Below, piece by piece: positions 1 through 64,000 of a stretch of 64,000 nucleotides of DNA; position 1 is the first letter of the stretch, and each line of letters begins with the position of its first letter. Origin of the DNA: Dyadobacter sp. Leaf189 (GTDB lineage Bacteria; Bacteroidota; Bacteroidia; Cytophagales; Spirosomataceae); contig NZ_LMPS01000005.1 in the NCBI RefSeq assembly GCF_001424405.1, positions 434,001 to 498,000 on the forward strand. Direction: 5' to 3'. The notes beneath the pieces were generated by a model. The model was not told the origin of the DNA and ran no database searches. It saw only the letters and a list, made by a program, of their open reading frames with translations. Both the position numbers and the translations under genes were made by a program.

Positions 1-1725
1 AATTTCAGAACGGAACGGGCGGATCATCTGGGTGTGACATACGTAGCAGCCTTCGCGGACATACACATCGCGTCCCTGTAATTCCAGCGGCGTATAAGGT
101 TTTACTGCCGCAATAGTAGGTACATTGGATTTGATCATAAAGGTCGGGATCATCTCAATCATCCCGCCGATTGCCACTGCTACCAGTGCGAAGATCGTCA
201 GCGCCAATGGTTTGCGTTCAAACAGCCTGCGGTGCCAGTATTCGCTCTTTTCAGCATGCCAGATCGCATTAAGCGGCATTGCTTTTGCAGTTTCAGTCGC
301 CACCAGATTGCCTTTCAGCGCTGTCATCCAGAGGTTGTAGATCATCACGATAAACCCGATGATGTACAAGCTACCTCCCACAGACCGCAGGAAATAAAGC
401 GGCGCAAGCTGGGTAACTGTTTCCAGGAAGTTAGGGTATTTCAAAAGTCCTTCCTGCGTAAATTCTTTCCACATGGAGCTCTGTACCCAGCCAGCCCAAT
501 ACATTGGAATGGTATAGAAAAGGATACCCAGCGTACCAATCCAGAAGTGGAAGTTGGCTGCTTTTTGTGAGTATAACGGTCTGTTATATATGCGTGGGAA
601 AAGCCAGTATAATATCCCGAAAGTAAGGAAGCCGTTCCAGCCAAGCGCACCTACGTGCACGTGTGCTACGATCCAGTCGGTATAGTGCGCAATTGCGTTG
701 ACATTTTTGAAAGAAAGCATCGGGCCTTCGAAAGTAGCCATACCGTAAGCGGTGATTGCTACTACCATGAATTTGAGCACTACGTCGTCGCGCACTTTGT
801 CCCAGGCGCCGCGGAGTGTCATTAGTCCGTTGATCATCCCGCCCCATGAAGGTGCGATCAGCATCACTGAAAATACGGTTCCCAGGGTTTGTGCCCATTC
901 AGGTAAGGCAGTGTAAAGCAAGTGGTGCGGACCAGCCCAGATGTACAGGAAGATCAAAGCCCAGAAGTGAACGATTGATAACCGGTATGAATAGATCGGT
1001 CTGTTGGCTGCTTTCGGGAGGAAATAATACATCAAACCCAGATACGGCGTAGTCAGGAAGAACGCGACCGCATTGTGGCCGTACCACCATTGAACCAATG
1101 CATCCTGCACACCGGCATATACCGAGTAGCTTTTGAACAATGAGATCGGCAATGCGATGCTGTTGACCACGTGCAGCATGGCGACGGTGACAAAAGAAGC
1201 AATGTAAAACCAAACAGCCGCATAAATGTGCTCGGTACGGCGGTTGATCGTGGTCATGATCAGGTTGATCAATGCAGAAACCCACACGATCGCGATCGCC
1301 ACGTCAATCGGCCATTCCAGCTCGGCGTATTCTTTGGATGTGGTTAAGCCCATTGGCAGCGTGATCGCTGCGGCGAGAATGATAAACTGCCAGGCCCAGA
1401 AGTGGAAGCGGCTCAGTACCGGGCTCCACATCGGCGTGCGCAACACACGTGGCGCGGAGTAATAAAGACCGGTGAAAAATCCGTTTCCGACAAATGCGAA
1501 GATCACCGCATTGGTATGCAGCGGCCTGATCCGGCTGAATGTCAGAAAAGGTAAATCCATGTTGAGGTCGGGGTACACGAGCTGTAAAGCGGCGAGCAGC
1601 CCGACGAGCATCCCGATTAACCCGAATAGGATCGTCGCGATGGCAAAGTCGCGGACGATGCGGTTGTCGTATTGAAACTCATCCAGTTCAACCTGAGCCA
1701 GATCAGCGTGAGGAATGTTTGACAT
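1..1725 (-). CDS. ccoN: cbb3-type cytochrome c oxidase, fused CcoN-CcoO (partial, runs off left edge)
   Basis: This is the catalytic subunit of the high-affinity terminal oxidase in the inner membrane, which reduces O2 and pumps protons. The frame is open for 575 codons from the ATG at 1725 to the window edge. A CcoN-like stretch WYGHNAVAFFLTTPYLG is encoded near 1020-1080. In the same frame near 30-60 lies REGCYVCHTQ, the CcoO heme c site (CxxCH) followed by IRPFRSE. CcoN and CcoO are therefore one polypeptide, as is common in Bacteroidota. It lies downstream of ccoI and ccoS on the same strand. The end of the CcoO part and any ccoP are outside the window. Confidence 0.95.
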   Translation of the reverse strand, partial: MSNIPHADLAQVELDEFQYDNRIVRDFAIATILFGLIGMLVGLLAALQLVYPDLNMDLPFLTFSRIRPLHTNAVIFAFVGNGFFTGLYYSAPRVLRTPMWSPVLSRFHFWAWQFIILAAAITLPMGLTTSKEYAELEWPIDVAIAIVWVSALINLIMTTINRRTEHIYAAVWFYIASFVTVAMLHVVNSIALPISLFKSYSVYAGVQDALVQWWYGHNAVAFFLTTPYLGLMYYFLPKAANRPIYSYRLSIVHFWALIFLYIWAGPHHLLYTALPEWAQTLGTVFSVMLIAPSWGGMINGLMTLRGAWDKVRDDVVLKFMVVAITAYGMATFEGPMLSFKNVNAIAHYTDWIVAHVHVGALGWNGFLTFGILYWLFPRIYNRPLYSQKAANFHFWIGTLGILFYTIPMYWAGWVQSSMWKEFTQEGLLKYPNFLETVTQLAPLYFLRSVGGSLYIIGFIVMIYNLWMTALKGNLVATETAKAMPLNAIWHAEKSEYWHRRLFERKPLALTIFALVAVAIGGMIEMIPTFMIKSNVPTIAAVKPYTPLELQGRDVYVREGCYVCHTQMIRPFRSEI

Positions 1726-1751
1726 TGGTAAAGTAAAATTTAGTAATGCGT

Positions 1752-1919
1752 TTATGTGGTTTTTTTCTTGGTAGCAGGCATTTTATCGTCCATCAGGATG
1801 CGGACCGATGGCGTGTAATCGTCGTCGTAATGTCCTTTTCTGACGGACCAGATGAATGCACCCAGGAAGGCGATGGCGATGGATAAGCTGGCTGCTAGCA
1901 TCACGAAAATGGCTGTCAT
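1752..1919 (-). CDS. ccoS: cbb3 oxidase maturation protein CcoS
   Basis: A 55-residue ORF lies between ccoI and ccoNO. It begins MTAIFVMLAASLSIAIAFLG, a single membrane segment at about residues 3-24. A short polar tail follows with WSVRKGHYDDDYTP, which resembles the conserved CcoS pattern (W..K.GQ(F/Y)DD). CcoS is needed to insert heme and copper cofactors into cbb3 oxidase. The size, membrane segment, acidic motif and position between ccoI and ccoN all agree. The tail is unusually Lys/Thr rich. Confidence 0.9.
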   Translation of the reverse strand: MTAIFVMLAASLSIAIAFLGAFIWSVRKGHYDDDYTPSVRILMDDKMPATKKKTT

Positions 1920-2012
1920 GGCGGTGGTGATTTTGATTAATTCCGATGTTCAAAACTACTGGGCGCAGCTTCGCTAAATGATGACGCACGGGAGCAATTC
2001 ACATGACTTTGG

Positions 2013-4460
2013 TCAGTTTTTGAGCAATCGTGCTGCTGCCCGGCTGCTGGTAAATGTGGTAAATGCGACGATCGTGACCAGACTGACCGGCATCAGGATT
2101 GCGGCGATCACAGGCGAAAGCTGCCCGCCTATCGCAAGCGAAAGTCCGAACACATTGTAGACCACCGAAATGCCAAAACTGGCCTTAATGATGTTCTGAC
2201 CGGCTTTTGCCAGCTTGATGTAGGCGGGCAGCAGAGCAAGGCGGTTACCTTCCAGGATCAGGTCGCAGGAGGGCGAGAAGTTGTTGATGTCGTCAGAAAC
2301 GGCGACACCTACATTACTCTGGCGCAATGCACCGGCGTCGTTGAGGCCGTCGCCTACCATTAATACGTTCTTTTTTTCTGTTTCCTGCAAATGCCGGATG
2401 AACTGCAGTTTCTCTTCGGGTTTTTGTTCAAATAACAAATTGGATTTATTTCCAAAAACAGGCGCGAGAAAATCCTGGTCGGTGGGTTTGTCGCCTGAAA
2501 GCAGATAGGTGTCAAAACCTTTGCTTTGCAGTTTGGAGATCGTGAGCGGCAGGTTAGCCCTGTATTTGCTTTTGACCAAAAAATAACCCGGTACCTGCCG
2601 GTCAATAGATACAAATACCTGTGATGATCCCGCGGCCGCTTCCGTTTTTTGAAGTCCAACCCATTGGGCTGAGCCCAGTCTCACTTCCTGGCCTCCCCAC
2701 TGACAACTGATACCTGCGCCCGGTACTTCCTGGTACCCCATTAAGCCCCTGCGGCTCGCTTTTACGTTTGACAAAAAATCAACGATAACGCGGCTCAGCG
2801 GGTGTGAGGATTGGCTTGCAATTGTTTTAACGATCACCATTTCTTCCGGCGACAAGTCGTCTCCGACAAATGCAATCTCCACTTCGCTCGACTTGGTAAT
2901 AGTGCCTGTTTTATCAAAAACCACGGTATCGATCTTTGACAAACGTTCAATGGCGTCGGAGTTTTTGGGGTAGCAGCGGTTTTTGCCAAACAATGCAACC
3001 AGGTTTCCATTGGTGAATGTGGAAGAAAAGACCAGACCGCATGGACAAGCTACCAGCAAACAGGTAGTGAATGCACGGAATGCAGTTTCGGGATTGTCAT
3101 TTATAAAATACCAGAACAGAAAGGTAAGTGAGGCAATTACCAGTACGGTGGGAGAAAAGTAGCGGTTGATCCGGGCGGCCAGTGTATTGTTCTGATCCTC
3201 TTTTTCGCGGCCGAAGGTATCATTGTTCCAGAGCTGGGTAAGGTAGCTTTGAGAAACCTCGCGCAGTACTTCGAGCTCAATAGAAGGTCCGGTTTGTTTG
3301 CCGCCTGCGTAAATGGTATCGCCCTTTTTACGGCGCAAAGGTTCTGCTTCGCCTGACACGAAACTGTAATCGATCAAAGCTTCTGCGCTGAGGAGTACCG
3401 CGTCGGCGGGGATCAGTTCCTGGTTGCGCACCAGCAGCTGGTCACCCTTTTTGAGATCGGTAATAGGTGTACGCGTTTCGGTACCATTATTTAAAACTGA
3501 AACCGCAATGGGAAAGTAGGATTTGTAATCCCGGTCGAATGCAATACCCGCGTAGGTTTTATCCTGAAAAAAGCGGCCGACGAGCATGAAGAAGATCGCA
3601 CCCGCAAAAGAGTCGAGGTAACCCGGCCCGGTTTCAGTGAAAATCTGGTAGAGGCTGGTCAGGAAAATGCATATCAGTGCCAATGCGATCGGCGCTTCGA
3701 TGTTCATGTATTTGCCTTTCAATGCATTCCAGGCCGATTTGAAAAAGTCTGCCGCGCAATAGAACAGAACAGGCAGGCTCAGCGCCACATTCATATAGCT
3801 GAACGTTTTGCGCAGATCCTGGTCAATAGAGGAGGAGCTGAGGTGGAAATATTCGGGGAAGCTCAGCATCATGATATTGCCGAAAGCAAATCCCGCGATA
3901 CCGATTTTGTACAGTTTAATGCGGTTCCATTGCCGGATCCGTTTCCCTTCCAGATCGTTGAGGCTGATGTAAGGTTCGTAGCCCACGCGTGTGATCACGG
4001 CGGCAAGCTCACTTAGTTTTATTTTGGTTGAATCAAATGTAATGCGAAGCTTCTTTTCGGGGAAATTGACTACCGAGCTACGGATCGCCGGGTTGAACCG
4101 GTAAAGCTGTTCCAGCAGCCAGATGCAGGAGCTGCAATGCATTTTGGGAATATGCCAGTTGACACAGGAAAGTTTCCCATCGGTAAATTCGAGAATTTTA
4201 GTGGTTACCTCGGGTAAATCCAGGTAATCGTATTTACCATCAAAAAAGGAATTACCGGGAGATATACCTTGTGAGCCGTCGATGGCGTAATAGTCGCAAA
4301 GATCATTTTCTTTCAGCAGATCATACACTACAGAGCAGCCTTCACAGCAGAATTCGTGCTCGTCCAGAAAGATAACTTCGCTTTTCAGATCTTCCCCGCA
4401 GTGATAGCAGGTATGTTTTTCAGCCACTTCCTGTGGTGGCTCCATTACGGATTTGCTCAT
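2013..4460 (-). CDS. ccoI: copper-translocating P-type ATPase CcoI/FixI
   Basis: This 815-residue heavy-metal P1B-type ATPase supplies copper for cbb3 oxidase assembly. The N-terminus has Cys clusters (CYHCGEDL at 18-25 and CCEGC near 38-42), as in the Bacteroidota CcoI N-terminal metal-binding domain. An HMA domain with CSSC at 109-112 follows. Transmembrane segments lead to the ion-path motif ACPCG near 472. The phosphorylation motif DKTGT is near 513 and the hinge motif GDGLNDAGAL is near the C-terminus. The length is usual for the family. It is the first gene of ccoI-ccoS-ccoNO, with a 93-bp gap to ccoS. Confidence 0.95.
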   Translation of the reverse strand: MSKSVMEPPQEVAEKHTCYHCGEDLKSEVIFLDEHEFCCEGCSVVYDLLKENDLCDYYAIDGSQGISPGNSFFDGKYDYLDLPEVTTKILEFTDGKLSCVNWHIPKMHCSSCIWLLEQLYRFNPAIRSSVVNFPEKKLRITFDSTKIKLSELAAVITRVGYEPYISLNDLEGKRIRQWNRIKLYKIGIAGFAFGNIMMLSFPEYFHLSSSSIDQDLRKTFSYMNVALSLPVLFYCAADFFKSAWNALKGKYMNIEAPIALALICIFLTSLYQIFTETGPGYLDSFAGAIFFMLVGRFFQDKTYAGIAFDRDYKSYFPIAVSVLNNGTETRTPITDLKKGDQLLVRNQELIPADAVLLSAEALIDYSFVSGEAEPLRRKKGDTIYAGGKQTGPSIELEVLREVSQSYLTQLWNNDTFGREKEDQNNTLAARINRYFSPTVLVIASLTFLFWYFINDNPETAFRAFTTCLLVACPCGLVFSSTFTNGNLVALFGKNRCYPKNSDAIERLSKIDTVVFDKTGTITKSSEVEIAFVGDDLSPEEMVIVKTIASQSSHPLSRVIVDFLSNVKASRRGLMGYQEVPGAGISCQWGGQEVRLGSAQWVGLQKTEAAAGSSQVFVSIDRQVPGYFLVKSKYRANLPLTISKLQSKGFDTYLLSGDKPTDQDFLAPVFGNKSNLLFEQKPEEKLQFIRHLQETEKKNVLMVGDGLNDAGALRQSNVGVAVSDDINNFSPSCDLILEGNRLALLPAYIKLAKAGQNIIKASFGISVVYNVFGLSLAIGGQLSPVIAAILMPVSLVTIVAFTTFTSSRAAARLLKN

Positions 4461-4549
4461 GGTCTTCTTTTTTACCAGAACAAAATTGGAGCATCACGCA
4501 AAGGAAGTGGCTGACGGGCCTTATGCCAGAAAATGATTTTGGTCAGGAA

Positions 4550-5341
4550 TTACATCGATTTCCCGTTAGGCAGCACAAACGCGCGTCCCTTGTTTTGATA
4601 ACCATGAATTCCATTGCTGATAAACAAAATGACCGACACCGCGATCGCGTAATAAGCGATGGTCTGTTCATTGTCCCAGTTGGCAACCGCCACCGCGATC
4701 AACCCCCAAATCCCTACCATAGCCGATTCCCGCAGGTTGCGCGTCCAGGTAAGATAAAGGTACACGAGCCCGGCAACCGTGATCATAATAAGTGTCCAGG
4801 TCACTTCCGAGAGTCCGAAACGGTTCCATTCGATCTTGGTCAGGAAAGCGGCTACATTAGCAACCAGTGCGAGCAGAATCCAGCCGGTATACAATGCAAA
4901 CGGCCACCAGAGCAATGCCACTTTTTTAAATGAAATCAGCTCCATTTCCATTCTGGTATTGATGATGATCTGGATCAGGAAAAACAGCAATGCGCACATA
5001 ATCAGCACCGAAACGCCTGTATAATCATAAAGCCAGGCTATGATCCAGAGGCAGTTGGCCACACAGGTAAGTACAAAAAGCCAGCCGATATTCGCTACAT
5101 CGGGATCTGGTTGTTTGTTGTTAAAAAGGCCGCGGCTCTGGTAAACAATAAACCCTGCCAGACTGATGTAAATGAGTCCCCAGATTGAAAACGCGTAGCC
5201 GGCGGGTGTAAAAAGATTCTGGTATTCGCCGGAAACGCTTGCCATTGTATTTCCATTAAAAACGCCTGTATTGGAAAGATAGTTGACAAAAATCGTGACA
5301 AGTAGCGCAATGATGTTTGTTATTTGGAGTGTCTTTTTCAT
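4550..5341 (-). CDS. TspO/MBR-related tryptophan-rich membrane protein
   Basis: A 263-residue polytopic membrane protein with about seven or eight hydrophobic segments. Tryptophans are frequent and lie in helix-edge contexts, for example GYAFSIWGLIYI near 47-58, LWIIAWLYDY and LLWWPFALYTGW. This matches the long form of the TspO/MBR 'tryptophan-rich sensory protein' group, whose classical members are about 160 residues and bind tetrapyrroles. The ligand and role are unknown here. The adjacent cbb3 oxidase genes make a heme or oxygen link possible, but that is only inferred from position. Confidence 0.7.
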   Translation of the reverse strand: MKKTLQITNIIALLVTIFVNYLSNTGVFNGNTMASVSGEYQNLFTPAGYAFSIWGLIYISLAGFIVYQSRGLFNNKQPDPDVANIGWLFVLTCVANCLWIIAWLYDYTGVSVLIMCALLFFLIQIIINTRMEMELISFKKVALLWWPFALYTGWILLALVANVAAFLTKIEWNRFGLSEVTWTLIMITVAGLVYLYLTWTRNLRESAMVGIWGLIAVAVANWDNEQTIAYYAIAVSVILFISNGIHGYQNKGRAFVLPNGKSM

Positions 5342-5420
5342 AGGGTATTCACGTGTTACAAGTTGTTTTAAAAACTCCTAATAAAAAGGTGCCAAAGGAC
5401 ATCAAGGTTCGAAAAGCCCC

Positions 5421-5515
5421 AACAGCTGTTAGCTATTAGCAGTTAGCGATTAGCCCTTAGCTGACAGCCAATAGCTAACGGCCAACAGCTAACAGCTAGT
5501 AGCCAACAGCCAAAA
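5421..5515. repeat. degenerate TAGC-rich tandem and inverted repeat
   Basis: About 95 bp are built almost only of variants of TTAGC/GCTAA and AACAGC. The left half reads as TTAGC units and the right half as AGCTAAC/AACAGC units, so it is a quasi-palindrome as well as a low-complexity repeat. It lies between the 3' end of the surface-protein gene and the TspO-like gene and encodes nothing obvious. Confidence 0.75.
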
Positions 5516-5520
5516 CAAAA

Positions 5521-5545
5521 CCCCGCAAACCAACGGTTTGCGGGG
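5521..5545 (-). terminator. intrinsic terminator of the T9SS surface-protein gene
   Basis: An 11-bp perfect stem CCCCGCAAACC/GGTTTGCGGGG encloses a 3-nt loop. On the minus strand it is followed by TTTTGTTTTG. It starts 31 bp beyond the stop codon of the gene ending at 5576. Confidence 0.85.
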
Positions 5546-5575
5546 AGAGGAGGGGATTGTGAACGTTGAGCGAAA

Positions 5576-8500
5576 TTATTCCTTGATGATTTTAAAGACT
5601 TCGCCGCCTGTTGTCCTGATCAGGTAAATGCCCATTTGCAGGTTGCTTATGTCAATTTTGTTGGCGCCTGTTTTCAGATTTTGCACTTGCAGAATTCTGC
5701 CGGCAAGGTCTGTCAGCGTGAGCGTTTCATCTTCTTTTACCACTTTTTTAACCATCAGAATGACATCTTTCCTCGCGGGAACAGGGTATACCGAAGATGG
5801 ATCAGGCATAGTTTCGCTGCTCAATGTGACGATCTTGCTGAAAGTGGTAGTCCCGTCAAGATCAGTCTGGCTGATGCGGTAGTAAGCTGTTCCTGTCAGT
5901 GGCAAAGCTTCATTGAACCGGTATTCATGCATGCCGTCACCGATACCTTGCACCTGGCCGATTACTTCATAACGCCTTGCGTCCACGCTTTTGTGAATGG
6001 AGTAGGATGCTACGTCGGTTTCCTGCACTTTCCAGGAAATGACCGGCTGACTTTCTACATTGAGCGACGCCCTGACGGAAATCCAATGTACGGGAAGCGC
6101 ACTCGATTGTGTTTTGATAAAGAAGCCGCTGAAACCTGTTACATCGAAAGTGATCTCCCAGCGCTGGGCTGCTGCATTCCATACAATGGATTCGTCGGCG
6201 GGATCGATATTGACAGCTATGCCGTCATAACTGTCGGGTAAGCCTGTATCGTTGTTGCTGGTTCCGCTCCGTTTTTCAATCCGCAGATTGGCAATACGCT
6301 GTGCTTTCACTTCGTCACTGTCCGTGCTTAAAGGGAGGAGTATAGGAGGTGCCGGACTTTGCGTGTTGAATGCATTGAACTCTTCGTCGGTCGCATAAAG
6401 CGTGACGCGCGCAGTTGCATTGGCAGCATTTACGGCAGGTGCGATCTGATAATGCCGTTTTACATACTGGCCTGGCTGGTCGCTTTCGATCCAGATTCTG
6501 GCAGTAATGCTGCCCGAAACCGGCGCGTCACCGGTGGATTGTACCGTTGCGATGATCTGGCATTCCGAACCGTCGGCATTGAGTATCGCCGCTTCTCCGC
6601 TTGCTACGTTCTTGGTTGAAACGGCTTCATCACTAGCAAGAAGCTCCGATCCCGATGCGTTGCCCTGGTATTCATAAGCGCCTATATCAACGCTGCCACC
6701 CAGGATGCGTGCGCCTCCTGACAAGTCGGTGGTGATACCCGAAGGCAGGTAAGTTGCATTACCTGCATTAATCGCCGGACTGCAAAGCTGCAGGCGAAGT
6801 CCATCATCGGCTGTGCCAAAAATCAGGTCAGCACCTGCTGGCTGGGCCGGGTTTACAAAAAGCGGATCAGGGCTGTCATCCCCATTGTCAAGCGGCACGC
6901 CTTGTATGATGTTATTGCCGCCAGTGAATGACGTTGCGTAAAGAAAAAAGTTATTGTTAGCACTTTGTGCTGCCTGATTTCCCCACAGAATGTTATTATA
7001 CAGTGTAGCTGCAGCAAGCTGCGCGTACAGCACACCACCGCTGGCACTTGCAGTATTGGAATGGAATGTATTGTTGATCAGATCAAGCTGACCCGACAAC
7101 TGCAGCAGGGCGCCGCCATTTTCCGCTGTGTTGTTTTCGAAAACAGATCCCGTGATCTTCACTGCTCCGTTCGAAGAAAGGAATGCACCTCCCAGAGATC
7201 CGCCTGAATTTGCATTAAATACGCTGTTGCTGATCTCAGTCGGGGTTTGTACTGCGCCGACAGCACCAGCCAGGTTAGTAGAAATGTTGGAGGTGAAAAC
7301 GGAATTGTCAATCCGAAGGCGGCCTACCGGCGATCCATTGTAAGTTGAAGTGAGAATTGCCCCGCCAGACTGCGCAGAGTTATCGGTAAAGTAACAACTC
7401 CTGATGGTTATACGTGTGTCTGTCGTTATGATAGCACCGCCGCTTACCGCGACGGAGTTGTTAGTGAAACGGCAGTTGGCGAGAAGAAGCTTGTCAAAAT
7501 TCGGGTTCGAAATCGCCATAATTGCACCGCCGCTGGACTGTGGGAACGTTTCGCCATTGTAGGATGCAGATTTGTTTGGGTCATCTGCATTGCCATCCTG
7601 AAAGGAAAATCCGTCAATAACGAGACTGTCCGAAGCGGCATTCAGGCCGGCAATGGTAGCGACGTGGAAGCTATTGTCTGTTTTATCGCCCGACACGCCG
7701 ATATCTCCGCTGAGAATGGTAGGGTTGGCGGCAATGTTCCGCGTACCTCCGCCGGTAGGGTATCCGCCGTAAACTTTAATACCTCCCCTGTAAAAGGTAA
7801 ATGTGCTATCCCGGTTCGTGTCGCTGGTAGGGTAGTAGGTGCCTTGTGCTACGTAGATTTCAGATACACAGCTGATGTTTTTTGCCATAAAAACGGCATC
7901 GCTGAAAGACGCCAGTGCATTTGCCCAGCTGCTTCCGTCTCCCGGCGTAGTTACATTTTTATCCACATACATCACAGGTAAGCCGACAAGCACTCGGGTT
8001 GGTTTCGACGTCATGGAGCAGCCACTTCCGTCCGTAACCGTCACTGTGTAATCTCCCTGCGCCGTAGCTGTAATGGAAGATGAAGTTGCGCCGCCCGGAT
8101 TCCAGTTGTACGAAGCAAATCCTGCCGGTGCAGAGAGTACGACACTACCGCCGACGCAGAAACCGGTTGCTCCTGACGTGGTAATTACAGGCTCCGGAGC
8201 AAGGACTGTTACTTCTTTTGTACTAAGGCAGCGCGCCTCATTTACCACATAAATGACGTAGGTACCAGGCGCGAGATTTGGAAACACGTTCTCGGTATAG
8301 TACTCTCCGTCATCAAGTGTGTATAGTATCTCTTCACTACCATCCTGATCGGTTGATGCAGTAATGGTACCGGTTCTCTCGGTGCAGGTGGGCTGTGTTA
8401 TAGTTGCCTCAATTACAGGATAGCTTGAAACGGTCACAGTAATGGGCGAGGATGTGGCTGTACAACCTGCCGAATTGGTGACGGTCACCGTGTAATTGCC

Positions 8501-11500
8501 TGTTGTGCTTACCGTAGCCGAGGATGAATTGCCTCGGGTTGGGTTCCAGGTATATGCACTGTATCCTTCCGGCGCTGACAATGTAACCTCTCCGCCCGCG
8601 CAGAATGTAGTGGGGCCGCCGGCTGTGATAACAGGAATCGTGGTGCCTTCCGGCTGTGCGTTAATGGTAACGGATGCCGTAGTAAGGCAGCCGATGCTGT
8701 TTTTGATTTGCACCTGATATGTACCGGGTGCGAGGTCCTGAAAATCAGCTGTCGACTGGAATTCACCTTCACCGATTGCATAGGTGTAGCCGGTAGCAGC
8801 TGCATTGCCGGGATCAACCGTAATAGAGCCGGTCGCTTTTGAGCAGGATGGTTGCGTAACTACCAATACATCTTCGGAAGGATATTCAAAGACTGTAACA
8901 CTTGTAGCTGCTGATGTAGCAGTACATCCCGATGCATTCGTGGCGGTTACCGTGTAAGTACCAGACGCGGACACAGTAATGGAAGGCGTGGTTTCTCCGT
9001 TGCTCCACGTATAGTTTTCACCAGCCGTATATTCGTAAAATGCGTTTGTGCGAACAGGGAGATACGCTTTTTCATCGACTACAAAACCAGGTGACATCAA
9101 AGTCTCCCCACTTGGAAATGCAAGTTTTTGGTTCCAGGTGTTTGCAGCCGGATCGTACATCCAGAAGTCTCCCACATTTCCCGATGGGCTTATTCCGGCA
9201 CCCATATAGCCTTTGTTACCAATTGCAAAAGTTGCTGCATACTGTCGCCCTCCTCCTGCAAAGTCCGCTATTGTTTCCCAGGAATTGGTTGCCTGATCGT
9301 ACTTTTGAAAATCCGCCAACACAGATCCATTCCGAAAACCCGTTCCGGCGTAAGCAGCGCCACCAATGCTGAAAGCCGCTGCGGCTTCCCTTCCACCGCC
9401 TGGAATGGAGGCTTTTTCAGTCCAGCTGTCTGTGGCAGGATCATACTCCCACAAATCATCGTCGTAACCCGATGGGGTTAAGCCAAATCCTATGTAACCT
9501 TTATTTCCAATGCTGAATCCGGTTGCTTTGTAGCGCTTTGCGCCACCAAAATCAGCTTTTTGGGTCCAGGCATTGGCGGCAGGATCATATTGGAAGAAAT
9601 CTTTGGTCTGGTCACCATTATAACCGGTACCTACATAGCCGTAACCACCCACGGCAAAAGCAGCAGCTACACTGCGCGGGGATCCGGTAAAATCAGCTTT
9701 TTGCGTCCAGCTGTCGGTAGCAGGATCATATTCCCAGAAGTCACGCAGGTTGGTTCTGTCGGGCGCGACTCCTGTTCCGGTATATCCTTTGTTTCCAATA
9801 GTAAAGGAAATTGCCTGGCGCCGTTCGGCACCGCCGAAAGCAGCCTTTTGAGTCCAGTTTTCTATTACTTGGTTTGAAAGTGCCAGTATGGTGCTACCGT
9901 CAGGACAAATTTCACGCGTTGCTTCTCCGGCGATCAATGGTGTCGCGGGAGCCTCAGTTGTAGTTACCACAAAAGGTGCAGATGTAGTTACGCACCCTTC
10001 GCCGGTGGTAAGCGTAACTGTGTAAGATCCGGCCGTGGTGACGGTTAGTCTCGAATCGGTGCTACCACCAGGGTTCCATTGGTAATTGCCGCCAAAACCT
10101 TCCGGCGCCCGAAGTACCACGCTGCCCCCTTCGCAGAATGAAGCAGGTCCCTCGGCTATAATGTTCGGAATGATCGTGCGGGATCCATTGAATTCGTAGG
10201 CACCTATGTCAATGGTCGAATTGTAAATACGCGGCGCGCCACCTGCATCCGTAGTCACGGTAATACCCTCGTTTGTACCTGCATCGATAGCCTGACTGCA
10301 GCTTTGAAGCCGCAAACCGTCATCAGCTGTTCCAAAGACGCCATCATTCCCTTTCGGATTGTCTATGTTAACAAATTGCGGATTGACATCAATGCGACCT
10401 TCTCCTTCGTACCCGTTCGCGATAATACTGTTTACAACTTCAGGAGCATCAATAAAAAATACATTGCTATCCGCTAATCTCGCCGCGTTACCCCAGATGA
10501 TTGAATTTTTAAGTAATTGCGCGCCAAACATTCCGCCAGCACTACCTGCAGAATTTCTTGAAATGACACAGTTGATCATAGACATACTTGCGCTGTCATC
10601 CCGCTTGTACCAGTAAATTCCTCCACCTGAACCCTGTGGTGCGCTGTTCCCGGTAACAACGCAGTTTGTCATATTTAATGTTGCGTAACTGGCGATGCCG
10701 CCTCCCACATCCTCTGTGCTCGTGTTGTTCTCTATCAGGCAGTCAAAAAGTGTAATTGTAGACGATATAGAGCCGCGGATTCCGCCCGCAGATCTTGACG
10801 CGGTGTTGCCGCTAATAACGGAGCTGTAAAGTGTAACGGATGATTGTGCTGCCGATATGGCTGTGTACGAATTATTCAAAAATTTACATCCCGTAATTGT
10901 AGATGAGGAGTTTGCGTGGCTGTCTATCGAAGTGCCATTATTGTTGGTAAAAAGGCAGCTTGTAAAAACGGGATTGGAATTGTCAATACTTACTATGGTG
11001 CCATTATTATTTTCAAAAGTCGAATTGGTGATTGTGGGAGAAGTGCCAGACATGATAAGCAAGCCGCCGCTAGTTCCAGTGTTGGAGCGGAATACACAGT
11101 TGTCAATCACCGGAGACCCGTTTGTCACAATAATCCCACTTTGTGGCGTTGAACTGCTTAGTTGTTCGAAAAGACAATTTCTGATGATTGGTGATGCATT
11201 TTCCAAAGAGAATCCCTGACCCTGAGGACTGTTCTGGTTTCTCGTCATCTTGAATCCATCGAGTACGGTTGCATTAGTGATATCCCTTCCTACGAAGGTC
11301 CCATAGTCCTGGCCAACAACTTGCGTGATGCTGGATTCGCTTTGCAGGTTTCTCTGTGAAACCTGGGTTTCGTTGCCAGTAAAGTGTCCATAGTATTTGA
11401 CACCTTCTTTCAATACGAAAGGGTTATACGGGACAGTCTCGTAAGTTCCGCCCTTAACCCATATTTCATCACCGGCGTTTGCGGCGGTAATAGCAACCCG

Positions 11501-11671
11501 AAGTGAACCTACCGCATTTTCCCATGCAGCCGCATCTACTGAGCCGACGCCATTGGCAGTTGTATTGCCTGTTTTGCCTGCGTCAACCAGGTAAATGAGT
11601 TGCGCCTGTGCCCGACCTTGAAAAAGGATCAGGAGTAGCGCGGAAAATAGAACATTGTAGAGTTTTGTCAT
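5576..11671 (-). CDS. giant T9SS-exported surface protein: beta-helix, Kelch, SprB-like repeats
   Basis: A 2031-residue secreted protein with a signal peptide at 1-24 (cleavage after AQA). Residues about 30-490 form a right-handed beta-helix, with many N-S-x-F-x-x-N-N-G-like coils ending in DIGAYEF (choice-of-anchor Q type). An Ig-like domain follows near 500-575, then about six Kelch-like units (WxxKAxFxG...YDPAxxxW) at 600-890. PKD- and SprB-like repeats (VTQPSCSKATGSITV and QPTCTERTGTI) lie at 890-1225. A second beta-helix at 1230-1670 also ends DIGAYEY. A C-terminal module, a fibronectin-like region and a T9SS sorting domain (VYPVPARKDV ... GIYLIRTTGG) complete it. It is probably an adhesin or polysaccharide-binding protein. 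It is followed by a terminator. Confidence 0.9.
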   Translation of the reverse strand: MTKLYNVLFSALLLILFQGRAQAQLIYLVDAGKTGNTTANGVGSVDAAAWENAVGSLRVAITAANAGDEIWVKGGTYETVPYNPFVLKEGVKYYGHFTGNETQVSQRNLQSESSITQVVGQDYGTFVGRDITNATVLDGFKMTRNQNSPQGQGFSLENASPIIRNCLFEQLSSSTPQSGIIVTNGSPVIDNCVFRSNTGTSGGLLIMSGTSPTITNSTFENNNGTIVSIDNSNPVFTSCLFTNNNGTSIDSHANSSSTITGCKFLNNSYTAISAAQSSVTLYSSVISGNTASRSAGGIRGSISSTITLFDCLIENNTSTEDVGGGIASYATLNMTNCVVTGNSAPQGSGGGIYWYKRDDSASMSMINCVISRNSAGSAGGMFGAQLLKNSIIWGNAARLADSNVFFIDAPEVVNSIIANGYEGEGRIDVNPQFVNIDNPKGNDGVFGTADDGLRLQSCSQAIDAGTNEGITVTTDAGGAPRIYNSTIDIGAYEFNGSRTIIPNIIAEGPASFCEGGSVVLRAPEGFGGNYQWNPGGSTDSRLTVTTAGSYTVTLTTGEGCVTTSAPFVVTTTEAPATPLIAGEATREICPDGSTILALSNQVIENWTQKAAFGGAERRQAISFTIGNKGYTGTGVAPDRTNLRDFWEYDPATDSWTQKADFTGSPRSVAAAFAVGGYGYVGTGYNGDQTKDFFQYDPAANAWTQKADFGGAKRYKATGFSIGNKGYIGFGLTPSGYDDDLWEYDPATDSWTEKASIPGGGREAAAAFSIGGAAYAGTGFRNGSVLADFQKYDQATNSWETIADFAGGGRQYAATFAIGNKGYMGAGISPSGNVGDFWMYDPAANTWNQKLAFPSGETLMSPGFVVDEKAYLPVRTNAFYEYTAGENYTWSNGETTPSITVSASGTYTVTATNASGCTATSAATSVTVFEYPSEDVLVVTQPSCSKATGSITVDPGNAAATGYTYAIGEGEFQSTADFQDLAPGTYQVQIKNSIGCLTTASVTINAQPEGTTIPVITAGGPTTFCAGGEVTLSAPEGYSAYTWNPTRGNSSSATVSTTGNYTVTVTNSAGCTATSSPITVTVSSYPVIEATITQPTCTERTGTITASTDQDGSEEILYTLDDGEYYTENVFPNLAPGTYVIYVVNEARCLSTKEVTVLAPEPVITTSGATGFCVGGSVVLSAPAGFASYNWNPGGATSSSITATAQGDYTVTVTDGSGCSMTSKPTRVLVGLPVMYVDKNVTTPGDGSSWANALASFSDAVFMAKNISCVSEIYVAQGTYYPTSDTNRDSTFTFYRGGIKVYGGYPTGGGTRNIAANPTILSGDIGVSGDKTDNSFHVATIAGLNAASDSLVIDGFSFQDGNADDPNKSASYNGETFPQSSGGAIMAISNPNFDKLLLANCRFTNNSVAVSGGAIITTDTRITIRSCYFTDNSAQSGGAILTSTYNGSPVGRLRIDNSVFTSNISTNLAGAVGAVQTPTEISNSVFNANSGGSLGGAFLSSNGAVKITGSVFENNTAENGGALLQLSGQLDLINNTFHSNTASASGGVLYAQLAAATLYNNILWGNQAAQSANNNFFLYATSFTGGNNIIQGVPLDNGDDSPDPLFVNPAQPAGADLIFGTADDGLRLQLCSPAINAGNATYLPSGITTDLSGGARILGGSVDIGAYEYQGNASGSELLASDEAVSTKNVASGEAAILNADGSECQIIATVQSTGDAPVSGSITARIWIESDQPGQYVKRHYQIAPAVNAANATARVTLYATDEEFNAFNTQSPAPPILLPLSTDSDEVKAQRIANLRIEKRSGTSNNDTGLPDSYDGIAVNIDPADESIVWNAAAQRWEITFDVTGFSGFFIKTQSSALPVHWISVRASLNVESQPVISWKVQETDVASYSIHKSVDARRYEVIGQVQGIGDGMHEYRFNEALPLTGTAYYRISQTDLDGTTTFSKIVTLSSETMPDPSSVYPVPARKDVILMVKKVVKEDETLTLTDLAGRILQVQNLKTGANKIDISNLQMGIYLIRTTGGEVFKIIKE

Positions 11672-11725
11672 AAAAAGTAATTAAGAAGAGGTTAGATTTT
11701 ATCAGTACCAGCCGGGCATTCGCAT

Positions 11726-12043
11726 TCAAATCGCATTCAGCTTTCGCATTTCGTCTATACTTACAGTAGGCAGCTTGTCGCCATTCAGCAGCTTGCGCAG
11801 CACGAGCCTGGCCACTATTTCGGCCGATTCCCGGCTCACGAACCCACGGTTGCCCGGCAGCGCGGGTACATTGGGTTGGTGTACCAGCAGTTTACCGTCG
11901 GCATACACGTCATAACCGAAGGTCTGATCACCGTTTTTCAGAATCTTGTAACTGTAAATGCGTCCATCGTGATCATTGTAATTGTGGAAATTCCGGGGCA
12001 GCCCAAAGAAGAGCAGACTTACCAGTAAGAGCAGATGTGGCAT
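11726..12043 (-). CDS. DUF4907 family small exported protein
   Basis: A 105-residue protein with a hydrophobic N-terminus (MPHLLLLVSLLFFG), probably a signal sequence or anchor. The core YSYKILKNGDQTFGYDVYAD, then GKLLVHQPNVPALPGNRGF, resembles the Bacteroidota DUF4907 family. The function is unknown. It sits 54 bp upstream of the Kelch-containing T9SS gene on the same strand and is probably co-transcribed. I recall members of this family lying beside Kelch/T9SS proteins, which would fit a partner or assembly role. Confidence 0.7.
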   Translation of the reverse strand: MPHLLLLVSLLFFGLPRNFHNYNDHDGRIYSYKILKNGDQTFGYDVYADGKLLVHQPNVPALPGNRGFVSRESAEIVARLVLRKLLNGDKLPTVSIDEMRKLNAI

Positions 12044-12272
12044 CGTGAATGAGGGAGATGGAGGGTAGGGTTTACGTTATGAGGCATTTGAAACAAAAGA
12101 GAATATTAAAATTTGTTTCGCCAAAAACGCAGCGTAGACAAAGCGTAGACAGCTTTGTCAATTCCATGATTGTCAATAGAATAAATTTCTGTTTTGCTAA
12201 AAATAGTTTGACGTCAATCTATATACGTTCCGCCGATCAAATGCATTCAGCGATGCATTATCAGCTCAGTAG

Positions 12273-14027
12273 CTAGTCGTTTTCCTGCAGAGAGAGCTTT
12301 TTGTAGAGCCTTGTCTTCGCCCGTCGCACACTCGCGGGGTCGATATTCAGTAATGTGGCGATTTCCTTGTGCGAAAGTTTCATGTGAAAGTAGGCGTACA
12401 GGCGTACTTCTTTCACCGTGAGATTGGGGTGACTTGCTTTAAGGTTTTCGAAAAAATCGGGATGTACCTGTTCGAAATGGAGTTTGAATTTATTCCAGTC
12501 CGTGTCGAGCTGGATGTTGTTTTCAAGCAGGGAGGTAATGTCCCGTAAACCGCGCGAGGTATTGTTTTGATGCGGCTTGCTAAGCTGGTCGACTTCCAGT
12601 TTCAGGTGGTTCAGCAGCTCATTTTTTTGCACCATATATAAGGTAGAGGAAGCCAGTTCGCGCTGGTTCGTTTCCAGTCGCTCCTGCAGCAGCTCATTTC
12701 TTGACTTTTCAGATTGAATTTCCATGTTCATCTTTTCAAGTTCAAGCTGGGTTAGCTTGTTGACGTAGCCTACTTCCTTCAATTCAAATTCAAGCTGTTT
12801 GTTGTCCAGCTCTTTGGCGAGCAGGCTATTCTGGATTGCCTTTGTTCTTGCAATTAGCGCCATAGAGAATGTAAATGCTTGCGAAACAATGGCGATTTCG
12901 GCTATGAAGGCGCCTTTTTCACTATCGAAAGACACAAAAATGTGGTAAATGGGCAATGCCAGCAAACACAGCAATGGAAGGATCTGGGCCGCAAGGAAGT
13001 AACCCGAAGACGGGATTTTCCGTATATAACCCATGATACAGGTCGCCAGCGTAACCGCGAGGATTGTCAAACAGAATACATTGTCGGCCAGGAGTGTGTA
13101 GTATTCCAGTTGAAAACCGCTCAGATTAATCGCCATTGCGAGGGCGCTGAGTGCAATGTAGCTGTAAAGAGAATACCTCATTACCTTATCCGGGCCAGGC
13201 AGGGTCTGGGCGGTGTTCAGATACGAGCGGGTCAGCTGGACTAATCCATATAGTACAAACACGATCCCCAGGTGTGTAATTATCCTGTTAGTATCGTAAG
13301 TACTCACGATTTCGTGCAGCGCAAAACTGAAAACCGGCTTTGGAAATGGAACCTGAAAGTAAAATCTGTAAGCAGTAATATACATCATCCCGCCTATCTG
13401 AGTAAGAAGATAGTAGAGCACGGAGTTGTCCCGGAATGTCAGATATACATTTAGATTGATCAGGAAAAAGACAACCAGAATCGCCATTGAAGCGATCCAG
13501 ACTGTCATAATCGAGCGTTCATGGTAATCGACAAGCGCTTTCTGGTGGAACTCGATCACCGGTTTGAACCTCGGATCTGCATCAGTTACTTCCGACAGGT
13601 CCATTCTGACGTAAATCGTGTTTGTGCTTTTTGCCGCCAGCTTTACAATGGGGCTGCCTGTTAGCCGCGACGCGTTTTTTGTAAATACACCGACAGTATC
13701 CGATTTCCAGGTATTGTGTTCAAGGTCAGTATGATAGATTACATTCCTGAAATAAGGCCAGACTTTTACTGCATATTCACGCTCTGCATTGTAGGGATTT
13801 TTTACGACGATTTTAAACCAGTAATTATATCCTGATGAAAGTGAATCGTTGTACCTGAAATCAATCCCCTTTCCATCCCGGATTTTCTCGATCTGGTAGC
13901 CCCGGTCACGCACGGCGAGATAGTCAATCGTGTGCGCGGCAGATTGGTCACTAAGTACTTTGACAGGTTGGGCAAAAGAAAAAGCTTGTAAAAAGCAGAG
14001 AAAAGCGAACAGTATATATTTTTCCAA
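12273..14027 (-). CDS. 7TMR-DISM sensor with C-terminal LuxR-type helix-turn-helix
   Basis: A 584-residue membrane regulator with a signal peptide at 1-19. An extracytoplasmic 7TMR-DISMED2-like sensor domain spans about 20-165 (YNYWFKIVVKNPY). About seven transmembrane helices lie at 175-385. A long coiled coil at 395-480 leads to a C-terminal HTH (LTVKEVRLYAYFHMKLSHKE, then IATLLNIDPASVRRAKTRLY). DISMED2 domains are thought to bind carbohydrate-like ligands, and the HTH implies direct transcription control from the membrane. A matching -7 motif (TAACTTTG on the minus strand) lies near 14081-14088, but no clear -33 was seen. It may control the adjacent surface-protein genes, inferred from position. 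Confidence 0.85.
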   Translation of the reverse strand: MEKYILFAFLCFLQAFSFAQPVKVLSDQSAAHTIDYLAVRDRGYQIEKIRDGKGIDFRYNDSLSSGYNYWFKIVVKNPYNAEREYAVKVWPYFRNVIYHTDLEHNTWKSDTVGVFTKNASRLTGSPIVKLAAKSTNTIYVRMDLSEVTDADPRFKPVIEFHQKALVDYHERSIMTVWIASMAILVVFFLINLNVYLTFRDNSVLYYLLTQIGGMMYITAYRFYFQVPFPKPVFSFALHEIVSTYDTNRIITHLGIVFVLYGLVQLTRSYLNTAQTLPGPDKVMRYSLYSYIALSALAMAINLSGFQLEYYTLLADNVFCLTILAVTLATCIMGYIRKIPSSGYFLAAQILPLLCLLALPIYHIFVSFDSEKGAFIAEIAIVSQAFTFSMALIARTKAIQNSLLAKELDNKQLEFELKEVGYVNKLTQLELEKMNMEIQSEKSRNELLQERLETNQRELASSTLYMVQKNELLNHLKLEVDQLSKPHQNNTSRGLRDITSLLENNIQLDTDWNKFKLHFEQVHPDFFENLKASHPNLTVKEVRLYAYFHMKLSHKEIATLLNIDPASVRRAKTRLYKKLSLQEND

Positions 14028-14175
14028 ATAGCGTTATTTGCAGGTTAATTGTTCTGAAAATTACAACTTATTCTGTCAAAGTTATCGAATATCAGCTCAA
14101 AAATAGACTGTTCAGCAATTCGGCAATGGCATAACTTTTTAGCAATGGCGGCTTAATCAACAAACAACAGATATC

Positions 14176-14973
14176 ATGTCAGCAACTAAAAATTATGCAT
14201 TAATCACCGGCGCAACGAGCGGGATCGGCCTTGAACTTGCGCGTTTGTTTGCAAAGGACCAGTACAAGCTTGTGCTTGTTGCGAGGGACCAGCAGGAGCT
14301 TGATGCTACAGCAGCGGAATTTGCGCAGTACAATGTGGAGATTGTCACAATAGCCAAGGATTTGTTTGAGAGAGAGCAGGCAATTGCGCTGTATGACGAG
14401 GTAAAAAGCAGAGGTTTGCAGATCGATTTTCTTGTAAATAACGCAGGGCAGGGTGTATATGGTAAGTTTCAGGACAATGAGCTCGACCGGGAGTTGAAGA
14501 TCGTTGACCTGAATGTGGCCGCCACTATTATCACGACGAAGCTCTTCCTCAAAGATATGCTCGCGCGAGACTCGGGCAGGATACTCAACCTTGCCTCGAT
14601 TGCGAGCAAAACGCCGGGACCGTGGCAGGCGGTGTACCACGGCACAAAAGCGTTTGTACTGTCATTCACGGAGGCGGTAAGGTACGAGATCAAAGATACC
14701 AATGTGACGATGACCGCATTGCTGCCGGGCGTAACAGATACGGACTTTTTCAACAAAGCCGATATGAACGACAGTAAAGCTGTGCAGGATCCCGACAGCA
14801 TGGCCGATCCTGCGGATGTGGCGAAAGACGGATACGAGGCATTAATGGAGGGAAAAGACAAGGTAATTTCGGGCTTGAAAAACAAAGTCCAGATGGGTTT
14901 GAGCAATTTCATGAGCGACCCGATGGTAGCCCACCAGATCAGCGAGCAGCAAAAGCCGGTCGACGAAAAGTAG
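14176..14973 (+). CDS. short-chain dehydrogenase/reductase (SDR)
   Basis: A 265-residue classical SDR that uses NAD(P)H to reduce or oxidise a carbonyl or hydroxyl group in the cytoplasm. The cofactor motif TGATSGIG is at 11-18, NNAG at 89-92, and the catalytic YxxxK at Y154-K158, with the catalytic Ser probably S141 or S144. The C-terminal 40 residues are polar. The substrate cannot be told. It is followed closely by a hairpin terminator. Confidence 0.9.
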   Translation: MSATKNYALITGATSGIGLELARLFAKDQYKLVLVARDQQELDATAAEFAQYNVEIVTIAKDLFEREQAIALYDEVKSRGLQIDFLVNNAGQGVYGKFQDNELDRELKIVDLNVAATIITTKLFLKDMLARDSGRILNLASIASKTPGPWQAVYHGTKAFVLSFTEAVRYEIKDTNVTMTALLPGVTDTDFFNKADMNDSKAVQDPDSMADPADVAKDGYEALMEGKDKVISGLKNKVQMGLSNFMSDPMVAHQISEQQKPVDEK

Positions 14974-14992
14974 ACTTTTCAGGTATCAAAAG

Positions 14993-15015
14993 GCCGGCGT
15001 AAGTGCCGGCTTTTT
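14993..15015 (+). terminator. intrinsic terminator of the SDR gene
   Basis: The inverted repeat GCCGGC (14993-14998) and GCCGGC (15005-15010) has a 6-nt loop and is followed by TTTTT. It lies 20 bp after the SDR stop codon. Confidence 0.85.
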
Positions 15016-15062
15016 GCTGCACAGCATTTTGAAATTTCGCGCACGCAGGGTTTCTTTATTCT

Positions 15063-15434
15063 ATGAAATACTTCTCAACCATCGCATTGCTTTTTCTGTC
15101 CAATGCATTCATGACGCTGGCCTGGTACGGTCACCTCAAATTCTTCAACAAAGAAGGCGCGCACAGTTCAACTCCGCTCTACATGATCATTCTGCTGAGC
15201 TGGGGACTGGCTTTTTTCGAGTATTGTTTTCAGGTACCAGCCAATCGCATCGGCTCTTCCGAGACAGGCGGACCGTTTTCCCTTGTGCAGCTGAAAATCA
15301 TCCAGGAAGTGATCACGCTGATCGTTTTTATGATTTTTTCAACCCTGTTCTTTAAGAATACCCAGTTCACAACCAACCACCTGATCGGTTTCGCCCTGCT
15401 TGTTGCGGCTGTTTATTTTATTTTTAAGGGCTGA
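15063..15434 (+). CDS. DMT family membrane protein (DUF486)
   Basis: A 123-residue inner-membrane protein with four predicted helices. The sequence SNAFMTLAWYGHLKF, then FFEYCFQVPANRIG and FSLVQLKIIQEVITLIVF, matches the DUF486 family of small drug/metabolite-transporter-like proteins at full length. The substrate is unknown. It stands alone between terminator-separated neighbours. Confidence 0.9.
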   Translation: MKYFSTIALLFLSNAFMTLAWYGHLKFFNKEGAHSSTPLYMIILLSWGLAFFEYCFQVPANRIGSSETGGPFSLVQLKIIQEVITLIVFMIFSTLFFKNTQFTTNHLIGFALLVAAVYFIFKG

Positions 15435-15615
15435 TAATGAACGGTGTACAAGCCTGCTGTGAGGTTCGCGACAGGTTAAGTGACCAAAAAATCAGGGTAA
15501 AGGCGGAGGAAGTTGTCGGTATGTCACATACATCGCAAAACTGCTTTCTGCCGGGCCCGCCATGAATAACAGCGCGAGTGTATGTATCTGAAATTTCACT
15601 TTCAAATACATTACA

Positions 15616-16515
15616 TTGAGCAACTTACAGCATTTATCACCCTGGGAGCACATTGGTCTCAGGCTGGCCCTTATTTTCTGCCGCGCGTTATCAGGCATTC
15701 TCTTTTTCATTTTTAGCAAGATCTGGCACTATCGCAGGGAAGTGGTTTTCGACAATCTCACTGCCAGCTTTCCTGAACTTGACGCGGACCAGATCAAACA
15801 AACAGCACGCAGCTATTTCAAACACCTCGCAGACCTGATCGTAGAGCCGTTTTTGATCCGTAACCTTACAAAAGGCCAGTTGCGCGCATTGACTGAATTT
15901 GAAAATCTCAGGTTGATCAAAAAGCTTCTTGACGAACAGAAATCCATTGTACTCGTCGCCTCGCATGTTGGCAATTGGGAGTACCTGCACTTATTGCCTG
16001 CATTTACGGGTTGTGAAGTTTTCGCGGCGTACTCCCCGGTAGCAAACAAGTTTGTCAATAAAGCATTGATGCAAATGCGCGGCAGGTTTGGCGTGCAGCT
16101 GATCGCGAAACGCGACTGGTACCGCTTCGTTATGCGACGCCGGGACAAACAGCCCGCCATTTTCGTTACCATCGCCGACCAGCGCCCCGAAACACCGAGT
16201 GGGCATAATATGCATTTCATGAATCAAAAAACGTATTTCCAACCTGGTGCAGCGCGCCTGGCCGCGAACCTGAACTGTGCATTGGTGTACCTGGACGTGG
16301 TTCAGCAAGCCCGTCATGCATATTCCTTCCGTTTCGATCTGATCACTTCCGATGCCGGGAGGCAGGATGAAAGCTACCTGATGCAGTGTTATGCAAGAGG
16401 ACTGGAGACAACAATACAGCGCAAGCCTGAACTCTGGCTTTGGTCTCACAAACGCTGGCAGTTTCGTCTGCGGCAACAAACAACTAAGCCCAGTCGCGAG
16501 CAAGTCTTTGTTTGA
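15616..16515 (+). CDS. lysophospholipid/lipid A biosynthesis acyltransferase (LpxL/HtrB family)
   Basis: A 299-residue enzyme of the LpxL/LpxM group that transfers an acyl chain to a lipid A precursor or related lipid at the inner membrane. The HX4(D/E) catalytic motif is HVGNWE at 117-122. A hydrophobic segment lies near 15-35, and DQRPETPSGHNMHF is a typical later motif. The likely start is the TTG at 15616, because no in-frame ATG upstream escapes a stop codon (an ATG at 15562 hits TGA after nine codons). The exact acyl acceptor is not known. Confidence 0.88.
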   Translation: MSNLQHLSPWEHIGLRLALIFCRALSGILFFIFSKIWHYRREVVFDNLTASFPELDADQIKQTARSYFKHLADLIVEPFLIRNLTKGQLRALTEFENLRLIKKLLDEQKSIVLVASHVGNWEYLHLLPAFTGCEVFAAYSPVANKFVNKALMQMRGRFGVQLIAKRDWYRFVMRRRDKQPAIFVTIADQRPETPSGHNMHFMNQKTYFQPGAARLAANLNCALVYLDVVQQARHAYSFRFDLITSDAGRQDESYLMQCYARGLETTIQRKPELWLWSHKRWQFRLRQQTTKPSREQVFV

Positions 16516-16563
16516 GGCGCGTTTATAGTTGAACGGTTTGTTCGCATTCATTTTTTATTTAAA

Positions 16564-16929
16564 ATGCAGAAAAAGCCTGTTATGCCAATCAACGAAAAAC
16601 TGAACGACAGGGTCAGGGAAGCACTTGCCGAGCTGCCGCATGTGGAAGAGAAGTATATGTTCGGCGGCGTTTGTTATATGGTAAATGACAAAATGTGCGT
16701 GGGCGTGGTCGGCGATCAGCTGATGTGCCGCGTAGGAGAGGAGAACCTGGAAGCAGTGCAGGAAAGACCCGGCTGCGAGCAAATGCAGATGAATGGCCGG
16801 CCTATGAAAGCGTATGTGCTTGTTTCAGAGCAAGGTATGCTGACCAACAGTGATTTCCATTTTTGGATAGATACTTGTCTTGCCTTTAACCCGCACGCCA
16901 AAGCCGCCGCCAAAAGAAAAGCGAAGTAA
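16564..16929 (+). CDS. TfoX/Sxy N-terminal domain protein
   Basis: A 121-residue cytoplasmic protein consisting of a TfoX N-terminal domain only (EKYMFGGVCYMVNDKMCVGV, then a LMCRVGEE motif and FWIDTCLAFN). The C-terminal domain of full-length Sxy/TfoX is absent. In Bacteroidota these short proteins are common and are not shown to control competence. An alternative start is the ATG at 16582 (MPINEKL). It converges with the next gene, with 6 bp between the stop codons. Confidence 0.85.
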   Translation: MQKKPVMPINEKLNDRVREALAELPHVEEKYMFGGVCYMVNDKMCVGVVGDQLMCRVGEENLEAVQERPGCEQMQMNGRPMKAYVLVSEQGMLTNSDFHFWIDTCLAFNPHAKAAAKRKAK

Positions 16930-16935
16930 TCGTTT

Positions 16936-17403
16936 TCAGGTCAGCGCGTCGATCAGCTCTCTCACTTTGCGGTAATAGGGTTCAGCGATTTTGCTTGGAC
17001 GGATATCCCAGCCTCTGTCGTAGTTCACAATGCAGGCTGCAATGAAGCTGTTGGTATTCTCGCGGATAATCGGGTCGAGTATGGAAAGCTTGGAAACTTT
17101 ATCCTTGTCGATCGCCGACTTGGAAGCTTCTTTCAAAATAAGCGCGGAAAACTCGTACCTGTCGACGATCCCGTTTACCCAGAATGCACCAGGTGAAGCA
17201 GGCTCCGGCGACTTTCCGGTTATCTGTGCATTGATCTCCTTTTCCGCCGGGAGCGTCAGATCTGTTTTCTGTTTTCTGAGGTAATCGTCGATCGCCCTGG
17301 TGACGTGATCAAGCGGATCGGAGCCGTCAAACTCGCTCAGGTCTCGCAGTTTTTTAATCTGTTCCTCATTGAGACGTATGTTTTTCCGAAGCATTTTCCG
17401 CAT
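16936..17403 (-). CDS. hypothetical protein with ribbon-helix-helix-like N-terminus
   Basis: A 155-residue soluble protein whose family I do not recognise. The first 45 residues (NIRLNEEQIKKLRDLSEFDG, then a DHVTRAIDDYLRKQ segment) read like a ribbon-helix-helix or MetJ/Arc-type DNA-binding unit. The remainder is a mixed alpha/beta region without known motifs (NSFIAACIVNYDRGWDI). The start could be M1 or M4. No toxin partner gene is next to it. Confidence 0.65.
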   Translation of the reverse strand: MRKMLRKNIRLNEEQIKKLRDLSEFDGSDPLDHVTRAIDDYLRKQKTDLTLPAEKEINAQITGKSPEPASPGAFWVNGIVDRYEFSALILKEASKSAIDKDKVSKLSILDPIIRENTNSFIAACIVNYDRGWDIRPSKIAEPYYRKVRELIDALT

Positions 17404-17673
17404 AATCTGACTTTTTCATGACTGATATCAAAAATACGCACCTTGCCAGCCGATATTTCAGCCGAATGAGAATTTAGCCCCGCAATTCGAAAATTTGGAT
17501 TTATTCTTAGTATAGATTGACGCAGCCCGAAGCAGAAAACAATAGTGACTTTCTGATACGATTTGGCCAAAAAATCCGTTATTTACGGCGAAAGGCTTGC
17601 TGTTCAGAAAAGATTTTACTTCTCTATCCATTTGGTCATTCGTCGATCAAACCGACCAGTCAACCCAACTCCT

Positions 17674-18783
17674 ATGCAGGCCAAAGAAAGAATTAAATTC
17701 ACTCCAGCAGCAAAAAGCCAGTTTTTCCCTACTCTGAAAACCAGAATAGAGAGCTACTTCACAGAAAACAAAATATCCCGTCATGCTAACAGTACAATGG
17801 TCATAAAGACGATCGTTCTGCTGGGTATTTACATTCTTCCATTTTGTGCGCTTTTACTTTTTACGCCGCCATTCTGGGTGGCGCTTCTGCTGTGGTTTCT
17901 GATGGGATTAGGGATCTCGGGCATTGGGATGAGCATTATGCACGATGCAAATCACGGCGCATATTCTACAAAAGCCTGGGTGAATAAATGGCTGGGTTAC
18001 ACCATTTACCTGGCGGGTGCCGGCGTAACCAACTGGAAATTGCAGCATAATGTATTACATCATACTTACACCAACATTGCAACCCTGGACGAAGATATCC
18101 GCGACCGCGGCGTTGTCAAGCTGTCGCCGCATTCCAGTGTGCAGCATCTGCACCGTTTTCAGTGGCTTTACGCGTTCCTGTTCTACGGAATTTTGACGTT
18201 GTACTGGGTTACTGCCAAAGATTTTATACAGTATCATGAATTCAAAAAATCCGGCGTTAACAAGCAGACCAGGCGTGAAAACAATGAGCTGCTGGCGGGA
18301 CTGATCATCATGAAAGTGATCTATTTCTCCATCCTTTTTGTACTTCCTGTTGCTGTTGCAGGTATCCCGTTTTGGCAGGTATTTGCAGGCTTCTGCGTGA
18401 TGCACATTACATCCGGACTGGTATTAACGATCGTTTTTCAGCTTGCACATTCAGTAGAAGGTACCAGCTATCCGGTCGCCAACGGACAAGGCAATCTGGA
18501 TAAAGACTGGGCGATTCACCAGTTGGAAACGACAGTTAATTTTGCACCTAAAAACCGCCTTCTTACCTGGTTTCTGGGGGGATTGAACTTCCAGATTGAG
18601 CATCACCTTTTTCCAAAAATCTGCCACGTCCATTATCCCCAGATCGCCGTGATCGTAAAGGAAACAGCGCACGAGTTCGGAGTGCCTTATATGGAAAACA
18701 AGTCTTTTACTTCTGCATTGAGGTCTCACATTTCCAGTCTCCGCCGCTTTGGCATGCCTTCGATTAATGACGCAATCGGTTGA
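17674..18783 (+). CDS. membrane fatty acid desaturase (acyl-CoA desaturase family)
   Basis: A 369-residue di-iron membrane desaturase that introduces a double bond into a fatty acyl chain. Three histidine boxes are visible: HDANH at 90-94, HNVLHH at 125-130 and QIEHH near 307-311. Membrane segments lie near 48-88 and 200-260. It resembles the front-end/type 3 desaturases, without a cytochrome b5 domain. The frame is open back to a TTG at 17563, but the ATG at 17674 (MQAKERIKF) gives the usual family N-terminus, so I chose it. Confidence 0.88.
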   Translation: MQAKERIKFTPAAKSQFFPTLKTRIESYFTENKISRHANSTMVIKTIVLLGIYILPFCALLLFTPPFWVALLLWFLMGLGISGIGMSIMHDANHGAYSTKAWVNKWLGYTIYLAGAGVTNWKLQHNVLHHTYTNIATLDEDIRDRGVVKLSPHSSVQHLHRFQWLYAFLFYGILTLYWVTAKDFIQYHEFKKSGVNKQTRRENNELLAGLIIMKVIYFSILFVLPVAVAGIPFWQVFAGFCVMHITSGLVLTIVFQLAHSVEGTSYPVANGQGNLDKDWAIHQLETTVNFAPKNRLLTWFLGGLNFQIEHHLFPKICHVHYPQIAVIVKETAHEFGVPYMENKSFTSALRSHISSLRRFGMPSINDAIG

Positions 18784-18793
18784 TTTTAGCGTG

Positions 18794-21529
18794 TCACTTA
18801 CCTGAAAGCTTCCGCGCCTGGGCTTCTATGATAAGCTGTAAATCGGCGCTTTCTTCTGTTACGTGCGCGTAGGTACCTTGTCCGAGTTCACTAAGCTTTC
18901 GCAGCTTCTGGCCTGTGTGGGCATTGCGTCCAAATGTGAGTACAGTCAGGTACAAATCTTGCTTTGCATGTTGACCGATCATTGACATTACCTCGTCGCT
19001 CACCGGGAATTCACCGTCCGTTGCCAGCACAATGCGGTTATTTCCTCCCCGGATATAGCTTTTGTTTGCTGTCTTGTAAGCCAATCGCAGTCCCTCATTT
19101 CCGTCAGTATCTCCATCTGATTGCAGCAGATCGATCATCCGTGCTATCTCATTCGCCTTTGCTCCCGAAGTAGGTTTAAGAACAACGCGCGCTTTTCCCG
19201 AATACAATACAATGGAAAGCTGATCTTCCGGTCGCAGCAATGTGAGGAGCGATTTAATGGAACGTTTCAAAAGCGGCATTTTCAATGGCGAATTCATGGA
19301 AGAGGAAACATCGAGGAGCAGGATCATGTTGTTCGGTGCAAATCCGTCCAGTGTGCGCGCGACATTTTGCTGACCTGCATTCCTGTCAACATACACGGTA
19401 TCCACCCGCACCCGCTCCACGTACACAGTATCCCGTCCCGGTGTTTTGATCCCGCTGCTTCCAGTAGATGCCGCCTGCTGCGTGGTAGCAGTATGCTCTG
19501 GCTCACGTGCTTGCTGCGTTTCAGCTGGAAGCGTTTCTGCTTTTTTCGCTACACTGCCGCGATCGGCAGCTACTCTTCTGAATGCAAAAAGATCAGGCTG
19601 ATTGATCGCTTTCAGCAAACCGGAATTGGCCAGCTCGACAAACTGATTATACAAATACACCAACTCTCCATTATAGAAATAGTAAAATGATTCATAAGGA
19701 TGGTTGCTTGTGCCCGGTGCAACAGGTTTGATTTTAGCCGCCTTTTCGACGAAACGCAGTGAGTTGCCGGCGAGGTCTTCGTAGGGTGTGTACGGACAAA
19801 GGCCGTTGTTGCGCCCATACCTTTGCAACCCTTTCATATTCTTGTACTCGTCTTCAATCAGCTGTTTGGCACCTGATTCCAGGCTTGAAGTAGAAGGTAC
19901 CGACGTTTGATCTCCCTGATAAAAGGCGCGGATGCCGAAGAGCAGTGCTTTATCATCATCGAGCGTTTTCAGGAGCGCATTGCCTGAGGTATTCCAGGAA
20001 GTTGCCGCGGCTGCATTGGGGTAGCTTTCATGTATTTTGCGCACATCGTTGTACAGCTGTTCCTTTTTAGTATCGAAGATTTCAAATAGCACTGTGTAGC
20101 GATCCAGGATTTCGTCGGAGCGCCGGAGCTGGTCTTTTAGGTACTTCTTTTCACTTGTATAGCCGGTGAGCTCGATACTCAGCGCATCCATTTCTTTCAT
20201 GACGTTTATCAGCACATCTGCCTGGGCGTAAACGGGTGTCCGGTATGCGGGCGGGAGTGTGGTAGCTGCATTTACCAGGAGCTGATAAGCAGAAAGCGGC
20301 AGCTTGAAATCCTCGTGAGAGTAGGTGAGGTCGGCGCGCTTGACCACCTTCACGGGGGCGCGGTAATATTCAGCTGTGGACTGATAATTGCGCACAAGCA
20401 GCTGCATCAAGTGCATTTGCCGGAGCAGTTCATTGATGAGCTCTACGAATCCATTTAATGTCCTGATCGTTGCCGGCGGGGCTGGTGTACTTGTCTTTTT
20501 GACTGTCAGACCAGGCACAGTAATATCTTCGAAAGGTTTTGTGGCTGAACTTTGCTGTTGCTCCTGTTGTGGCTGTTCGGCCACTGCAACGCTGTACGAA
20601 GGATAATAAAGCAGCCCTTTTTGCTGGCGGCTGTAATCGACAAAAGCCTTTTGCGTCACCAGCATATCCTGGTTAAACCGCTTCCAGAGTGATAGGTAAA
20701 CGGCATTTCCGTGCTCGGCAGATTGTTTTGAAGCATGGTTATAGCTGTCTATCGCATCCCGTTTGATCTGCTGCATGGCGATGAGCGATTCTTTTAAATT
20801 CCCAACCATATCCGAAGCAGGATAAGCGAGGCCCGCCTGCGACTTGCCGAATGCATTCAGCAGCCTTTGATCCGCGAGCATACTCCGCTGGACAGTTTCA
20901 ACCGGCCACGGCGCGCGCGTTGATTTGTCGGCGTAAAAAGGCAGTGAATCGAGCAGTGTCTGCTGAGTGGCGATCGCCAGCTCCATTTCGCGCTCCGTGC
21001 TCAGGTATGGATCCGCGGCGTGGTAGGGCTGGTAACGCTGGTACACCTTGCGGAGTTGACGGTAAAATCCGGTTCGCTGCCGCTGGAAAGACCTGAAAAG
21101 CGCGTGCATTTTCGCGACGATTTCAGCCGATTGTTTGAAGTTATCATCCTTGTATGCATCCAGCCGCACGTATGTTTCGAGCGATTTGGCGGTTTCATCC
21201 AGTTCATTCACCAGCTGCCACAGTGAGTCGGCGGCTGCATTCAGCAATTGCCTCTCAGCCGGCGTGAGACTCCGTGGTTCTTTCGCCTTCTTATAATAGT
21301 ATGTTTCCAGCGGGCCAGAAGAAGGCAGCCTCAGGGACATTCCGGGCCGCTTCTTGTAGCTGTCAATTTCCTCGTGGTAGCGGTTCAGCATTTCGAATCG
21401 ACTGGAAACCACGTCCGCGGACTGGCTCATCAACTCAATGTAAGCATTAAGCGACCGGGGAGCTTCCTGGCAGAAGGCGCGGAATGTCGAGAGATAGAAA
21501 AAGATCGCCAATTTTAATAGGTGTTTCAT
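18794..21529 (-). CDS. secreted VWA-domain protein with long helical N-terminal region
   Basis: A 911-residue exported protein with a signal peptide at about 1-20. Residues 25-640 are largely helical and seem to contain two related halves, each with an LNxxxELxxQ/LNGFVELINELL-like start and repeated Y-R-x-P segments. A low-complexity linker follows near 660-715. A von Willebrand A domain covers about 735-905, with the metal-site motif DVSSS and later TDG. VWA proteins bind partners through a metal ion. The partner is unknown. No MoxR or BatA-like genes are adjacent. Confidence 0.8.
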   Translation of the reverse strand: MKHLLKLAIFFYLSTFRAFCQEAPRSLNAYIELMSQSADVVSSRFEMLNRYHEEIDSYKKRPGMSLRLPSSGPLETYYYKKAKEPRSLTPAERQLLNAAADSLWQLVNELDETAKSLETYVRLDAYKDDNFKQSAEIVAKMHALFRSFQRQRTGFYRQLRKVYQRYQPYHAADPYLSTEREMELAIATQQTLLDSLPFYADKSTRAPWPVETVQRSMLADQRLLNAFGKSQAGLAYPASDMVGNLKESLIAMQQIKRDAIDSYNHASKQSAEHGNAVYLSLWKRFNQDMLVTQKAFVDYSRQQKGLLYYPSYSVAVAEQPQQEQQQSSATKPFEDITVPGLTVKKTSTPAPPATIRTLNGFVELINELLRQMHLMQLLVRNYQSTAEYYRAPVKVVKRADLTYSHEDFKLPLSAYQLLVNAATTLPPAYRTPVYAQADVLINVMKEMDALSIELTGYTSEKKYLKDQLRRSDEILDRYTVLFEIFDTKKEQLYNDVRKIHESYPNAAAATSWNTSGNALLKTLDDDKALLFGIRAFYQGDQTSVPSTSSLESGAKQLIEDEYKNMKGLQRYGRNNGLCPYTPYEDLAGNSLRFVEKAAKIKPVAPGTSNHPYESFYYFYNGELVYLYNQFVELANSGLLKAINQPDLFAFRRVAADRGSVAKKAETLPAETQQAREPEHTATTQQAASTGSSGIKTPGRDTVYVERVRVDTVYVDRNAGQQNVARTLDGFAPNNMILLLDVSSSMNSPLKMPLLKRSIKSLLTLLRPEDQLSIVLYSGKARVVLKPTSGAKANEIARMIDLLQSDGDTDGNEGLRLAYKTANKSYIRGGNNRIVLATDGEFPVSDEVMSMIGQHAKQDLYLTVLTFGRNAHTGQKLRKLSELGQGTYAHVTEESADLQLIIEAQARKLSGK

Positions 21530-21701
21530 AACGTGATCAGCTGTTGCCTGACTCTCAGGTTCATTTTTGAAAGTGTGTGTTGGTTTGGGGATACTTACCG
21601 GTAAATAATTGAGAAAAGATTCTGGCTGGATGAGGTATTCGCCAAGTATTTCGGGGCGGTCTGTTCCTTGTCAAATGTATAAACCATAAACTGTGAATCT
21701 C

Positions 21702-22424
21702 ATGTCCAGAATTGTATTTGCCCTTTTGTTGCTGATTTCCTGTTCCGTTGTGTCCGCCCAAAGCTTGAATACCTTATCGGCCGCCGAAAAGAAGGAGGGC
21801 TGGAAGCTGCTTTTTGACGGAAAAGATTTGAAAGGCTGGCACGCCTACAATGGAAAGACGCCCGGGTCGGCCTGGGTAATCGACGGCGGTGCGATCAAGC
21901 TGAATGTACCCGAACGTGCCGGCAACAAAGCTAAAAATGGCGGAGATATTGTTACCGATGAGCAGATTACCGGTGATTTTGAGTTTAAAGCAGAATGGAA
22001 AGTGAGCAAGTTTGCAAATAGCGGCATTTTCTTCTTTGTCGAGGAAACGCCGAAGAACAAGAACATGCACGATACCGGATTGGAGTTGCAGGTGATCGAC
22101 GACAAGATCTATGATGGCGCGAAGGAAAACACGCACCGCGCCAGCGACTTCTTTGGTATCGCCAATGCGCGACTTCGCGAGGGCAAACCGCAGGGTGAAT
22201 GGAATCAGATCCATTTTATTGTCAGAAATGGAAAACTGACGGTATATCAAAATGAGTTTATGGTGCAGGAACACGATCTGGGTAGCGCGGACTGGAAGCA
22301 GCGGGTTGCTGGAAGTGGACTGAAAGCGGCGCCGATTTCAAAAGGTATTTACAAAGGAAGGTTTGGTTTGCAAGACTGGGGCAGTACTGTTTGGTACAGA
22401 AATATCAAGCTGAGGAAATTATAG
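21702..22424 (+). CDS. DUF1080 (3-keto-disaccharide hydrolase-like) secreted protein
   Basis: A 240-residue exported protein of the DUF1080 concanavalin-like fold. The signal peptide spans 1-20 (ending SVVSAQ). The family hallmarks are GWKLLFDGKDLKGWHAYNG, then EFKAEWKVSKFANSGIFF, GLELQVIDD and the final FGLQDWGSTVWYRNIKLR. Characterised relatives hydrolyse 3-keto-glycosides, often with Gfo/Idh/MocA oxidoreductases such as the one at 46201. I chose the ATG at 21702; a GTG three codons upstream is also in frame. Confidence 0.9.
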   Translation: MSRIVFALLLLISCSVVSAQSLNTLSAAEKKEGWKLLFDGKDLKGWHAYNGKTPGSAWVIDGGAIKLNVPERAGNKAKNGGDIVTDEQITGDFEFKAEWKVSKFANSGIFFFVEETPKNKNMHDTGLELQVIDDKIYDGAKENTHRASDFFGIANARLREGKPQGEWNQIHFIVRNGKLTVYQNEFMVQEHDLGSADWKQRVAGSGLKAAPISKGIYKGRFGLQDWGSTVWYRNIKLRKL

Positions 22425-22558
22425 TAAATACTATTTGCTATTGTACATTCTTAATGTAAGTGAGCAAAGAAGTCCATTCGCATTATCATTTAAAAAAAAT
22501 CAGAAAATAATGAACGTTCAGGCAGCGGGAAATTAGGAATAGGTGTCATAGGTTATGA

Positions 22559-23764
22559 ATGGCACTTATATCTACTTCCTCTTTGATGAAAAACTACTTT
22601 TGGAATAGTCTCTCTTCGGATAGCAGAGAGATTAATCACAAGCTGGTTTTTATTGTTTTTGTTTTTGTTTTTTTAACCACATTTCCAAAATATGTTGAGT
22701 TATTAAGCGACCCTAATCTTGCAAAAACCTATTCTTATTATTTCAAAAAAATTGCGGATCCTTTACAACCTACCAATGAGCTTTCAACGGATACACATGG
22801 TTCAAAAGTAGTATTCAGATTAACGGTTCCATTAATAGGAAAATCGCTAGGATTGGATGTAGAGAAGTCGGGAAGTAATATGATGTGGTTGTATATTATC
22901 CAGTCGGCTTTATTGTACCCTTTTATCTATATTCTTGTACACGTCTGTCTAAGGTTTGCTGACCAAATCAGCTCCTGGACGTTTGTTTGGGCATGTGCGT
23001 GCACTTATCTGTGTAAGGCATTTTTCTGGGATTACGACTTCTGGTTTGATGGATATGCTTACTTTTTCATTTTATCAGCCATTTATTTCCGAAATCCGCT
23101 GCTGATTTTTATGGCGCTTCAATTAGCATTCTGGACTGATGAAAGAGCAGTAATTGCATTGCCTGGAATAGTGTTGTTCCATTTATTACAGCTCAATAAT
23201 TTTAATATTCCCGGACCGAAAATGGAATTATTAAAGCAACTATTTAAGCCACAGATTTATGTTTGTGTTCTGGCAATTATCGCCTATGGATTAGCGCGTA
23301 TGTTGCTTACCGTTCAGTTTGATTTGCACACGCCATTGGGAAAAAACGAAGGTGTAAGTCCCGCACTGATTCCCTTTCAGATTGAAAACAGGTTTTTAGG
23401 TGTGTTCCTTTCATTTGAGGGATTGTGGATCTTGTTTTTCTGTGCATTGTACATTATTTCCCGTCGGAACAATGCGATTTTTTTGACTAGCCTGGGTATC
23501 ATCATCGTACAAATCATTGTGGCTTACAGCGTATATGATATCACCCGTAGTTTGATTTATGCATTCCCGATGATGCTGGTTTCATTTGCAATCTATTTCA
23601 AAAATAAAGGCGTGCTCCAAGGTGATTATCTGCCTGTTGCCTGTATACTTTGCGTGTTTATACCCACACACTACCTCATTTTCATGCCCCAACAAATTCC
23701 GATGACCGTATTTTCCATCCCGCATTTATTGGAAAGTTTGCAGCGGGCAGTCTGGTTTAATTGA
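22559..23764 (+). CDS. unknown polytopic membrane protein
   Basis: A 401-residue protein with about nine to ten hydrophobic helices. A large extracytoplasmic loop follows the first helix, around residues 55-110 (TNELSTDTHGSKVVFRL). Short loop motifs (WDYDFWFDGY and FWTDERAV) recall GT-C type glycosyltransferases or multi-TM hypothetical proteins near glycan genes, but no family is secure. By eye it is more AT-rich than its neighbours and lies alone between unrelated genes, so it may be acquired. An alternative start is M10 at 22586. Confidence 0.75.
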   Translation: MALISTSSLMKNYFWNSLSSDSREINHKLVFIVFVFVFLTTFPKYVELLSDPNLAKTYSYYFKKIADPLQPTNELSTDTHGSKVVFRLTVPLIGKSLGLDVEKSGSNMMWLYIIQSALLYPFIYILVHVCLRFADQISSWTFVWACACTYLCKAFFWDYDFWFDGYAYFFILSAIYFRNPLLIFMALQLAFWTDERAVIALPGIVLFHLLQLNNFNIPGPKMELLKQLFKPQIYVCVLAIIAYGLARMLLTVQFDLHTPLGKNEGVSPALIPFQIENRFLGVFLSFEGLWILFFCALYIISRRNNAIFLTSLGIIIVQIIVAYSVYDITRSLIYAFPMMLVSFAIYFKNKGVLQGDYLPVACILCVFIPTHYLIFMPQQIPMTVFSIPHLLESLQRAVWFN

Positions 23765-23935
23765 GTTAGCCGACGCGTTATGCATGTACTTGCTTGTTTT
23801 TTGTATTTAATCAAAAAATTTTAAGAAAATATTGAAATGTCAGGCAGCGGTAACTTGCTAACTTGTGTCTGGTTAGTTGTGTTGTCATGACATTCCACAG
23901 GTAAGAAATCAATGGACGCTTTGAGCCGGAAATGT

Positions 23936-24880
23936 ATGATCTCCCGTTTTAAAAATTGTGTTTTGCCAAAATCCTCCTTTATCAGCCTCTTTGTTGTAAG
24001 CATGATCGGGGTTTGCCTGCTGGGGTGTAACACGGTGATCGAGCCGCCCGATCCCGTAGAACTGCCCGAGGTACCCGAAAGAGTAGCGAATATATTTAAA
24101 CAAAAGTATCCTGATGCGACCGAAACCACGATGCGCGTAGTCGAAAAGGGAAACTTCTGGGAAGCAGATTTTAAGCTGGGAAGCGACCGGTACTATGCAG
24201 GGCTGGATTCCGTGGAGGTATTAAGAGGGTTGCGGCTTGTAAATTCGGAAGTGCCGGATTCAATACGTAGCTTATTGACAAACACCTCGCTAGCAAAGGT
24301 AGAGCTAACCGGCTACCGGGAGCAAGTTGAATCATTTATTGATACAGAGAAACAATTTGTTGCCCGGTATACCTATCAGAACAAGGAATACGAAATGATG
24401 TGGACTCCCGGATTACGCTCCTACGTTTTAAACTGCGTGCCCCATTACAAGTTTTTTGGACGTATGTATCCCAATTACATTCCGGAAAACATACAAGCTT
24501 TTATAGCAGCAGAAAACCTGAGGAGCATCGGCGGCGCCATGTTCATCAACGATAAAAATGAAAGAACGTACCGCATGAATGCGCAGCACGCAGGTAATAA
24601 TGTTTACGACTTCATTTTTGATTCAAAAGGTACATTGCTTTGGACCAGTTTCAACCGGAAAGAAATTACGAATACACTAAACCTGCCTGCTCATATTCAG
24701 GCATATCTGCAGCAAATGGAAGCTGAATACGGATACAAGCTTGGCTCAGGATATGAAATATACTACACTGGCGGGTACAGCTTGTTCCTGCAAAAAGGTG
24801 TTCAGGAAAGTTTGGAAGTGAAATTGGACAAGGATGGGCGGGAGGTGGACCGTGTCCAGATGATTTATGTAAACTGGTAA
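23936..24880 (+). CDS. lipoprotein of unknown function, PepSY-like repeats possible
   Basis: A 314-residue lipoprotein. The N-terminal hydrophobic stretch ends in a lipobox (VCLLGC, Cys near 31), so it is probably anchored to the inner or outer membrane. Segments such as VANIFKQKYPDATETTMRVV and FWEADFKLGSDRYYAGLDS, and later HIQAYLQQMEAEYGYKL, look like tandem PepSY-like or putative beta-lactamase-inhibitor-like units common in Bacteroidota lipoproteins. I chose the ATG at 23936, just before the hydrophobic stretch; the frame also has an ATG at 23912. It is 47 bp upstream of the sigma-factor gene. Confidence 0.75.
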   Translation: MISRFKNCVLPKSSFISLFVVSMIGVCLLGCNTVIEPPDPVELPEVPERVANIFKQKYPDATETTMRVVEKGNFWEADFKLGSDRYYAGLDSVEVLRGLRLVNSEVPDSIRSLLTNTSLAKVELTGYREQVESFIDTEKQFVARYTYQNKEYEMMWTPGLRSYVLNCVPHYKFFGRMYPNYIPENIQAFIAAENLRSIGGAMFINDKNERTYRMNAQHAGNNVYDFIFDSKGTLLWTSFNRKEITNTLNLPAHIQAYLQQMEAEYGYKLGSGYEIYYTGGYSLFLQKGVQESLEVKLDKDGREVDRVQMIYVNW

Positions 24881-24927
24881 GCGCACACCCGGTATTCCGA
24901 ACCTTTATAAAAGTTTGAATTGATTGC

Positions 24928-25512
24928 ATGAAGTTTTTTAAAAGCAGAAAATACAGCTCGCTGGAAGAACTGGTCAAAGCCTGTCAAAGGCAGGACGCCA
25001 GTGCGCAGACTGCTTTTTATGAACTTTATAAATCCAAGCTGCTGGGTGTTTGCGCCCGTTATGCCAAAACCGGCGCCGAAGCAGAAGACATTTTTCAGGA
25101 AGCTTTGATCAAGGTTTTTAAGAACCTTAATGACCTGAAAGATATCAATATGGTCGGCAGCTGGGTGAAATCCATCGTGATCCGCACTGCGATCAACTAC
25201 TATCACCGCACTACCAAAATGGAGCAGATGCATTCGGCAGTCGACGAAATGCACCATGAAATCAAATCAGAAGATTATACCCGCATTATCCAGCAGCTCG
25301 ACATGGTTGTTTTGCTGGAAGTGATCAACAGTCTGCCGGACGGTTACCGCATTGTTGTCAACCTGTTCCTGATCGACGGGTTCACGCACAAGGAAATTAG
25401 CGAAATGTTAAAAATTACAGAAAGTACCTCGCGCTCCCAGTTTTTCAAGGGAAGGAATTTGTTAATCAAAAAACTGGAAAAAAAAGGAATAACGCACTAT
25501 GAAATCTCCTGA
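24928..25512 (+). CDS. ECF-type RNA polymerase sigma factor
   Basis: A 194-residue sigma-70 family factor. Region 2 includes DIFQEALIKVFKNL and region 4 includes LPDGYRIVVNLFLIDGFTHK, then EISEMLKITESTSRSQFFKG. The inter-domain linker matches extracytoplasmic-function factors. It overlaps the next gene by 14 bp, the usual layout of a sigma factor and its membrane regulator in Bacteroidota. Confidence 0.93.
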   Translation: MKFFKSRKYSSLEELVKACQRQDASAQTAFYELYKSKLLGVCARYAKTGAEAEDIFQEALIKVFKNLNDLKDINMVGSWVKSIVIRTAINYYHRTTKMEQMHSAVDEMHHEIKSEDYTRIIQQLDMVVLLEVINSLPDGYRIVVNLFLIDGFTHKEISEMLKITESTSRSQFFKGRNLLIKKLEKKGITHYEIS

Positions 25513-26785
25513 CGATCATATAGATGACGAATTGCGCAATGCGTTGCGCAACCGGTTCGATGATTTCGAACTGCAGCCCGGCACTGAGCTGAAAAAAAAC
25601 ATTTTCGCTCAACTGCGCACCTGGCAGCACGAACAGGCGTTTCAGCGTACGTTGATCGCGAGCCTGCTTTTTGCCATTCTTTTTACAGGCACATTGTTTT
25701 ACAGTTCCAAGCAGGGAATAGGTGGGAGAGCAGTTGCTGCGAAAGCGACAGCAGTAAAAGAAAAAGCGGCTGCAACAGGAAAGGCGGTGCGCACTTTGGC
25801 CAAAGTAGAAGTACCTAATGCTAGTAAAGTCAATGCAGGTACCGAGCCGCTGGCAGCAGTGAAGAAGGAAACTGTACAGGCTTCTTTGCGGATTATACGC
25901 GAAAAACTAACGGTTTCGAATGAAGATAAGGAACAGAATGTTGAGGGTGCTGAAAGCAAGCTTGTCGAACCGGCTACCGCTTCAAATACTTTCAATGACG
26001 TATCTCAGATAACTGATAACCAATTTGTTGCTAAAAGTGATGACAATGAAAACCTGGGTGAAAGGCTTCAAATAACGGATATCTCATACCTGAACAGCCT
26101 CCCTGCGCATTGGAACAGTCCGGCACTCGCGATTACTGATTCCGTTGCCTACTTTGAAGCTGCTTCCGGGAAAAGACCGAAAACGGGTACTGAGTGGACA
26201 TTACTGGCTGGCGTGACGCCGGTTCAGTCTTTTCAGATCTTAAACATTTTACCAAATCAAGGCCAACTCTATCGCAATTTTCAATTTCCCCGTTCGGCTT
26301 CTTTCGAGTCGCTGGGTTATAAGTTGAATGCAGGTGTGGAGAAAAACGGGTTGCAATTTTTGGTCAGCTACGGGCATTACCGGCAGTCGGTGAGCTACGA
26401 AGTGGCCGGGAATGAATTTGAGATTGTTCCAAATGGCAGCAATGCAGAAGCCAGGCGAAAGTATGCGACAGTTAGCTCCGGGCGTACATTGAATCTGGTT
26501 GGTCTGGGAATTCGCAAACAGCTGGTGCCCCGCGCGCCGGCATTGCGTGCATTTTACGCGGTTGCGGGAGCCGAATTCACCAGGGAATTTACCGAAGGCA
26601 AGAACATTGTCTGGGCCAATGCAGGTATTGGTCGCCAGGTGCGGGTAGGGCGGAACACGGCCTTACATATCGGCCCCTATTTTGAGTACGGCTTCACCAA
26701 ACTGCTGAATGCCGAAGGTTCCTTCCAGGTGAAACCTTACCAGGTCGGACTTTCCATTGTTTTACGTAATAAACTGGTGAGATAG
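25499..26785 (+). CDS. putative anti-sigma protein with C-terminal barrel-like domain
   Basis: A 428-residue protein translationally coupled to the ECF sigma gene (14-bp overlap). The first 45 residues are cytoplasmic and carry a short motif (LRNRFDDFELQPGTELKKNI) typical of such Bacteroidota regulators. One transmembrane helix lies at 51-69. An Ala/Lys/Glu-rich linker follows at 75-185. The C-terminal 200 residues look like antiparallel strands of an outer-membrane-barrel-like domain (FGxN... LxYGFTKLLNAEGSF). It probably binds the sigma factor and senses an envelope signal. The role is inferred from context. Confidence 0.72.
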   Translation: MKSPDDHIDDELRNALRNRFDDFELQPGTELKKNIFAQLRTWQHEQAFQRTLIASLLFAILFTGTLFYSSKQGIGGRAVAAKATAVKEKAAATGKAVRTLAKVEVPNASKVNAGTEPLAAVKKETVQASLRIIREKLTVSNEDKEQNVEGAESKLVEPATASNTFNDVSQITDNQFVAKSDDNENLGERLQITDISYLNSLPAHWNSPALAITDSVAYFEAASGKRPKTGTEWTLLAGVTPVQSFQILNILPNQGQLYRNFQFPRSASFESLGYKLNAGVEKNGLQFLVSYGHYRQSVSYEVAGNEFEIVPNGSNAEARRKYATVSSGRTLNLVGLGIRKQLVPRAPALRAFYAVAGAEFTREFTEGKNIVWANAGIGRQVRVGRNTALHIGPYFEYGFTKLLNAEGSFQVKPYQVGLSIVLRNKLVR

Positions 26786-26890
26786 GGCATTTTTACTACT
26801 AAATGAAATTATTATTGCAGTAGGCTGACGGCACTGCGCGCTTCAATATCCGGACGGGATTTCAGGTTAACTGTAGCTGATCAGGATTTT

Positions 26891-28999
26891 ATGGCAAAAA
26901 TATTACTCGCTGCCGCAGCGCTGGTTTTAGTATTGATAATGGGTTTTCGGAAGTCTGCAACTGACTCCGACTGGCCTGAATATTATGGCGATGGCGCACG
27001 CAGCCACTATTCACCATTGCAGCAAATCCACGCGGGTAACCTGGACAAGCTTGAAGTTGCCTGGACCTACGCCTCCGGCGGGGCAGATACCCTGCACGGT
27101 CGCACACAAATTCAATGCAATCCGATCATTATTAATGGTGTTCTCTACGGCGTCTCGGCTGGTATTCAGGCTTTTGCTGTGGAAGCGGCTACTGGTAAGG
27201 AGCTCTGGAAGACTAACCTGAAAGACAACGGAGGTACCCTCAGCCGCGGCGTGACTTACTGGGCTGACGGAAACGACAAACGTATTTTCTTCGGTGCCGG
27301 CCGCTGGCTTTACGCATTGAATGCGGTCAATGGGAAGTTGATTGACGAATTTGGTGAAAATGGCCGCATTGATCTTAAAACCGGCATCGAACGTCCTGGT
27401 TCTGACGAGTACATTACTGCCAATACACCCAATACAATTTTCAGGAACCTGATTATTACAAGTGGGCGGCTGGCCGAAGGGGAAACTGCATTGCTGGGCG
27501 ACGTGCGCGCATTTGACACGCGCTCGGGCAAGCTGGTCTGGACATTTCATACCATTCCAACGCCCGGAGAGCCCGGTTACGAAACCTGGTCGCCGGGTAA
27601 TCCGCGTGAGCGGCTCGGCGGCGCAAATGCGTGGATGGGAATGGCGGTGGACAGATCACGCGGGATTGTGTACGTACCGACCGGCTCGGCCGCTTACGAT
27701 TTTTATGGGGGAAACAGGCACGGTGATAATCTGTACGCAAACTGCCTGCTCGCTCTTGACGCTTCAACAGGAAAGCTGCTCTGGCATTACCAGCTTGTGC
27801 ACCATGATATCTGGGATCGGGACCCGCCTTCGCCACCCAATCTGCTGACCATTACCAGGAATGGGAAAAAGGTGGACGTGGTCACGATCACAACCAAGCA
27901 GGGGCACATTTTTGTGTTCGACAGAGTTACGGGTAAGCCCGTATTTCCGATCGACGAAAAGCCATTTCCGCAGGATGGCGTTGCGGGTGAAAAGGTGAGC
28001 CCGACACAGCCAATACCTGCCTTACCAGTCCCATTTACCAGACAAGCTTTTAATGAACAGGATCTCAGTCCGTTTGTGGCAGATAAAGATTCATTGATTC
28101 AGGTGATCCGGAAAGCGAGAACCGGAACGCCGTACATTCCGCTTACCGAAAAACTGACCATTTTTTACCCGGGCACCGATGGTGGGGCGCAATGGGGCGG
28201 GGCGGCCACTGATCCGGAAGGCGTCATGTACGTGCCCGCGAAAGAAATTCCTGTATATACCACATTGATTCCCAGAGCAGATCCGAATGCAAAAAGTGCT
28301 GGCGGTAACAGCGGGAAACAACTGTACACGCTCTACTGTGCAGCTTGTCACGGTGCAGATCAGAAGGGAAATCATGACGGTTCATATCCTTCACTGCTGC
28401 AATTGGGAAGTCGGTTTAAACCAGCCCAGGCGCACGAGGTACTGCAAAAGGGGAGAGGAATGATGCCTTCTTTCTCGCATCTTTCGCAGGCAGAAAGGGA
28501 CGCGATCGTCGACTTCTTGTTTGAAAAAGAATCAGGCAACAATGTGGCGGTTTCGCAAAAACTGGCAATTCCTTACCAGCATACAGGATACAACCGGTGG
28601 TACGACAGGAACGGGTACCCAATTAGCGCGCCGCCCTGGGGGACGCTCACGGCAGTGGACCTGAATACCGGACAACATCGCTGGCAGGTGCCGCTGGGTG
28701 AGTATCCGGAATTAACCAAAAAGGGGATACCGCCGACGGGGACGGACAATTACGGAGGCCCGCTTGTAACAGCAGGAGGGATCGTTTTCATTGCAGCCAG
28801 CCGCGATGAGAAGATCCGCGCATTTGACAAAAAGACCGGAAAGATATTGTGGGAAAGTGCTTTACCAGCCGCTGGTTATGCTACGCCAAGTACCTATACG
28901 GTCAATGGAAAGCAGTTTGTAGTCATCGCTTGTGGCGGCGGGAAGTTGAAGACCAGGTCAGGTGACCGTTATGTCGCATTTGCATTGACAGAAAATTGA
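26891..28999 (+). CDS. PQQ-dependent dehydrogenase with inserted cytochrome c domain
   Basis: A 702-residue exported quinoprotein of the membrane glucose/alcohol dehydrogenase type, oxidising a sugar or alcohol in the periplasm. The N-terminal hydrophobic segment (6-20) is a signal or anchor. WPEYYGDGARSHYSPLQQI and repeated W-motifs (GKELWKTNLKD, GKLVWTFHT, GKLLWHYQLVHHDIWDRD) form the eight-bladed propeller. A heme c motif CAACH at 483-487 is inserted between blades, spanning about 470-555, before the propeller resumes (GTLTAVDLNTGQHRWQVPLG). No pqq synthesis genes are in the window, so the cofactor must come from elsewhere in the genome or the medium. Confidence 0.9.
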   Translation: MAKILLAAAALVLVLIMGFRKSATDSDWPEYYGDGARSHYSPLQQIHAGNLDKLEVAWTYASGGADTLHGRTQIQCNPIIINGVLYGVSAGIQAFAVEAATGKELWKTNLKDNGGTLSRGVTYWADGNDKRIFFGAGRWLYALNAVNGKLIDEFGENGRIDLKTGIERPGSDEYITANTPNTIFRNLIITSGRLAEGETALLGDVRAFDTRSGKLVWTFHTIPTPGEPGYETWSPGNPRERLGGANAWMGMAVDRSRGIVYVPTGSAAYDFYGGNRHGDNLYANCLLALDASTGKLLWHYQLVHHDIWDRDPPSPPNLLTITRNGKKVDVVTITTKQGHIFVFDRVTGKPVFPIDEKPFPQDGVAGEKVSPTQPIPALPVPFTRQAFNEQDLSPFVADKDSLIQVIRKARTGTPYIPLTEKLTIFYPGTDGGAQWGGAATDPEGVMYVPAKEIPVYTTLIPRADPNAKSAGGNSGKQLYTLYCAACHGADQKGNHDGSYPSLLQLGSRFKPAQAHEVLQKGRGMMPSFSHLSQAERDAIVDFLFEKESGNNVAVSQKLAIPYQHTGYNRWYDRNGYPISAPPWGTLTAVDLNTGQHRWQVPLGEYPELTKKGIPPTGTDNYGGPLVTAGGIVFIAASRDEKIRAFDKKTGKILWESALPAAGYATPSTYTVNGKQFVVIACGGGKLKTRSGDRYVAFALTEN

Positions 29000-29105
29000 A
29001 TGTACTTTCTTTTTCCCGGAAAAAGATTAGTTCAGTCAGGTGCTAACCTGAAAGATCGCTTGGTCAACCAACAGGTATATACGCACCGGTTTGTTGAACA
29101 AGAAA

Positions 29106-29226
29106 TATAAAGAATATCCGGAAATATCCCGCGGCAGCGCGATCGTCGGGCGGAAAATTCCCAACCACCGAAAACCTTCTCCCAACGGCGAACTGCCAGC
29201 AGGGATATTTCCGGATATGTTATAAA
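29106..29226. repeat. MITE-like element: 17-bp perfect inverted repeats with flanking TATAAA
   Basis: The arms are ATATCCGGAAATATCCC (29114-29130) and its exact reverse complement (29202-29218), separated by 71 bp. Partial complementarity continues inward (GCGGCAG against CTGCCAGC). TATAAA occurs 2 bp outside each arm (29106-29111 and 29221-29226), which could be a 6-bp target duplication. It could instead be a structured RNA. Confidence 0.55.
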
Positions 29227-29515
29227 AGGTACGCAGTGCAGCAGCTACAATTACCAGCCTTCGTTAAAGGCATTGTAAAAAATACCACCTTGCCCGGCCG
29301 TGCAGCCAGACGTGCGTCTTGAAAAACAATCGCATTCATGAGCGAATAAATTTGCTGTTTGCTATATGGCAGTCGGGTGGTTCAAGAGCCATAGTCTATT
29401 AATTTGATAGACAAAGTAAATTTATAGTTCCGGAATAAGCAAATGCGACGACGTTATTTTCTGAAAAATTTTCGAGAGAGATATTATAACCTTATTCGGT
29501 ACGCCCAAAATCAAT

Positions 29516-29548
29516 AAAAAGCTCCATCCTGAGCAGGAAGGAGCTTTT
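29516..29548 (-). terminator. intrinsic terminator of the SRPBCC gene
   Basis: The stem AAAAGCTCC/GGAGCTTTT (about 29517-29525 and 29540-29548) has an internal GAGCAGGA-type loop. On the minus strand the stem ends in TTTTTATT. It begins about 20 bp beyond the stop codon at 29568. Confidence 0.8.
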
Positions 29549-29567
29549 CTCCGGAAGTGGATATCTG

Positions 29568-29990
29568 CTAATTGGCTTCGACGTGCTTCCTGAAGTTGTC
29601 CAGGATAGCCTGCCAGCCTTGCTGCTGCATTTCTACGGAATTTTCACCTTCGGCATCGAAAACCTCTGTCACTGTCGTATTGTCGCCCGCACTTTCAAAC
29701 ATTACCTTGACATTTCGGCCGTCTGCCAGATCATAATCAAGCAGCTTTTCATTTTCAACCTGTGTGTACACCCCACCGAAGTCGAAGCTGAAACTGCCGT
29801 CTTTCGCTGCCATGGTAGTCGTAAAGGATCCGCCTACTCGAAGATCATTTTCGGATTTGGGCGCATGCCAGTCATCTGACGCGAAGCACCATTGTGTTAC
29901 ATGTTCCGGCGAGTTGAAGTAGGTCCAGACTTTTGAGACAGGTGCATTGATTGTTGTTGATACCGTTACTTTCTGAGCTTGCGTTTCCAT
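29568..29990 (-). CDS. SRPBCC/AHSA1 family protein
   Basis: A 140-residue soluble protein with the START-like Aha1 C-terminal fold. It begins TVSTTINAPVSKVWTYFNSP and contains HVTQWCFASDDWH and a C-terminal helix with GWQAILDNFRKHVE, as in the AHSA1 group. These proteins bind hydrophobic ligands or act as chaperone-like factors. The ligand is unknown. It is a single gene with its own terminator. Confidence 0.92.
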   Translation of the reverse strand: METQAQKVTVSTTINAPVSKVWTYFNSPEHVTQWCFASDDWHAPKSENDLRVGGSFTTTMAAKDGSFSFDFGGVYTQVENEKLLDYDLADGRNVKVMFESAGDNTTVTEVFDAEGENSVEMQQQGWQAILDNFRKHVEAN

Positions 29991-30228
29991 GTCTTTGTTC
30001 TTTTGTGATTGATGATGTTACAAAGTTGGCAGCACTCAGCGAAATCAGTGGGTGCTGATCATGACAAAGCTGGGGGTAAAATGCGTCAATCACCCGTTCG
30101 CTATGATTATTGATACCTGCCTTTTGCACATCGCGTGCAGCCATCTGCTAAGTATTAGCGCCAACCTGCTTTTAACCAGGAGCGGCGAGTGGCAAAATAT
30201 GCAATTTTGTGCAAGCACTTACCACACT

Positions 30229-31101
30229 ATGACGATGCATACACCGAGACCCGGCCGATTTATTGACCCGTTTACCGATTTTGGTTTCAAAAGGATTTTT
30301 GGTTCCGAGCCGAACAAGGATCTGCTTATTGATTTCCTGAATGCGCTGTTGGCTGGCGAGCGGGTTATTACTGATTTGACTTACGACAAAACCGAGCAGA
30401 ATGGAACGCTTCCCGGCGACCGTAAAGTGATCTTTGACCTGCTGTGTAAAGGAATTGATGGAGAACAGTTTATTATAGAAATGCAGCGTATCCGCCAGGA
30501 CTACTTCAAAGATAGGTGCCTTTATTACGTTTCTTCGCTGATCAGGGACCAGGTTCCGGTCAGCTTGAGCAAATGGAATTATCTCTTGAAACCAGTTTAC
30601 CTGATCGGGATTATGGATTTCTGCTTTGATGATGCATCCGATCATGACTTCATTCACAGGATCAGTTTGCGATATCCGTCAGGGGAAATATTTTATAACA
30701 AGCTGGGTTTTGTATACGTCGAAATCCCCAGGTTTAATAAGGAGGAGGAACAACTTTGCTCTTCCATGGATAATTGGCTGTTCTTATTGAAACATATGAA
30801 TGAATTGGATAAATTACCATTGTTTTTACGTAAGCCTGTTTTTGAAAAACTGTTTGAGATCGCTGAGGTCAGTAACTTAACCAAAGAAGAAAAGATGGCA
30901 TATGATGCAAGTTTGAAACAACAAAGAGATTGGTACGCAACTACGGAGTCCCTTTTGAATGAGGGTGAAAGGAAGGGAATAGAGGAGGGGATCCTTTTAG
31001 CAAAACTTGAAACCGCCAGGAAAATGAAGGCGAAGGGACTGCATGAAGACCTCATCCGCGAGCTTACAGGTTTGTCGGTTGAAGAAGTCAAAAATGCTTG
31101 A
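30229..31101 (+). CDS. Rpn family recombination-promoting nuclease / PD-(D/E)XK transposase-like protein
   Basis: A 290-residue protein of the PDDEXK_2 (Rpn) family. The family start is RFIDPFTDFGFKRIFGSEPN, followed by the nuclease core FDLLC ... FIIEMQ (catalytic Asp and ExQ). The C-terminus has the usual coiled EERKGxxEG/LAKLETARKM region ending ELTGLSVEEV. Relatives promote RecA-independent recombination and are often multi-copy. The frame is open upstream to 30052, but the ATG at 30229 starts at the family N-terminus. It converges on the LanB gene, with 39 bp between them. Confidence 0.88.
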   Translation: MTMHTPRPGRFIDPFTDFGFKRIFGSEPNKDLLIDFLNALLAGERVITDLTYDKTEQNGTLPGDRKVIFDLLCKGIDGEQFIIEMQRIRQDYFKDRCLYYVSSLIRDQVPVSLSKWNYLLKPVYLIGIMDFCFDDASDHDFIHRISLRYPSGEIFYNKLGFVYVEIPRFNKEEEQLCSSMDNWLFLLKHMNELDKLPLFLRKPVFEKLFEIAEVSNLTKEEKMAYDASLKQQRDWYATTESLLNEGERKGIEEGILLAKLETARKMKAKGLHEDLIRELTGLSVEEVKNA

Positions 31102-31140
31102 AGTTGCGTCCGCAGCTCCTGCAGATGCGTTAGCTCTTGC

Positions 31141-34100
31141 TCAATGCGATCCGATTGAAATATTTCGGTTTGCAACTGGTTTGCTGATCGCAATTTGGGC
31201 GTCGTAATATTTAAGCAGACAATGGTACAGGATCAGCTCATAAGTTCTTTGCTGACTTGCGAAAATGCGGTTGATACTCATATGGATCAGGCTCGCAAGA
31301 AGTGACTCTTTTTGCAGCTCGTCCGCTGCTGCCAGCTGTGTCAGAATCTGCTGCTGTTCCGGACATACATCAAACTCGGCTAGCAAAAGCGTCTGGTGTA
31401 TCTCTGTTTTGCTTTGTTGAAATCTGACGTTCAACTTCTTACGCAATGCAGTGTCTCCTTTGAATTCCTGAAAAAAACCATCTTTAAGCTTTTCCAGCAA
31501 TGTATGCTTCTGTTTCAATGACAGTCCTGCCCGGGTAAGAATCAGGTCGGTTTTCTTCACAGCAAACAAAAAACGCTCGTGCTCTTCACAGGTCCTGCTG
31601 GCCAGGAACCGCATGGTATCCAGCGAATCCAGGTGAAAAAACTGCTCGCAGAGTTCCATGTTTTGCCTACCGTACCGGGTAATTTCCCTTTGGTAAAGGT
31701 CGGTTTGAATGTTATAAACAACGCCCGACTTGATAAAGGGTTCAAGCGCCTTTCTGATGATCCTGATGACCTTGATGTGAAACTGATCGGCCGGATTTCC
31801 CTTGAAGCGCAGGCGAAGATGCGGATCAGGATCCCGGTATCTCACGAAGAAAAACGACTCAATCGTTTCAGCCCGGAGCATCTTGCCCACGGTATGATAC
31901 AGCTGGCTGATCAGCGGCGATTCGTTTGATTTGTCGTGTGTATAGAGTTTTAGATATAGCCATTCATCTCCCAGAATGTGGTTGGTAGGAACATTATCAT
32001 TCTCAACCACCGACACGCCACGAACAGGAGCGACGCTTCGGTCAATAAAGGGAATCACAAGCTCCGATACGAACTTTTCACTGCCATTTGAAAGAATGCA
32101 TTGCCCAGGCTCACCGAGAAATTCCATTAGCCTCACAGTCTCACTTTTTTTACAAATATCGGCAAGCAATTGAATGGAATCGGGCAGCGAGGTATCTATC
32201 AGCAGTTCATTATCGCCGGACGCCACCACAAATCGGCCCGGTAGCTTCAATTGCAGTAGCTGCTGTTGAAGTGCCTGCATATTTCCTGAGGCAAATGCAT
32301 TGGTTTGCAGCACCCAGCTTTCGCGAGCGACAATAATGTTATCAAAGCTAATCCTCGGTAAATGCGGCTGTTTGGCCAGAAATCCCCAATCCCAAATCAG
32401 GTTGAGATTAGCATCCTGCTCCTGAAGATCGGAAAGGAAGCGGTAAACGGGTAACCCTTTCCGGTGATTGTGCATGTTTGATAGGCGCGGGATTACCCGT
32501 TTGTTCAAACGTTTCGACCGAAGGATAATCTCATTGTTTACCACGGAAACCATCAGGTCGTCAACACGGATCCTGAAAGCTTCACTTACGCTCGCCTGTC
32601 CCAGATAGGGGATTTCATACTTATAAAGCGCAGGTCTGTTTACGATGTTACCGGCCTTGCTATCAGGATGATGGATGATTTCGGCAAAGAGCACTTCCGG
32701 GTGCATTTGTTGTTCAGCCCGCGCGCAGTGTCGCAGCTTTTCGTCGAGCCCGTCAATACCCTGCGCAAACCGGCTCATCATATTCACAGCAGATGGTCCC
32801 TGGCAAGCGAGTAAGTTGAACTTATAATTACCCTGGTCAAGCGTCTGGTTTGAGGCAGCGAGCAAGTTTCCAAACAGAAAAAAGCTGCCAGCTTTCCTGG
32901 CCCGTGGCTCGCCAGAGCGGTTATTAGCGATGAACAGGAGGTCTTCTTCTGTCAGCCTAATCTCGTTTTCTCCTGCCTGCACTGCATTGAAGTACTTGCC
33001 GGCTAAAAATTGCTGCCACCAGATCTCAGATTGCGCGGCTGCGGGTTCATTGGCCGGCAGGTCAAGATCCTCGATCATAGGTGAGCTGGCCCCGCCGCAT
33101 TTTGCACCGTATCCCACACCAACTTCTTCGTCCAATGCTTCCGCGAGGGAAACCTCTTCTCCGCCGTAGCGCTCAATAAGTCTTTTCTTAAAATGCAGCA
33201 GATCGCCGGGCAGCCTGGACTGGTTGAGCACCATCAGTTTCTCAACGCTCGCGCCAATTTCGCTTATAAGCTTGTCACTTAACTGGTTGTGATCCGTATG
33301 AAAGAAAGTATCAACTTTCATGACAGCCGGCTTTTGAAGCGGAAGCGCTAATCTTACCAGTTCGGCAGTAAGTTTTTCATTGGTTGCCAGGAGGTCTTCC
33401 GGGTTCTGCAACGCGCATTGAATGGCTTGAAGCGACAGTAGCAAATCACCGGTATCGTCCAGCTTTTCCAGTACGGAAATAATGTAAGGCAGGTAGCCAG
33501 GGCCTGAAATGGTAAGATTGGTGTCAGAAACTATAATCTGGTTTTCAATCAGCAACTCCACAAAACGAAGCGCCTCATGCGGGTCATTTCCTTTGGACAT
33601 CAGCAACAACGCGAGGTCCCTCACATAAGCACCGTCGCGGCAGGCTTCCAGTACCAGCGACAATGCCTCCGATTTTTCAAGTCCGCTAATGAAGTATTTA
33701 CTCTGGTTTCCATTACTGAGCAGCTCTACATAATGGTATTTGTTGCCCGCGTCGAAAAGGGAAGTATTAGTAGAAAACCGGAGCTGGGCACGGATTTCGG
33801 GTATTTGAAGCAGCTTTGCGCTCAATGCCGAAAGTACCTCCGTGTCAGGTGTAACGTGCTTTGTAAGTACGTTATCCGATAAACCCAGCCTGTTGGCACG
33901 CTCGATCTCTCCGGTGGTACAACATGAAAAAAGTCCGAAGGGCGTGCAGCGCGACGTACTCCGGACCAGGTATTTGTATAGTGTAGATAAGAGCTGCTTT
34001 TTCTCACTGACCTGCTCACCGCGCAGCCAGCGCATCATTCTTTCAAATAAATAAGGAGAGGCGACCAGGATCGCCTCTCGTGACAGCTGATCCCGCTCAT

Positions 34101-34218
34101 AATACTCTTTTAAAAGCATTTCAAGCGGTCTCGCTGCTAGTTGTTGATGAATATGGAATAGGTGGTCAACTGACTTGACAGGCCTGCGGATCATATAAAA
34201 ACCCAGGTGATCCATCAT
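31141..34218 (-). CDS. full-length lantibiotic dehydratase (LanB)
   Basis: A 1025-residue class I lanthipeptide dehydratase that glutamylates Ser/Thr of a precursor peptide using glutamyl-tRNA and eliminates glutamate to give dehydroamino acids. The N-terminal glutamylation domain carries RSTSRCTPFGLFSCC at 86-100, the characteristic (S/T)xRxTPFG signature. The C-terminal SpaB-type elimination domain spans about 745-1010 (WLYLKLYTHD, then FFFVRYRDPDPHLRLRFKG). Both domains are on one chain, as in NisB. It starts 31 bp after the small ORF at 34250-34390 and is probably in its operon. No LanC gene follows. Confidence 0.93.
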   Translation of the reverse strand: MMDHLGFYMIRRPVKSVDHLFHIHQQLAARPLEMLLKEYYERDQLSREAILVASPYLFERMMRWLRGEQVSEKKQLLSTLYKYLVRSTSRCTPFGLFSCCTTGEIERANRLGLSDNVLTKHVTPDTEVLSALSAKLLQIPEIRAQLRFSTNTSLFDAGNKYHYVELLSNGNQSKYFISGLEKSEALSLVLEACRDGAYVRDLALLLMSKGNDPHEALRFVELLIENQIIVSDTNLTISGPGYLPYIISVLEKLDDTGDLLLSLQAIQCALQNPEDLLATNEKLTAELVRLALPLQKPAVMKVDTFFHTDHNQLSDKLISEIGASVEKLMVLNQSRLPGDLLHFKKRLIERYGGEEVSLAEALDEEVGVGYGAKCGGASSPMIEDLDLPANEPAAAQSEIWWQQFLAGKYFNAVQAGENEIRLTEEDLLFIANNRSGEPRARKAGSFFLFGNLLAASNQTLDQGNYKFNLLACQGPSAVNMMSRFAQGIDGLDEKLRHCARAEQQMHPEVLFAEIIHHPDSKAGNIVNRPALYKYEIPYLGQASVSEAFRIRVDDLMVSVVNNEIILRSKRLNKRVIPRLSNMHNHRKGLPVYRFLSDLQEQDANLNLIWDWGFLAKQPHLPRISFDNIIVARESWVLQTNAFASGNMQALQQQLLQLKLPGRFVVASGDNELLIDTSLPDSIQLLADICKKSETVRLMEFLGEPGQCILSNGSEKFVSELVIPFIDRSVAPVRGVSVVENDNVPTNHILGDEWLYLKLYTHDKSNESPLISQLYHTVGKMLRAETIESFFFVRYRDPDPHLRLRFKGNPADQFHIKVIRIIRKALEPFIKSGVVYNIQTDLYQREITRYGRQNMELCEQFFHLDSLDTMRFLASRTCEEHERFLFAVKKTDLILTRAGLSLKQKHTLLEKLKDGFFQEFKGDTALRKKLNVRFQQSKTEIHQTLLLAEFDVCPEQQQILTQLAAADELQKESLLASLIHMSINRIFASQQRTYELILYHCLLKYYDAQIAISKPVANRNISIGSH

Positions 34219-34249
34219 TTGACATAATGTTTTTGGCTAATAGATTGAA

Positions 34250-34390
34250 TTATATATTGAGGCACACATAGGTACTTTGCAAAGTTGTTTCCATGTCAGT
34301 AATGCGGCCATTCTGTTTTGTCGGAGTAAGATTTACTAGACGCTCTTTTTTAACTTGTAGTTGTTGTTCATGTTTTGTTTTCGTTTTCAT
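34250..34390 (-). CDS. candidate lanthipeptide precursor peptide (46 residues)
   Basis: A 46-codon ORF from the ATG at 34390 to TAA, directly upstream of LanB on the same strand. The N-terminal half is charged and leader-like (MKTKTKHEQQLQVKKERL), followed by VNLTPT, loosely similar to the FNLD leader box recognised by LanB enzymes. The C-terminal half, TTLQSTYVCLNI preceded by TDME, is rich in Ser/Thr (T31, T35, T36, S39, T40) with one Cys (C43). That would allow at most one lanthionine, for example T40 to C43. No Gly-Gly cleavage site is present. The call rests on size, composition and linkage to LanB. Confidence 0.75.
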   Translation of the reverse strand: MKTKTKHEQQLQVKKERLVNLTPTKQNGRITDMETTLQSTYVCLNI

Positions 34391-34488
34391 GGCTGTTTTT
34401 GGTTAGAAATTCGATGCTGTGTGAATTCTGATGGTGAAAATATTCAAATGAGAAGCCGTGAAATAATTATTTAGACCGATGGGGCTAT

Positions 34489-34523
34489 TATTTCGACGAA
34501 TGAAGCAAGAAGGGCGACAAATT
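34489..34523 (-). promoter_or_regulatory. candidate LytTR site: two 14-nt direct repeats upstream of precursor gene
   Basis: On the minus strand AATTTGTCGCCCTT (34523-34510) and CATTCGTCGAAATA (34502-34489) are 21 bp apart start to start. They resemble the pair at 36567-36601. The first begins inside the kinase stop codon and the second is 98 bp before the precursor ATG. A weak -7-like TTATTTCA lies at 34466-34459. Confidence 0.55.
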
Positions 34524-35730
34524 ACAGGACAGGCTGAACTTGCGCAACGGCCGCAAAAGCGAGGTCGATCCGAAGATAGGTATGGAATGTTTCGGAAGTC
34601 CTGCTTACGGTAAAGGTGTGGCGATCCGGATAAAGCAGATTTAGTCGTTTTGTCGTGTTTTTAAGACCAAATCCTCCTATTTCATCCGGTTTCGGAATGG
34701 AGGGCGCCGATGTCGGACTGGGAGGTGTACTATTCTCGACAGAAAAATAAAGCGTAGAATTTTCCAGCATGATGGTAATGTTCACAAAAGCACATTCCAG
34801 TGTTTTGCTCACTCCATGTTTAAAGGCATTTTCAACAAGTGATATGAGTAGCAATGGCGCGATCATACATCTGTCGGGATCGCCATCCAACTGGTAATAT
34901 ATCTTCGCCTTTTCGCCAAAACGGGCTTTCTCTAACTCAATATAACTTTCAATATAGTCGATTTCCTTTGCTAGTACTACCTTATCACGGTTCGATTCAT
35001 AAAGGCTATATCTCATGAGATTGGAGAGACGTAGCACCAGCTCTGCCGCGTCCTCATCAAGATCGGCTGTTTTCGCATACACTGCATTCAGCGTATTAAA
35101 CAGGAAGTGAGGGTTAATCTGTGATTTGAGAAAGCTGAGTTCCAGATTGAGGTTATCGCGCTGCAATTCCAAACTCTGACTTTGCAAGTCCAGATTATTC
35201 TTTTCAAGCTGCAGTCTGTCGCGTTCCAGGCGCAAATTTTGCGTACGAATGCTGATCGTATCCCGCATTATCTTCATTGCCAGGATAGGAGTCACGAAGA
35301 ACAGGCTCCAAGCATAGTTGATGTAGGCTAATTTGAAGTCAGTTACCCAAGCAGTCCATCCATTTACTTTCAGGAAATCATTCCATAGTCTTGCGACATA
35401 CAACGGCTTTCCGTCCACATAGCCATCGCTGATAGAAACAAGATACTCGAATTCGTAGAAATTGCTGATATAGATGAGCTGAAATAAGGCTGCGAGGCAA
35501 AGAATCAGCTCTATTACTTTCTTCTGATATAAAAACTTGGGAAAAACAATGTAGCCGAGCAGGTAAAATACGATCAAGGACTGGATTAAAATCGCAGTAC
35601 TCGCGTGCCAAACAACCGCCAGATTATCCTTTGTAAGTGACGGAATTGAAGAGTAACGAAGTACTGCCCAGGTTATCAGCCAGGTCAGGAAGTGAAGAGA
35701 AAACCGGGTAATCTTGTCCCTCGCTATCAT
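34522..35730 (-). CDS. LytS-type sensor histidine kinase
   Basis: A 402-residue membrane histidine kinase of the His_kinase (PF06580) family. Four hydrophobic segments lie within 12-160. A coiled coil (LERDRLQLEKNNLDLQSQSL) spans 165-200. The phospho-acceptor box SQINPHFLFNTLN has His208, and the ATPase N-box ENAFKHG is near 312. It starts 1 bp after the stop codon of the LytTR regulator gene, so the pair is one operon. Its position directly upstream of the precursor and LanB genes suggests control of that locus. Confidence 0.92.
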   Translation of the reverse strand: MIARDKITRFSLHFLTWLITWAVLRYSSIPSLTKDNLAVVWHASTAILIQSLIVFYLLGYIVFPKFLYQKKVIELILCLAALFQLIYISNFYEFEYLVSISDGYVDGKPLYVARLWNDFLKVNGWTAWVTDFKLAYINYAWSLFFVTPILAMKIMRDTISIRTQNLRLERDRLQLEKNNLDLQSQSLELQRDNLNLELSFLKSQINPHFLFNTLNAVYAKTADLDEDAAELVLRLSNLMRYSLYESNRDKVVLAKEIDYIESYIELEKARFGEKAKIYYQLDGDPDRCMIAPLLLISLVENAFKHGVSKTLECAFVNITIMLENSTLYFSVENSTPPSPTSAPSIPKPDEIGGFGLKNTTKRLNLLYPDRHTFTVSRTSETFHTYLRIDLAFAAVAQVQPVL

Positions 35731-35731
35731 T

Positions 35732-36517
35732 TCAGATCTTGTTTTTCAGAAGGGCGCTCATTACGTCGGTGCGGTAAGTCACTCCAATAGGTACTTTCTT
35801 TCCATTGCGGGTCGTAATCTCATTGCCCTCGATCTCATGAATGGCGTCTTTGTTAATGATATAAGACCTGTTGACGCGCAGGAACAGCTGTTTGGAAAGT
35901 ATGTCTTCGATCGTCGACATTTTCATGTGAATGACCGATACGCGATCCGACCAGTAGAGTTTCAGGTAATCTTTCATTCCCTCAATAAAATGGATTTCTT
36001 CCGGCCTCACCCTGATCAGCTTTTTGTTCTCCTTCAATAAGAGGAAGTCCGACTGCGGTTTGGCTGCATTCAGCGCCTCTGCGACCTGTTGCTCCGCTGG
36101 CTGCCATTCTTTTGGACTTTCAACTGGCGCTGCAACTGTGACAGCCGGCCGGTTTTGAAGTGCTTTATTTACCGCTTTTGAAAAACGTTCGAAAGAAACA
36201 GGCTTCATCAAATAGTCAGTCACCTGCTGTTCGTAACCCTCCAAAGCATACGACGGGTCCGCGGTGATCATGACCACAGCCGGGCGGACAGCGGGTAGCA
36301 ATTTCAGTAATTCGAAGCCCGTAATACCAGGCATTTCAATGTCCAGGAAGATCAGTTCCGGTTGCAGCGCGCGGATCTGGAACAACGCCTCAGTGGCTGT
36401 GCTGCAAACAGATACAAGTTCCAGGTCGGGTGTTTTGCTCACATATTTCTGGATCAGGTCACGCGCGACGAGCTCATCGTCTACAATCATGCAGCGTAAC
36501 CTTGGAGAAGAGATCAT
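35732..36517 (-). CDS. LytTR-family response regulator
   Basis: A 261-residue two-component regulator. The receiver domain at 8-125 has acidic residues D13/D14, the phospho-acceptor D59 in FLDIEMPG, and a conserved K in LMKPVSF. A linker at 130-165 leads to a LytTR DNA-binding domain at 165-261 (IHFIEGMKDYLKLYW, then FLRVNRSYIINKDAI). LytTR domains bind pairs of short direct repeats with a two-turn period, and such pairs occur at 34489-34523 and 36567-36601. It is the first gene of the regulator-kinase operon. Confidence 0.93.
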   Translation of the reverse strand: MISSPRLRCMIVDDELVARDLIQKYVSKTPDLELVSVCSTATEALFQIRALQPELIFLDIEMPGITGFELLKLLPAVRPAVVMITADPSYALEGYEQQVTDYLMKPVSFERFSKAVNKALQNRPAVTVAAPVESPKEWQPAEQQVAEALNAAKPQSDFLLLKENKKLIRVRPEEIHFIEGMKDYLKLYWSDRVSVIHMKMSTIEDILSKQLFLRVNRSYIINKDAIHEIEGNEITTRNGKKVPIGVTYRTDVMSALLKNKI

Positions 36518-36566
36518 AATGGCGCTGAAAGTCTGGAAGGCTTAAAATTTATCGCAATAATATAGG

Positions 36567-36601
36567 CATTTGTCGAAGTTAATGCAGCATTGGACGAATT
36601 T
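36567..36601 (+). promoter_or_regulatory. candidate LytTR site: two 14-nt direct repeats upstream of the VKOR gene
   Basis: CATTTGTCGAAGTT (36567-36580) and CATTGGACGAATTT (36588-36601) match at 11 of 14 positions and are 21 bp apart start to start. They lie in the divergent gap between the LytTR regulator gene and the VKOR gene. A near-consensus -7 element TTATTTTG is at 36627-36634. Confidence 0.55.
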
Positions 36602-36639
36602 ATTTTCGGTACCGTCGCGCATTTTTTTATTTTGAAATT

Positions 36640-36655
36640 AATGACAAATGTCATT
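36640..36655. repeat. 16-bp palindrome AATGACA-AA-TGTCATT
   Basis: A perfect 7-bp inverted repeat with a 2-nt centre, 24 bp before the ATG at 36680. It could be a second operator or a leader hairpin. It overlaps an alternative ATG at 36641, which argues for the start at 36680. Confidence 0.4.
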
Positions 36656-36679
36656 GCTATTCACCACTGTTTAACCGTT

Positions 36680-38317
36680 ATGAAGCTCAATGCGACCGAA
36701 GAAAACGTCTACCGTGCGGTGGATGCGCTTCTCCAAATGAACAAAGTAAGGGTTACTTCCGCAACAGTACGAGAAAAGCTGTGGCATCACCCCGATTTTC
36801 CAGGTCTTACCGCAGTAAGTGACGTTCTCGACGAGCTCAATGTGCCGCACATGACCGCCAAGCTAAGTACGGACATGCTCAGTACCATGCCCGTACCCGC
36901 GCTGCTGATGCTGAATGTAGACGGTGGTATCATGGCGACAGTCCGCTCCGTGAGTGAAGGACAGGTGGAGTGGCTGCATACAGGCGAGGGGATCAGAAGA
37001 GAGCCGGTTGAAGATTTTGGTAAAAAATGGACCGGGGTAGTTCTGATGTCGGAATACTGCGAGGGAGCCGGGGATCCCGAATTCGACAAAAAGAAAAGGC
37101 TTGAAAGGCAGGACCAGTTCCGGATGGTAGCATTCGCAATGGCGGCGGCAGTTTCGCTTTGCGGGACCCTCTTTTATTCTCCCGGCCACCTGGCAGTGGA
37201 GGTGAAAGCGCCATTTTTTGAGCTTCTTGTGCTCAAATGCCTGGGCTTGGTCATGAGTCTGATCCTGGTCTGGTACAATCTCGATTCTTCTCATAGTTTC
37301 CTGAGGCGCATTTGCCAAAACAGTCAGCATTTTAATTGCAGAAGCCTGCTTGAATCGGCTGCGGGGCGGTTTTTAGGTGTTAACTGGTCTGAGATCGGGC
37401 TGATCTATTTTCTTGCTACACTCAGCGTAATGGTTTTTTCGCTGCTTTCGAAGAATGTGCCCGAGCTGCTCGCCTGGCTGATCCTGGTCAATATGATTAC
37501 TATCCCTTATACATTCTACTCGATTTACTATCAGGCGTTTGTGGCTCGTCGCTGGTGCCTGCTGTGCCTCGCAGTACAGCTGGTGCTCTGGGCAGAGTTT
37601 TGGGTGGGATACCATTACACAAGCGAGCGTTCTCTGCTGCTTGTCTCCAACGTGTTACCCGTTTTCCTGATCGTTGTGCCGATCCTGATGCTCTTCTGGT
37701 GGATGATCAAGAAGGGCCTGATCGCTTCACTACGGCTCCCGGCCATTGAAAAAACGATAGAGCAGCTCAAATTCGACACGAATTACGTACAGGCGCTTTT
37801 TGGCAAAGACAAATACATTCCCGCTTTTTTTGAACAAATGAAAGTAGGGAAGCTGGGTAACCCACACGCAAACAATGTGCTTACCGTGGTAACAAACCCG
37901 TTGTGCGAAGTCTGCGCGCAGGTGCAGGCACAAATCCGCGAGCTGATTGCTGTAACGACCGATGTGCGGGTTCAGTTTGTATTCTCTGCTTCTCCGGCAC
38001 CCGACGACGAATCGGGTATGATCGTAAAAAAGCTGTTGAACCTGCCTGAGGCTGAAATTCCGGGCTTACTCGAAAAGTGGTTCCTGCTTAGGTTTTTAGG
38101 TAAAAGCAGGTGGTTAAAGTCTATTAATACCATTCCTTCCGACCATTCAGCGGACCATCAGCTTGCATTGCACCTGGGCTGGATCGAGCTGGCCGGGATC
38201 AGTGCCACACCCGCGCTCTTCCTCAACGGGCATGAACTCCCGCGGCTCTATTCCGTGCGGGATGTAGAAAAACTCTGCCGCATTATCCAGGTTAACCCCG
38301 ACCTGGTACGCTACTGA
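36680..38317 (+). CDS. C39-like / vitamin K epoxide reductase / thioredoxin fusion protein
   Basis: A 545-residue membrane thiol oxidoreductase. Residues 1-125 resemble a C39 peptidase fold but lack the catalytic Cys and His. Residues about 150-345 are a VKOR domain with loop cysteines C212/C220 and active-site CLLC at C293/C296, embedded in about five helices. Residues 395-545 are a thioredoxin/DsbA-like domain with CEVC (C409/C412) and the cis-Pro motif SATPALFLNG. VKOR fusions form disulfides in exported proteins. Similar C39-VKOR proteins occur in Bacteroidota RiPP loci. Here it is divergent from the LytTR operon and shares its candidate operator. Upstream in-frame TTG (36590) and ATG (36641) starts are possible. 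Confidence 0.88.
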   Translation: MKLNATEENVYRAVDALLQMNKVRVTSATVREKLWHHPDFPGLTAVSDVLDELNVPHMTAKLSTDMLSTMPVPALLMLNVDGGIMATVRSVSEGQVEWLHTGEGIRREPVEDFGKKWTGVVLMSEYCEGAGDPEFDKKKRLERQDQFRMVAFAMAAAVSLCGTLFYSPGHLAVEVKAPFFELLVLKCLGLVMSLILVWYNLDSSHSFLRRICQNSQHFNCRSLLESAAGRFLGVNWSEIGLIYFLATLSVMVFSLLSKNVPELLAWLILVNMITIPYTFYSIYYQAFVARRWCLLCLAVQLVLWAEFWVGYHYTSERSLLLVSNVLPVFLIVVPILMLFWWMIKKGLIASLRLPAIEKTIEQLKFDTNYVQALFGKDKYIPAFFEQMKVGKLGNPHANNVLTVVTNPLCEVCAQVQAQIRELIAVTTDVRVQFVFSASPAPDDESGMIVKKLLNLPEAEIPGLLEKWFLLRFLGKSRWLKSINTIPSDHSADHQLALHLGWIELAGISATPALFLNGHELPRLYSVRDVEKLCRIIQVNPDLVRY

Positions 38318-38688
38318 AAAGCCGCCTTTTCGTCTATCCGACACTTCCCAAATCGCCGGAACAACGCCGGTGAAATGCCGCATTCAGCCACCTTTGGCTT
38401 CGCTCTGGCATGATTAAAAATAACCAGCCTGGTTGTAGTTTGTGTAGAATCTACACTACACATTTCTCATTTTTATTGCACTATTGGCAATAAAGTAGAT
38501 AAACTTTCAAAGAATGTGACCATTTTTAAACTTAACTTAACCGAACTTTGGTAGAAATTAATTTACATTTATATGTAAAATTACTACTCGCGTTAATCGG
38601 ATTGTGAAGCTTGAATATGACAGAACCCCCACATCGTTGTAAGACGCCTCTTTAAAAAGCACAACCTAAAATTTGGAATAACTGTACT
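38318..38688. other. 371-bp intergenic region upstream of the GH42-like gene
   Basis: No gene was seen. It holds the inverted repeat GTGTAGA-A-TCTACAC (38442-38456) and a strongly AT-rich stretch at 38500-38590. GAACTTTG near 38543-38550 resembles the -7 consensus TAnnTTTG with one mismatch, so the promoter of the downstream gene is probably here. Confidence 0.5.
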
Positions 38689-41250
38689 ATGAAAAAACTG
38701 ATACTTTTCAACAGAAGTATTGTAAGACTTTATTGTATTTCTTCTCTTTTAGTTTCCTCACTAACACTATCGGCCCAGCCCCGTTACTTTGCGGTTTCGC
38801 TGGTAAATGAAAACGACAAACCTTCCCTGGACGCAATCCGGCAAGCTAAAAGCGTGGGTTGTAATGCAGTGGCGATGACGGTACAATGGGGCGTGATCCA
38901 CGGCAAGATCTCCCGGATACTGAAAGATGAAAACGGAGGTGGTTACAGCGTCTGGAAGCAGTACGACGATCAGATCGCACTGGCGCTTTCGCTGAATATG
39001 AAGGTTGCGCTCAATATTGCAGTAAGTACCGGCGATGATGTTACCAACAGTGCCTCAGATCGTTACGGTATTACAACCGGCGACGGCTGGCGCAAAGAGG
39101 AACGGATGGTGGTGGCCAATTACAGCGGCGAAGAGGCCGTTTTCCAGAAATGGGGAGGTCCGATCCGGCCTAATATCAGTCTGCAGTTCGTGATGACGTC
39201 GCTGGTTGCACAGTCTACCCGCGACAGGATTACCGGCTTTACAAATGAGGTAATCCAGCGCTACAAATACCTGCAGGATGACGGAAACCTGCTTTATGTA
39301 AATCTCGTATATACAAGACAGGGAGAAGGGGAATTTGAAATGGGATCGACTAAATACCATTACGAAGACCCGCTGGATATGGCTTACGCATTGACTGATT
39401 ATTCTGCACCTATGGTACAGGGTTACCGCAGCTGGCTGATCGGGAAATATGGTGAAATCTCGGCTTTGAATGCAGCGTGGGGTAAAAGCTATAATTCATT
39501 TAACGAGGTTAATCCCAAAAAGCCGTCGGGAAGTACTTTCACCCAGGCTGACGGGACAGACTGGTTTCTCTACCGCACACACGTATTGAAAGAAACCAAT
39601 GTTCTTTTCAAAAACACAGTAAAAGGCATTAATTCCAACATCAAGGTCATTACGCACCACGGATCAGTGTACGATAAGCTGGCGCGTGCTCGCGGTACAC
39701 TTCCTTTTAACGAAATCGGGAAAGACCTCGACGGGATCAAGATCAATGACGACATTTACTACGACCACCGTTTTGCCCTCGACCTGCTGCGTTCCAACCT
39801 GCCTAACAGGCTGTACGTGAATGAGGCAGCTTACGTGACGGACGCATCTTCCGTAGTAAGGCTTGCCGAGGAAAGCTACACACACGGCGCGCAGATCGTG
39901 ACATTGTTTTACCTGGAAAACGCAATGAAGTCGCCTGACGCAGTGAATGCAATCAAGAACCTGACTGCCAACTGGGTGAAAAACAAGCAGGTTACTTCAC
40001 CTCAGCCTTCCAATAACGATAGCTTCACATTGTCGAATCTGATCAGCAGCGATGGCTGCTATACCAACCGTGACAGCTACTCAAATGATTGCGACGCTTA
40101 CAAAAACTGGCGAAATGCTTATGGTAATGCAGGAAACAAGCCGGTTAATATCTACATGAAAGACGATGTAACTACCAAAGGCTGTTTTTACAAAGACCTG
40201 AAACTATCCCGCGATGGGGAGCAGGCGGCTGCAATTGTACCTAATAATGTAGATTACCATTTGACGGCAGACGATTGCCGCGTGATCGGTACCGTAAAAG
40301 GGAACGGACTGTCGGACAACAATTCGCCTCTCCGGGCTTATGTTACGATTGAAGATGAGGTGATCATGCACGAAGGTCAGCCTTTTGTTCAACGCCACTG
40401 GCGATTTGTGCCGGGTAACTCCAATGCAGGTCAGGCTACTGTTACATTATATGTAAGCCAGGATGAGTTCAATGCATTCAATGCGGTGAGTTCAGAAAAA
40501 TTACCGGTAAATCCTGCCGATCCTGAAAACTTTAAGAAGAAACTGCGTATCATTCAATCGGGTGGTACAAGCGGCGCGAGAACAATGCAAGCTTCCATTG
40601 ATCCTGCGGATCAGGATGTAAGATGGGATTCAATGCTGAATCTGTGGAAGATTACATTTACAGCCAATGATCTTTCTTCCTACTATCTCACTGCGGATAA
40701 CGCTACGCCGCTGCCGGTGAAGCTCGTAAGCTTTACTGCCTCAAAAAAAGAGAATGCGGTAGAACTCAACTGGCAGACTTCCGAGGAATCAAACAGCGAC
40801 CACTTCGCTGTTCAGCACAGTCTTGATGGAAAAAACTGGCTTTCAATCGGGAAAGTAGCAGCTGCGACTGAAAGTAAAATCACTACAAACTATACATTCA
40901 CAGATCAGAACCCGGTTGCAGGCGAAAACCTGTACCGGTTGAAAATGGTAGATCGTGACAGCAGCTTTGCCCTGTCCAGGATCAATGCGGTGAAAATGGA
41001 TGTTGGTAACGGGCTTGTACTTTATCCAAATCCGGTAAATGCAGGTGTTATCAACCTGGAATTCGCAGGTCAGGAACCCAAAGTAAAACTGACCGACCTG
41101 CTGGGCCGTGATGTAGCGGTGAGCACGGAGAAAACAGCAGGTAATAAGCTTGCAGTAAGAGCGCGCGGAAAGCTTTCCCCGGGACTGTACATTCTTACCG
41201 CTACCTACGGCACAGAACAAATGCGGCACAAAGTGCTGGTAGCAAATTAG
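38689..41250 (+). CDS. GH42-like glycoside hydrolase with T9SS sorting domain
   Basis: An 853-residue secreted enzyme with a signal peptide at 1-30 (ending TLSAQ). Residues about 32-430 form a TIM-barrel-like region resembling beta-galactosidase family 42 (AVAMTVQWGVIHG near 65, WLIGKYGEISALNAAWG, WFLYRTHVLKETN). E in RLYVNEAAY is a candidate catalytic residue. A roughly 200-residue module at 450-675 is shared with the giant protein at 5576-11671. A fibronectin-like region and a T9SS C-terminal domain (YPNPVNAG ... LSPGLYILTATYG) follow. The substrate is unknown. A strong terminator follows. Confidence 0.8.
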   Translation: MKKLILFNRSIVRLYCISSLLVSSLTLSAQPRYFAVSLVNENDKPSLDAIRQAKSVGCNAVAMTVQWGVIHGKISRILKDENGGGYSVWKQYDDQIALALSLNMKVALNIAVSTGDDVTNSASDRYGITTGDGWRKEERMVVANYSGEEAVFQKWGGPIRPNISLQFVMTSLVAQSTRDRITGFTNEVIQRYKYLQDDGNLLYVNLVYTRQGEGEFEMGSTKYHYEDPLDMAYALTDYSAPMVQGYRSWLIGKYGEISALNAAWGKSYNSFNEVNPKKPSGSTFTQADGTDWFLYRTHVLKETNVLFKNTVKGINSNIKVITHHGSVYDKLARARGTLPFNEIGKDLDGIKINDDIYYDHRFALDLLRSNLPNRLYVNEAAYVTDASSVVRLAEESYTHGAQIVTLFYLENAMKSPDAVNAIKNLTANWVKNKQVTSPQPSNNDSFTLSNLISSDGCYTNRDSYSNDCDAYKNWRNAYGNAGNKPVNIYMKDDVTTKGCFYKDLKLSRDGEQAAAIVPNNVDYHLTADDCRVIGTVKGNGLSDNNSPLRAYVTIEDEVIMHEGQPFVQRHWRFVPGNSNAGQATVTLYVSQDEFNAFNAVSSEKLPVNPADPENFKKKLRIIQSGGTSGARTMQASIDPADQDVRWDSMLNLWKITFTANDLSSYYLTADNATPLPVKLVSFTASKKENAVELNWQTSEESNSDHFAVQHSLDGKNWLSIGKVAAATESKITTNYTFTDQNPVAGENLYRLKMVDRDSSFALSRINAVKMDVGNGLVLYPNPVNAGVINLEFAGQEPKVKLTDLLGRDVAVSTEKTAGNKLAVRARGKLSPGLYILTATYGTEQMRHKVLVAN

Positions 41251-41327
41251 CAACAATCCCATCCGCCTGTCTCAAAGGCGGAGCCTAAAAAAATCCCTAC
41301 CCGTCTGTTTCAACAGGCGGAAGGACA

Positions 41328-41373
41328 ACGGGCGTACCTTTGCTTTCATGCAGGGTACGCCCGTTTTATTTTC
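41328..41373 (+). terminator. intrinsic terminator of the GH42-like gene
   Basis: A perfect 11-bp stem ACGGGCGTACC (41328-41338) and GGTACGCCCGT (41354-41364) is followed by TTTATTTTC. It is 77 bp after the stop codon. Confidence 0.88.
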
Positions 41374-41440
41374 ATTTATTCCCATCTGATACAACCATTC
41401 AGCGACCGGCGTACCTCTTTATTACAAATCAACATTGACT

Positions 41441-41944
41441 ATGACCACGGAGGCAGAATTGATTTCTGGGTGTCTTCTACATGACAGGATTGCGCAGCGA
41501 CGGTTGTACGACCGCTACAAAAATGCCATGTACACCCTCGCTTACCGGATCACGGGTGATTTTGATGATGCAAACGATGTCATACAGGATTCGTTTCTGG
41601 ACGTGTTTCGACACCTCGACCAGTTTCGGGGTGAGTCCACATTGGGAGCCTGGATCAAAACGATCGTAATCAGGCGTTCGACCAAGAAAAAGCGGATTGT
41701 TATCTGGGAGAATATCGATGATGTAGCAGTGGGAGGGGTTGATTGGGGAGAACAGGAAATCAATGCATCTCACCTGGAAACGGCCATTCTGGCATTGCCT
41801 GACGGATTCCGGACGATTTTCGTTTTGGCAGAAGTAGAGGGGTACACCCATCGCGAAATTGCCGTAACACTTGGTATCTCGGAAGGGACCTCGAAATCAC
41901 AGTTGTTTCATGCGAAAAGGAAGTTGCGCGGAATGCTTTCATGA
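41441..41944 (+). CDS. ECF-type RNA polymerase sigma factor
   Basis: A 167-residue sigma factor. Region 2 includes YTLAYRITGDFDDANDVIQD, then SFLDVFRHLDQF. Region 4 includes LPDGFRTIFVLAEVEGYTHR, then EIAVTLGISEGTSKSQLFHA. I chose the ATG at 41441 (MTTEAELISG); a TTG two codons upstream is in frame. The next gene starts 9 bp after the stop codon and encodes a probable membrane regulator, so 41441-43423 is likely one operon. Confidence 0.93.
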   Translation: MTTEAELISGCLLHDRIAQRRLYDRYKNAMYTLAYRITGDFDDANDVIQDSFLDVFRHLDQFRGESTLGAWIKTIVIRRSTKKKRIVIWENIDDVAVGGVDWGEQEINASHLETAILALPDGFRTIFVLAEVEGYTHREIAVTLGISEGTSKSQLFHAKRKLRGMLS

Positions 41945-41953
41945 ATTGGAAAA

Positions 41954-42523
41954 ATGGACAAGAATCAGCATACATTAAAGAACGCGATTGCCAAGCTGCC
42001 CGGCTACACGCCGGCGCCGCAAACCTGGGACTCGATCGGGGAGAAGCTGGGCGAGGAACCACTACGCAAGTCACTGCAGAGCCTACCGGAATATACCCCA
42101 GCTCCGATGGTGTGGGACGCGATCGAGCGAAAGGCGCCCGGTAGAGGCCGGTTTGCGGGCTGGCAGTATGCAGCGGCGATTTTGATTGCAGGTATTTCCG
42201 GGCTGCTGGTCTGGCGGGAAGTGCGGGTTACGCACGTATATTTTGCGCAGGAACAGTTTGACCCGCGACTTCAGGTAAGCGGTGAAATGGGTACCGACCA
42301 GCATTACGAGCTTTTAAAAGCTTACTGCGAAACAGAAACGCTGGTGTGTAACAGCGGCCGGTACAAGCGGCTTAGGGAAGAGTTTGAAACGCTGCATTCA
42401 GCGTCCAGCCAGTTGCAGGAGGCGATCGGGCAGTATAATACCGAGCCCGAATTGATGAAACAGCTGAATACCATTGAAAAACAGAAAGCGGCTATTTTGA
42501 ATGAAATGGCCAAAATGATCTAG
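41954..42523 (+). CDS. putative anti-sigma factor with duplicated N-terminal motif
   Basis: A 189-residue single-pass membrane protein. Its first 60 residues contain two copies of one motif, LPGYTPAPQTWDSI (15-28) and LPEYTPAPMVWDAI (44-57), 29 residues apart. A transmembrane helix lies at about 71-87. The outer part (residues 95-189) is helical, with C-x6-C (CETETLVC) and a coiled-coil-like end. Context and topology suggest it restrains the sigma factor encoded 9 bp upstream, with the motif as the likely sigma-binding element. This is an inference. Confidence 0.72.
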   Translation: MDKNQHTLKNAIAKLPGYTPAPQTWDSIGEKLGEEPLRKSLQSLPEYTPAPMVWDAIERKAPGRGRFAGWQYAAAILIAGISGLLVWREVRVTHVYFAQEQFDPRLQVSGEMGTDQHYELLKAYCETETLVCNSGRYKRLREEFETLHSASSQLQEAIGQYNTEPELMKQLNTIEKQKAAILNEMAKMI

Positions 42524-42532
42524 TCAAATCCC

Positions 42533-43423
42533 ATGAAACAAATGCATTTGCTTTTGAAAACGTCCGTTTGCGCGTTGCTATGCTGCCTCACTGTGCAGCT
42601 TCGCGGACAGGGAACTTTGCAGGTAGCAACGCGCACCATTGAAAAGAATGTAGCAGCATCTACGGTCCGTGTCCTGCATATCAATGCGGAAAAGGCGGAT
42701 ATAGAGGTGAGTACGTGGGATAAAAACGAGATTTCCATTGTAATGCAGCTTTCAGCGCGGCACCCCGACAGAGCTGTGGCAGCGCGGGATCTGGCGAAAA
42801 TCCAGTACCTGGCTGAACGTACGGGAAAAGACTTTTTTCTCCGCAATTATATATTGCTGAAAGATGGAGAAATGAAGCCGCAGTCGAATGTAAAAGCGCA
42901 TTATAAAATCCAGCTGCCGGCAACCTGCGAAGTGGATCTTAAAAATACATTCGGTACCATTTTGCTCAAAGGGTTGCTCCGCGGCTTACAAATCAAGGCA
43001 GATTTCTGCAATACTACATTGGCTGACATTGAAGGCAAAGGCCAGTTCAATACCAGCTTCGGAGAGCTGAAAGGCAGTCTGCTATCCGGCAGCTTCACGC
43101 TTACGAGCGATCACACGAAGGTTGTGCTCACAGATGTTGCAGGTACATTGAAAGTCGATTCGCAGTTTGGCAACGTTGAAATTCATCCCTCTGCCGGACT
43201 TACCAGCCTCGCGATCCGCTCAAAGAAAACAGAAGTAATGCTCGTTCAGAAAAACTGGCAGCAATTTGACTACAATATCAGCAGTGCCTACACATCGATC
43301 AAACTGCCAAACGGCTTCAAATGGAAGAAGAACACACCCGACTTCAAAGAGGCATTCTTCTCAGGAAACCGCCTTGCCAATGTGCTGATCAGTGCTGAGT
43401 TTGGGAATGTGACCATCAGGTAA
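42533..43423 (+). CDS. DUF4097-like putative adhesin domain protein, exported
   Basis: A 296-residue exported protein with a signal peptide at 1-25 (ending QLRGQ). The rest is a repetitive beta-strand solenoid (LKNTFGTILLKGL, FNTSFGELKGSLL, VDSQFGNVEIHPS, then AEFGNVTIR), as in DUF4097/GLUG-like putative adhesin families of Bacteroidota sigma/anti-sigma operons. Its start is 9 bp after the anti-sigma-like gene, so it is probably co-transcribed and could be a target or sensor of that pathway. Confidence 0.82.
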   Translation: MKQMHLLLKTSVCALLCCLTVQLRGQGTLQVATRTIEKNVAASTVRVLHINAEKADIEVSTWDKNEISIVMQLSARHPDRAVAARDLAKIQYLAERTGKDFFLRNYILLKDGEMKPQSNVKAHYKIQLPATCEVDLKNTFGTILLKGLLRGLQIKADFCNTTLADIEGKGQFNTSFGELKGSLLSGSFTLTSDHTKVVLTDVAGTLKVDSQFGNVEIHPSAGLTSLAIRSKKTEVMLVQKNWQQFDYNISSAYTSIKLPNGFKWKKNTPDFKEAFFSGNRLANVLISAEFGNVTIR

Positions 43424-43499
43424 CAATGAGTAGAAATGGTGGGATGTAACTTTCTGTTGAAACATTTACAGAGACTCATCACTTACTCACCTCCATTTT

Positions 43500-44795
43500 A
43501 TGATTCCATTTGCCAGACTTGGCCTAGTTGTTCAATTCGCATTTATATTCATTCTTTCGGATCATGTTTCGTTTTCTCAAACCGAAAGGCACTACCTCAT
43601 CAAAGCCGGCCTGATGTATGATTCGGATGCGAATGCATTCGTTAAAAACAGGCAGATCTTAATCAAAGGAAAGACAATAGTCAAAGTCGGAGAGAAGCTG
43701 GAAGTGCCAAAAGGTACCGAGGTGCTGGATTACAGCAATGCAACTGTCACGCCAGGCCTGATTGATGCGCATACCCACATACTCACGAACCAGGGTCTTA
43801 CCGATGCTTTGTCGGTTGACGCAGTAATGAATTCTTCTGAAAAGCGCGTGCTGCGTGCGGCAGGTTTTGCGAAAAGTTACCTGGATGCAGGTTTTACAAC
43901 CATCAGGGACCTGGGGAATTCAGGTCAGTACCTGGATCTCGAAGTGAGCAGGGCAATAAACAAAGGATATATCACAGGGCCGCGAATGCTGGTTTCCGGG
44001 CCGATTATCGGTTCCATGGACGGTCAGCTCGACGGCCTGCCTTTTAAAGATTTCGACAGGGTTTCGCGGCAGGAGCAATCCATGGTCACCGGCGTGGACC
44101 AGGCGCGGCAGGCTGTTCTGGAACATATTGGTCGTGGTGTGGACGTGATCAAAATTCTGGCGATAGGAAACCGGCTCACGCTCACACTGGAAGAAATGAA
44201 GGCGATCGTTGAAACTGCCCACGCACAGCGTGTAAAAGTAACCGCCCATTGCGACCGCGACTGGGCGGTGCACAATGCAATCGAAGCGGGCGTCGACGGC
44301 ATTGAACATGGTTATGGATTTAAGGAAGCTACCCTGGAATTAATGGCTAAAAAGGGGGTGTACCTCGTACCCACGTACAATTCGATCAATGTGGCTGAGC
44401 AGTACTACAAAGTACAAAAGATGCCTTACAAGCTGGAAGATGTACGCGCCGATCTTGAATCTTACCGCAAGTGGCTGGGCCAGATCCAGAAATCGGGGGT
44501 GTTGATGGTGGCAGGTTCGGACGCCTATTTTGAGATGCAGATGCCCCGCGGCGATCTGGCGAAGCAGACGATCTGGGGCTATAATGATTTCGGTATCTCT
44601 CCCGAAAATGTAATGAAATCCGCCACTGCCAATGCAGCTCACGCGCTTGAAATGAAAGACCAGATCGGAGTGATCAAGGAAGGCGCATTTGCTGATATCG
44701 CGGTCTTTGAGGGAGATCTCCAGAAGGACTTCAAAACTTCCTTACTCAATGTAAGAATGGTAATGAAAGAAGGGGAAATCCATTTGAGAAAGTAA
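43500..44795 (+). CDS. secreted amidohydrolase (imidazolonepropionase-like family)
   Basis: A 431-residue metal-dependent hydrolase with a signal peptide at 1-26 (ending VSFSQ). The amidohydrolase fold shows the metal motif DAHTH with H91 and H93, DVIKILA (Lys ligand), VTAHCDRD and GIEHGYGF (His ligands), and VAGSDAYF (Asp). These proteins cleave amide bonds of cyclic amides, dipeptides or Xaa-Pro substrates. The exact substrate is not evident. It appears to be a single-gene unit. Confidence 0.9.
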   Translation: MIPFARLGLVVQFAFIFILSDHVSFSQTERHYLIKAGLMYDSDANAFVKNRQILIKGKTIVKVGEKLEVPKGTEVLDYSNATVTPGLIDAHTHILTNQGLTDALSVDAVMNSSEKRVLRAAGFAKSYLDAGFTTIRDLGNSGQYLDLEVSRAINKGYITGPRMLVSGPIIGSMDGQLDGLPFKDFDRVSRQEQSMVTGVDQARQAVLEHIGRGVDVIKILAIGNRLTLTLEEMKAIVETAHAQRVKVTAHCDRDWAVHNAIEAGVDGIEHGYGFKEATLELMAKKGVYLVPTYNSINVAEQYYKVQKMPYKLEDVRADLESYRKWLGQIQKSGVLMVAGSDAYFEMQMPRGDLAKQTIWGYNDFGISPENVMKSATANAAHALEMKDQIGVIKEGAFADIAVFEGDLQKDFKTSLLNVRMVMKEGEIHLRK

Positions 44796-44806
44796 AAGAT
44801 TCCTCC

Positions 44807-45484
44807 TTAGTCCGCCACAGAACCGTCTGCATTGCTGGTCAGTATCTCGCTCATATAGTCGAAGAACGGCCGCATTCGCATGTATGTGAGGTTTGCCTGT
44901 TCAACGAAACCCGGGCTGAGCACTTCCTTGTCGGTGAACTTCCGCTGCAACAGAAATTGCTTGTAGCGCAACAGGTCGATCGCTTCATCTGTCGGGTCAA
45001 AACCCTTTGGCGTGGTTTTCAGCTGCTCACCGCGCAGTGAGCCGAATGTATCTGTAAATTCTTTGCTTGAAATAATTCTGCGGATTGGTGCCGGATCAAA
45101 GCTGATATCATCGCGGATGAGCTTCATATCCCTGGGCTCCGGCGCCCAGAACCCGCCTGCTACGAAAGTATTACCCGGTTCAATGTGGAAGTAATAGCCT
45201 CCCCTCCGCTGGGCTGTTGCTCGGGTAAATCCGCCGCTCCAATTGGTCTTGTAAGGTGTTTTATCCGGAGAAAACCGCGTATCGCGGTAAATGCGTTGTA
45301 AACTCTTCTTGCCCGAAACGGTCTCGATCACATCATGCTTGTTCATTTCGCCCAGTAAGGCGTCGGCAAATGCTTCAATGTATGCGAGCTGTTCCAGGTA
45401 TTCGTCTTTGTGGGCATTGAACCAGTCGCGGTTATTGTTGTCTTTGAGCTTTTTCAGGAAGTCGATACTTGAAGCTGGGATCAT
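44807..45484 (-). CDS. DUF2461 family protein
   Basis: A 225-residue soluble protein of the DUF2461/TIGR02453 family, function unknown. The signature is SIDFLKKLKDNNNRDWFNAH, then ALLGEMNKHDVIE, RIYRDTRFSPDKTPYKTNWS and GYYFHIEPGNTFVAGGFW. I chose the ATG at 45484 because the family motif begins directly there; an in-frame TTG at 45535 would add 17 atypical residues. Confidence 0.92.
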   Translation of the reverse strand: MIPASSIDFLKKLKDNNNRDWFNAHKDEYLEQLAYIEAFADALLGEMNKHDVIETVSGKKSLQRIYRDTRFSPDKTPYKTNWSGGFTRATAQRRGGYYFHIEPGNTFVAGGFWAPEPRDMKLIRDDISFDPAPIRRIISSKEFTDTFGSLRGEQLKTTPKGFDPTDEAIDLLRYKQFLLQRKFTDKEVLSPGFVEQANLTYMRMRPFFDYMSEILTSNADGSVAD

Positions 45485-45544
45485 AGAAGCTGTTGCAGTG
45501 AGTTGGGCTGCAAAATTCAAATTTTTAAACAACAATTATGGCGG

Positions 45545-46054
45545 CTAAGACAGGAGTTTTTTGTAAATGCCAAAGTTTTCATCATCATAACATACAAAAA
45601 TCACCTGCTCAATGTCGGCTGTTTGTTTTAAAAATTCCTGAACGGTTTGAACAGCAATTTCTGCCGCGCGCTGTTTGGGAAAACCATAAACGCCGGTGCT
45701 GATGTTGGGGAAAGCAATTGTTTTAACCTGGTTCTCGACGGCCACACGCAAGCTGTTCCTGTAAGCCGAAGCAAGCAGTGCTTCCTCATTTTTGCCGCCT
45801 CCATTCCATACCGGGCCCACTGTGTGGATCACATATCTGGCTGGTAATTTTCCTCCCGTTGTAATCACTGCCTCTCCGGTTTTGCAGCCACCCTGCTTAT
45901 TCCTTATTGCAATGCATTCATCCAGGATCGCCTTGCCGCCTGCGCTGTGAATAGCCCCGTCTACACCGCCGCCACCCAGCAGTGAGGAGTTAGCCGCGTT
46001 GACGATCGCGTCCGTTTTTATCTTCGTAATGTCACCTTTTGTCAGTTCTATCAT
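45545..46054 (-). CDS. macro domain protein (O-acetyl-ADP-ribose deacetylase type)
   Basis: A 169-residue macro domain that binds ADP-ribose and probably removes ADP-ribosyl or acetyl-ADP-ribose groups. It has [20 protein letters not shown] and [15 protein letters not shown], then [20 protein letters not shown], as in the YmdB type. I chose M14 of the longer frame (ATG at 46054), which matches family length; the frame also opens at 46093. Confidence 0.93.
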
Positions 46055-46200
46055 AGCCTCAAAGTCGGTAAATGTCGTATTGGTAATGCGCATCCTGCAC
46101 GGGCAGGTGCAGCTTCTTTTTTGAGAATAACGGCGGTTACTTACATTAAATTAAACCTATTCTTCCTTTATATATTCAAAAGCAAAACCTTAATCAAAAA

Positions 46201-47664
46201 ATGGACCAAACGAATACACAGAAAGACAGTCCGGCGTCGTCGAGGAGGGATTTTATCAAAGCCTCAGCAACGGCTGCAGCAGGTTTTATGATCGTACCGC
46301 GTCACGTGCTCGGCAAGGGTTACCGCGCACCCAGCGATATGCTGACGGTTGCCGGAGTTGGTGTGGGAGGAAAAGGCAGGTCGGACATTGCGAGCTTTTT
46401 CAAAAGCGGCAAAGCCAACATCGGGTATTTGTGTGACGTAGACGACAGGAGAGCTGCGGAAACTGTGCAAACTTATCCCAAAGCCAAATACTATAAAGAC
46501 TGGCGTGAAATGTTCGAAAAGGAGTCAAAGAACTTTGACGCAGTTTCGGTTTCAACGCCAGACCATACCCACGCTGTAGTAGCAATGGCCGCCATGCAAA
46601 TGGGCAAGCACGTGTATGTGCAAAAGCCGATGACGCACGATATCTGGGAAGCCAGGAAGCTCACCGAAGCAGCTGCCAAATACAAGGTAGTGACGCAAAT
46701 GGGTAACCAGGGTTCATCCGGCGACGGCGTAAGGCAGCTGCACGAATGGTATGATGCCGGCGTGATCGGGGATGTGGATACCGTTTATATCTGGACCAAC
46801 CGGCCGATCTGGCCACAGGGTATTCCCTGGCCGAGCGACAAGCCCGCCGTTCCCAAAGAACTGAACTGGGATTTATGGCTGGGTACCGCTCCATATAAAG
46901 ACTATGTTGACGGACTGATTCCTGGCAGCTGGCGCGGCTGGTGGGATTACGGTACCGGCGCATTGGGCGATCTGGGCTGCCACCTGATGGAAGCTCCTTT
47001 CCGCGTGCTTGGACTCAAATATGCAACTGACATGCAGGCGAGTGTGGGAAGTGTGTTCACAGGTTTTGGTAAAAGGGGTATTTTTCCTGACAGCTGTCCG
47101 CCTTCAAGCCACGCAACTTTGACGTTCCCAAAAACGCCGAGAACAAAAGGTCCGGTCACCATGCACTGGATGGATGGCGGGATCAAACCTGAGCGTCCGG
47201 AAGAGCTGGGACCTAACGAATTGTTCGGTGATGGCAACAGCGGGATCCTGTTTGTGGGTTCCAAAGGTAAGATGATGGCGAGCGAATATGCGGCGAATCC
47301 ACGATTGCTGCCACTTAGCCGGATGCAGGAAGTGAAAGTAAAACAGAAATTTGCACGTGTACCCGGCAGTGCCGACGGTCACTATGCGCAGTGGGTTGAA
47401 GGCTGCATTGCCGGCTATGGTAAAATGGAGCTGAGCTCACCCTTTGAGCTGGCCGGACCTCTCACCGAAGCGATACTGGGTGCCAATCTCGCCATTCGTG
47501 GTGCGGATATGCCAAAAGCGCGCGAGGATGGAAAAGGATTTACGTACCCTGGCAGCAACATGAAAATGCTTTGGGATGCCCAAAATATGAAGGTTACGAA
47601 CTTCGACGAAGTCAACCAATTTGTAAAAAGGAACTACCGCGAAGGCTGGAGCCTGGGAGTTTAG
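46201..47664 (+). CDS. Tat-exported Gfo/Idh/MocA family oxidoreductase
   Basis: A 487-residue NAD(P)-dependent oxidoreductase. A twin-arginine signal (SSRRDFIKASATAAAGF) is at about 14-30. The Rossmann part includes VAGVGVGGKGRSDIASF, then VSVSTPDHTHAVVAMAAMQ and VQKPMTHD (the EKP-like motif). The C-terminal half has the typical GTGALGDLGCHLMEAPFRVL motif. Such exported enzymes oxidise sugar C3 hydroxyls or work with DUF1080 hydrolases, one of which lies at 21702. It is followed by a perfect 18-bp hairpin terminator. Confidence 0.92.
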   Translation: MDQTNTQKDSPASSRRDFIKASATAAAGFMIVPRHVLGKGYRAPSDMLTVAGVGVGGKGRSDIASFFKSGKANIGYLCDVDDRRAAETVQTYPKAKYYKDWREMFEKESKNFDAVSVSTPDHTHAVVAMAAMQMGKHVYVQKPMTHDIWEARKLTEAAAKYKVVTQMGNQGSSGDGVRQLHEWYDAGVIGDVDTVYIWTNRPIWPQGIPWPSDKPAVPKELNWDLWLGTAPYKDYVDGLIPGSWRGWWDYGTGALGDLGCHLMEAPFRVLGLKYATDMQASVGSVFTGFGKRGIFPDSCPPSSHATLTFPKTPRTKGPVTMHWMDGGIKPERPEELGPNELFGDGNSGILFVGSKGKMMASEYAANPRLLPLSRMQEVKVKQKFARVPGSADGHYAQWVEGCIAGYGKMELSSPFELAGPLTEAILGANLAIRGADMPKAREDGKGFTYPGSNMKMLWDAQNMKVTNFDEVNQFVKRNYREGWSLGV

Positions 47665-47673
47665 AATATGAAA

Positions 47674-47713
47674 CAAAGAAAGGGCAGCTCAGAAATGAGC
47701 TGCCCTTTCTTTG
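47674..47713 (+). terminator. terminator hairpin, 18-bp perfect stem with GAAA loop
   Basis: The arms at 47674-47691 and 47696-47713 are exact reverse complements around the tetraloop GAAA. T-rich sequence within and after the right arm (TTTCTTTGTTTG) supports termination of the oxidoreductase gene. Confidence 0.85.
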
Positions 47714-47787
47714 TTTGGTGCCGCATTCAAATAAGTATTTGGCATAATATTTACCATACCACATTGACAACTAAATTCCGTGGTTTT

Positions 47788-48276
47788 ATGGACGCAACAA
47801 AAAATATAGCAGCAGGGCTTGCAGGAGCCGTTGTATTGAACCTGCTTCACGAAGGGACAAGACAGTTTTACGACAAAGCACCGAGGATCAACAAAGTAGG
47901 GGAAGAGGCTCTCTCAAAATCCCTTAAAACGATCAACATCGATCCGCCAAAAGGTAAAAAGCTGTTCGGTCTTACACTCGCCAGCGATTTGCTCAGCAAC
48001 GCCGCATATTATAGTATGGTGGGCAGCGGGAAAGAAGAAAACATTCTCCTCCGTGGTGCAGGTTTTGGTTTTGCTGCCGGTATAGGCGCACTTACATTGA
48101 CCAAGCCGCTGGGGTTAAACGACGCGCCTGTAAACAGGACCGTTCAAACGCAGATCCTAACTGTCGCCTGGTACGTACTTGGCGGACTTGCAGCTGCATT
48201 CGTAGCAAAAAAGATCAGTGAAAAGCCTGAGCTCAATAAGCTGGTAAGCTCCGTAAGCTCCTTCGGACTGTTTTAA
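47788..48276 (+). CDS. unknown small membrane protein
   Basis: A 162-residue protein with about four hydrophobic segments (IAAGLAGAVVLNLLH near 5-20, LTLASDLLSNAAYYSMVG near 64-82, GFGFAAGIGALTL, ILTVAWYVLGGLAAAFVA). A short soluble stretch spans 22-60. I do not recognise a characterised family; Bacteroidota have similar hypothetical proteins. The start is the ATG at 47788, because the longer frame from 47668 would run through the terminator hairpin. Confidence 0.8.
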   Translation: MDATKNIAAGLAGAVVLNLLHEGTRQFYDKAPRINKVGEEALSKSLKTINIDPPKGKKLFGLTLASDLLSNAAYYSMVGSGKEENILLRGAGFGFAAGIGALTLTKPLGLNDAPVNRTVQTQILTVAWYVLGGLAAAFVAKKISEKPELNKLVSSVSSFGLF

Positions 48277-48285
48277 AATACATCT

Positions 48286-51200
48286 TTACCGGGTTGGTGA
48301 GGTAACGTGCATAACGCCCTTCATCACACGCCAGTGGCCCGGAAATGAACAGATAAACGGATAAGCCCCGGGTTGTTCCGGGGCCTTGAAGTTTAGCCGG
48401 AAGCCTTTTCCTGAATTGACCAGAGGTGTGGCAAAAAGCACATCATTAGTAGCCGGCACAAAGTTCTTTTCAAACCCATCTTTCAGTTGCGCCATCGCGT
48501 CAGCAGCTTCTCCCACATGCTGTTCAGCGCCGGGCTTTGTAATCACCACATTATGCGGCATTAAATCCGGGTTGTTGAACACAAGTGAAACTTTCCGGTC
48601 AGCGGGAACATCAAAGGCTGTTTTATCAAAAGCCATTTTCGCTTCCACGGCCGTCAGTACAACTTCTATTGTTCCCAAACTTTCCAGAACATGCAGTAAC
48701 TGCTGTTTTTCGGACAATGCAGATTGACTAACGATCGTCTTCACCGCATTTAAGGCGCTGCCAAAAGCTTCCGAATTCAGGGTGTTTTCGGGGAGGTTTT
48801 TTAGCGAAGACACAAACTCCTCAGCAGACTGTGTTTTCGCAGGCTGCGCGATAACCATTTCCATGAGGATAGGATAGGCAGTTTCGGGAAGGTTCGGGGC
48901 GAGTGTTTTTAGTTTCTCAAAAAATGTGGCTTGCAGAGGCTTGTCCTGCAAGAGGGAAATGCTTTTAACATAATTATCCTGATCTGAGACAATGTACTTT
49001 TGAATGGATTTGTCCGATCCTTCCGCCGTGATGATGGCGGCGTAGCTCATCTGCTTGATGAACAGGCTGTTATCTGCTTTGATGAAACGTTCAAACTGCG
49101 GCTTGCTCCTGGCAAGCTCAGCCTTATCGGCTTTCAATACACGTAATACCAGCTCCTGCCGTCTGTCTGGGCGTTTTTCCTGTTTAAGCGCGTAAAGCAA
49201 AGTGCTCGTTTCGGACAATTCCAGCTCCTTTGCCAGGGTAAGCAGTACCTGCTTCTTTTTCGCCTCCGGTATTGATCGCCGTCCTATTATCTCAACAATC
49301 GCACCATGATTTTTGGGCAATGCCAGCAACTCGCTGTCGGATAAGAAAGGGAGTAAATATTTTTCAATGGGAGGAAGGAACATGGAACGCTGCATTGCTG
49401 CATACCACACCGGCTTTAAATGGCGGAAAGTCTCGGATATGGCGTAGTCAAGATAGTAGTCGGTTGGATGCCGGAGTATATCGAATGCAGCAGATATACC
49501 TTCCTCATTCTCAAAAAAGCTGGCGGCTACAATCGCTTCCAACCTTACCCGCGCAGATTCATCATTGATCCGCTCTCTCAATAAACCCACCGCGCCTGGA
49601 ACGCGTGCATGCCAGAAACGCAGTACCTTCGTCGCAGCAGCACGCGCCTTGGGTTCTTTTACATTCAGCAGCGTTTTCAGCAGAGTCTCCTCAACCACAT
49701 CAAAATCCTGGTACAGCCACAATGCTTCGAGCAGGTGATGTTCATACTCAGGATCTTTGCTGTCCAGGGCAGCAAGCCATTTTTTCAATTCCGGCAGCAC
49801 CTCATTTTCCTGCCTGGCTCTGAGCTGAATGCGCGTTCTGTAACGCAGCCTGTCTTCCGTTGCTTTCAGATTTTCAAGCAGTTCCGGAACTTGCATTTGG
49901 GAAAGGTCGGTCACTTTTGAAAGAGGCCGGTCGCGGTAGCTGATCCGCCACACGCGCCCGTGCGATTTGTCCCTCGCCGGATCACGGGGCGGGTTTTCTC
50001 CGTGGGATATCAGTGGATTGTACCAGTCAACAACATATAAAGCACCGTCGGGGCCAAATTCAAGGTCAATGGGGCGGTAGTTCGGATCGGCAGATTGCAG
50101 CAGCGGCTCTACTTCCTTCCCTACAATGCCCGAGCCTTCATGTACAATGCGGTGCTGCTTGGTACCCTGGAAGCCAATGTTATTATTGACCAGAAAATCG
50201 CCCTGCACCTCCTCCGGAAAGTTGCGGCTGGAAACAATCTCTATGCCGGCGGTAGGCCGCACGCGTGTTTCTGTAAACATATTAATGCGCGGGTGCTTGT
50301 CTGGATAGTTAACTTTTCCGGTCATCGGAGGCGCAAAATAGTTGGATCCGTCAGAGGCATCGCCGATCAGGTGCATGCCCCATTTGTCAAAAACACTTCC
50401 CCAGGGATTGAAGTAAGGATAGGAGATGTAGTGCTGCAGCCGCCCTGTCCTGGGTTCGAAACGGTAAGTCGCGCCTGCATAGGAGCGTACCGGCCCGTAC
50501 GGGGTTTCTACCTGCGTGTTCAGGAAAGTGCCTTCATTGAAGTAAAGCGCGCCGTCTTGTCCGTAAGTGAATGCGTGGGTGGCGTGGTGGCTGTCTTCTG
50601 AGCCAAATCCCGTCAGTACTACTTCCCGCACATCCGCCTTATCGTCGCCATCTGTGTCTTTAAGGAAAAGGATATCCGGTTCCTGGGATACGAATACACC
50701 GCCATTTGCAAATTCGAAACCCAGTGGAAGGTACAGGTCATGGGCAAAAGTGGTATGCTTGTCAGCCTTCCGGTCGCCGTCGGTGTCTTCCAGTATCACA
50801 ATCTTGTCGTGCACGGGAACGCCCGGGAAGTACTGCGGGTAAGTGGGCATTGTGGCTACCCAGAGCCTCCCTTTTGCATCGAAGTTCATGGCAACCGGCT
50901 TTTCAATCGGAAAGTCCTTTTCAGAAGCGAACAGGTTGATCTCGTAACCTGCCGGCAGCTTGAACTTCTCGGTTGTTGCTGGCCAGCTTTCTTCATGGTG
51001 TTTGTGTGCGGCGGCTTTGGCTGCTTCCCCCTGTCGCCCGGTCATCGGGATTGCGGTTTGAAGCACGGGATCAACGGGTTTTCCGCGCCTGTCTATTATA
51101 TCGAGTGCTCTCTGGTAATTATCCTTCCCGTTCCCTTTCGCGAGCTCCCAGATCACCGAGTCAAGCGCAGCCGCCATTTGATTGAGCTTCCGGAGCTCCG

Positions 51201-52170
51201 GCGGAAATGCAATCACACCGAAAGGCTCGCGTCGGCGACCGTAGATATATTCGCCATTTACAGCCCGCCAGCGGTAAAAGAAATGGTCGTCTTTCATTTT
51301 AATGACTTCCGTAAGCCGACTGCTTGCCTCAGACTTAAAGTCAGTTGCCTTTCCAAAACCGAGCGATTGCGACATCCATTCAGCTGCCAGCTGGTACCCC
51401 TCGCGGGTCAGGTGAATGCCGTTGATCGTGATCTTTGGCTTGCCCTTTTCCTGCATGCGCGCCAGAGACGGGGTATAAAGATCTACAAAAAACAGCCCCG
51501 TCAAAGCAGCCATTTTCTTCATGGATTCGGTATAGAGCAACAGATTTTGGTTGTGCTTAGTTGGGTCAGGATAATGAATACCTAGGTTTTCCTGGGCAAT
51601 GGGAGATACCAGCACGAGCTTCGGCGCAGACTTTCCATTGTATTGATTGGCTTGCAAATTTTTGATAAATGTCAAAAAATCTTTTTCAAACTGCGGAATT
51701 CCTGCTGCTCCTTTAAATGCTTCATTCATCCCGAAGCAGAGGAGGATCATATCCGCTTTCTGATCGTATAAATCCTGGTTTAATCCTGCAAAGTTGAGTC
51801 CGACGGGCATGACGATCGGCTCGCCTTCGTGCGTAAAACCTTTAAATGTTACCTCTTTTTCGCCCTCTGTCAGCCGCTTTGTTTTTTCTCCAAAACCCGG
51901 AAAGTTCAGAGGGCGGGGCTGCAAGCCTACTTCGTCGGCGCTCCATCCCATATTCCTCAGCGACAGGTTTTTGCCAGGAAAGCGCAATTGTAAAGCGGTT
52001 TCAAAATAGCCGTAGTGCCTCATTCTGTCAGCAAATGTGTTACCTAAAAGAATGATCCGGTCGCCCTGATTCGGCGAAAAGCCGGGATTAGGGGCTTGTG
52101 CGCTGGTATCAGAGCCACAGGCAATGAATACTGCCAGAAGTATCGGGAGACAAATGCGGAGGTAGCACAT
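48286..52170 (-). CDS. SGNH-dehydrogenase-HEAT-cupredoxin fusion lipoprotein
   Basis: A 1294-residue exported lipoprotein (lipobox VFIACG, Cys18). An SGNH-hydrolase-like domain covers about 30-275, with GNT in place of the usual GDS and INGIHLTREGY near the end. A PVC-type membrane-bound dehydrogenase propeller spans about 410-760 (VAMNFDAKGRLWVATMPTYP, ILEDTDGDRKADK). HEAT-like helical repeats follow at 770-1150. The C-terminal domain is a cupredoxin with copper ligands H1206, C1274, H1279 and M1283 (CSFPGHWRVM). No CxxCH is present. Electron acceptance is probably through copper. The substrate is unknown. Confidence 0.85.
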   Translation of the reverse strand: MCYLRICLPILLAVFIACGSDTSAQAPNPGFSPNQGDRIILLGNTFADRMRHYGYFETALQLRFPGKNLSLRNMGWSADEVGLQPRPLNFPGFGEKTKRLTEGEKEVTFKGFTHEGEPIVMPVGLNFAGLNQDLYDQKADMILLCFGMNEAFKGAAGIPQFEKDFLTFIKNLQANQYNGKSAPKLVLVSPIAQENLGIHYPDPTKHNQNLLLYTESMKKMAALTGLFFVDLYTPSLARMQEKGKPKITINGIHLTREGYQLAAEWMSQSLGFGKATDFKSEASSRLTEVIKMKDDHFFYRWRAVNGEYIYGRRREPFGVIAFPPELRKLNQMAAALDSVIWELAKGNGKDNYQRALDIIDRRGKPVDPVLQTAIPMTGRQGEAAKAAAHKHHEESWPATTEKFKLPAGYEINLFASEKDFPIEKPVAMNFDAKGRLWVATMPTYPQYFPGVPVHDKIVILEDTDGDRKADKHTTFAHDLYLPLGFEFANGGVFVSQEPDILFLKDTDGDDKADVREVVLTGFGSEDSHHATHAFTYGQDGALYFNEGTFLNTQVETPYGPVRSYAGATYRFEPRTGRLQHYISYPYFNPWGSVFDKWGMHLIGDASDGSNYFAPPMTGKVNYPDKHPRINMFTETRVRPTAGIEIVSSRNFPEEVQGDFLVNNNIGFQGTKQHRIVHEGSGIVGKEVEPLLQSADPNYRPIDLEFGPDGALYVVDWYNPLISHGENPPRDPARDKSHGRVWRISYRDRPLSKVTDLSQMQVPELLENLKATEDRLRYRTRIQLRARQENEVLPELKKWLAALDSKDPEYEHHLLEALWLYQDFDVVEETLLKTLLNVKEPKARAAATKVLRFWHARVPGAVGLLRERINDESARVRLEAIVAASFFENEEGISAAFDILRHPTDYYLDYAISETFRHLKPVWYAAMQRSMFLPPIEKYLLPFLSDSELLALPKNHGAIVEIIGRRSIPEAKKKQVLLTLAKELELSETSTLLYALKQEKRPDRRQELVLRVLKADKAELARSKPQFERFIKADNSLFIKQMSYAAIITAEGSDKSIQKYIVSDQDNYVKSISLLQDKPLQATFFEKLKTLAPNLPETAYPILMEMVIAQPAKTQSAEEFVSSLKNLPENTLNSEAFGSALNAVKTIVSQSALSEKQQLLHVLESLGTIEVVLTAVEAKMAFDKTAFDVPADRKVSLVFNNPDLMPHNVVITKPGAEQHVGEAADAMAQLKDGFEKNFVPATNDVLFATPLVNSGKGFRLNFKAPEQPGAYPFICSFPGHWRVMKGVMHVTSPTR

Positions 52171-52281
52171 GGAAGGTATTATGATTGCATTATGACGAAA
52201 ACAATAATTTTTATTGCAATTCAGTAATTTAATGCTGCTGTCTCATCCTGTGCTGTCCTGATTTATAAATATTACTGACGA

Positions 52282-52311
52282 TTGCAGGATTCCTGGAAAT
52301 AATTAGATTTG
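52282..52311 (+). promoter_or_regulatory. Bacteroidota-type promoter of the MFS gene
   Basis: TTG (52282-52284), 19-nt spacer, TAGATTTG (52304-52311). This matches the -33/-7 consensus TTG-N19-TAnnTTTG exactly, about 100 bp before the ATG at 52412. Confidence 0.7.
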
Positions 52312-52411
52312 CTTTATTCCGGAATATACTTCGATGTTTGTCCGCACGGTAGAATTCCATCCTGTCAGGTTTTAAAGAAGAACATTTCCTTACCATTTAC
52401 CCCAAATCCAG

Positions 52412-53698
52412 ATGAAGCCACAGTTAGCCAGACGTCGATGGTTCCGCATTATCCCGGTTGTTTTTGTAACATACAGTCTTGCATACCTCGATCGCGCCAA
52501 CTTTGGTTTCGCGGTAGCAGGCGGAATGTCAGAGGACCTGGGGATTACGCCAAATACATCGACTTTGCTCAGCTCGCTGTTCTTTCTGGGTTATTTCTTT
52601 TTTCAAATACCCGGCGCGCATTACGCCGCAACGCGCACTGCTAAAAAGCTGATTTTCATTTCACTGATACTCTGGGGAGGACTTGCGGCCGCTACGGGAA
52701 TGGTCGCCGATACAAACACGCTGATCGTGATCCGGTTTATGCTGGGTGTGGTTGAAAGTGCAGTAATGCCCGCGATGCTGATCCTGCTGAGCCAGTGGTT
52801 TACCAAAGAAGAACGCTCGCGTGCGAATACTTTCCTGATCCTGGGTAACCCCGTTACGGTACTGTGGATGTCGGTACTGTCAGGCTATCTGATCGAGTCA
52901 ATGGGCTGGCGGTGGATGTTTATTTTACAGGGAGCTCCGGGCATTGTGTGGGCATTTATCTGGTGGAAGCTTATTGACGAGCGCCCAATCAATGCCGATT
53001 GGCTGACTACCGAGGAAAAGCTCGCCGTGGAAGCGAGGCTGAGCGAGGAACAGGCAGGCATTAAGCCGGTAAAGAATTATGCGGAGGCATTTAAATCAAA
53101 AAAAGTAATTCTGCTTTGCCTGCAGTATCTGCTGTGGAGTGTGGGCGTTTACGGCTTCGTGATGTGGCTGCCGTCGATTATCAAGGCTGCGCCGGATATG
53201 AATATGGTAAATACAGGCTGGCTTTCATCGGTTCCGTACCTCTTTGCGGTGATCGGAATGCTGGCTGCTTCTTATTTTTCTGATAAAACCGGTAACAGGA
53301 AAATTTTCGTCTGGCCTTTTTTGCTGATCGCGGCTGTATGCTTGTATGGCGCAGTTTGGCTTGGCCCTGATCAATTCTGGATCTCTTATGCGCTGCTTGT
53401 CGCGGCGGGTGGTGCATTGTATACGCCGTACGGTCCCTTCTTTGCGGCTATCGCTGAAATACTACCTAAAAATGTAGCTGGGGGCGCAATCGGGCTGATT
53501 AATAGTCTGGGTGCGCTGGGTTCATTTGCCGGTTCCTACCTGGTAGGATACCTGAATACTGCCACAGGAAACTTCAATGCGTCTTATACTTTAATGGCAG
53601 TTGCATTGGTGCTCGCTACGATTATTACAATCATTGTAATCCCCGCGCCAGCTCGCCGGCAGGTCAGTCCGGCAGAGGTGAAGACCTTTGATCATTGA
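52412..53698 (+). CDS. MFS transporter (ACS-like family)
   Basis: A 428-residue inner-membrane permease with 12 predicted helices in two halves. SLAYLDRANFGFAVAGG in the first helix and loop, and RFMLGVVESAVMPAMLILLS, match the anion:cation symporter (tartrate/hexuronate-like) group. It probably imports an organic or sugar acid. It lies between two paralogous dehydrogenase genes and just before the SGNH protein, so it may take up their oxidation products. That is inferred from order only. Confidence 0.88.
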   Translation: MKPQLARRRWFRIIPVVFVTYSLAYLDRANFGFAVAGGMSEDLGITPNTSTLLSSLFFLGYFFFQIPGAHYAATRTAKKLIFISLILWGGLAAATGMVADTNTLIVIRFMLGVVESAVMPAMLILLSQWFTKEERSRANTFLILGNPVTVLWMSVLSGYLIESMGWRWMFILQGAPGIVWAFIWWKLIDERPINADWLTTEEKLAVEARLSEEQAGIKPVKNYAEAFKSKKVILLCLQYLLWSVGVYGFVMWLPSIIKAAPDMNMVNTGWLSSVPYLFAVIGMLAASYFSDKTGNRKIFVWPFLLIAAVCLYGAVWLGPDQFWISYALLVAAGGALYTPYGPFFAAIAEILPKNVAGGAIGLINSLGALGSFAGSYLVGYLNTATGNFNASYTLMAVALVLATIITIIVIPAPARRQVSPAEVKTFDH

Positions 53699-53783
53699 AA
53701 AAAACACCTGCATGTTTTGACACACAATGGTTAATTTCCGTTGCTGTCGTCCTTTACAAACTATTACCTAAACCCATAAATGC

Positions 53784-55025
53784 ATGAGAAGTTTAAAAGT
53801 GCCGGTTCTCGCCGGTCACATTGTATTGCTGTTTTTTTTCCTGAGTGGCGGTTTTGTTTCCGGCCAGGACCCGTCTAAAAGTACCGGTTCATCCCGGTTT
53901 ACATTGAAAGATGGCGACCGGGTTGTCTTCCTCGGCAACTCCATTTTCGAGAACGATTTCCAGTTTGGTTACCTGGAAATGATGTTAACCACCCGCTTCT
54001 CTGATAAAGGAGTGACTTTCCGTAATCTTGGCTGGACAGGTGACAATGTGTGGGGAGAAGGCCGGTCCACTTACACCAATCCTCCTACGCCTTACCAGCA
54101 TTTGATGCAGGATATCACCAATGCGAAGCCAACGGTGGTATTTCTTGGTTACGGCGGTGTTGAAGCGCAGGATGGGCGCGAGGGTTTGCCAAAGTTCAAG
54201 GAAGGTTTGAACAAACTGCTTGACAAAATCGATTCCCTGGGCGCGCAAACTGTGCTACTTTCGACTATCCCGGTTGTTTCAAAAGATACGGCCCAGCGCA
54301 TTGCCGAGCGGAATGCAGATCTGGAACTGTACTCCAATGCAATCTCCGAAGTTGCGTCAAGCCGCGGTAAACAGTACCTGGATATTTACAAGCCGGTACT
54401 TGCTGCGAGCAAAAAGGACAGCATCATTGAAAACACAGTACATCTCACCGAGTTGGGTTATTACCAACTGGCTACCATCATGGAAAAGGCACTCGGTCTC
54501 GATGCTGCCAAAGCAACAACCTCCATCACTTTTGCCAAGGACAAGGCAGAAGCTTCGAATGCGAGAGTGCTGAATGGGAGTGCCGCGAATACGCTAGTGA
54601 AATTCGCAGTGGAAAACAAATACCTGCCGCTACCAACGCCAAAATCAGTTTCTGATGTGGTTGACAATGCCAGGACAATCCGCATTTCAGGATTGAAAAA
54701 GGGTTATTACGTTTTAACATCTGAGAATAACCAGGTGGCAGTTGGTTCTGCCAAAGACTGGGAAAAAGGAGTGGAGATTAAGCAGGGACCGCAGTACACC
54801 CAGTCAGAAAGCGTGCAGAATATGATCGTGAGAAAGAACGAGCTGCATTTCTTCCAATACCGCCCTTTAAACCAGACGTACATCATCGGTTTCCGCAGGT
54901 ACGAGCAAGGCAGGCACGTAAAGGGTCTTGAAGAGCAGAACATCCTCATCAAATGGCTGGAAGGACAGATTATTCTGAACAGCGAAGCGAAGGAAGTTGT
55001 GTATGAGTTGAGGAAGGTGGAGTAG
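53784..55025 (+). CDS. exported SGNH/GDSL hydrolase family protein
   Basis: A 413-residue secreted protein with a signal peptide at 1-28 (ending VSGQ). Block I reads RVVFLGNSIFEND (GNS in place of GDS). Then come GVTFRNLGWTGDNVW (block II), FLGYGGVEA and TVHLTELGYYQ (block V, His). The domain is homologous to the N-terminus of the fusion protein at 48286-52170. The C-terminal 130 residues are beta-rich. It is followed 260 bp later by the dehydrogenase paralogue at 55285, which lacks this domain. Confidence 0.85.
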   Translation: MRSLKVPVLAGHIVLLFFFLSGGFVSGQDPSKSTGSSRFTLKDGDRVVFLGNSIFENDFQFGYLEMMLTTRFSDKGVTFRNLGWTGDNVWGEGRSTYTNPPTPYQHLMQDITNAKPTVVFLGYGGVEAQDGREGLPKFKEGLNKLLDKIDSLGAQTVLLSTIPVVSKDTAQRIAERNADLELYSNAISEVASSRGKQYLDIYKPVLAASKKDSIIENTVHLTELGYYQLATIMEKALGLDAAKATTSITFAKDKAEASNARVLNGSAANTLVKFAVENKYLPLPTPKSVSDVVDNARTIRISGLKKGYYVLTSENNQVAVGSAKDWEKGVEIKQGPQYTQSESVQNMIVRKNELHFFQYRPLNQTYIIGFRRYEQGRHVKGLEEQNILIKWLEGQIILNSEAKEVVYELRKVE

Positions 55026-55057
55026 GAACCTCGGCTGTCGGCCATTGCAAGAGCTTT

Positions 55058-55206
55058 GTCACCCTGAGCGGACCGGGCCGCCGGGCGGTCGAAGGGACGT
55101 GCAGGATGCCCTTCGACTCCGCTCAGGGTGACAAAAGGGGCGTAGTGCACGTCCCTTCGACTGCGCTCAGGGTGACAAAAAGGGATGCTCAGGGTGACAA
55201 AAATTG
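55058..55206. repeat. repeats of the GTCACCCTGAGC / CTTCGACTCCGCTCAGGG type
   Basis: One inverted copy (55058-55096, GTCACCCTGAGCGG ... GGTCGAAGGG) is followed by CCCTTCGACTCCGCTCAGGG plus TGACAAAA (55109-55136). A near-identical copy with CTGCGCTCAGGG lies at 55153-55180, and a truncated GCTCAGGGTGACAAAA at 55187-55202. It is a dispersed intergenic palindromic repeat seen in many bacterial genomes. Confidence 0.8.
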
Positions 55207-55284
55207 TCAGCTCAGCTGAATAAGACCGAAGCCTTAAAAAGGCGAAAAAAGAAAGTAACAGAATTGAATAGCTAAACCCAGAAT

Positions 55285-58200
55285 ATGAAAATCACTAAAC
55301 CAATATATGGAGCCGCGTTGATTGCGACGATGTTGCTGGCGACTTCTTCCAGTAAGTACAGGGTAGTTAAAGAAGATCCCGATCCGGACCCGCAGAAGGA
55401 ACTTGCTTCATTCAAAGTGGCCGAAGGATTTGAGGTAACCCTGTTTGCGGCCGATCCGATGGTTGCGAAGCCCATTCAGATGAACTGGGATGCAGAGGGG
55501 CGACTTTGGGTAGTAAGCAGCACTGTTTACCCGCATTTGAAAACCGGTGAGTCGGCGAATGACAAGATCTTTATTTTAGAAGATACAGATGGCGACGGCA
55601 AGGCTGACAAGTCTACCGTTTTTGCAGAAGGATTGATACAGCCAACTGGTATCCTGCCAGGCGACGGTGGCTGCTATGTGGCTAACTCAACCGAAATACT
55701 GCATTTCTCGGATACGGACGGCGACGGTAAGGCTGATAAGAAACGACGCATTCTGAATGGATTTGGAACCGGAGATACCCACCATTTGATCCACACATTC
55801 CGCTGGGGACCGGAGGGACGAATGTATTTTAATCAGTCGATCTACATTTACAGCCACGTAGAAACGCCATTTGGTATAAAAAGGCTGGAAGGTGGCGGTA
55901 CCTGGGCTTTGAACACGCGCAACCTGGATATGGAGGTGTATGTGCGCGGTCTGGTGAATCCATGGGGTCTGCAATTTGACCGTTGGGGACAATCGTTCCT
56001 GACGGACGGTGCAGGTGGAGAAGGTATTAATTACGGATTTCCGGGCGCCACGTTTGTGACTGCACCGGGTGCAGCCCGCATTATCCGCGGCTTAAATCCG
56101 GGCCAGCCCAAGCACAGCGGACTGGATGTAGTTTCGGGCAGACATTTGCCTGATGCGTGGCAGGGAAGAATGATTACCAACGATTTTCGTGCAAACCGCA
56201 TTAACAGCTTCCGGCTGGAAGAACAAGGCTCAGGCTACGCTTCCAAGCAGACCGACGACCTGATGTGGACGGACAATGTGGCGTTTCGCCCGGTGGATAT
56301 TAACGTAGGTCCGGACGGCGCGATTTATGTGGCCGACTGGTATAACCCGATTATCCAGCACGGAGAGGTCGATTTCCACGATCCACGCCGCGACCAGCAG
56401 CATGGAAGGATATGGCGTATTGTTGCCAAGAACCGCCCGCTGGTAAACAAGCCGCAGCTGTCGAAGGCAAGTGTAACTGAGCTGCTCGACGCATTGAAGC
56501 TGCCGGAAGAATGGACGCGCTTGCAGGCCAAGCAGGTTTTGAAAGCCAAAGGTGCGAAAGAAGTCATTCCGGCTTTGCAGAAATGGGTAGCTGCGCTGGA
56601 TAAAAATGATAGCAATTACGAGCATAATCTATTGGAAGGATTGTGGGTTTACCAGACGATGGAAACTTTCAACCAGCCGATTTTACTTGATCTTTTGAAT
56701 ACAAAAAGCCACAATGCACGTGCGGCAGCTTTGCGTGCGCTGGAACTTTGGTACCCTAAAATGAACAATGTACCCGCGCTTCTTGCCAAATCAGTAAAAG
56801 ACGAACACGCACAGGTACGCCTGGAATCGGTGATCGCATTGCGTAAAACCAAAACGCCCGAGGCTGCGAGAACTGCACTGCTTGCATTGGACGGACAAAT
56901 GGACGAGTTCCTTGACTTTGCATTGTGGCAAACCATTCGCGAGCTGGAACCAATTTGGCTCGCCAAGCTGAAATCTGCCCCTGAATTCCTGGGCGATGCG
57001 AAGAAGACAGCTTATGCATTGAAATCTGCGACAGGTCCCGACGCGGCTACTTTGCTGGTGAAATTATATCAGAAAGGGCAGGTACCTGAGGATTATCAAA
57101 GAGATGTGCTGAGCTCCATTGCCAGAACCGGCCAACCTGCCGATTTGAATATGCTCCTTGAATTATCGCTTCAAAATAAAGATAAGAATGTGGGTGCGCA
57201 GCTGGCTGCATTGGAAGATGCGGCGCGTCAGCGTAATGTGCAACCCGATAAAAATCCGGAGGCTGTTGCTGCTTTCATCGATAGTGACGACGATGCGGTA
57301 AGTCTGGCTGCGATCCGGCTGGCCGGTTTGTGGAAGCTCAATCAGCTGAATAGCAAGCTGACGGATCTTGTAAAATCAGGAGATACGGATACTAAAAAAG
57401 CGGCATTGGGCGCATTGGCTGCTATCGATAAAGCAAAAGCGCAGAAGTTAATGATGGATTTGACGGGACCTAAAAACCCCGCAGACGTACGCGTTGTTGC
57501 GGCTGCACAACTGGCTTCGGTTGATCCCAAAGCGGGAGCGCCGATAGCCGCCGACCTGATCCGCACATTGCCTGCAGACACTGATCTGACTGAGCTTTTT
57601 GTAGCTTTCATCGGTACAAATCCGGGTGCAGCTGCATTGGGTGAGGCTATTGCCGCCAAGAAAATCCCGGAAGCGGCCGCGAAAACCGGTCGACAGCTTG
57701 TTCGCTCCCGCGCTGGCTGGACGAGGCAGAATATTGATGAAATGAAAGTGCTGGTAAGTGCATTGGAAGCTTCTGGTGGAACATTGCCGACGCAGAAAAT
57801 GCCGCAGGATTTGAACGAGCAACAAATTGCGGGACTTGCCAAGCTGGTCAATGAAAAAGCGGATCCCGCGAAAGGTGAGTTGATTTTCAGAAAAGTGGAA
57901 TCTGGCTGTACCACCTGCCATGCAATTGGAGGCGCGGGAGGATTGATCGGACCTGATTTGAGCAGTTTGGGAACAAGTTCACCGGCCGAGACGATCATCA
58001 AATCAATCCTTTACCCAAGTGAGTCGATTAAAGAAGGTTATGATCTGAAACGTGTTGTGAAGAAAGACGGATCTGAGTTAATGGGGTACCTGGCTTCTGA
58101 CGGCGCGTCGGACGTGGTGATCCGTGATGTGACGGGTAAGGAGGTTTCCATTCCTAAAAGTCAGTTGCAGGTAATGGAGAAAGTGCCGGGCTCGCTGATG

Positions 58201-58743
58201 CCTCCGGGGCTGACTGCCGGTTTGAGTCAGGAAGAATTTATCAACCTGATCGGGTTTTTGACAAAACTGGGTGAATCAGGAGATTACAGGGTGCCGAATA
58301 CGCGATTTGTACGAAGATGGGAGAATGTGACTGCCGACAAACAGCTTGCGGCCAAAATGCTGAGCGGTGAATCTTTCAATGTTGGAAAAGGGACAAAGAT
58401 CACTTACCAGCCTGTTTACAGCAAAGTATCGGGCGAGCTTCCGATCGACAATCTCTCAGTTATGGAAGCACCTGGAAAACGGTTCAGCGTGGTAAGGTTT
58501 GATGTGGAGGTATTGACGAAAGGGAATGTAACATTGGCCTTGAACACGCCGGGCGGGGTAATCGCTTATGCCGGAAACAAGCAGATCAAGGTCACGGACG
58601 GGAATATCACGGCAGCATTACCACAGGGAATGCAGCAGTTCTCGTTAATTATTGATAGAGATGTTGTGAAGGAAAACGGCCTCAAAGTAGAGTTGAAAGA
58701 CGCTCCCGGCGGCGCTCAGACGCGCCTGCGAATGGGAAAGTAA
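55285..58743 (+). CDS. PVC-type membrane-bound dehydrogenase with HEAT repeats and heme c
   Basis: A 1152-residue exported protein with a signal at about 1-22. The dehydrogenase propeller spans about 35-385 (MNWDAEGRLWVVSSTVYPHL, ILEDTDGDGKADK, VAFRPVDINVGPDGAIYVAD). HEAT-like repeats occupy 390-850. A cytochrome c-like domain has CTTCH at 875-879 with ligand region IGPDLSSLG. A beta-rich C-terminus covers 990-1152. It is a close paralogue of the core of 48286-52170, with heme replacing copper. It probably passes electrons from a carbohydrate-like substrate to the respiratory chain. A hairpin terminator follows. Confidence 0.88.
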   Translation: MKITKPIYGAALIATMLLATSSSKYRVVKEDPDPDPQKELASFKVAEGFEVTLFAADPMVAKPIQMNWDAEGRLWVVSSTVYPHLKTGESANDKIFILEDTDGDGKADKSTVFAEGLIQPTGILPGDGGCYVANSTEILHFSDTDGDGKADKKRRILNGFGTGDTHHLIHTFRWGPEGRMYFNQSIYIYSHVETPFGIKRLEGGGTWALNTRNLDMEVYVRGLVNPWGLQFDRWGQSFLTDGAGGEGINYGFPGATFVTAPGAARIIRGLNPGQPKHSGLDVVSGRHLPDAWQGRMITNDFRANRINSFRLEEQGSGYASKQTDDLMWTDNVAFRPVDINVGPDGAIYVADWYNPIIQHGEVDFHDPRRDQQHGRIWRIVAKNRPLVNKPQLSKASVTELLDALKLPEEWTRLQAKQVLKAKGAKEVIPALQKWVAALDKNDSNYEHNLLEGLWVYQTMETFNQPILLDLLNTKSHNARAAALRALELWYPKMNNVPALLAKSVKDEHAQVRLESVIALRKTKTPEAARTALLALDGQMDEFLDFALWQTIRELEPIWLAKLKSAPEFLGDAKKTAYALKSATGPDAATLLVKLYQKGQVPEDYQRDVLSSIARTGQPADLNMLLELSLQNKDKNVGAQLAALEDAARQRNVQPDKNPEAVAAFIDSDDDAVSLAAIRLAGLWKLNQLNSKLTDLVKSGDTDTKKAALGALAAIDKAKAQKLMMDLTGPKNPADVRVVAAAQLASVDPKAGAPIAADLIRTLPADTDLTELFVAFIGTNPGAAALGEAIAAKKIPEAAAKTGRQLVRSRAGWTRQNIDEMKVLVSALEASGGTLPTQKMPQDLNEQQIAGLAKLVNEKADPAKGELIFRKVESGCTTCHAIGGAGGLIGPDLSSLGTSSPAETIIKSILYPSESIKEGYDLKRVVKKDGSELMGYLASDGASDVVIRDVTGKEVSIPKSQLQVMEKVPGSLMPPGLTAGLSQEEFINLIGFLTKLGESGDYRVPNTRFVRRWENVTADKQLAAKMLSGESFNVGKGTKITYQPVYSKVSGELPIDNLSVMEAPGKRFSVVRFDVEVLTKGNVTLALNTPGGVIAYAGNKQIKVTDGNITAALPQGMQQFSLIIDRDVVKENGLKVELKDAPGGAQTRLRMGK

Positions 58744-58760
58744 CTTCATGGTAAAACGTA

Positions 58761-58792
58761 AAAAAAGCTTAGCAGAAATGCTAAGCTTTTTT
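58761..58792. terminator. bidirectional terminator between convergent genes
   Basis: A 14-bp perfect stem AAAAAAGCTTAGCA (58761-58774) and TGCTAAGCTTTTTT (58779-58792) surrounds a GAAA loop. It has T-runs on both strands and serves the genes ending at 58743 (+) and 58792 (-). Confidence 0.88.
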
Positions 58793-59373
58793 TATTGCCT
58801 TTTGAATATGATCTGTTTAATATCCCTGTTAAGACCTTTCCAGACCATAGTCCTAGAATCGGGAGCAATTAAAATCGAATAGTTTTCATTAATCAGTCCT
58901 GAGTCGCGGAAGAAGATTTCATCATTTTGCCAGACGTGCGGACCCGGGAATGCGTATTCCAGCAACATAAATGCCTGCGGGCCTGTTTTCTTTACCAGGC
59001 GCTCTCCATTCGCAATCATGCCAAATCGGACGGGGTAAGTTTTCTCTCCAAATTGCAGCTCTCCTTTAACAGTTGGATAACGCAGCGACTCCTCCCGGGA
59101 AACGTATTGAATATCCAGTGTCGCGAAATCTGTGAAAATCGTATCCTTCTTAACCGAACCGTTCGGGTTTGTGTACTTGATATCGTATTCGACGCTGCTG
59201 AGCTTCCATTCCCCGGTAATGTTCTCCGTTACAGTGTCCATGAGCTGCACTTCGGCGGCCTGTAAATCGAATTTTTCAGGTCTTTCCGGATCAATTTCCT
59301 TCTCCAATCTGCACCCGGCTACCAAACTAACCGCCGCAAAGAATAGGGGTACTGAAATGTATTTGTTTTTCAT
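58792..59373 (-). CDS. lipoprotein of unknown function
   Basis: A 193-residue lipoprotein with lipobox SLVAGC (Cys21). The mature part is beta-rich (ITGEWKLSSVEYDIKYTNPN, FGEKTYPVRFGMIANGERLV, then WQNDEIFFRDSGLI). This gives a lipocalin-like impression seen in several small Bacteroidota lipoproteins. No family is secure. The stop codon abuts the shared terminator. Confidence 0.75.
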   Translation of the reverse strand: MKNKYISVPLFFAAVSLVAGCRLEKEIDPERPEKFDLQAAEVQLMDTVTENITGEWKLSSVEYDIKYTNPNGSVKKDTIFTDFATLDIQYVSREESLRYPTVKGELQFGEKTYPVRFGMIANGERLVKKTGPQAFMLLEYAFPGPHVWQNDEIFFRDSGLINENYSILIAPDSRTMVWKGLNRDIKQIIFKRQ

Positions 59374-59607
59374 AGCAAGTATCAGGTTTACAAGTTCAAC
59401 AATTCACTCCGTCTGATAACGGAATTTAAGTTAACAATTACTTTGTAACCTTCTTATACTTACGGGTTATTTTAACGGAAACATAATGTGAGTACTGACA
59501 ACGGCCGGGCGGTTAGCACATATCATCTTGGATTTCTTCGAATTTTAGATTGCCTAATGTTAGTGTATAATATTTTAATAATGCGATTGATGTGCATACT
59601 TAAAGTA

Positions 59608-60729
59608 TTATTCTGCTAGGATCCTGTATAATTCACTATTTAGATAGTAGTGGTTACCCTGGATACTTCTGCGTTCCAGAATTCCCATCGAAACCAGTTG
59701 ATTTAAATATTTCTTTGCTGTGTTTTCGGAATACAGTTTTTGGCCGGTAATGTATCTTACCCGCGTGAGCGGCTGCGTAAATATCACATTTACAAGTGAT
59801 TCCGGTCTTTTAACATCAGTTTCTGCGATGATCGCTCTCAAAATCGCATCTTTCGTATTGATAACATCGTTGATCTTATCATAGGTTAGGTTGGCGGTAA
59901 CTTCAATGGCACGGAGCATGTATAGTATCCATGTATGCCAGTCGCCTCGCTGACTTACACCCATTAAGCCGTTATAATAATCATCCTTATGATCCATAAT
60001 ATAGCGACTCATAAAAAGAATAGGGTAGTCGAGCAAACCCTTGTGAGTGAGATAGTGAATATTCATGATTCTACCGGTCCGGCCATTTCCATCACGAAAT
60101 GGGTGAATTGCTTCAAACTGGAAATGTGCAATGGCCATTTTTATGAGCGGATCAGCGGCGAAGTTTACATCATCATTTAAATATCGGATTAGGTTTTCAA
60201 GCTTCGCGTCTACAATTCCAGTGCCTCTCGGCGGTGTGTATATAGGTTTTCCAGCATTTGGCCCGGTTCCACCTTGCCGGATATATGTATGAATAAACGG
60301 GGGGCGAATGTCATCGCTAGCCTGATTAACTTGGCGGTAAATGTCCCTGAAATAGTTATGATCAAACTGTTTCCGCTCATTTAGATATTGGAAGCCTTCC
60401 CAGAGCGCCTCCCGGTACATTAAGATTTCTTTAAGGGGGCCTGAGATCCGTTCATTTTGGTCTTCGCTGAAAGCTTTGTAGAGCTCGTCGTCCGTCGTGA
60501 AAATATTTTCAATTGCGCTTGAAGCTTTTGCTTCTTGCAGACTTATTGTATTAACCAGCATCCCTTGATTTGGTATTGCAATGCTTCTGCCTTGAAGTTT
60601 TCCTAAAGCTGCTTTCGCGCTGCCGAGTTGTTCAAATATCTCGACAGTTCTGTATAATTCAGGATTAAGTGGCAGATCTGGAAGATCATTCCAGGGAACA
60701 CTTCGGTCAGGGTTAATCTGGTACTTCAT
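59608..60729 (-). CDS. Fic family AMP-transferase with N-terminal inhibitory motif
   Basis: A 373-residue Fic/DOC protein that transfers AMP (or another nucleotide moiety) to a target protein. The N-terminal inhibitory helix motif (S/T)xxxE(G/N) is SSAIEN at 70-75. The catalytic motif HPFRDGNGRTGR starts at H209. A winged-helix-like C-terminus (about 310-373: YSENTAKKYLNQLVSMGILE) may bind DNA and repress its own gene. The upstream region has repeated palindromic elements (60748-60768 and 60813-60861). No separate antitoxin gene is adjacent, so inhibition is probably intramolecular. Confidence 0.92.
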   Translation of the reverse strand: MKYQINPDRSVPWNDLPDLPLNPELYRTVEIFEQLGSAKAALGKLQGRSIAIPNQGMLVNTISLQEAKASSAIENIFTTDDELYKAFSEDQNERISGPLKEILMYREALWEGFQYLNERKQFDHNYFRDIYRQVNQASDDIRPPFIHTYIRQGGTGPNAGKPIYTPPRGTGIVDAKLENLIRYLNDDVNFAADPLIKMAIAHFQFEAIHPFRDGNGRTGRIMNIHYLTHKGLLDYPILFMSRYIMDHKDDYYNGLMGVSQRGDWHTWILYMLRAIEVTANLTYDKINDVINTKDAILRAIIAETDVKRPESLVNVIFTQPLTRVRYITGQKLYSENTAKKYLNQLVSMGILERRSIQGNHYYLNSELYRILAE

Positions 60730-60747
60730 AAGATTGCCTATGTGTTA

Positions 60748-60768
60748 AGCTAACATTAAAAATTAGCT
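60748..60768. promoter_or_regulatory. operator-like palindrome upstream of the Fic gene
   Basis: AGCTAA-N9-TTAGCT starts 19 bp before the Fic start codon. Its first 14 bases, AGCTAACATTAAAA, are repeated exactly in the larger palindrome at 60813-60861. Confidence 0.5.
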
Positions 60769-60812
60769 CACTTTAAGGTTAGTAGCTGTTATGTCATCAA
60801 ATGTAGGTAAAT

Positions 60813-60861
60813 AAATTGAGCTAACATTAAAATGTATGTAATTTTAATGTTAGCTCAATTT
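60813..60861. promoter_or_regulatory. 21-bp perfect inverted repeat, operator and/or terminator
   Basis: The arms 60813-60833 and 60841-60861 are exact reverse complements around the 7-nt loop GTATGTA. Each arm contains AGCTAACATTAAAA. It lies directly after the NmrA-like gene stop codon and about 85 bp upstream of the Fic start, so it may terminate one gene and regulate the other. Confidence 0.65.
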
Positions 60862-60878
60862 TTGGCATTAAAACATAC

Positions 60879-61769
60879 CTAGGAATTCGCCAATGCTGCT
60901 GCAAATTCCTTTGCGAAATCTTCCAGCTTGTGTTTGCCGAGTGTGGTAGGGTGGTTTTTCCAGTAATCTTCCTGCAAAGTTCCGTTACGCAGTGACTGGC
61001 CCATTTGAAGGTATAATGTGGCGAAGCTTTCGTTCAAACCTGCACCCAGCATGCCTTCGTAAGCCTGTTCGTCGGAGAATGTAACCCAGGGGATGTTGTC
61101 TTTACCTGCCGCTTTGCCCAGTATGTTGGCGATTTCAGTCGGGTGTCTTTCGTCACTGGAAATGTAGGTGATGTTTTGGTCGCTGAGTGGTTGCAGCAAA
61201 TGGGTAGTAGCTACTTCGGCAATGTCGTCGGTGTGGGTGAGTACCAGTTTTTCGTCGGTATCTCCGAAGTTGTTACCTGCAATCCCGGCCTGCTGGATCA
61301 GTCCGGCCAGGCTGAACAGGTTGTTGTAAAAGTAGGAGGGGCGAAGGAAATCAAGGTGAAGACCGGGTAATGCAAGCAGCTTTTCTTCCAGGTAACCCAG
61401 TCCGTCGATCGGTCCTGCGCCTTTACGCAAATTCGCGCCGATACTGCTGAGCAGAACCACATGTTTAATGCTGCTGCCTTTCAATGCTTCAATGTACTTG
61501 TCGGCCACTTCGATCTGGAAAGCAGCGTAATCCGACAGCGAGAAGCTGCTTGGGATCATCAGATATGCTACTTCCGCATTGCTGAACGCATTTTTAAGAA
61601 ATGACAGGTTGGTAACCGAACCGATTTCTGCTTTCGCTCCGAGACTTTCGATCTCCGCCTTCTTGTCAGCGCTACTGCTGATTACTGCCACTTCATGTCC
61701 GGCGTTTACAAGGTTCTTGGTTACGGGTAAACTAATGTGGCCGAGTGATCCTGTGATGATATATTTCAT
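60879..61769 (-). CDS. NmrA-like NAD(P)H-binding atypical SDR
   Basis: A 296-residue enzyme or redox sensor of the NmrA/QOR2 type. The glycine-rich motif (YIITGSLGHISLPVTKNLVN) replaces the usual TGATGxxG. HVVLLSSIGAN, LDFLRPSYFYNN and LTHTDDIAEVATTHLL are typical. It is divergent from an HxlR regulator gene with an 80-bp shared promoter region, a common arrangement in which the regulator controls a quinone- or aldehyde-detoxifying reductase. Confidence 0.88.
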   Translation of the reverse strand: MKYIITGSLGHISLPVTKNLVNAGHEVAVISSSADKKAEIESLGAKAEIGSVTNLSFLKNAFSNAEVAYLMIPSSFSLSDYAAFQIEVADKYIEALKGSSIKHVVLLSSIGANLRKGAGPIDGLGYLEEKLLALPGLHLDFLRPSYFYNNLFSLAGLIQQAGIAGNNFGDTDEKLVLTHTDDIAEVATTHLLQPLSDQNITYISSDERHPTEIANILGKAAGKDNIPWVTFSDEQAYEGMLGAGLNESFATLYLQMGQSLRNGTLQEDYWKNHPTTLGKHKLEDFAKEFAAALANS

Positions 61770-61778
61770 AGTTGTAAG

Positions 61779-61808
61779 TTGTTTTTTGTTGGCACAAAGC
61801 TATATTTG
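61779..61808 (+). promoter_or_regulatory. Bacteroidota-type promoter of the HxlR gene
   Basis: TTG (61779-61781), 19-nt spacer, TATATTTG (61801-61808). It overlaps the divergent promoter on the other strand. Confidence 0.7.
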
Positions 61809-61825
61809 TACTTACTTTTTGACAA
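61795..61825 (-). promoter_or_regulatory. Bacteroidota-type promoter of the NmrA-like gene
   Basis: On the minus strand TTG (61825-61823), 20-nt spacer, TAGCTTTG (61802-61795). It overlaps the HxlR promoter, so one bound protein could block both. Confidence 0.65.
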
Positions 61826-61842
61826 GTACTTACCCCAAAGTA
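61808..61842. promoter_or_regulatory. candidate HxlR operator: repeated GTACTTAC
   Basis: GTACTTAC occurs at 61808-61815 and 61826-61833, 18 bp apart. The second lies in a TACT-N8-AGTA dyad (61827-61842), close to the form of operators bound by YodB/HxlR-type regulators. The sites lie between and over the two promoters. Confidence 0.5.
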
Positions 61843-61849
61843 TGTATCC

Positions 61850-62236
61850 ATGACGAAGATCAAAGAAAGCTCGACCATCCATGCCAATAAGCAGATTGCA
61901 TTGGCTGCGTGTCCGGTTACTTATGTGATGAACAGGATCGGCGGGCATTGGAAGCCGATCATTATTTACCATTTAATCAGTGGAAGTAAGCGGTACAGCG
62001 AGATAAAAAAGGCAATGCCGCATATTACTGAGAAGATGCTGATCCAGCATTTGAAACAACTGGAAGCGGATAATCTGGTGTCGAGAGAAGCAAAACCGGT
62101 CGTGCCACCCTATGTGACTTACTCGCTGACTGAGGCAGGTAAGGAGCTGCAATCGGTGATCCACGGAATGGCGGAATGGGCTTTGAAGGATATGGAAAGG
62201 GTGAAATCCGGGGAACTGGAAACAGCGGATGCATAA
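61850..62236 (+). CDS. HxlR family winged-helix transcriptional regulator
   Basis: A 128-residue MarR-like regulator. The HxlR signature is CPVTYVMNRIGGHWKPIIIY, then RYSEIKKAMPHITEKMLIQH, LKQLEADNLVSREAKPV and YSLTEAGKEL. A single Cys near residue 22 (ALAACPVTYV) occupies the position of the redox-sensing Cys of YodB/HypR-type members, suggesting thiol or quinone sensing. It is divergent from the NmrA-like gene. Confidence 0.93.
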   Translation: MTKIKESSTIHANKQIALAACPVTYVMNRIGGHWKPIIIYHLISGSKRYSEIKKAMPHITEKMLIQHLKQLEADNLVSREAKPVVPPYVTYSLTEAGKELQSVIHGMAEWALKDMERVKSGELETADA

Positions 62237-62311
62237 TAAGTCGTGGTTTTCACCGGAAGAAATCGTCACAAGAGGTAAATTACAGCCTTTCACAACTGAC
62301 ATTCCTGACCG

Positions 62312-63622
62312 ATGAAGCGTACCAGTATTTATTTTCTTCTGCTCTTCAATGCAATAACTCCCGTTTTTGCCCAAAAACAACAAGCTCTGACTGACGATGG
62401 TACCTGGTGCTGGTTCAGTGATCCGAGGGCGATTTATACAAAAAACGGCTCGGTTGTCACTGGTTGGGTTACCAAAACAGGTGATATTGTTGCAGCCTCT
62501 CTGGATCTGAAATCCGGAAAAAGCGAGCAAAAGCGGCTATATACCAAGCTTGAAGTTGACGATCACGACAATCCCGCGTTCCTGGAATTGCCCGATCAGA
62601 ACATTTTGACACAATATACCTGGCACGGGGGAGGGAAGAACGGAATGGGCGTGATCCAGCATGTTACTTCAAAGCCCGGGAATGTCGCCAGCTTTTCGGA
62701 TTCGGTTGTTTTTACACCAAAAACGGATGAATTGTTGAAGCAGTTTGTCCGCGAGACTTACACTTATGCAAATCCTTTTTTGCTGAGTTCCGAGAACAAC
62801 AAAGTTTACAGTTTCGGCCGCTGGATCGGTTTCAAGCCTAATTACATTACTTCTACTGACAATGGGAAAACGTGGTCAGACCCGAAAGTAATTATCACTT
62901 CCAAAAAGCTCGACACCAATAACCGGCCTTACGTCAAGTATTTTTCGGATGGAAAATCGAAGATCCACCTGATTTTCACAGACGGGCACCCGCGCAATGA
63001 GGCATTGAACTCTGTTTATTATTGCTATTACGAAAATGGGGCATTCTGGCGCGCCGATGGTTCTAAAATAAAGGACGTAGACCAGCTTCCATTTCATCCC
63101 GAAGATGCTTCCATTGTGTACAAAGCCTCACCTGAAACTGGAAGAGCGTGGATTTTTGATATCATCATTGATAAAAAGGGCAGGCCGATAGTGGCTTACA
63201 CGCGGTACCCGAGCAGCGAAAAGCACCAGTACTACTATGCTGTTTTCGACGGGAAAAAGTGGGTAGACAATCACCTGACTGACTCAGGCAAATGGTTTCC
63301 GCAGACGCCCGAAGGAAAGCCGGAGCGCGAAGAGAACTATTCGGGCGGTTTAACAATTGACCCGCTGAATCCGGAGATCGTTTATTTTTCTCACGAGATC
63401 AATGGCGTTTTCGAGATATCGAAGGGGCAGACCAGCGACCTGGGCAAAACCTGGAAAATCACACCTGTTACCCGCAACTCACAGCTTGATAATGTGAGAC
63501 CAATGGTGCCGCGTTATAAAAAGAAGAGCGATCAGCACGTCCTGCTTTGGATGCAGAACAAGAAATACGTGCATTACACAGATTATGATACGCGCATTAT
63601 GTGGGAAGTTTTAAACAAATGA
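62312..63622 (+). CDS. secreted BNR-repeat glycosidase-like protein
   Basis: A 436-residue exported protein with a signal peptide at 1-20 (ending PVFAQ). BNR-4 family features are present (DDGTWCWFSDPRAIY, then AASLDLKSGKSE, DDHDNPAFLELPDQNIL). Asp-box-like repeats such as TSTDNGKTWSD and SDLGKTWKITP indicate a sialidase-like six-bladed propeller. Relatives act on plant or algal polysaccharides. The substrate is unknown. It lies 79 bp upstream of the ThuA gene and may be co-transcribed with it. Confidence 0.87.
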   Translation: MKRTSIYFLLLFNAITPVFAQKQQALTDDGTWCWFSDPRAIYTKNGSVVTGWVTKTGDIVAASLDLKSGKSEQKRLYTKLEVDDHDNPAFLELPDQNILTQYTWHGGGKNGMGVIQHVTSKPGNVASFSDSVVFTPKTDELLKQFVRETYTYANPFLLSSENNKVYSFGRWIGFKPNYITSTDNGKTWSDPKVIITSKKLDTNNRPYVKYFSDGKSKIHLIFTDGHPRNEALNSVYYCYYENGAFWRADGSKIKDVDQLPFHPEDASIVYKASPETGRAWIFDIIIDKKGRPIVAYTRYPSSEKHQYYYAVFDGKKWVDNHLTDSGKWFPQTPEGKPEREENYSGGLTIDPLNPEIVYFSHEINGVFEISKGQTSDLGKTWKITPVTRNSQLDNVRPMVPRYKKKSDQHVLLWMQNKKYVHYTDYDTRIMWEVLNK

Positions 63623-63700
63623 CAGAAAGTATATTCTGCCTGCCTGCTTGTTTTACTTACAATTCGGTCTTGCAATCCATTCAACAATTCAATTATAATC

Positions 63701-64000
63701 ATGCAAAAAAAGTTATTCGCGCTTGCTCTTTTTCTGGCGGCGACATTTACTGCACAGGCTCAGCAGTTTAAAGCCTTACTTTTTACCAAAACAGCCGGAT
63801 TTCACCACGTCTCCATTCACGAGGGCGTAGCCGGAATCCGTAACCTAGCTTCCCGCCACAATTTCAGTGTTGACTGGCAGGAGAATGCGGATGTTTTTAA
63901 TGAAAAAAGCCTGGCTAATTATCAGGTAGTGATTTTCCTGAATACAACGGGCGATATCCTCAACGATCAGCAGCAGGCGGCTTTTGAAAAGTACATTAAA
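63701..64000 (+). CDS. ThuA-domain protein (partial, runs off right edge)
   Basis: The first 100 codons of a secreted ThuA-like protein. The signal peptide is at 1-20 (ending AQAQQ). Then comes FKALLFTKTAGFHHVSIHEG and later YQVVIFLNTTGDILNDQQQA, which match the class I amidotransferase-like ThuA fold. ThuA proteins are found with carbohydrate-oxidation genes in Bacteroidota. The C-terminal part is not visible. Confidence 0.9.
   Translation, partial: MQKKLFALALFLAATFTAQAQQFKALLFTKTAGFHHVSIHEGVAGIRNLASRHNFSVDWQENADVFNEKSLANYQVVIFLNTTGDILNDQQQAAFEKYIK

Follow-up and report, generated by a model that had tools for sequence, protein, structure and literature searches.

The locus described here encodes a LanB dehydratase that would act independently of the cyclase LanC, in an operon with its own precursor peptide and its own LytTR-type kinase and regulator, and we tentatively read the whole, at slightly less than even confidence, as a unit whose most likely role is autoinduction. 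It lies in a window of 64,000 nucleotides from Dyadobacter sp. Leaf189 (contig NZ_LMPS01000005.1, positions 434,001 to 498,000 of the forward strand; assembly GCF_001424405.1), to which all positions below refer, and comprises a short precursor, a full-length LanB, a LytTR kinase and regulator pair, and a divergently transcribed VKOR-thioredoxin gene, with LanC absent (Table 1). Rather than being an antibiotic cluster with missing parts, the locus may thus specify a bacterial signal peptide of a new kind, and it is a compact candidate for peptide signaling in the Bacteroidota, in which the predicted promoter sites make autoinduction directly testable. The original prediction had named the same set of genes, and Pfam matches and the retention of the precursor in relatives confirmed it, with the C39 and Thioredoxin_4 parts of the VKOR protein scoring below their cut-offs.

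Table 1. Features of the LanB locus, in positions of the 64,000-nucleotide window
Feature	Position	Strand	Basis or remark
LanB dehydratase, full-length, 1025 aa	31141..34218	-	Pfam; alignment including NisB; motif list
Precursor peptide, 46 aa, one Cys	34250..34390	-	Leader and core motifs; relatives; codon test
Direct repeat copy 1, CATTCGTCGAA-N10-CATCGGTCTAA	34471..34502	-	112 nt 5' of precursor start
Membrane sensor kinase, 402 aa	34522..35730	-	His_kinase PF06580, E = 3.4e-27; relatives
LytTR response regulator, 261 aa	35732..36517	-	Response_reg and LytTR domains
Direct repeat copy 2, CATTTGTCGAA-N10-CATTGGACGAA	36567..36598	+	50 nt from regulator start
VKOR-thioredoxin protein with Cys-free C39-like N terminus, 545 aa	36680..38317	+	VKOR PF07884, E = 3.2e-18

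The dehydratase is the only LanB in the genome and carries both the glutamylation and the elimination domain (PF04738, E = 1.3e-136; PF14028, E = 5.9e-61). From the motif list given in the accessible part of PMC3091789, YxxR (residues 83-86), RxTPFG (90-95), RYG (848-850) and HxxxNR (979-984) are present, the GRF motif keeps RF at 483-484 with S as its first letter, and nearly all motif residues are invariant in an alignment with 15 relatives. A transposase-like gene adjoins LanB. For comparison, 40 close LanB loci (from Dyadobacter, Spirosoma, Fibrella, Siphonobacter and Rudanella) and 20 more distant ones were used. In a LanB tree of 63 rows, one branch (SH-aLRT 99) places the 40 close loci, the window and a further locus on a long branch, L081, on one side and the LanC-associated LanBs on the other, a clustering of labels reached in 0 of 200 shuffles. 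In 33 of the 40 close loci, LanB is immediately preceded by the regulator and kinase genes in the same orientation; elsewhere there is a kinase only (one locus), a pair in another orientation (two), a contig end that cuts the region (two), or a LanB with no regulator-kinase pair within the fetched 20 kb (L064 and L073). Comparison of gene order thus shows that LanB is not isolated among its relatives, and the claim of a single LanC-free unit made up of precursor, LanB and LytTR pair holds. The same unit occurs in two Hymenobacter loci, and a pseudo-receiver gene is also present in 34 of the 40 close loci.

A LanC family protein is encoded inside 1 of the 40 close loci compared to 12 of the 20 more distant ones, and in that sole close locus (L056) it belongs to a neighboring LanB. 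The host genome yielded no LanC at the sensitivity of PF05147: its one weak match (23.9 bits; cut-off, 23.2) is a GH76 glycosidase (PF03663, E = 9.8e-43), and the suggestion that a remote LanC closes a single ring was rejected for this genome. No PF05147 match at E ≤ 1e-8 was found in 26 of the 41 genomes holding the 42 best LanB matches, the host included; a LanC-like protein is encoded elsewhere in the genome in 15 of the 41 genomes with a LanB of this type. No peptide exporter was seen among the ORFs of the window that were scanned, and the window holds no linked exporter or leader protease. The proposed genome search for LanC and C39 ABC transporters was negative for the former and positive for the latter, a different contig carrying the single full-length C39 ABC gene of the genome.

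The precursor leader (...LQVKKERLVNL) is a variant, LxVxKx5L, of the LxLxKx5L leader motif of Bacteroidetes class I lanthipeptides described in the accessible part of PMC7268733. Its score against the NCBIfam leader model NF038153 is 13.0 bits against a cut-off of 22, so sole reliance on this model would overlook the precursor. Counterparts persist in two Dyadobacter loci (47% and 46% identity) and among database proteins (two, at 87% and 78%), and the names that NCBI gives to the relatives displayed are all "hypothetical protein." Over 37 codons compared with D. crusticola, changes fall at synonymous sites (pS 0.73, pN 0.36; shifted-frame controls, pS/pN 0.54/0.41 and 0.24/0.49). Of the window and its 40 relatives, all loci but L064 (40 of 41) have a precursor; the automated search gave 38 of 41 and none for L081, and that of L073 was added from separate inspection. 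Cores in this clade are short, with a hydrophobic C terminus, few charges and no multi-ring pattern, and that of the window, TPTKQNGRITDMETTLQSTYVCLNI, ends in ...TTLQSTYVC with its single Cys.

From these sequences the product is very probably a LanC-independent dehydrated peptide. LanB would bind the conserved leader and, judging by its family and conserved residues, dehydrate core Ser and Thr by glutamylation followed by elimination. No LanC would act on the precursor, and many relatives offer no Cys to act on, so the product would be dehydrated and mostly linear. The lone Cys of the window peptide may close one ring nonenzymatically or stay free; its S-T-Y-V-C arrangement makes a lanthionine ring possible, and at most one ring is the best reading. 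Among the alternatives foreseen in the original prediction, the mostly linear dehydrated or single-ring product is the best reading. That the window subgroup makes a lanthipeptide with one ring, formed nonenzymatically or by an unrecognized cyclase, is rather doubtful. The Cys and a preceding Ser or Thr are kept in the window, in L039 and L040 and in the two database proteins, and a core Cys is present in 22 of 40 cores, often as S-S/G-x-x-C, which is consistent with such a ring; however, the host genome lacks LanC, and the core is devoid of Cys in 18 of 40 related precursors (9 of 40 have none anywhere), making a lanthionine impossible in those products and ring closure no shared function.

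The precursor is probably controlled by its own regulator, whose phospho-acceptor Asp 59 is conserved. A LytTR-like direct repeat, CATTNGTCGAA, with a 21-bp period occurs twice, once upstream of the precursor and once next to the gene for the regulator. In the 6.07-Mb host genome, a pattern built from these two sites themselves matches with 0 mismatches only there, the next matches having 3 mismatches, as in the reversed control; an independent comparison of the two regions gave 18 matches of 22, modestly above the highest value among 300 shuffles, 17. When the whole fetched stretch was scanned in 38 loci, excluding those used to build the matrix, 27 had their best site either 5' to the regulator gene or in the interval separating kinase from LanB (2.1 expected by length), set against a weak control in which 14 of the 20 distant LanB loci have no defined promoter region and the lone scorer, L081, is a clade member. 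The best site lies elsewhere in the other 11, five of which (L063, L064, L068, L069 and L072) have no good site in either region.

In staphylococcal agr and nisin NisRK regulation, the precursor, modifying enzyme and kinase share one operon, regulator sites lie at the system's own promoter, and the agr regulator is itself of the LytTR type. The present operon resembles them in joining precursor, modifying enzyme, kinase and LytTR regulator, an autoinduction-type set, and in its predicted promoter sites; it differs in having LanB instead of AgrB or LanBC, in being Gram-negative and in lacking a linked exporter, and its signal role is a proposal of this study. By analogy, the regulator would bind the predicted sites upstream of precursor and LanB and beside its own gene, and the modified peptide, after cleavage and export by proteins encoded elsewhere, would be the ligand of the adjacent kinase; we give this signal role an even chance. 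The sensor part of the kinase has a mean distance of 0.71 compared to 0.47 for the kinase part and 0.51 for LanB. A coevolution signal between sensor and core was not specific: the partial rank correlation (r = 0.17, p = 0.006) was matched by the leader-sensor control (0.24, p = 0.005).

We favor autoinduction over a plain bacteriocin, that is, a small bacteriocin-like dehydropeptide with the LytTR pair serving as a conventional cluster regulator that senses another cue, e.g., competitors or envelope stress, which we regard as unlikely. LanB products are mostly antimicrobials, and several Spirosoma loci carry bacteriocin-like GG peptides next door. GG-leader peptide ORFs follow the operon in L049, L055, L061 and L062, with HlyD, C39 ABC and outer-membrane efflux genes nearby. 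In six Spirosoma genomes (L070, L076, L238, L240, L242 and L244), repeats of the LytTR type are also located in front of a gene for an ABC ATPase, which could serve immunity. In contrast, most loci, the window included, have no linked immunity or export gene, and the short, charge-poor cores with hydrophobic C termini and no multi-ring pattern also argue against it. Returning to autoinduction, we speculate, with less confidence than for the reading of the operon itself, that this is a Gram-negative agr-like system in which a LanB no longer tied to lanthionine chemistry produces a dehydrated, often Cys-free pheromone for the operon's own LytTR pair to sense, and in which the regulator sites of Spirosoma also extend to an ABC exporter with a fused M1 peptidase. 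This ABC-M1 transporter was rejected as exporter of the window peptide, having no match in the host genome at E ≤ 1e-10 in a search run without a positive control.

LanB-type dehydration without LanC is also a feature of goadsporin and thiopeptide biosynthesis, which differ in having azoles and in relying on split or partner enzymes; the neighbor families scanned here included no YcaO. No published description of a LanC-free LanB/LytTR system was found in open-licence PMC literature, searched by titles and abstract starts. Bacteroidetes class I lanthipeptides (LanA/LanB/LanC; PMC7268733, accessible part) share the two-domain LanB and the LxLxKx5L leader, which is exact in many relatives, whereas the present group has no LanC, frequently no core Cys and a leader without a Gly-Gly end. 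As far as its accessible text describes, that survey searched via LanC and discarded Cys-free cores, so a LanC-free LanB group would be missed. The accessible text also records cyanotins and LanM-associated precursors without Cys; these share a lanthipeptide-type dehydratase with Cys-free substrates, but the dehydratase is LanM (class II) in place of a class I LanB, and there is no tied LytTR pair. In another member of the Bacteroidota, Runella limosa, the LanB of RuiABC dehydrates its precursor upon expression in E. coli (PMC9993889, accessible part), but RuiABC has a LanC and three thioether rings. The LanB lineage described here lives without LanC and partly without substrate Cys, and LanB is therefore unsafe as a marker of lanthipeptides.

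The VKOR gene is a local accessory addition in two species and no core part of the system. Its ORF opens at TTG 36590, the conserved start being ATG 36680, and CLLC and CEVC motifs are intact. Matches to Thioredoxin_4 (19.7 of 23.2 bits) and Peptidase_C39 (17.7 of 22 bits) fall below cut-off, and because residues 1-126 contain no Cys, the C39-like part cannot act as a cysteine protease. The predicted linkage of VKOR to the LanB set did not generalize, being confined to 2 of 41 loci, the window and D. crusticola (L039). VKOR matches occur in 62 of 222 genomes, and in 20 such loci examined outside the window, the fetched stretch never contained a LanB and in 15 cases contained a C39 ABC exporter; there VKOR accompanies C39 exporters and Cys-rich GG peptides, neither of which was seen beside the window VKOR. 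The earlier idea that the protein oxidizes the peptide to a disulfide-linked dimer is consequently weak, and we consider it very improbable. It draws on the intact motifs and on the divergent gene's repeat, 113 nt from its ATG compared to 112 nt in the precursor promoter and conserved in D. crusticola; but L040 keeps the Cys without VKOR, and the repeat stands 5' of the regulator in many VKOR-less loci.

Least probable of all is decay of a lanthipeptide cluster through loss of LanC and exporter, as their absence and the neighboring transposase-like gene might suggest, and we reject it since the LanC-free order is kept across genera, LanB residues and promoter repeats are conserved, and the precursor is under coding constraint. 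A single scan of viral contigs with exact peptide patterns gave no match, and one close LanB is plasmid-borne, on a plasmid of Spirosoma oryzicola.

The five genes named in the original prediction (precursor, LanB, kinase, regulator and VKOR) were all found, on the strands proposed for them. Sequence evidence shows a conserved unit that lacks LanC and has a two-component pair of its own; its precursors are often Cys-free and its promoter repeats are common to its members. The window LanB is full length with both domains in a Pfam scan, and alignment showed that the LanB motifs given in PMC3091789 are retained, save for GRF, which is SRF. The 46-aa precursor scores under the NCBIfam cut-off, and its leader and core TDMETTLQSTYVC are retained among relatives; differences from that of Dyadobacter crusticola (G057, in the same genus as the window genome) are mostly synonymous.

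A LanB match (E<=1e-20) occurs in 115 of 222 family genomes. From these, 40 of the 42 best matches (at least 754 bits; the other two are the window itself and one in G185) and 20 weaker ones were fetched with their surroundings. The concern that LanB might prove isolated in all relatives was not borne out, as in 33 of the 40 close loci LanB is directly preceded, on its own strand, by regulator and kinase. Named relatives with the operon include Dyadobacter, Spirosoma, Fibrella, Siphonobacter and Rudanella, and two Hymenobacter loci have an identical gene order. The operon can be plasmid-borne, since the 98,507-base record of L068 is as long as the Spirosoma oryzicola plasmid NZ_CP089546.1 (LanB 40.6%).

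Window features, side features and gene arrangement at individual LanB loci
Feature or locus	Position	Observation
VKOR protein	window, start ATG 36680	two CxxC motifs; C39-like N-terminus without Cys
PD-(D/E)XK nuclease transposase-family ORF (PF12784)	window 30052-31101	opposite strand; adjoins LanB 3' end
L059		kinase alone, no regulator seen
L063, L071		regulator-kinase pair in different orientation
L045, L061		stretch stops at contig edge
L064, L073		no regulator-kinase pair within fetched stretch
GG-leader-type small ORF	L008:7056-7274	directly before the HlyD/C39 ABC pair of the window genome, contig C1
Arrays of small GG-leader peptide ORFs	L055:5400-8400; L049:5300-8750; L061:3900-7150; L062:11550-13300	3' of LanB

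The window genome (G000, with the window at C5:434001-498000; 6.07 Mb, 99.86% complete) holds one LanB. A remote LanC, which the original prediction had allowed for, was absent from the whole genome, where the sole match to PF05147 was a GH76 glycosidase. Of the other genes it proposed searching for, one full C39 ABC transporter is present on a different contig, and no second precursor scored above the NF038153 cut-off, though this model also misses the known one. Across the family, PF05147 (E<=1e-8) occurs in 58 of 222 genomes. It is present in 15 and absent from 26 of the 41 genomes carrying the 42 best LanB matches and, judged by coordinates, lies within 10 kb of LanB only in G190. This is the single LanC among the 40 close stretches (L056, beside a second LanB), compared with 12 among the 20 weaker loci. 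In a LanB tree of 63 rows built by a quick method, a branch with SH-aLRT 99 separates the window, the 40 and the weaker locus L081, itself a long branch of unsure placement, from the LanC-linked LanBs.

A precursor was present at 40 of 41 loci (the window and the 40), the exception being L064; the scripted search succeeded at 39 of 42 loci, failing at L081, and the precursors of L073 and L081 were taken separately. Cores contain Cys in 22 of 40 precursors (20 with one, L040 and L060 with two) and lack it in 18. Nine have no Cys anywhere, five of them close kin of each other, and a database search added further Cys-free relatives (P0029, P0031-P0033). Members of this Cys-free part of the clade cannot form lanthionine from their own core.

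VKOR matches occur in 62 of 222 genomes, and VKOR adjoins the LanB operon in the window and in D. crusticola. The doubt that VKOR might be linked to unrelated genes elsewhere proved justified: of 20 VKOR loci inspected, 15 carry a C39 ABC transporter and none carries LanB within the stretch, so VKOR proteins of this kind are normally part of another peptide system. Many of these loci (L211-L230) contain small Cys-rich GG-leader ORFs, and the combination of VKOR-C39-like-thioredoxin protein, C39 ABC exporter and Cys-rich GG peptides is likely a disulfide-peptide cassette.

Aligned non-coding stretches of the window, L039 (D. crusticola) and L040 (a second Dyadobacter locus) share a repeat, CATTNGTCGAA, with a 21-bp period, 5' of the precursor and in the regulator-VKOR intergenic region. 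With a pattern built from those same two sites, the window gave 2 matches (0.01 expected) and its genome 2 exact matches and three with 3 mismatches (reversed control, 3 in total). Compared alone, the two window regions agree at 18 of 22 positions, which none of 300 shuffles reached (maximum, 17). Independently of that pattern, a six-half-site matrix scored highest, over each complete stretch, within these two regions at 27 of 38 other loci, against 2.1 expected by length. The repeat points toward the precursor between kinase and LanB, and away from the regulator beside it. Since the latter orientation holds with or without a divergent gene at the locus, the regulator might, rather than must, control VKOR.

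A family-wide pattern search matched 87 of 222 genomes, in part by chance, as controls were not empty. Sites lie close before an ABC ATPase gene in six Spirosoma-group genomes (L070, L076, L238, L240, L242, L244) and a site precedes an HtrA-like protease in two Fibrella genomes (L246, L247); other sites precede unrelated genes. In those genomes the ABC and HtrA-like genes may serve in export, immunity or leader removal. At L049 the ABC ATPase is partnered by an ABC-2 permease that carries an M1 peptidase domain; this ABC-M1 protein had no match in the window genome at E<=1e-10.

We infer dehydration by LanB, regulator binding and autoinduction. A signaling role is supported by how the operon is ordered, by its promoter repeats and by a kinase sensor part more variable than the kinase part (0.71 versus 0.47), but is made less certain by the lack of an exporter, a core-sensor coevolution signal that was non-specific and bacteriocin-like neighbors in some Spirosoma.

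Gene X, of about 120 aa, occurs in 34 of the 40 close loci and is absent from the window, L039, L040, L060, L061, L064 and L075. It looks like a pseudo-receiver because its profile matches response-regulator receiver domains (best E, 3.2e-8), yet the phospho-Asp (D59 of regulators) was not found in it. Protein Y is acidic, conserved and about 60 aa long. It lies 3' of LanB in 18 of the 40 (L043, L055, L061, L062 and 14 more) and carries ...FDDNWIVSAxDLFG...YYDEAA. L055 also has HlyD, C39 ABC and outer-membrane efflux proteins by Pfam. A TPR-adenylate/guanylate cyclase protein lies 3' of LanB at L043, L044, L068, L069 and L072, and a cyclase also at L059; except at L059, two to five ORFs in tandem come next, which are about 110-130 aa long and have a nitrile-hydratase-alpha-like leader (Pfam on L043 only).
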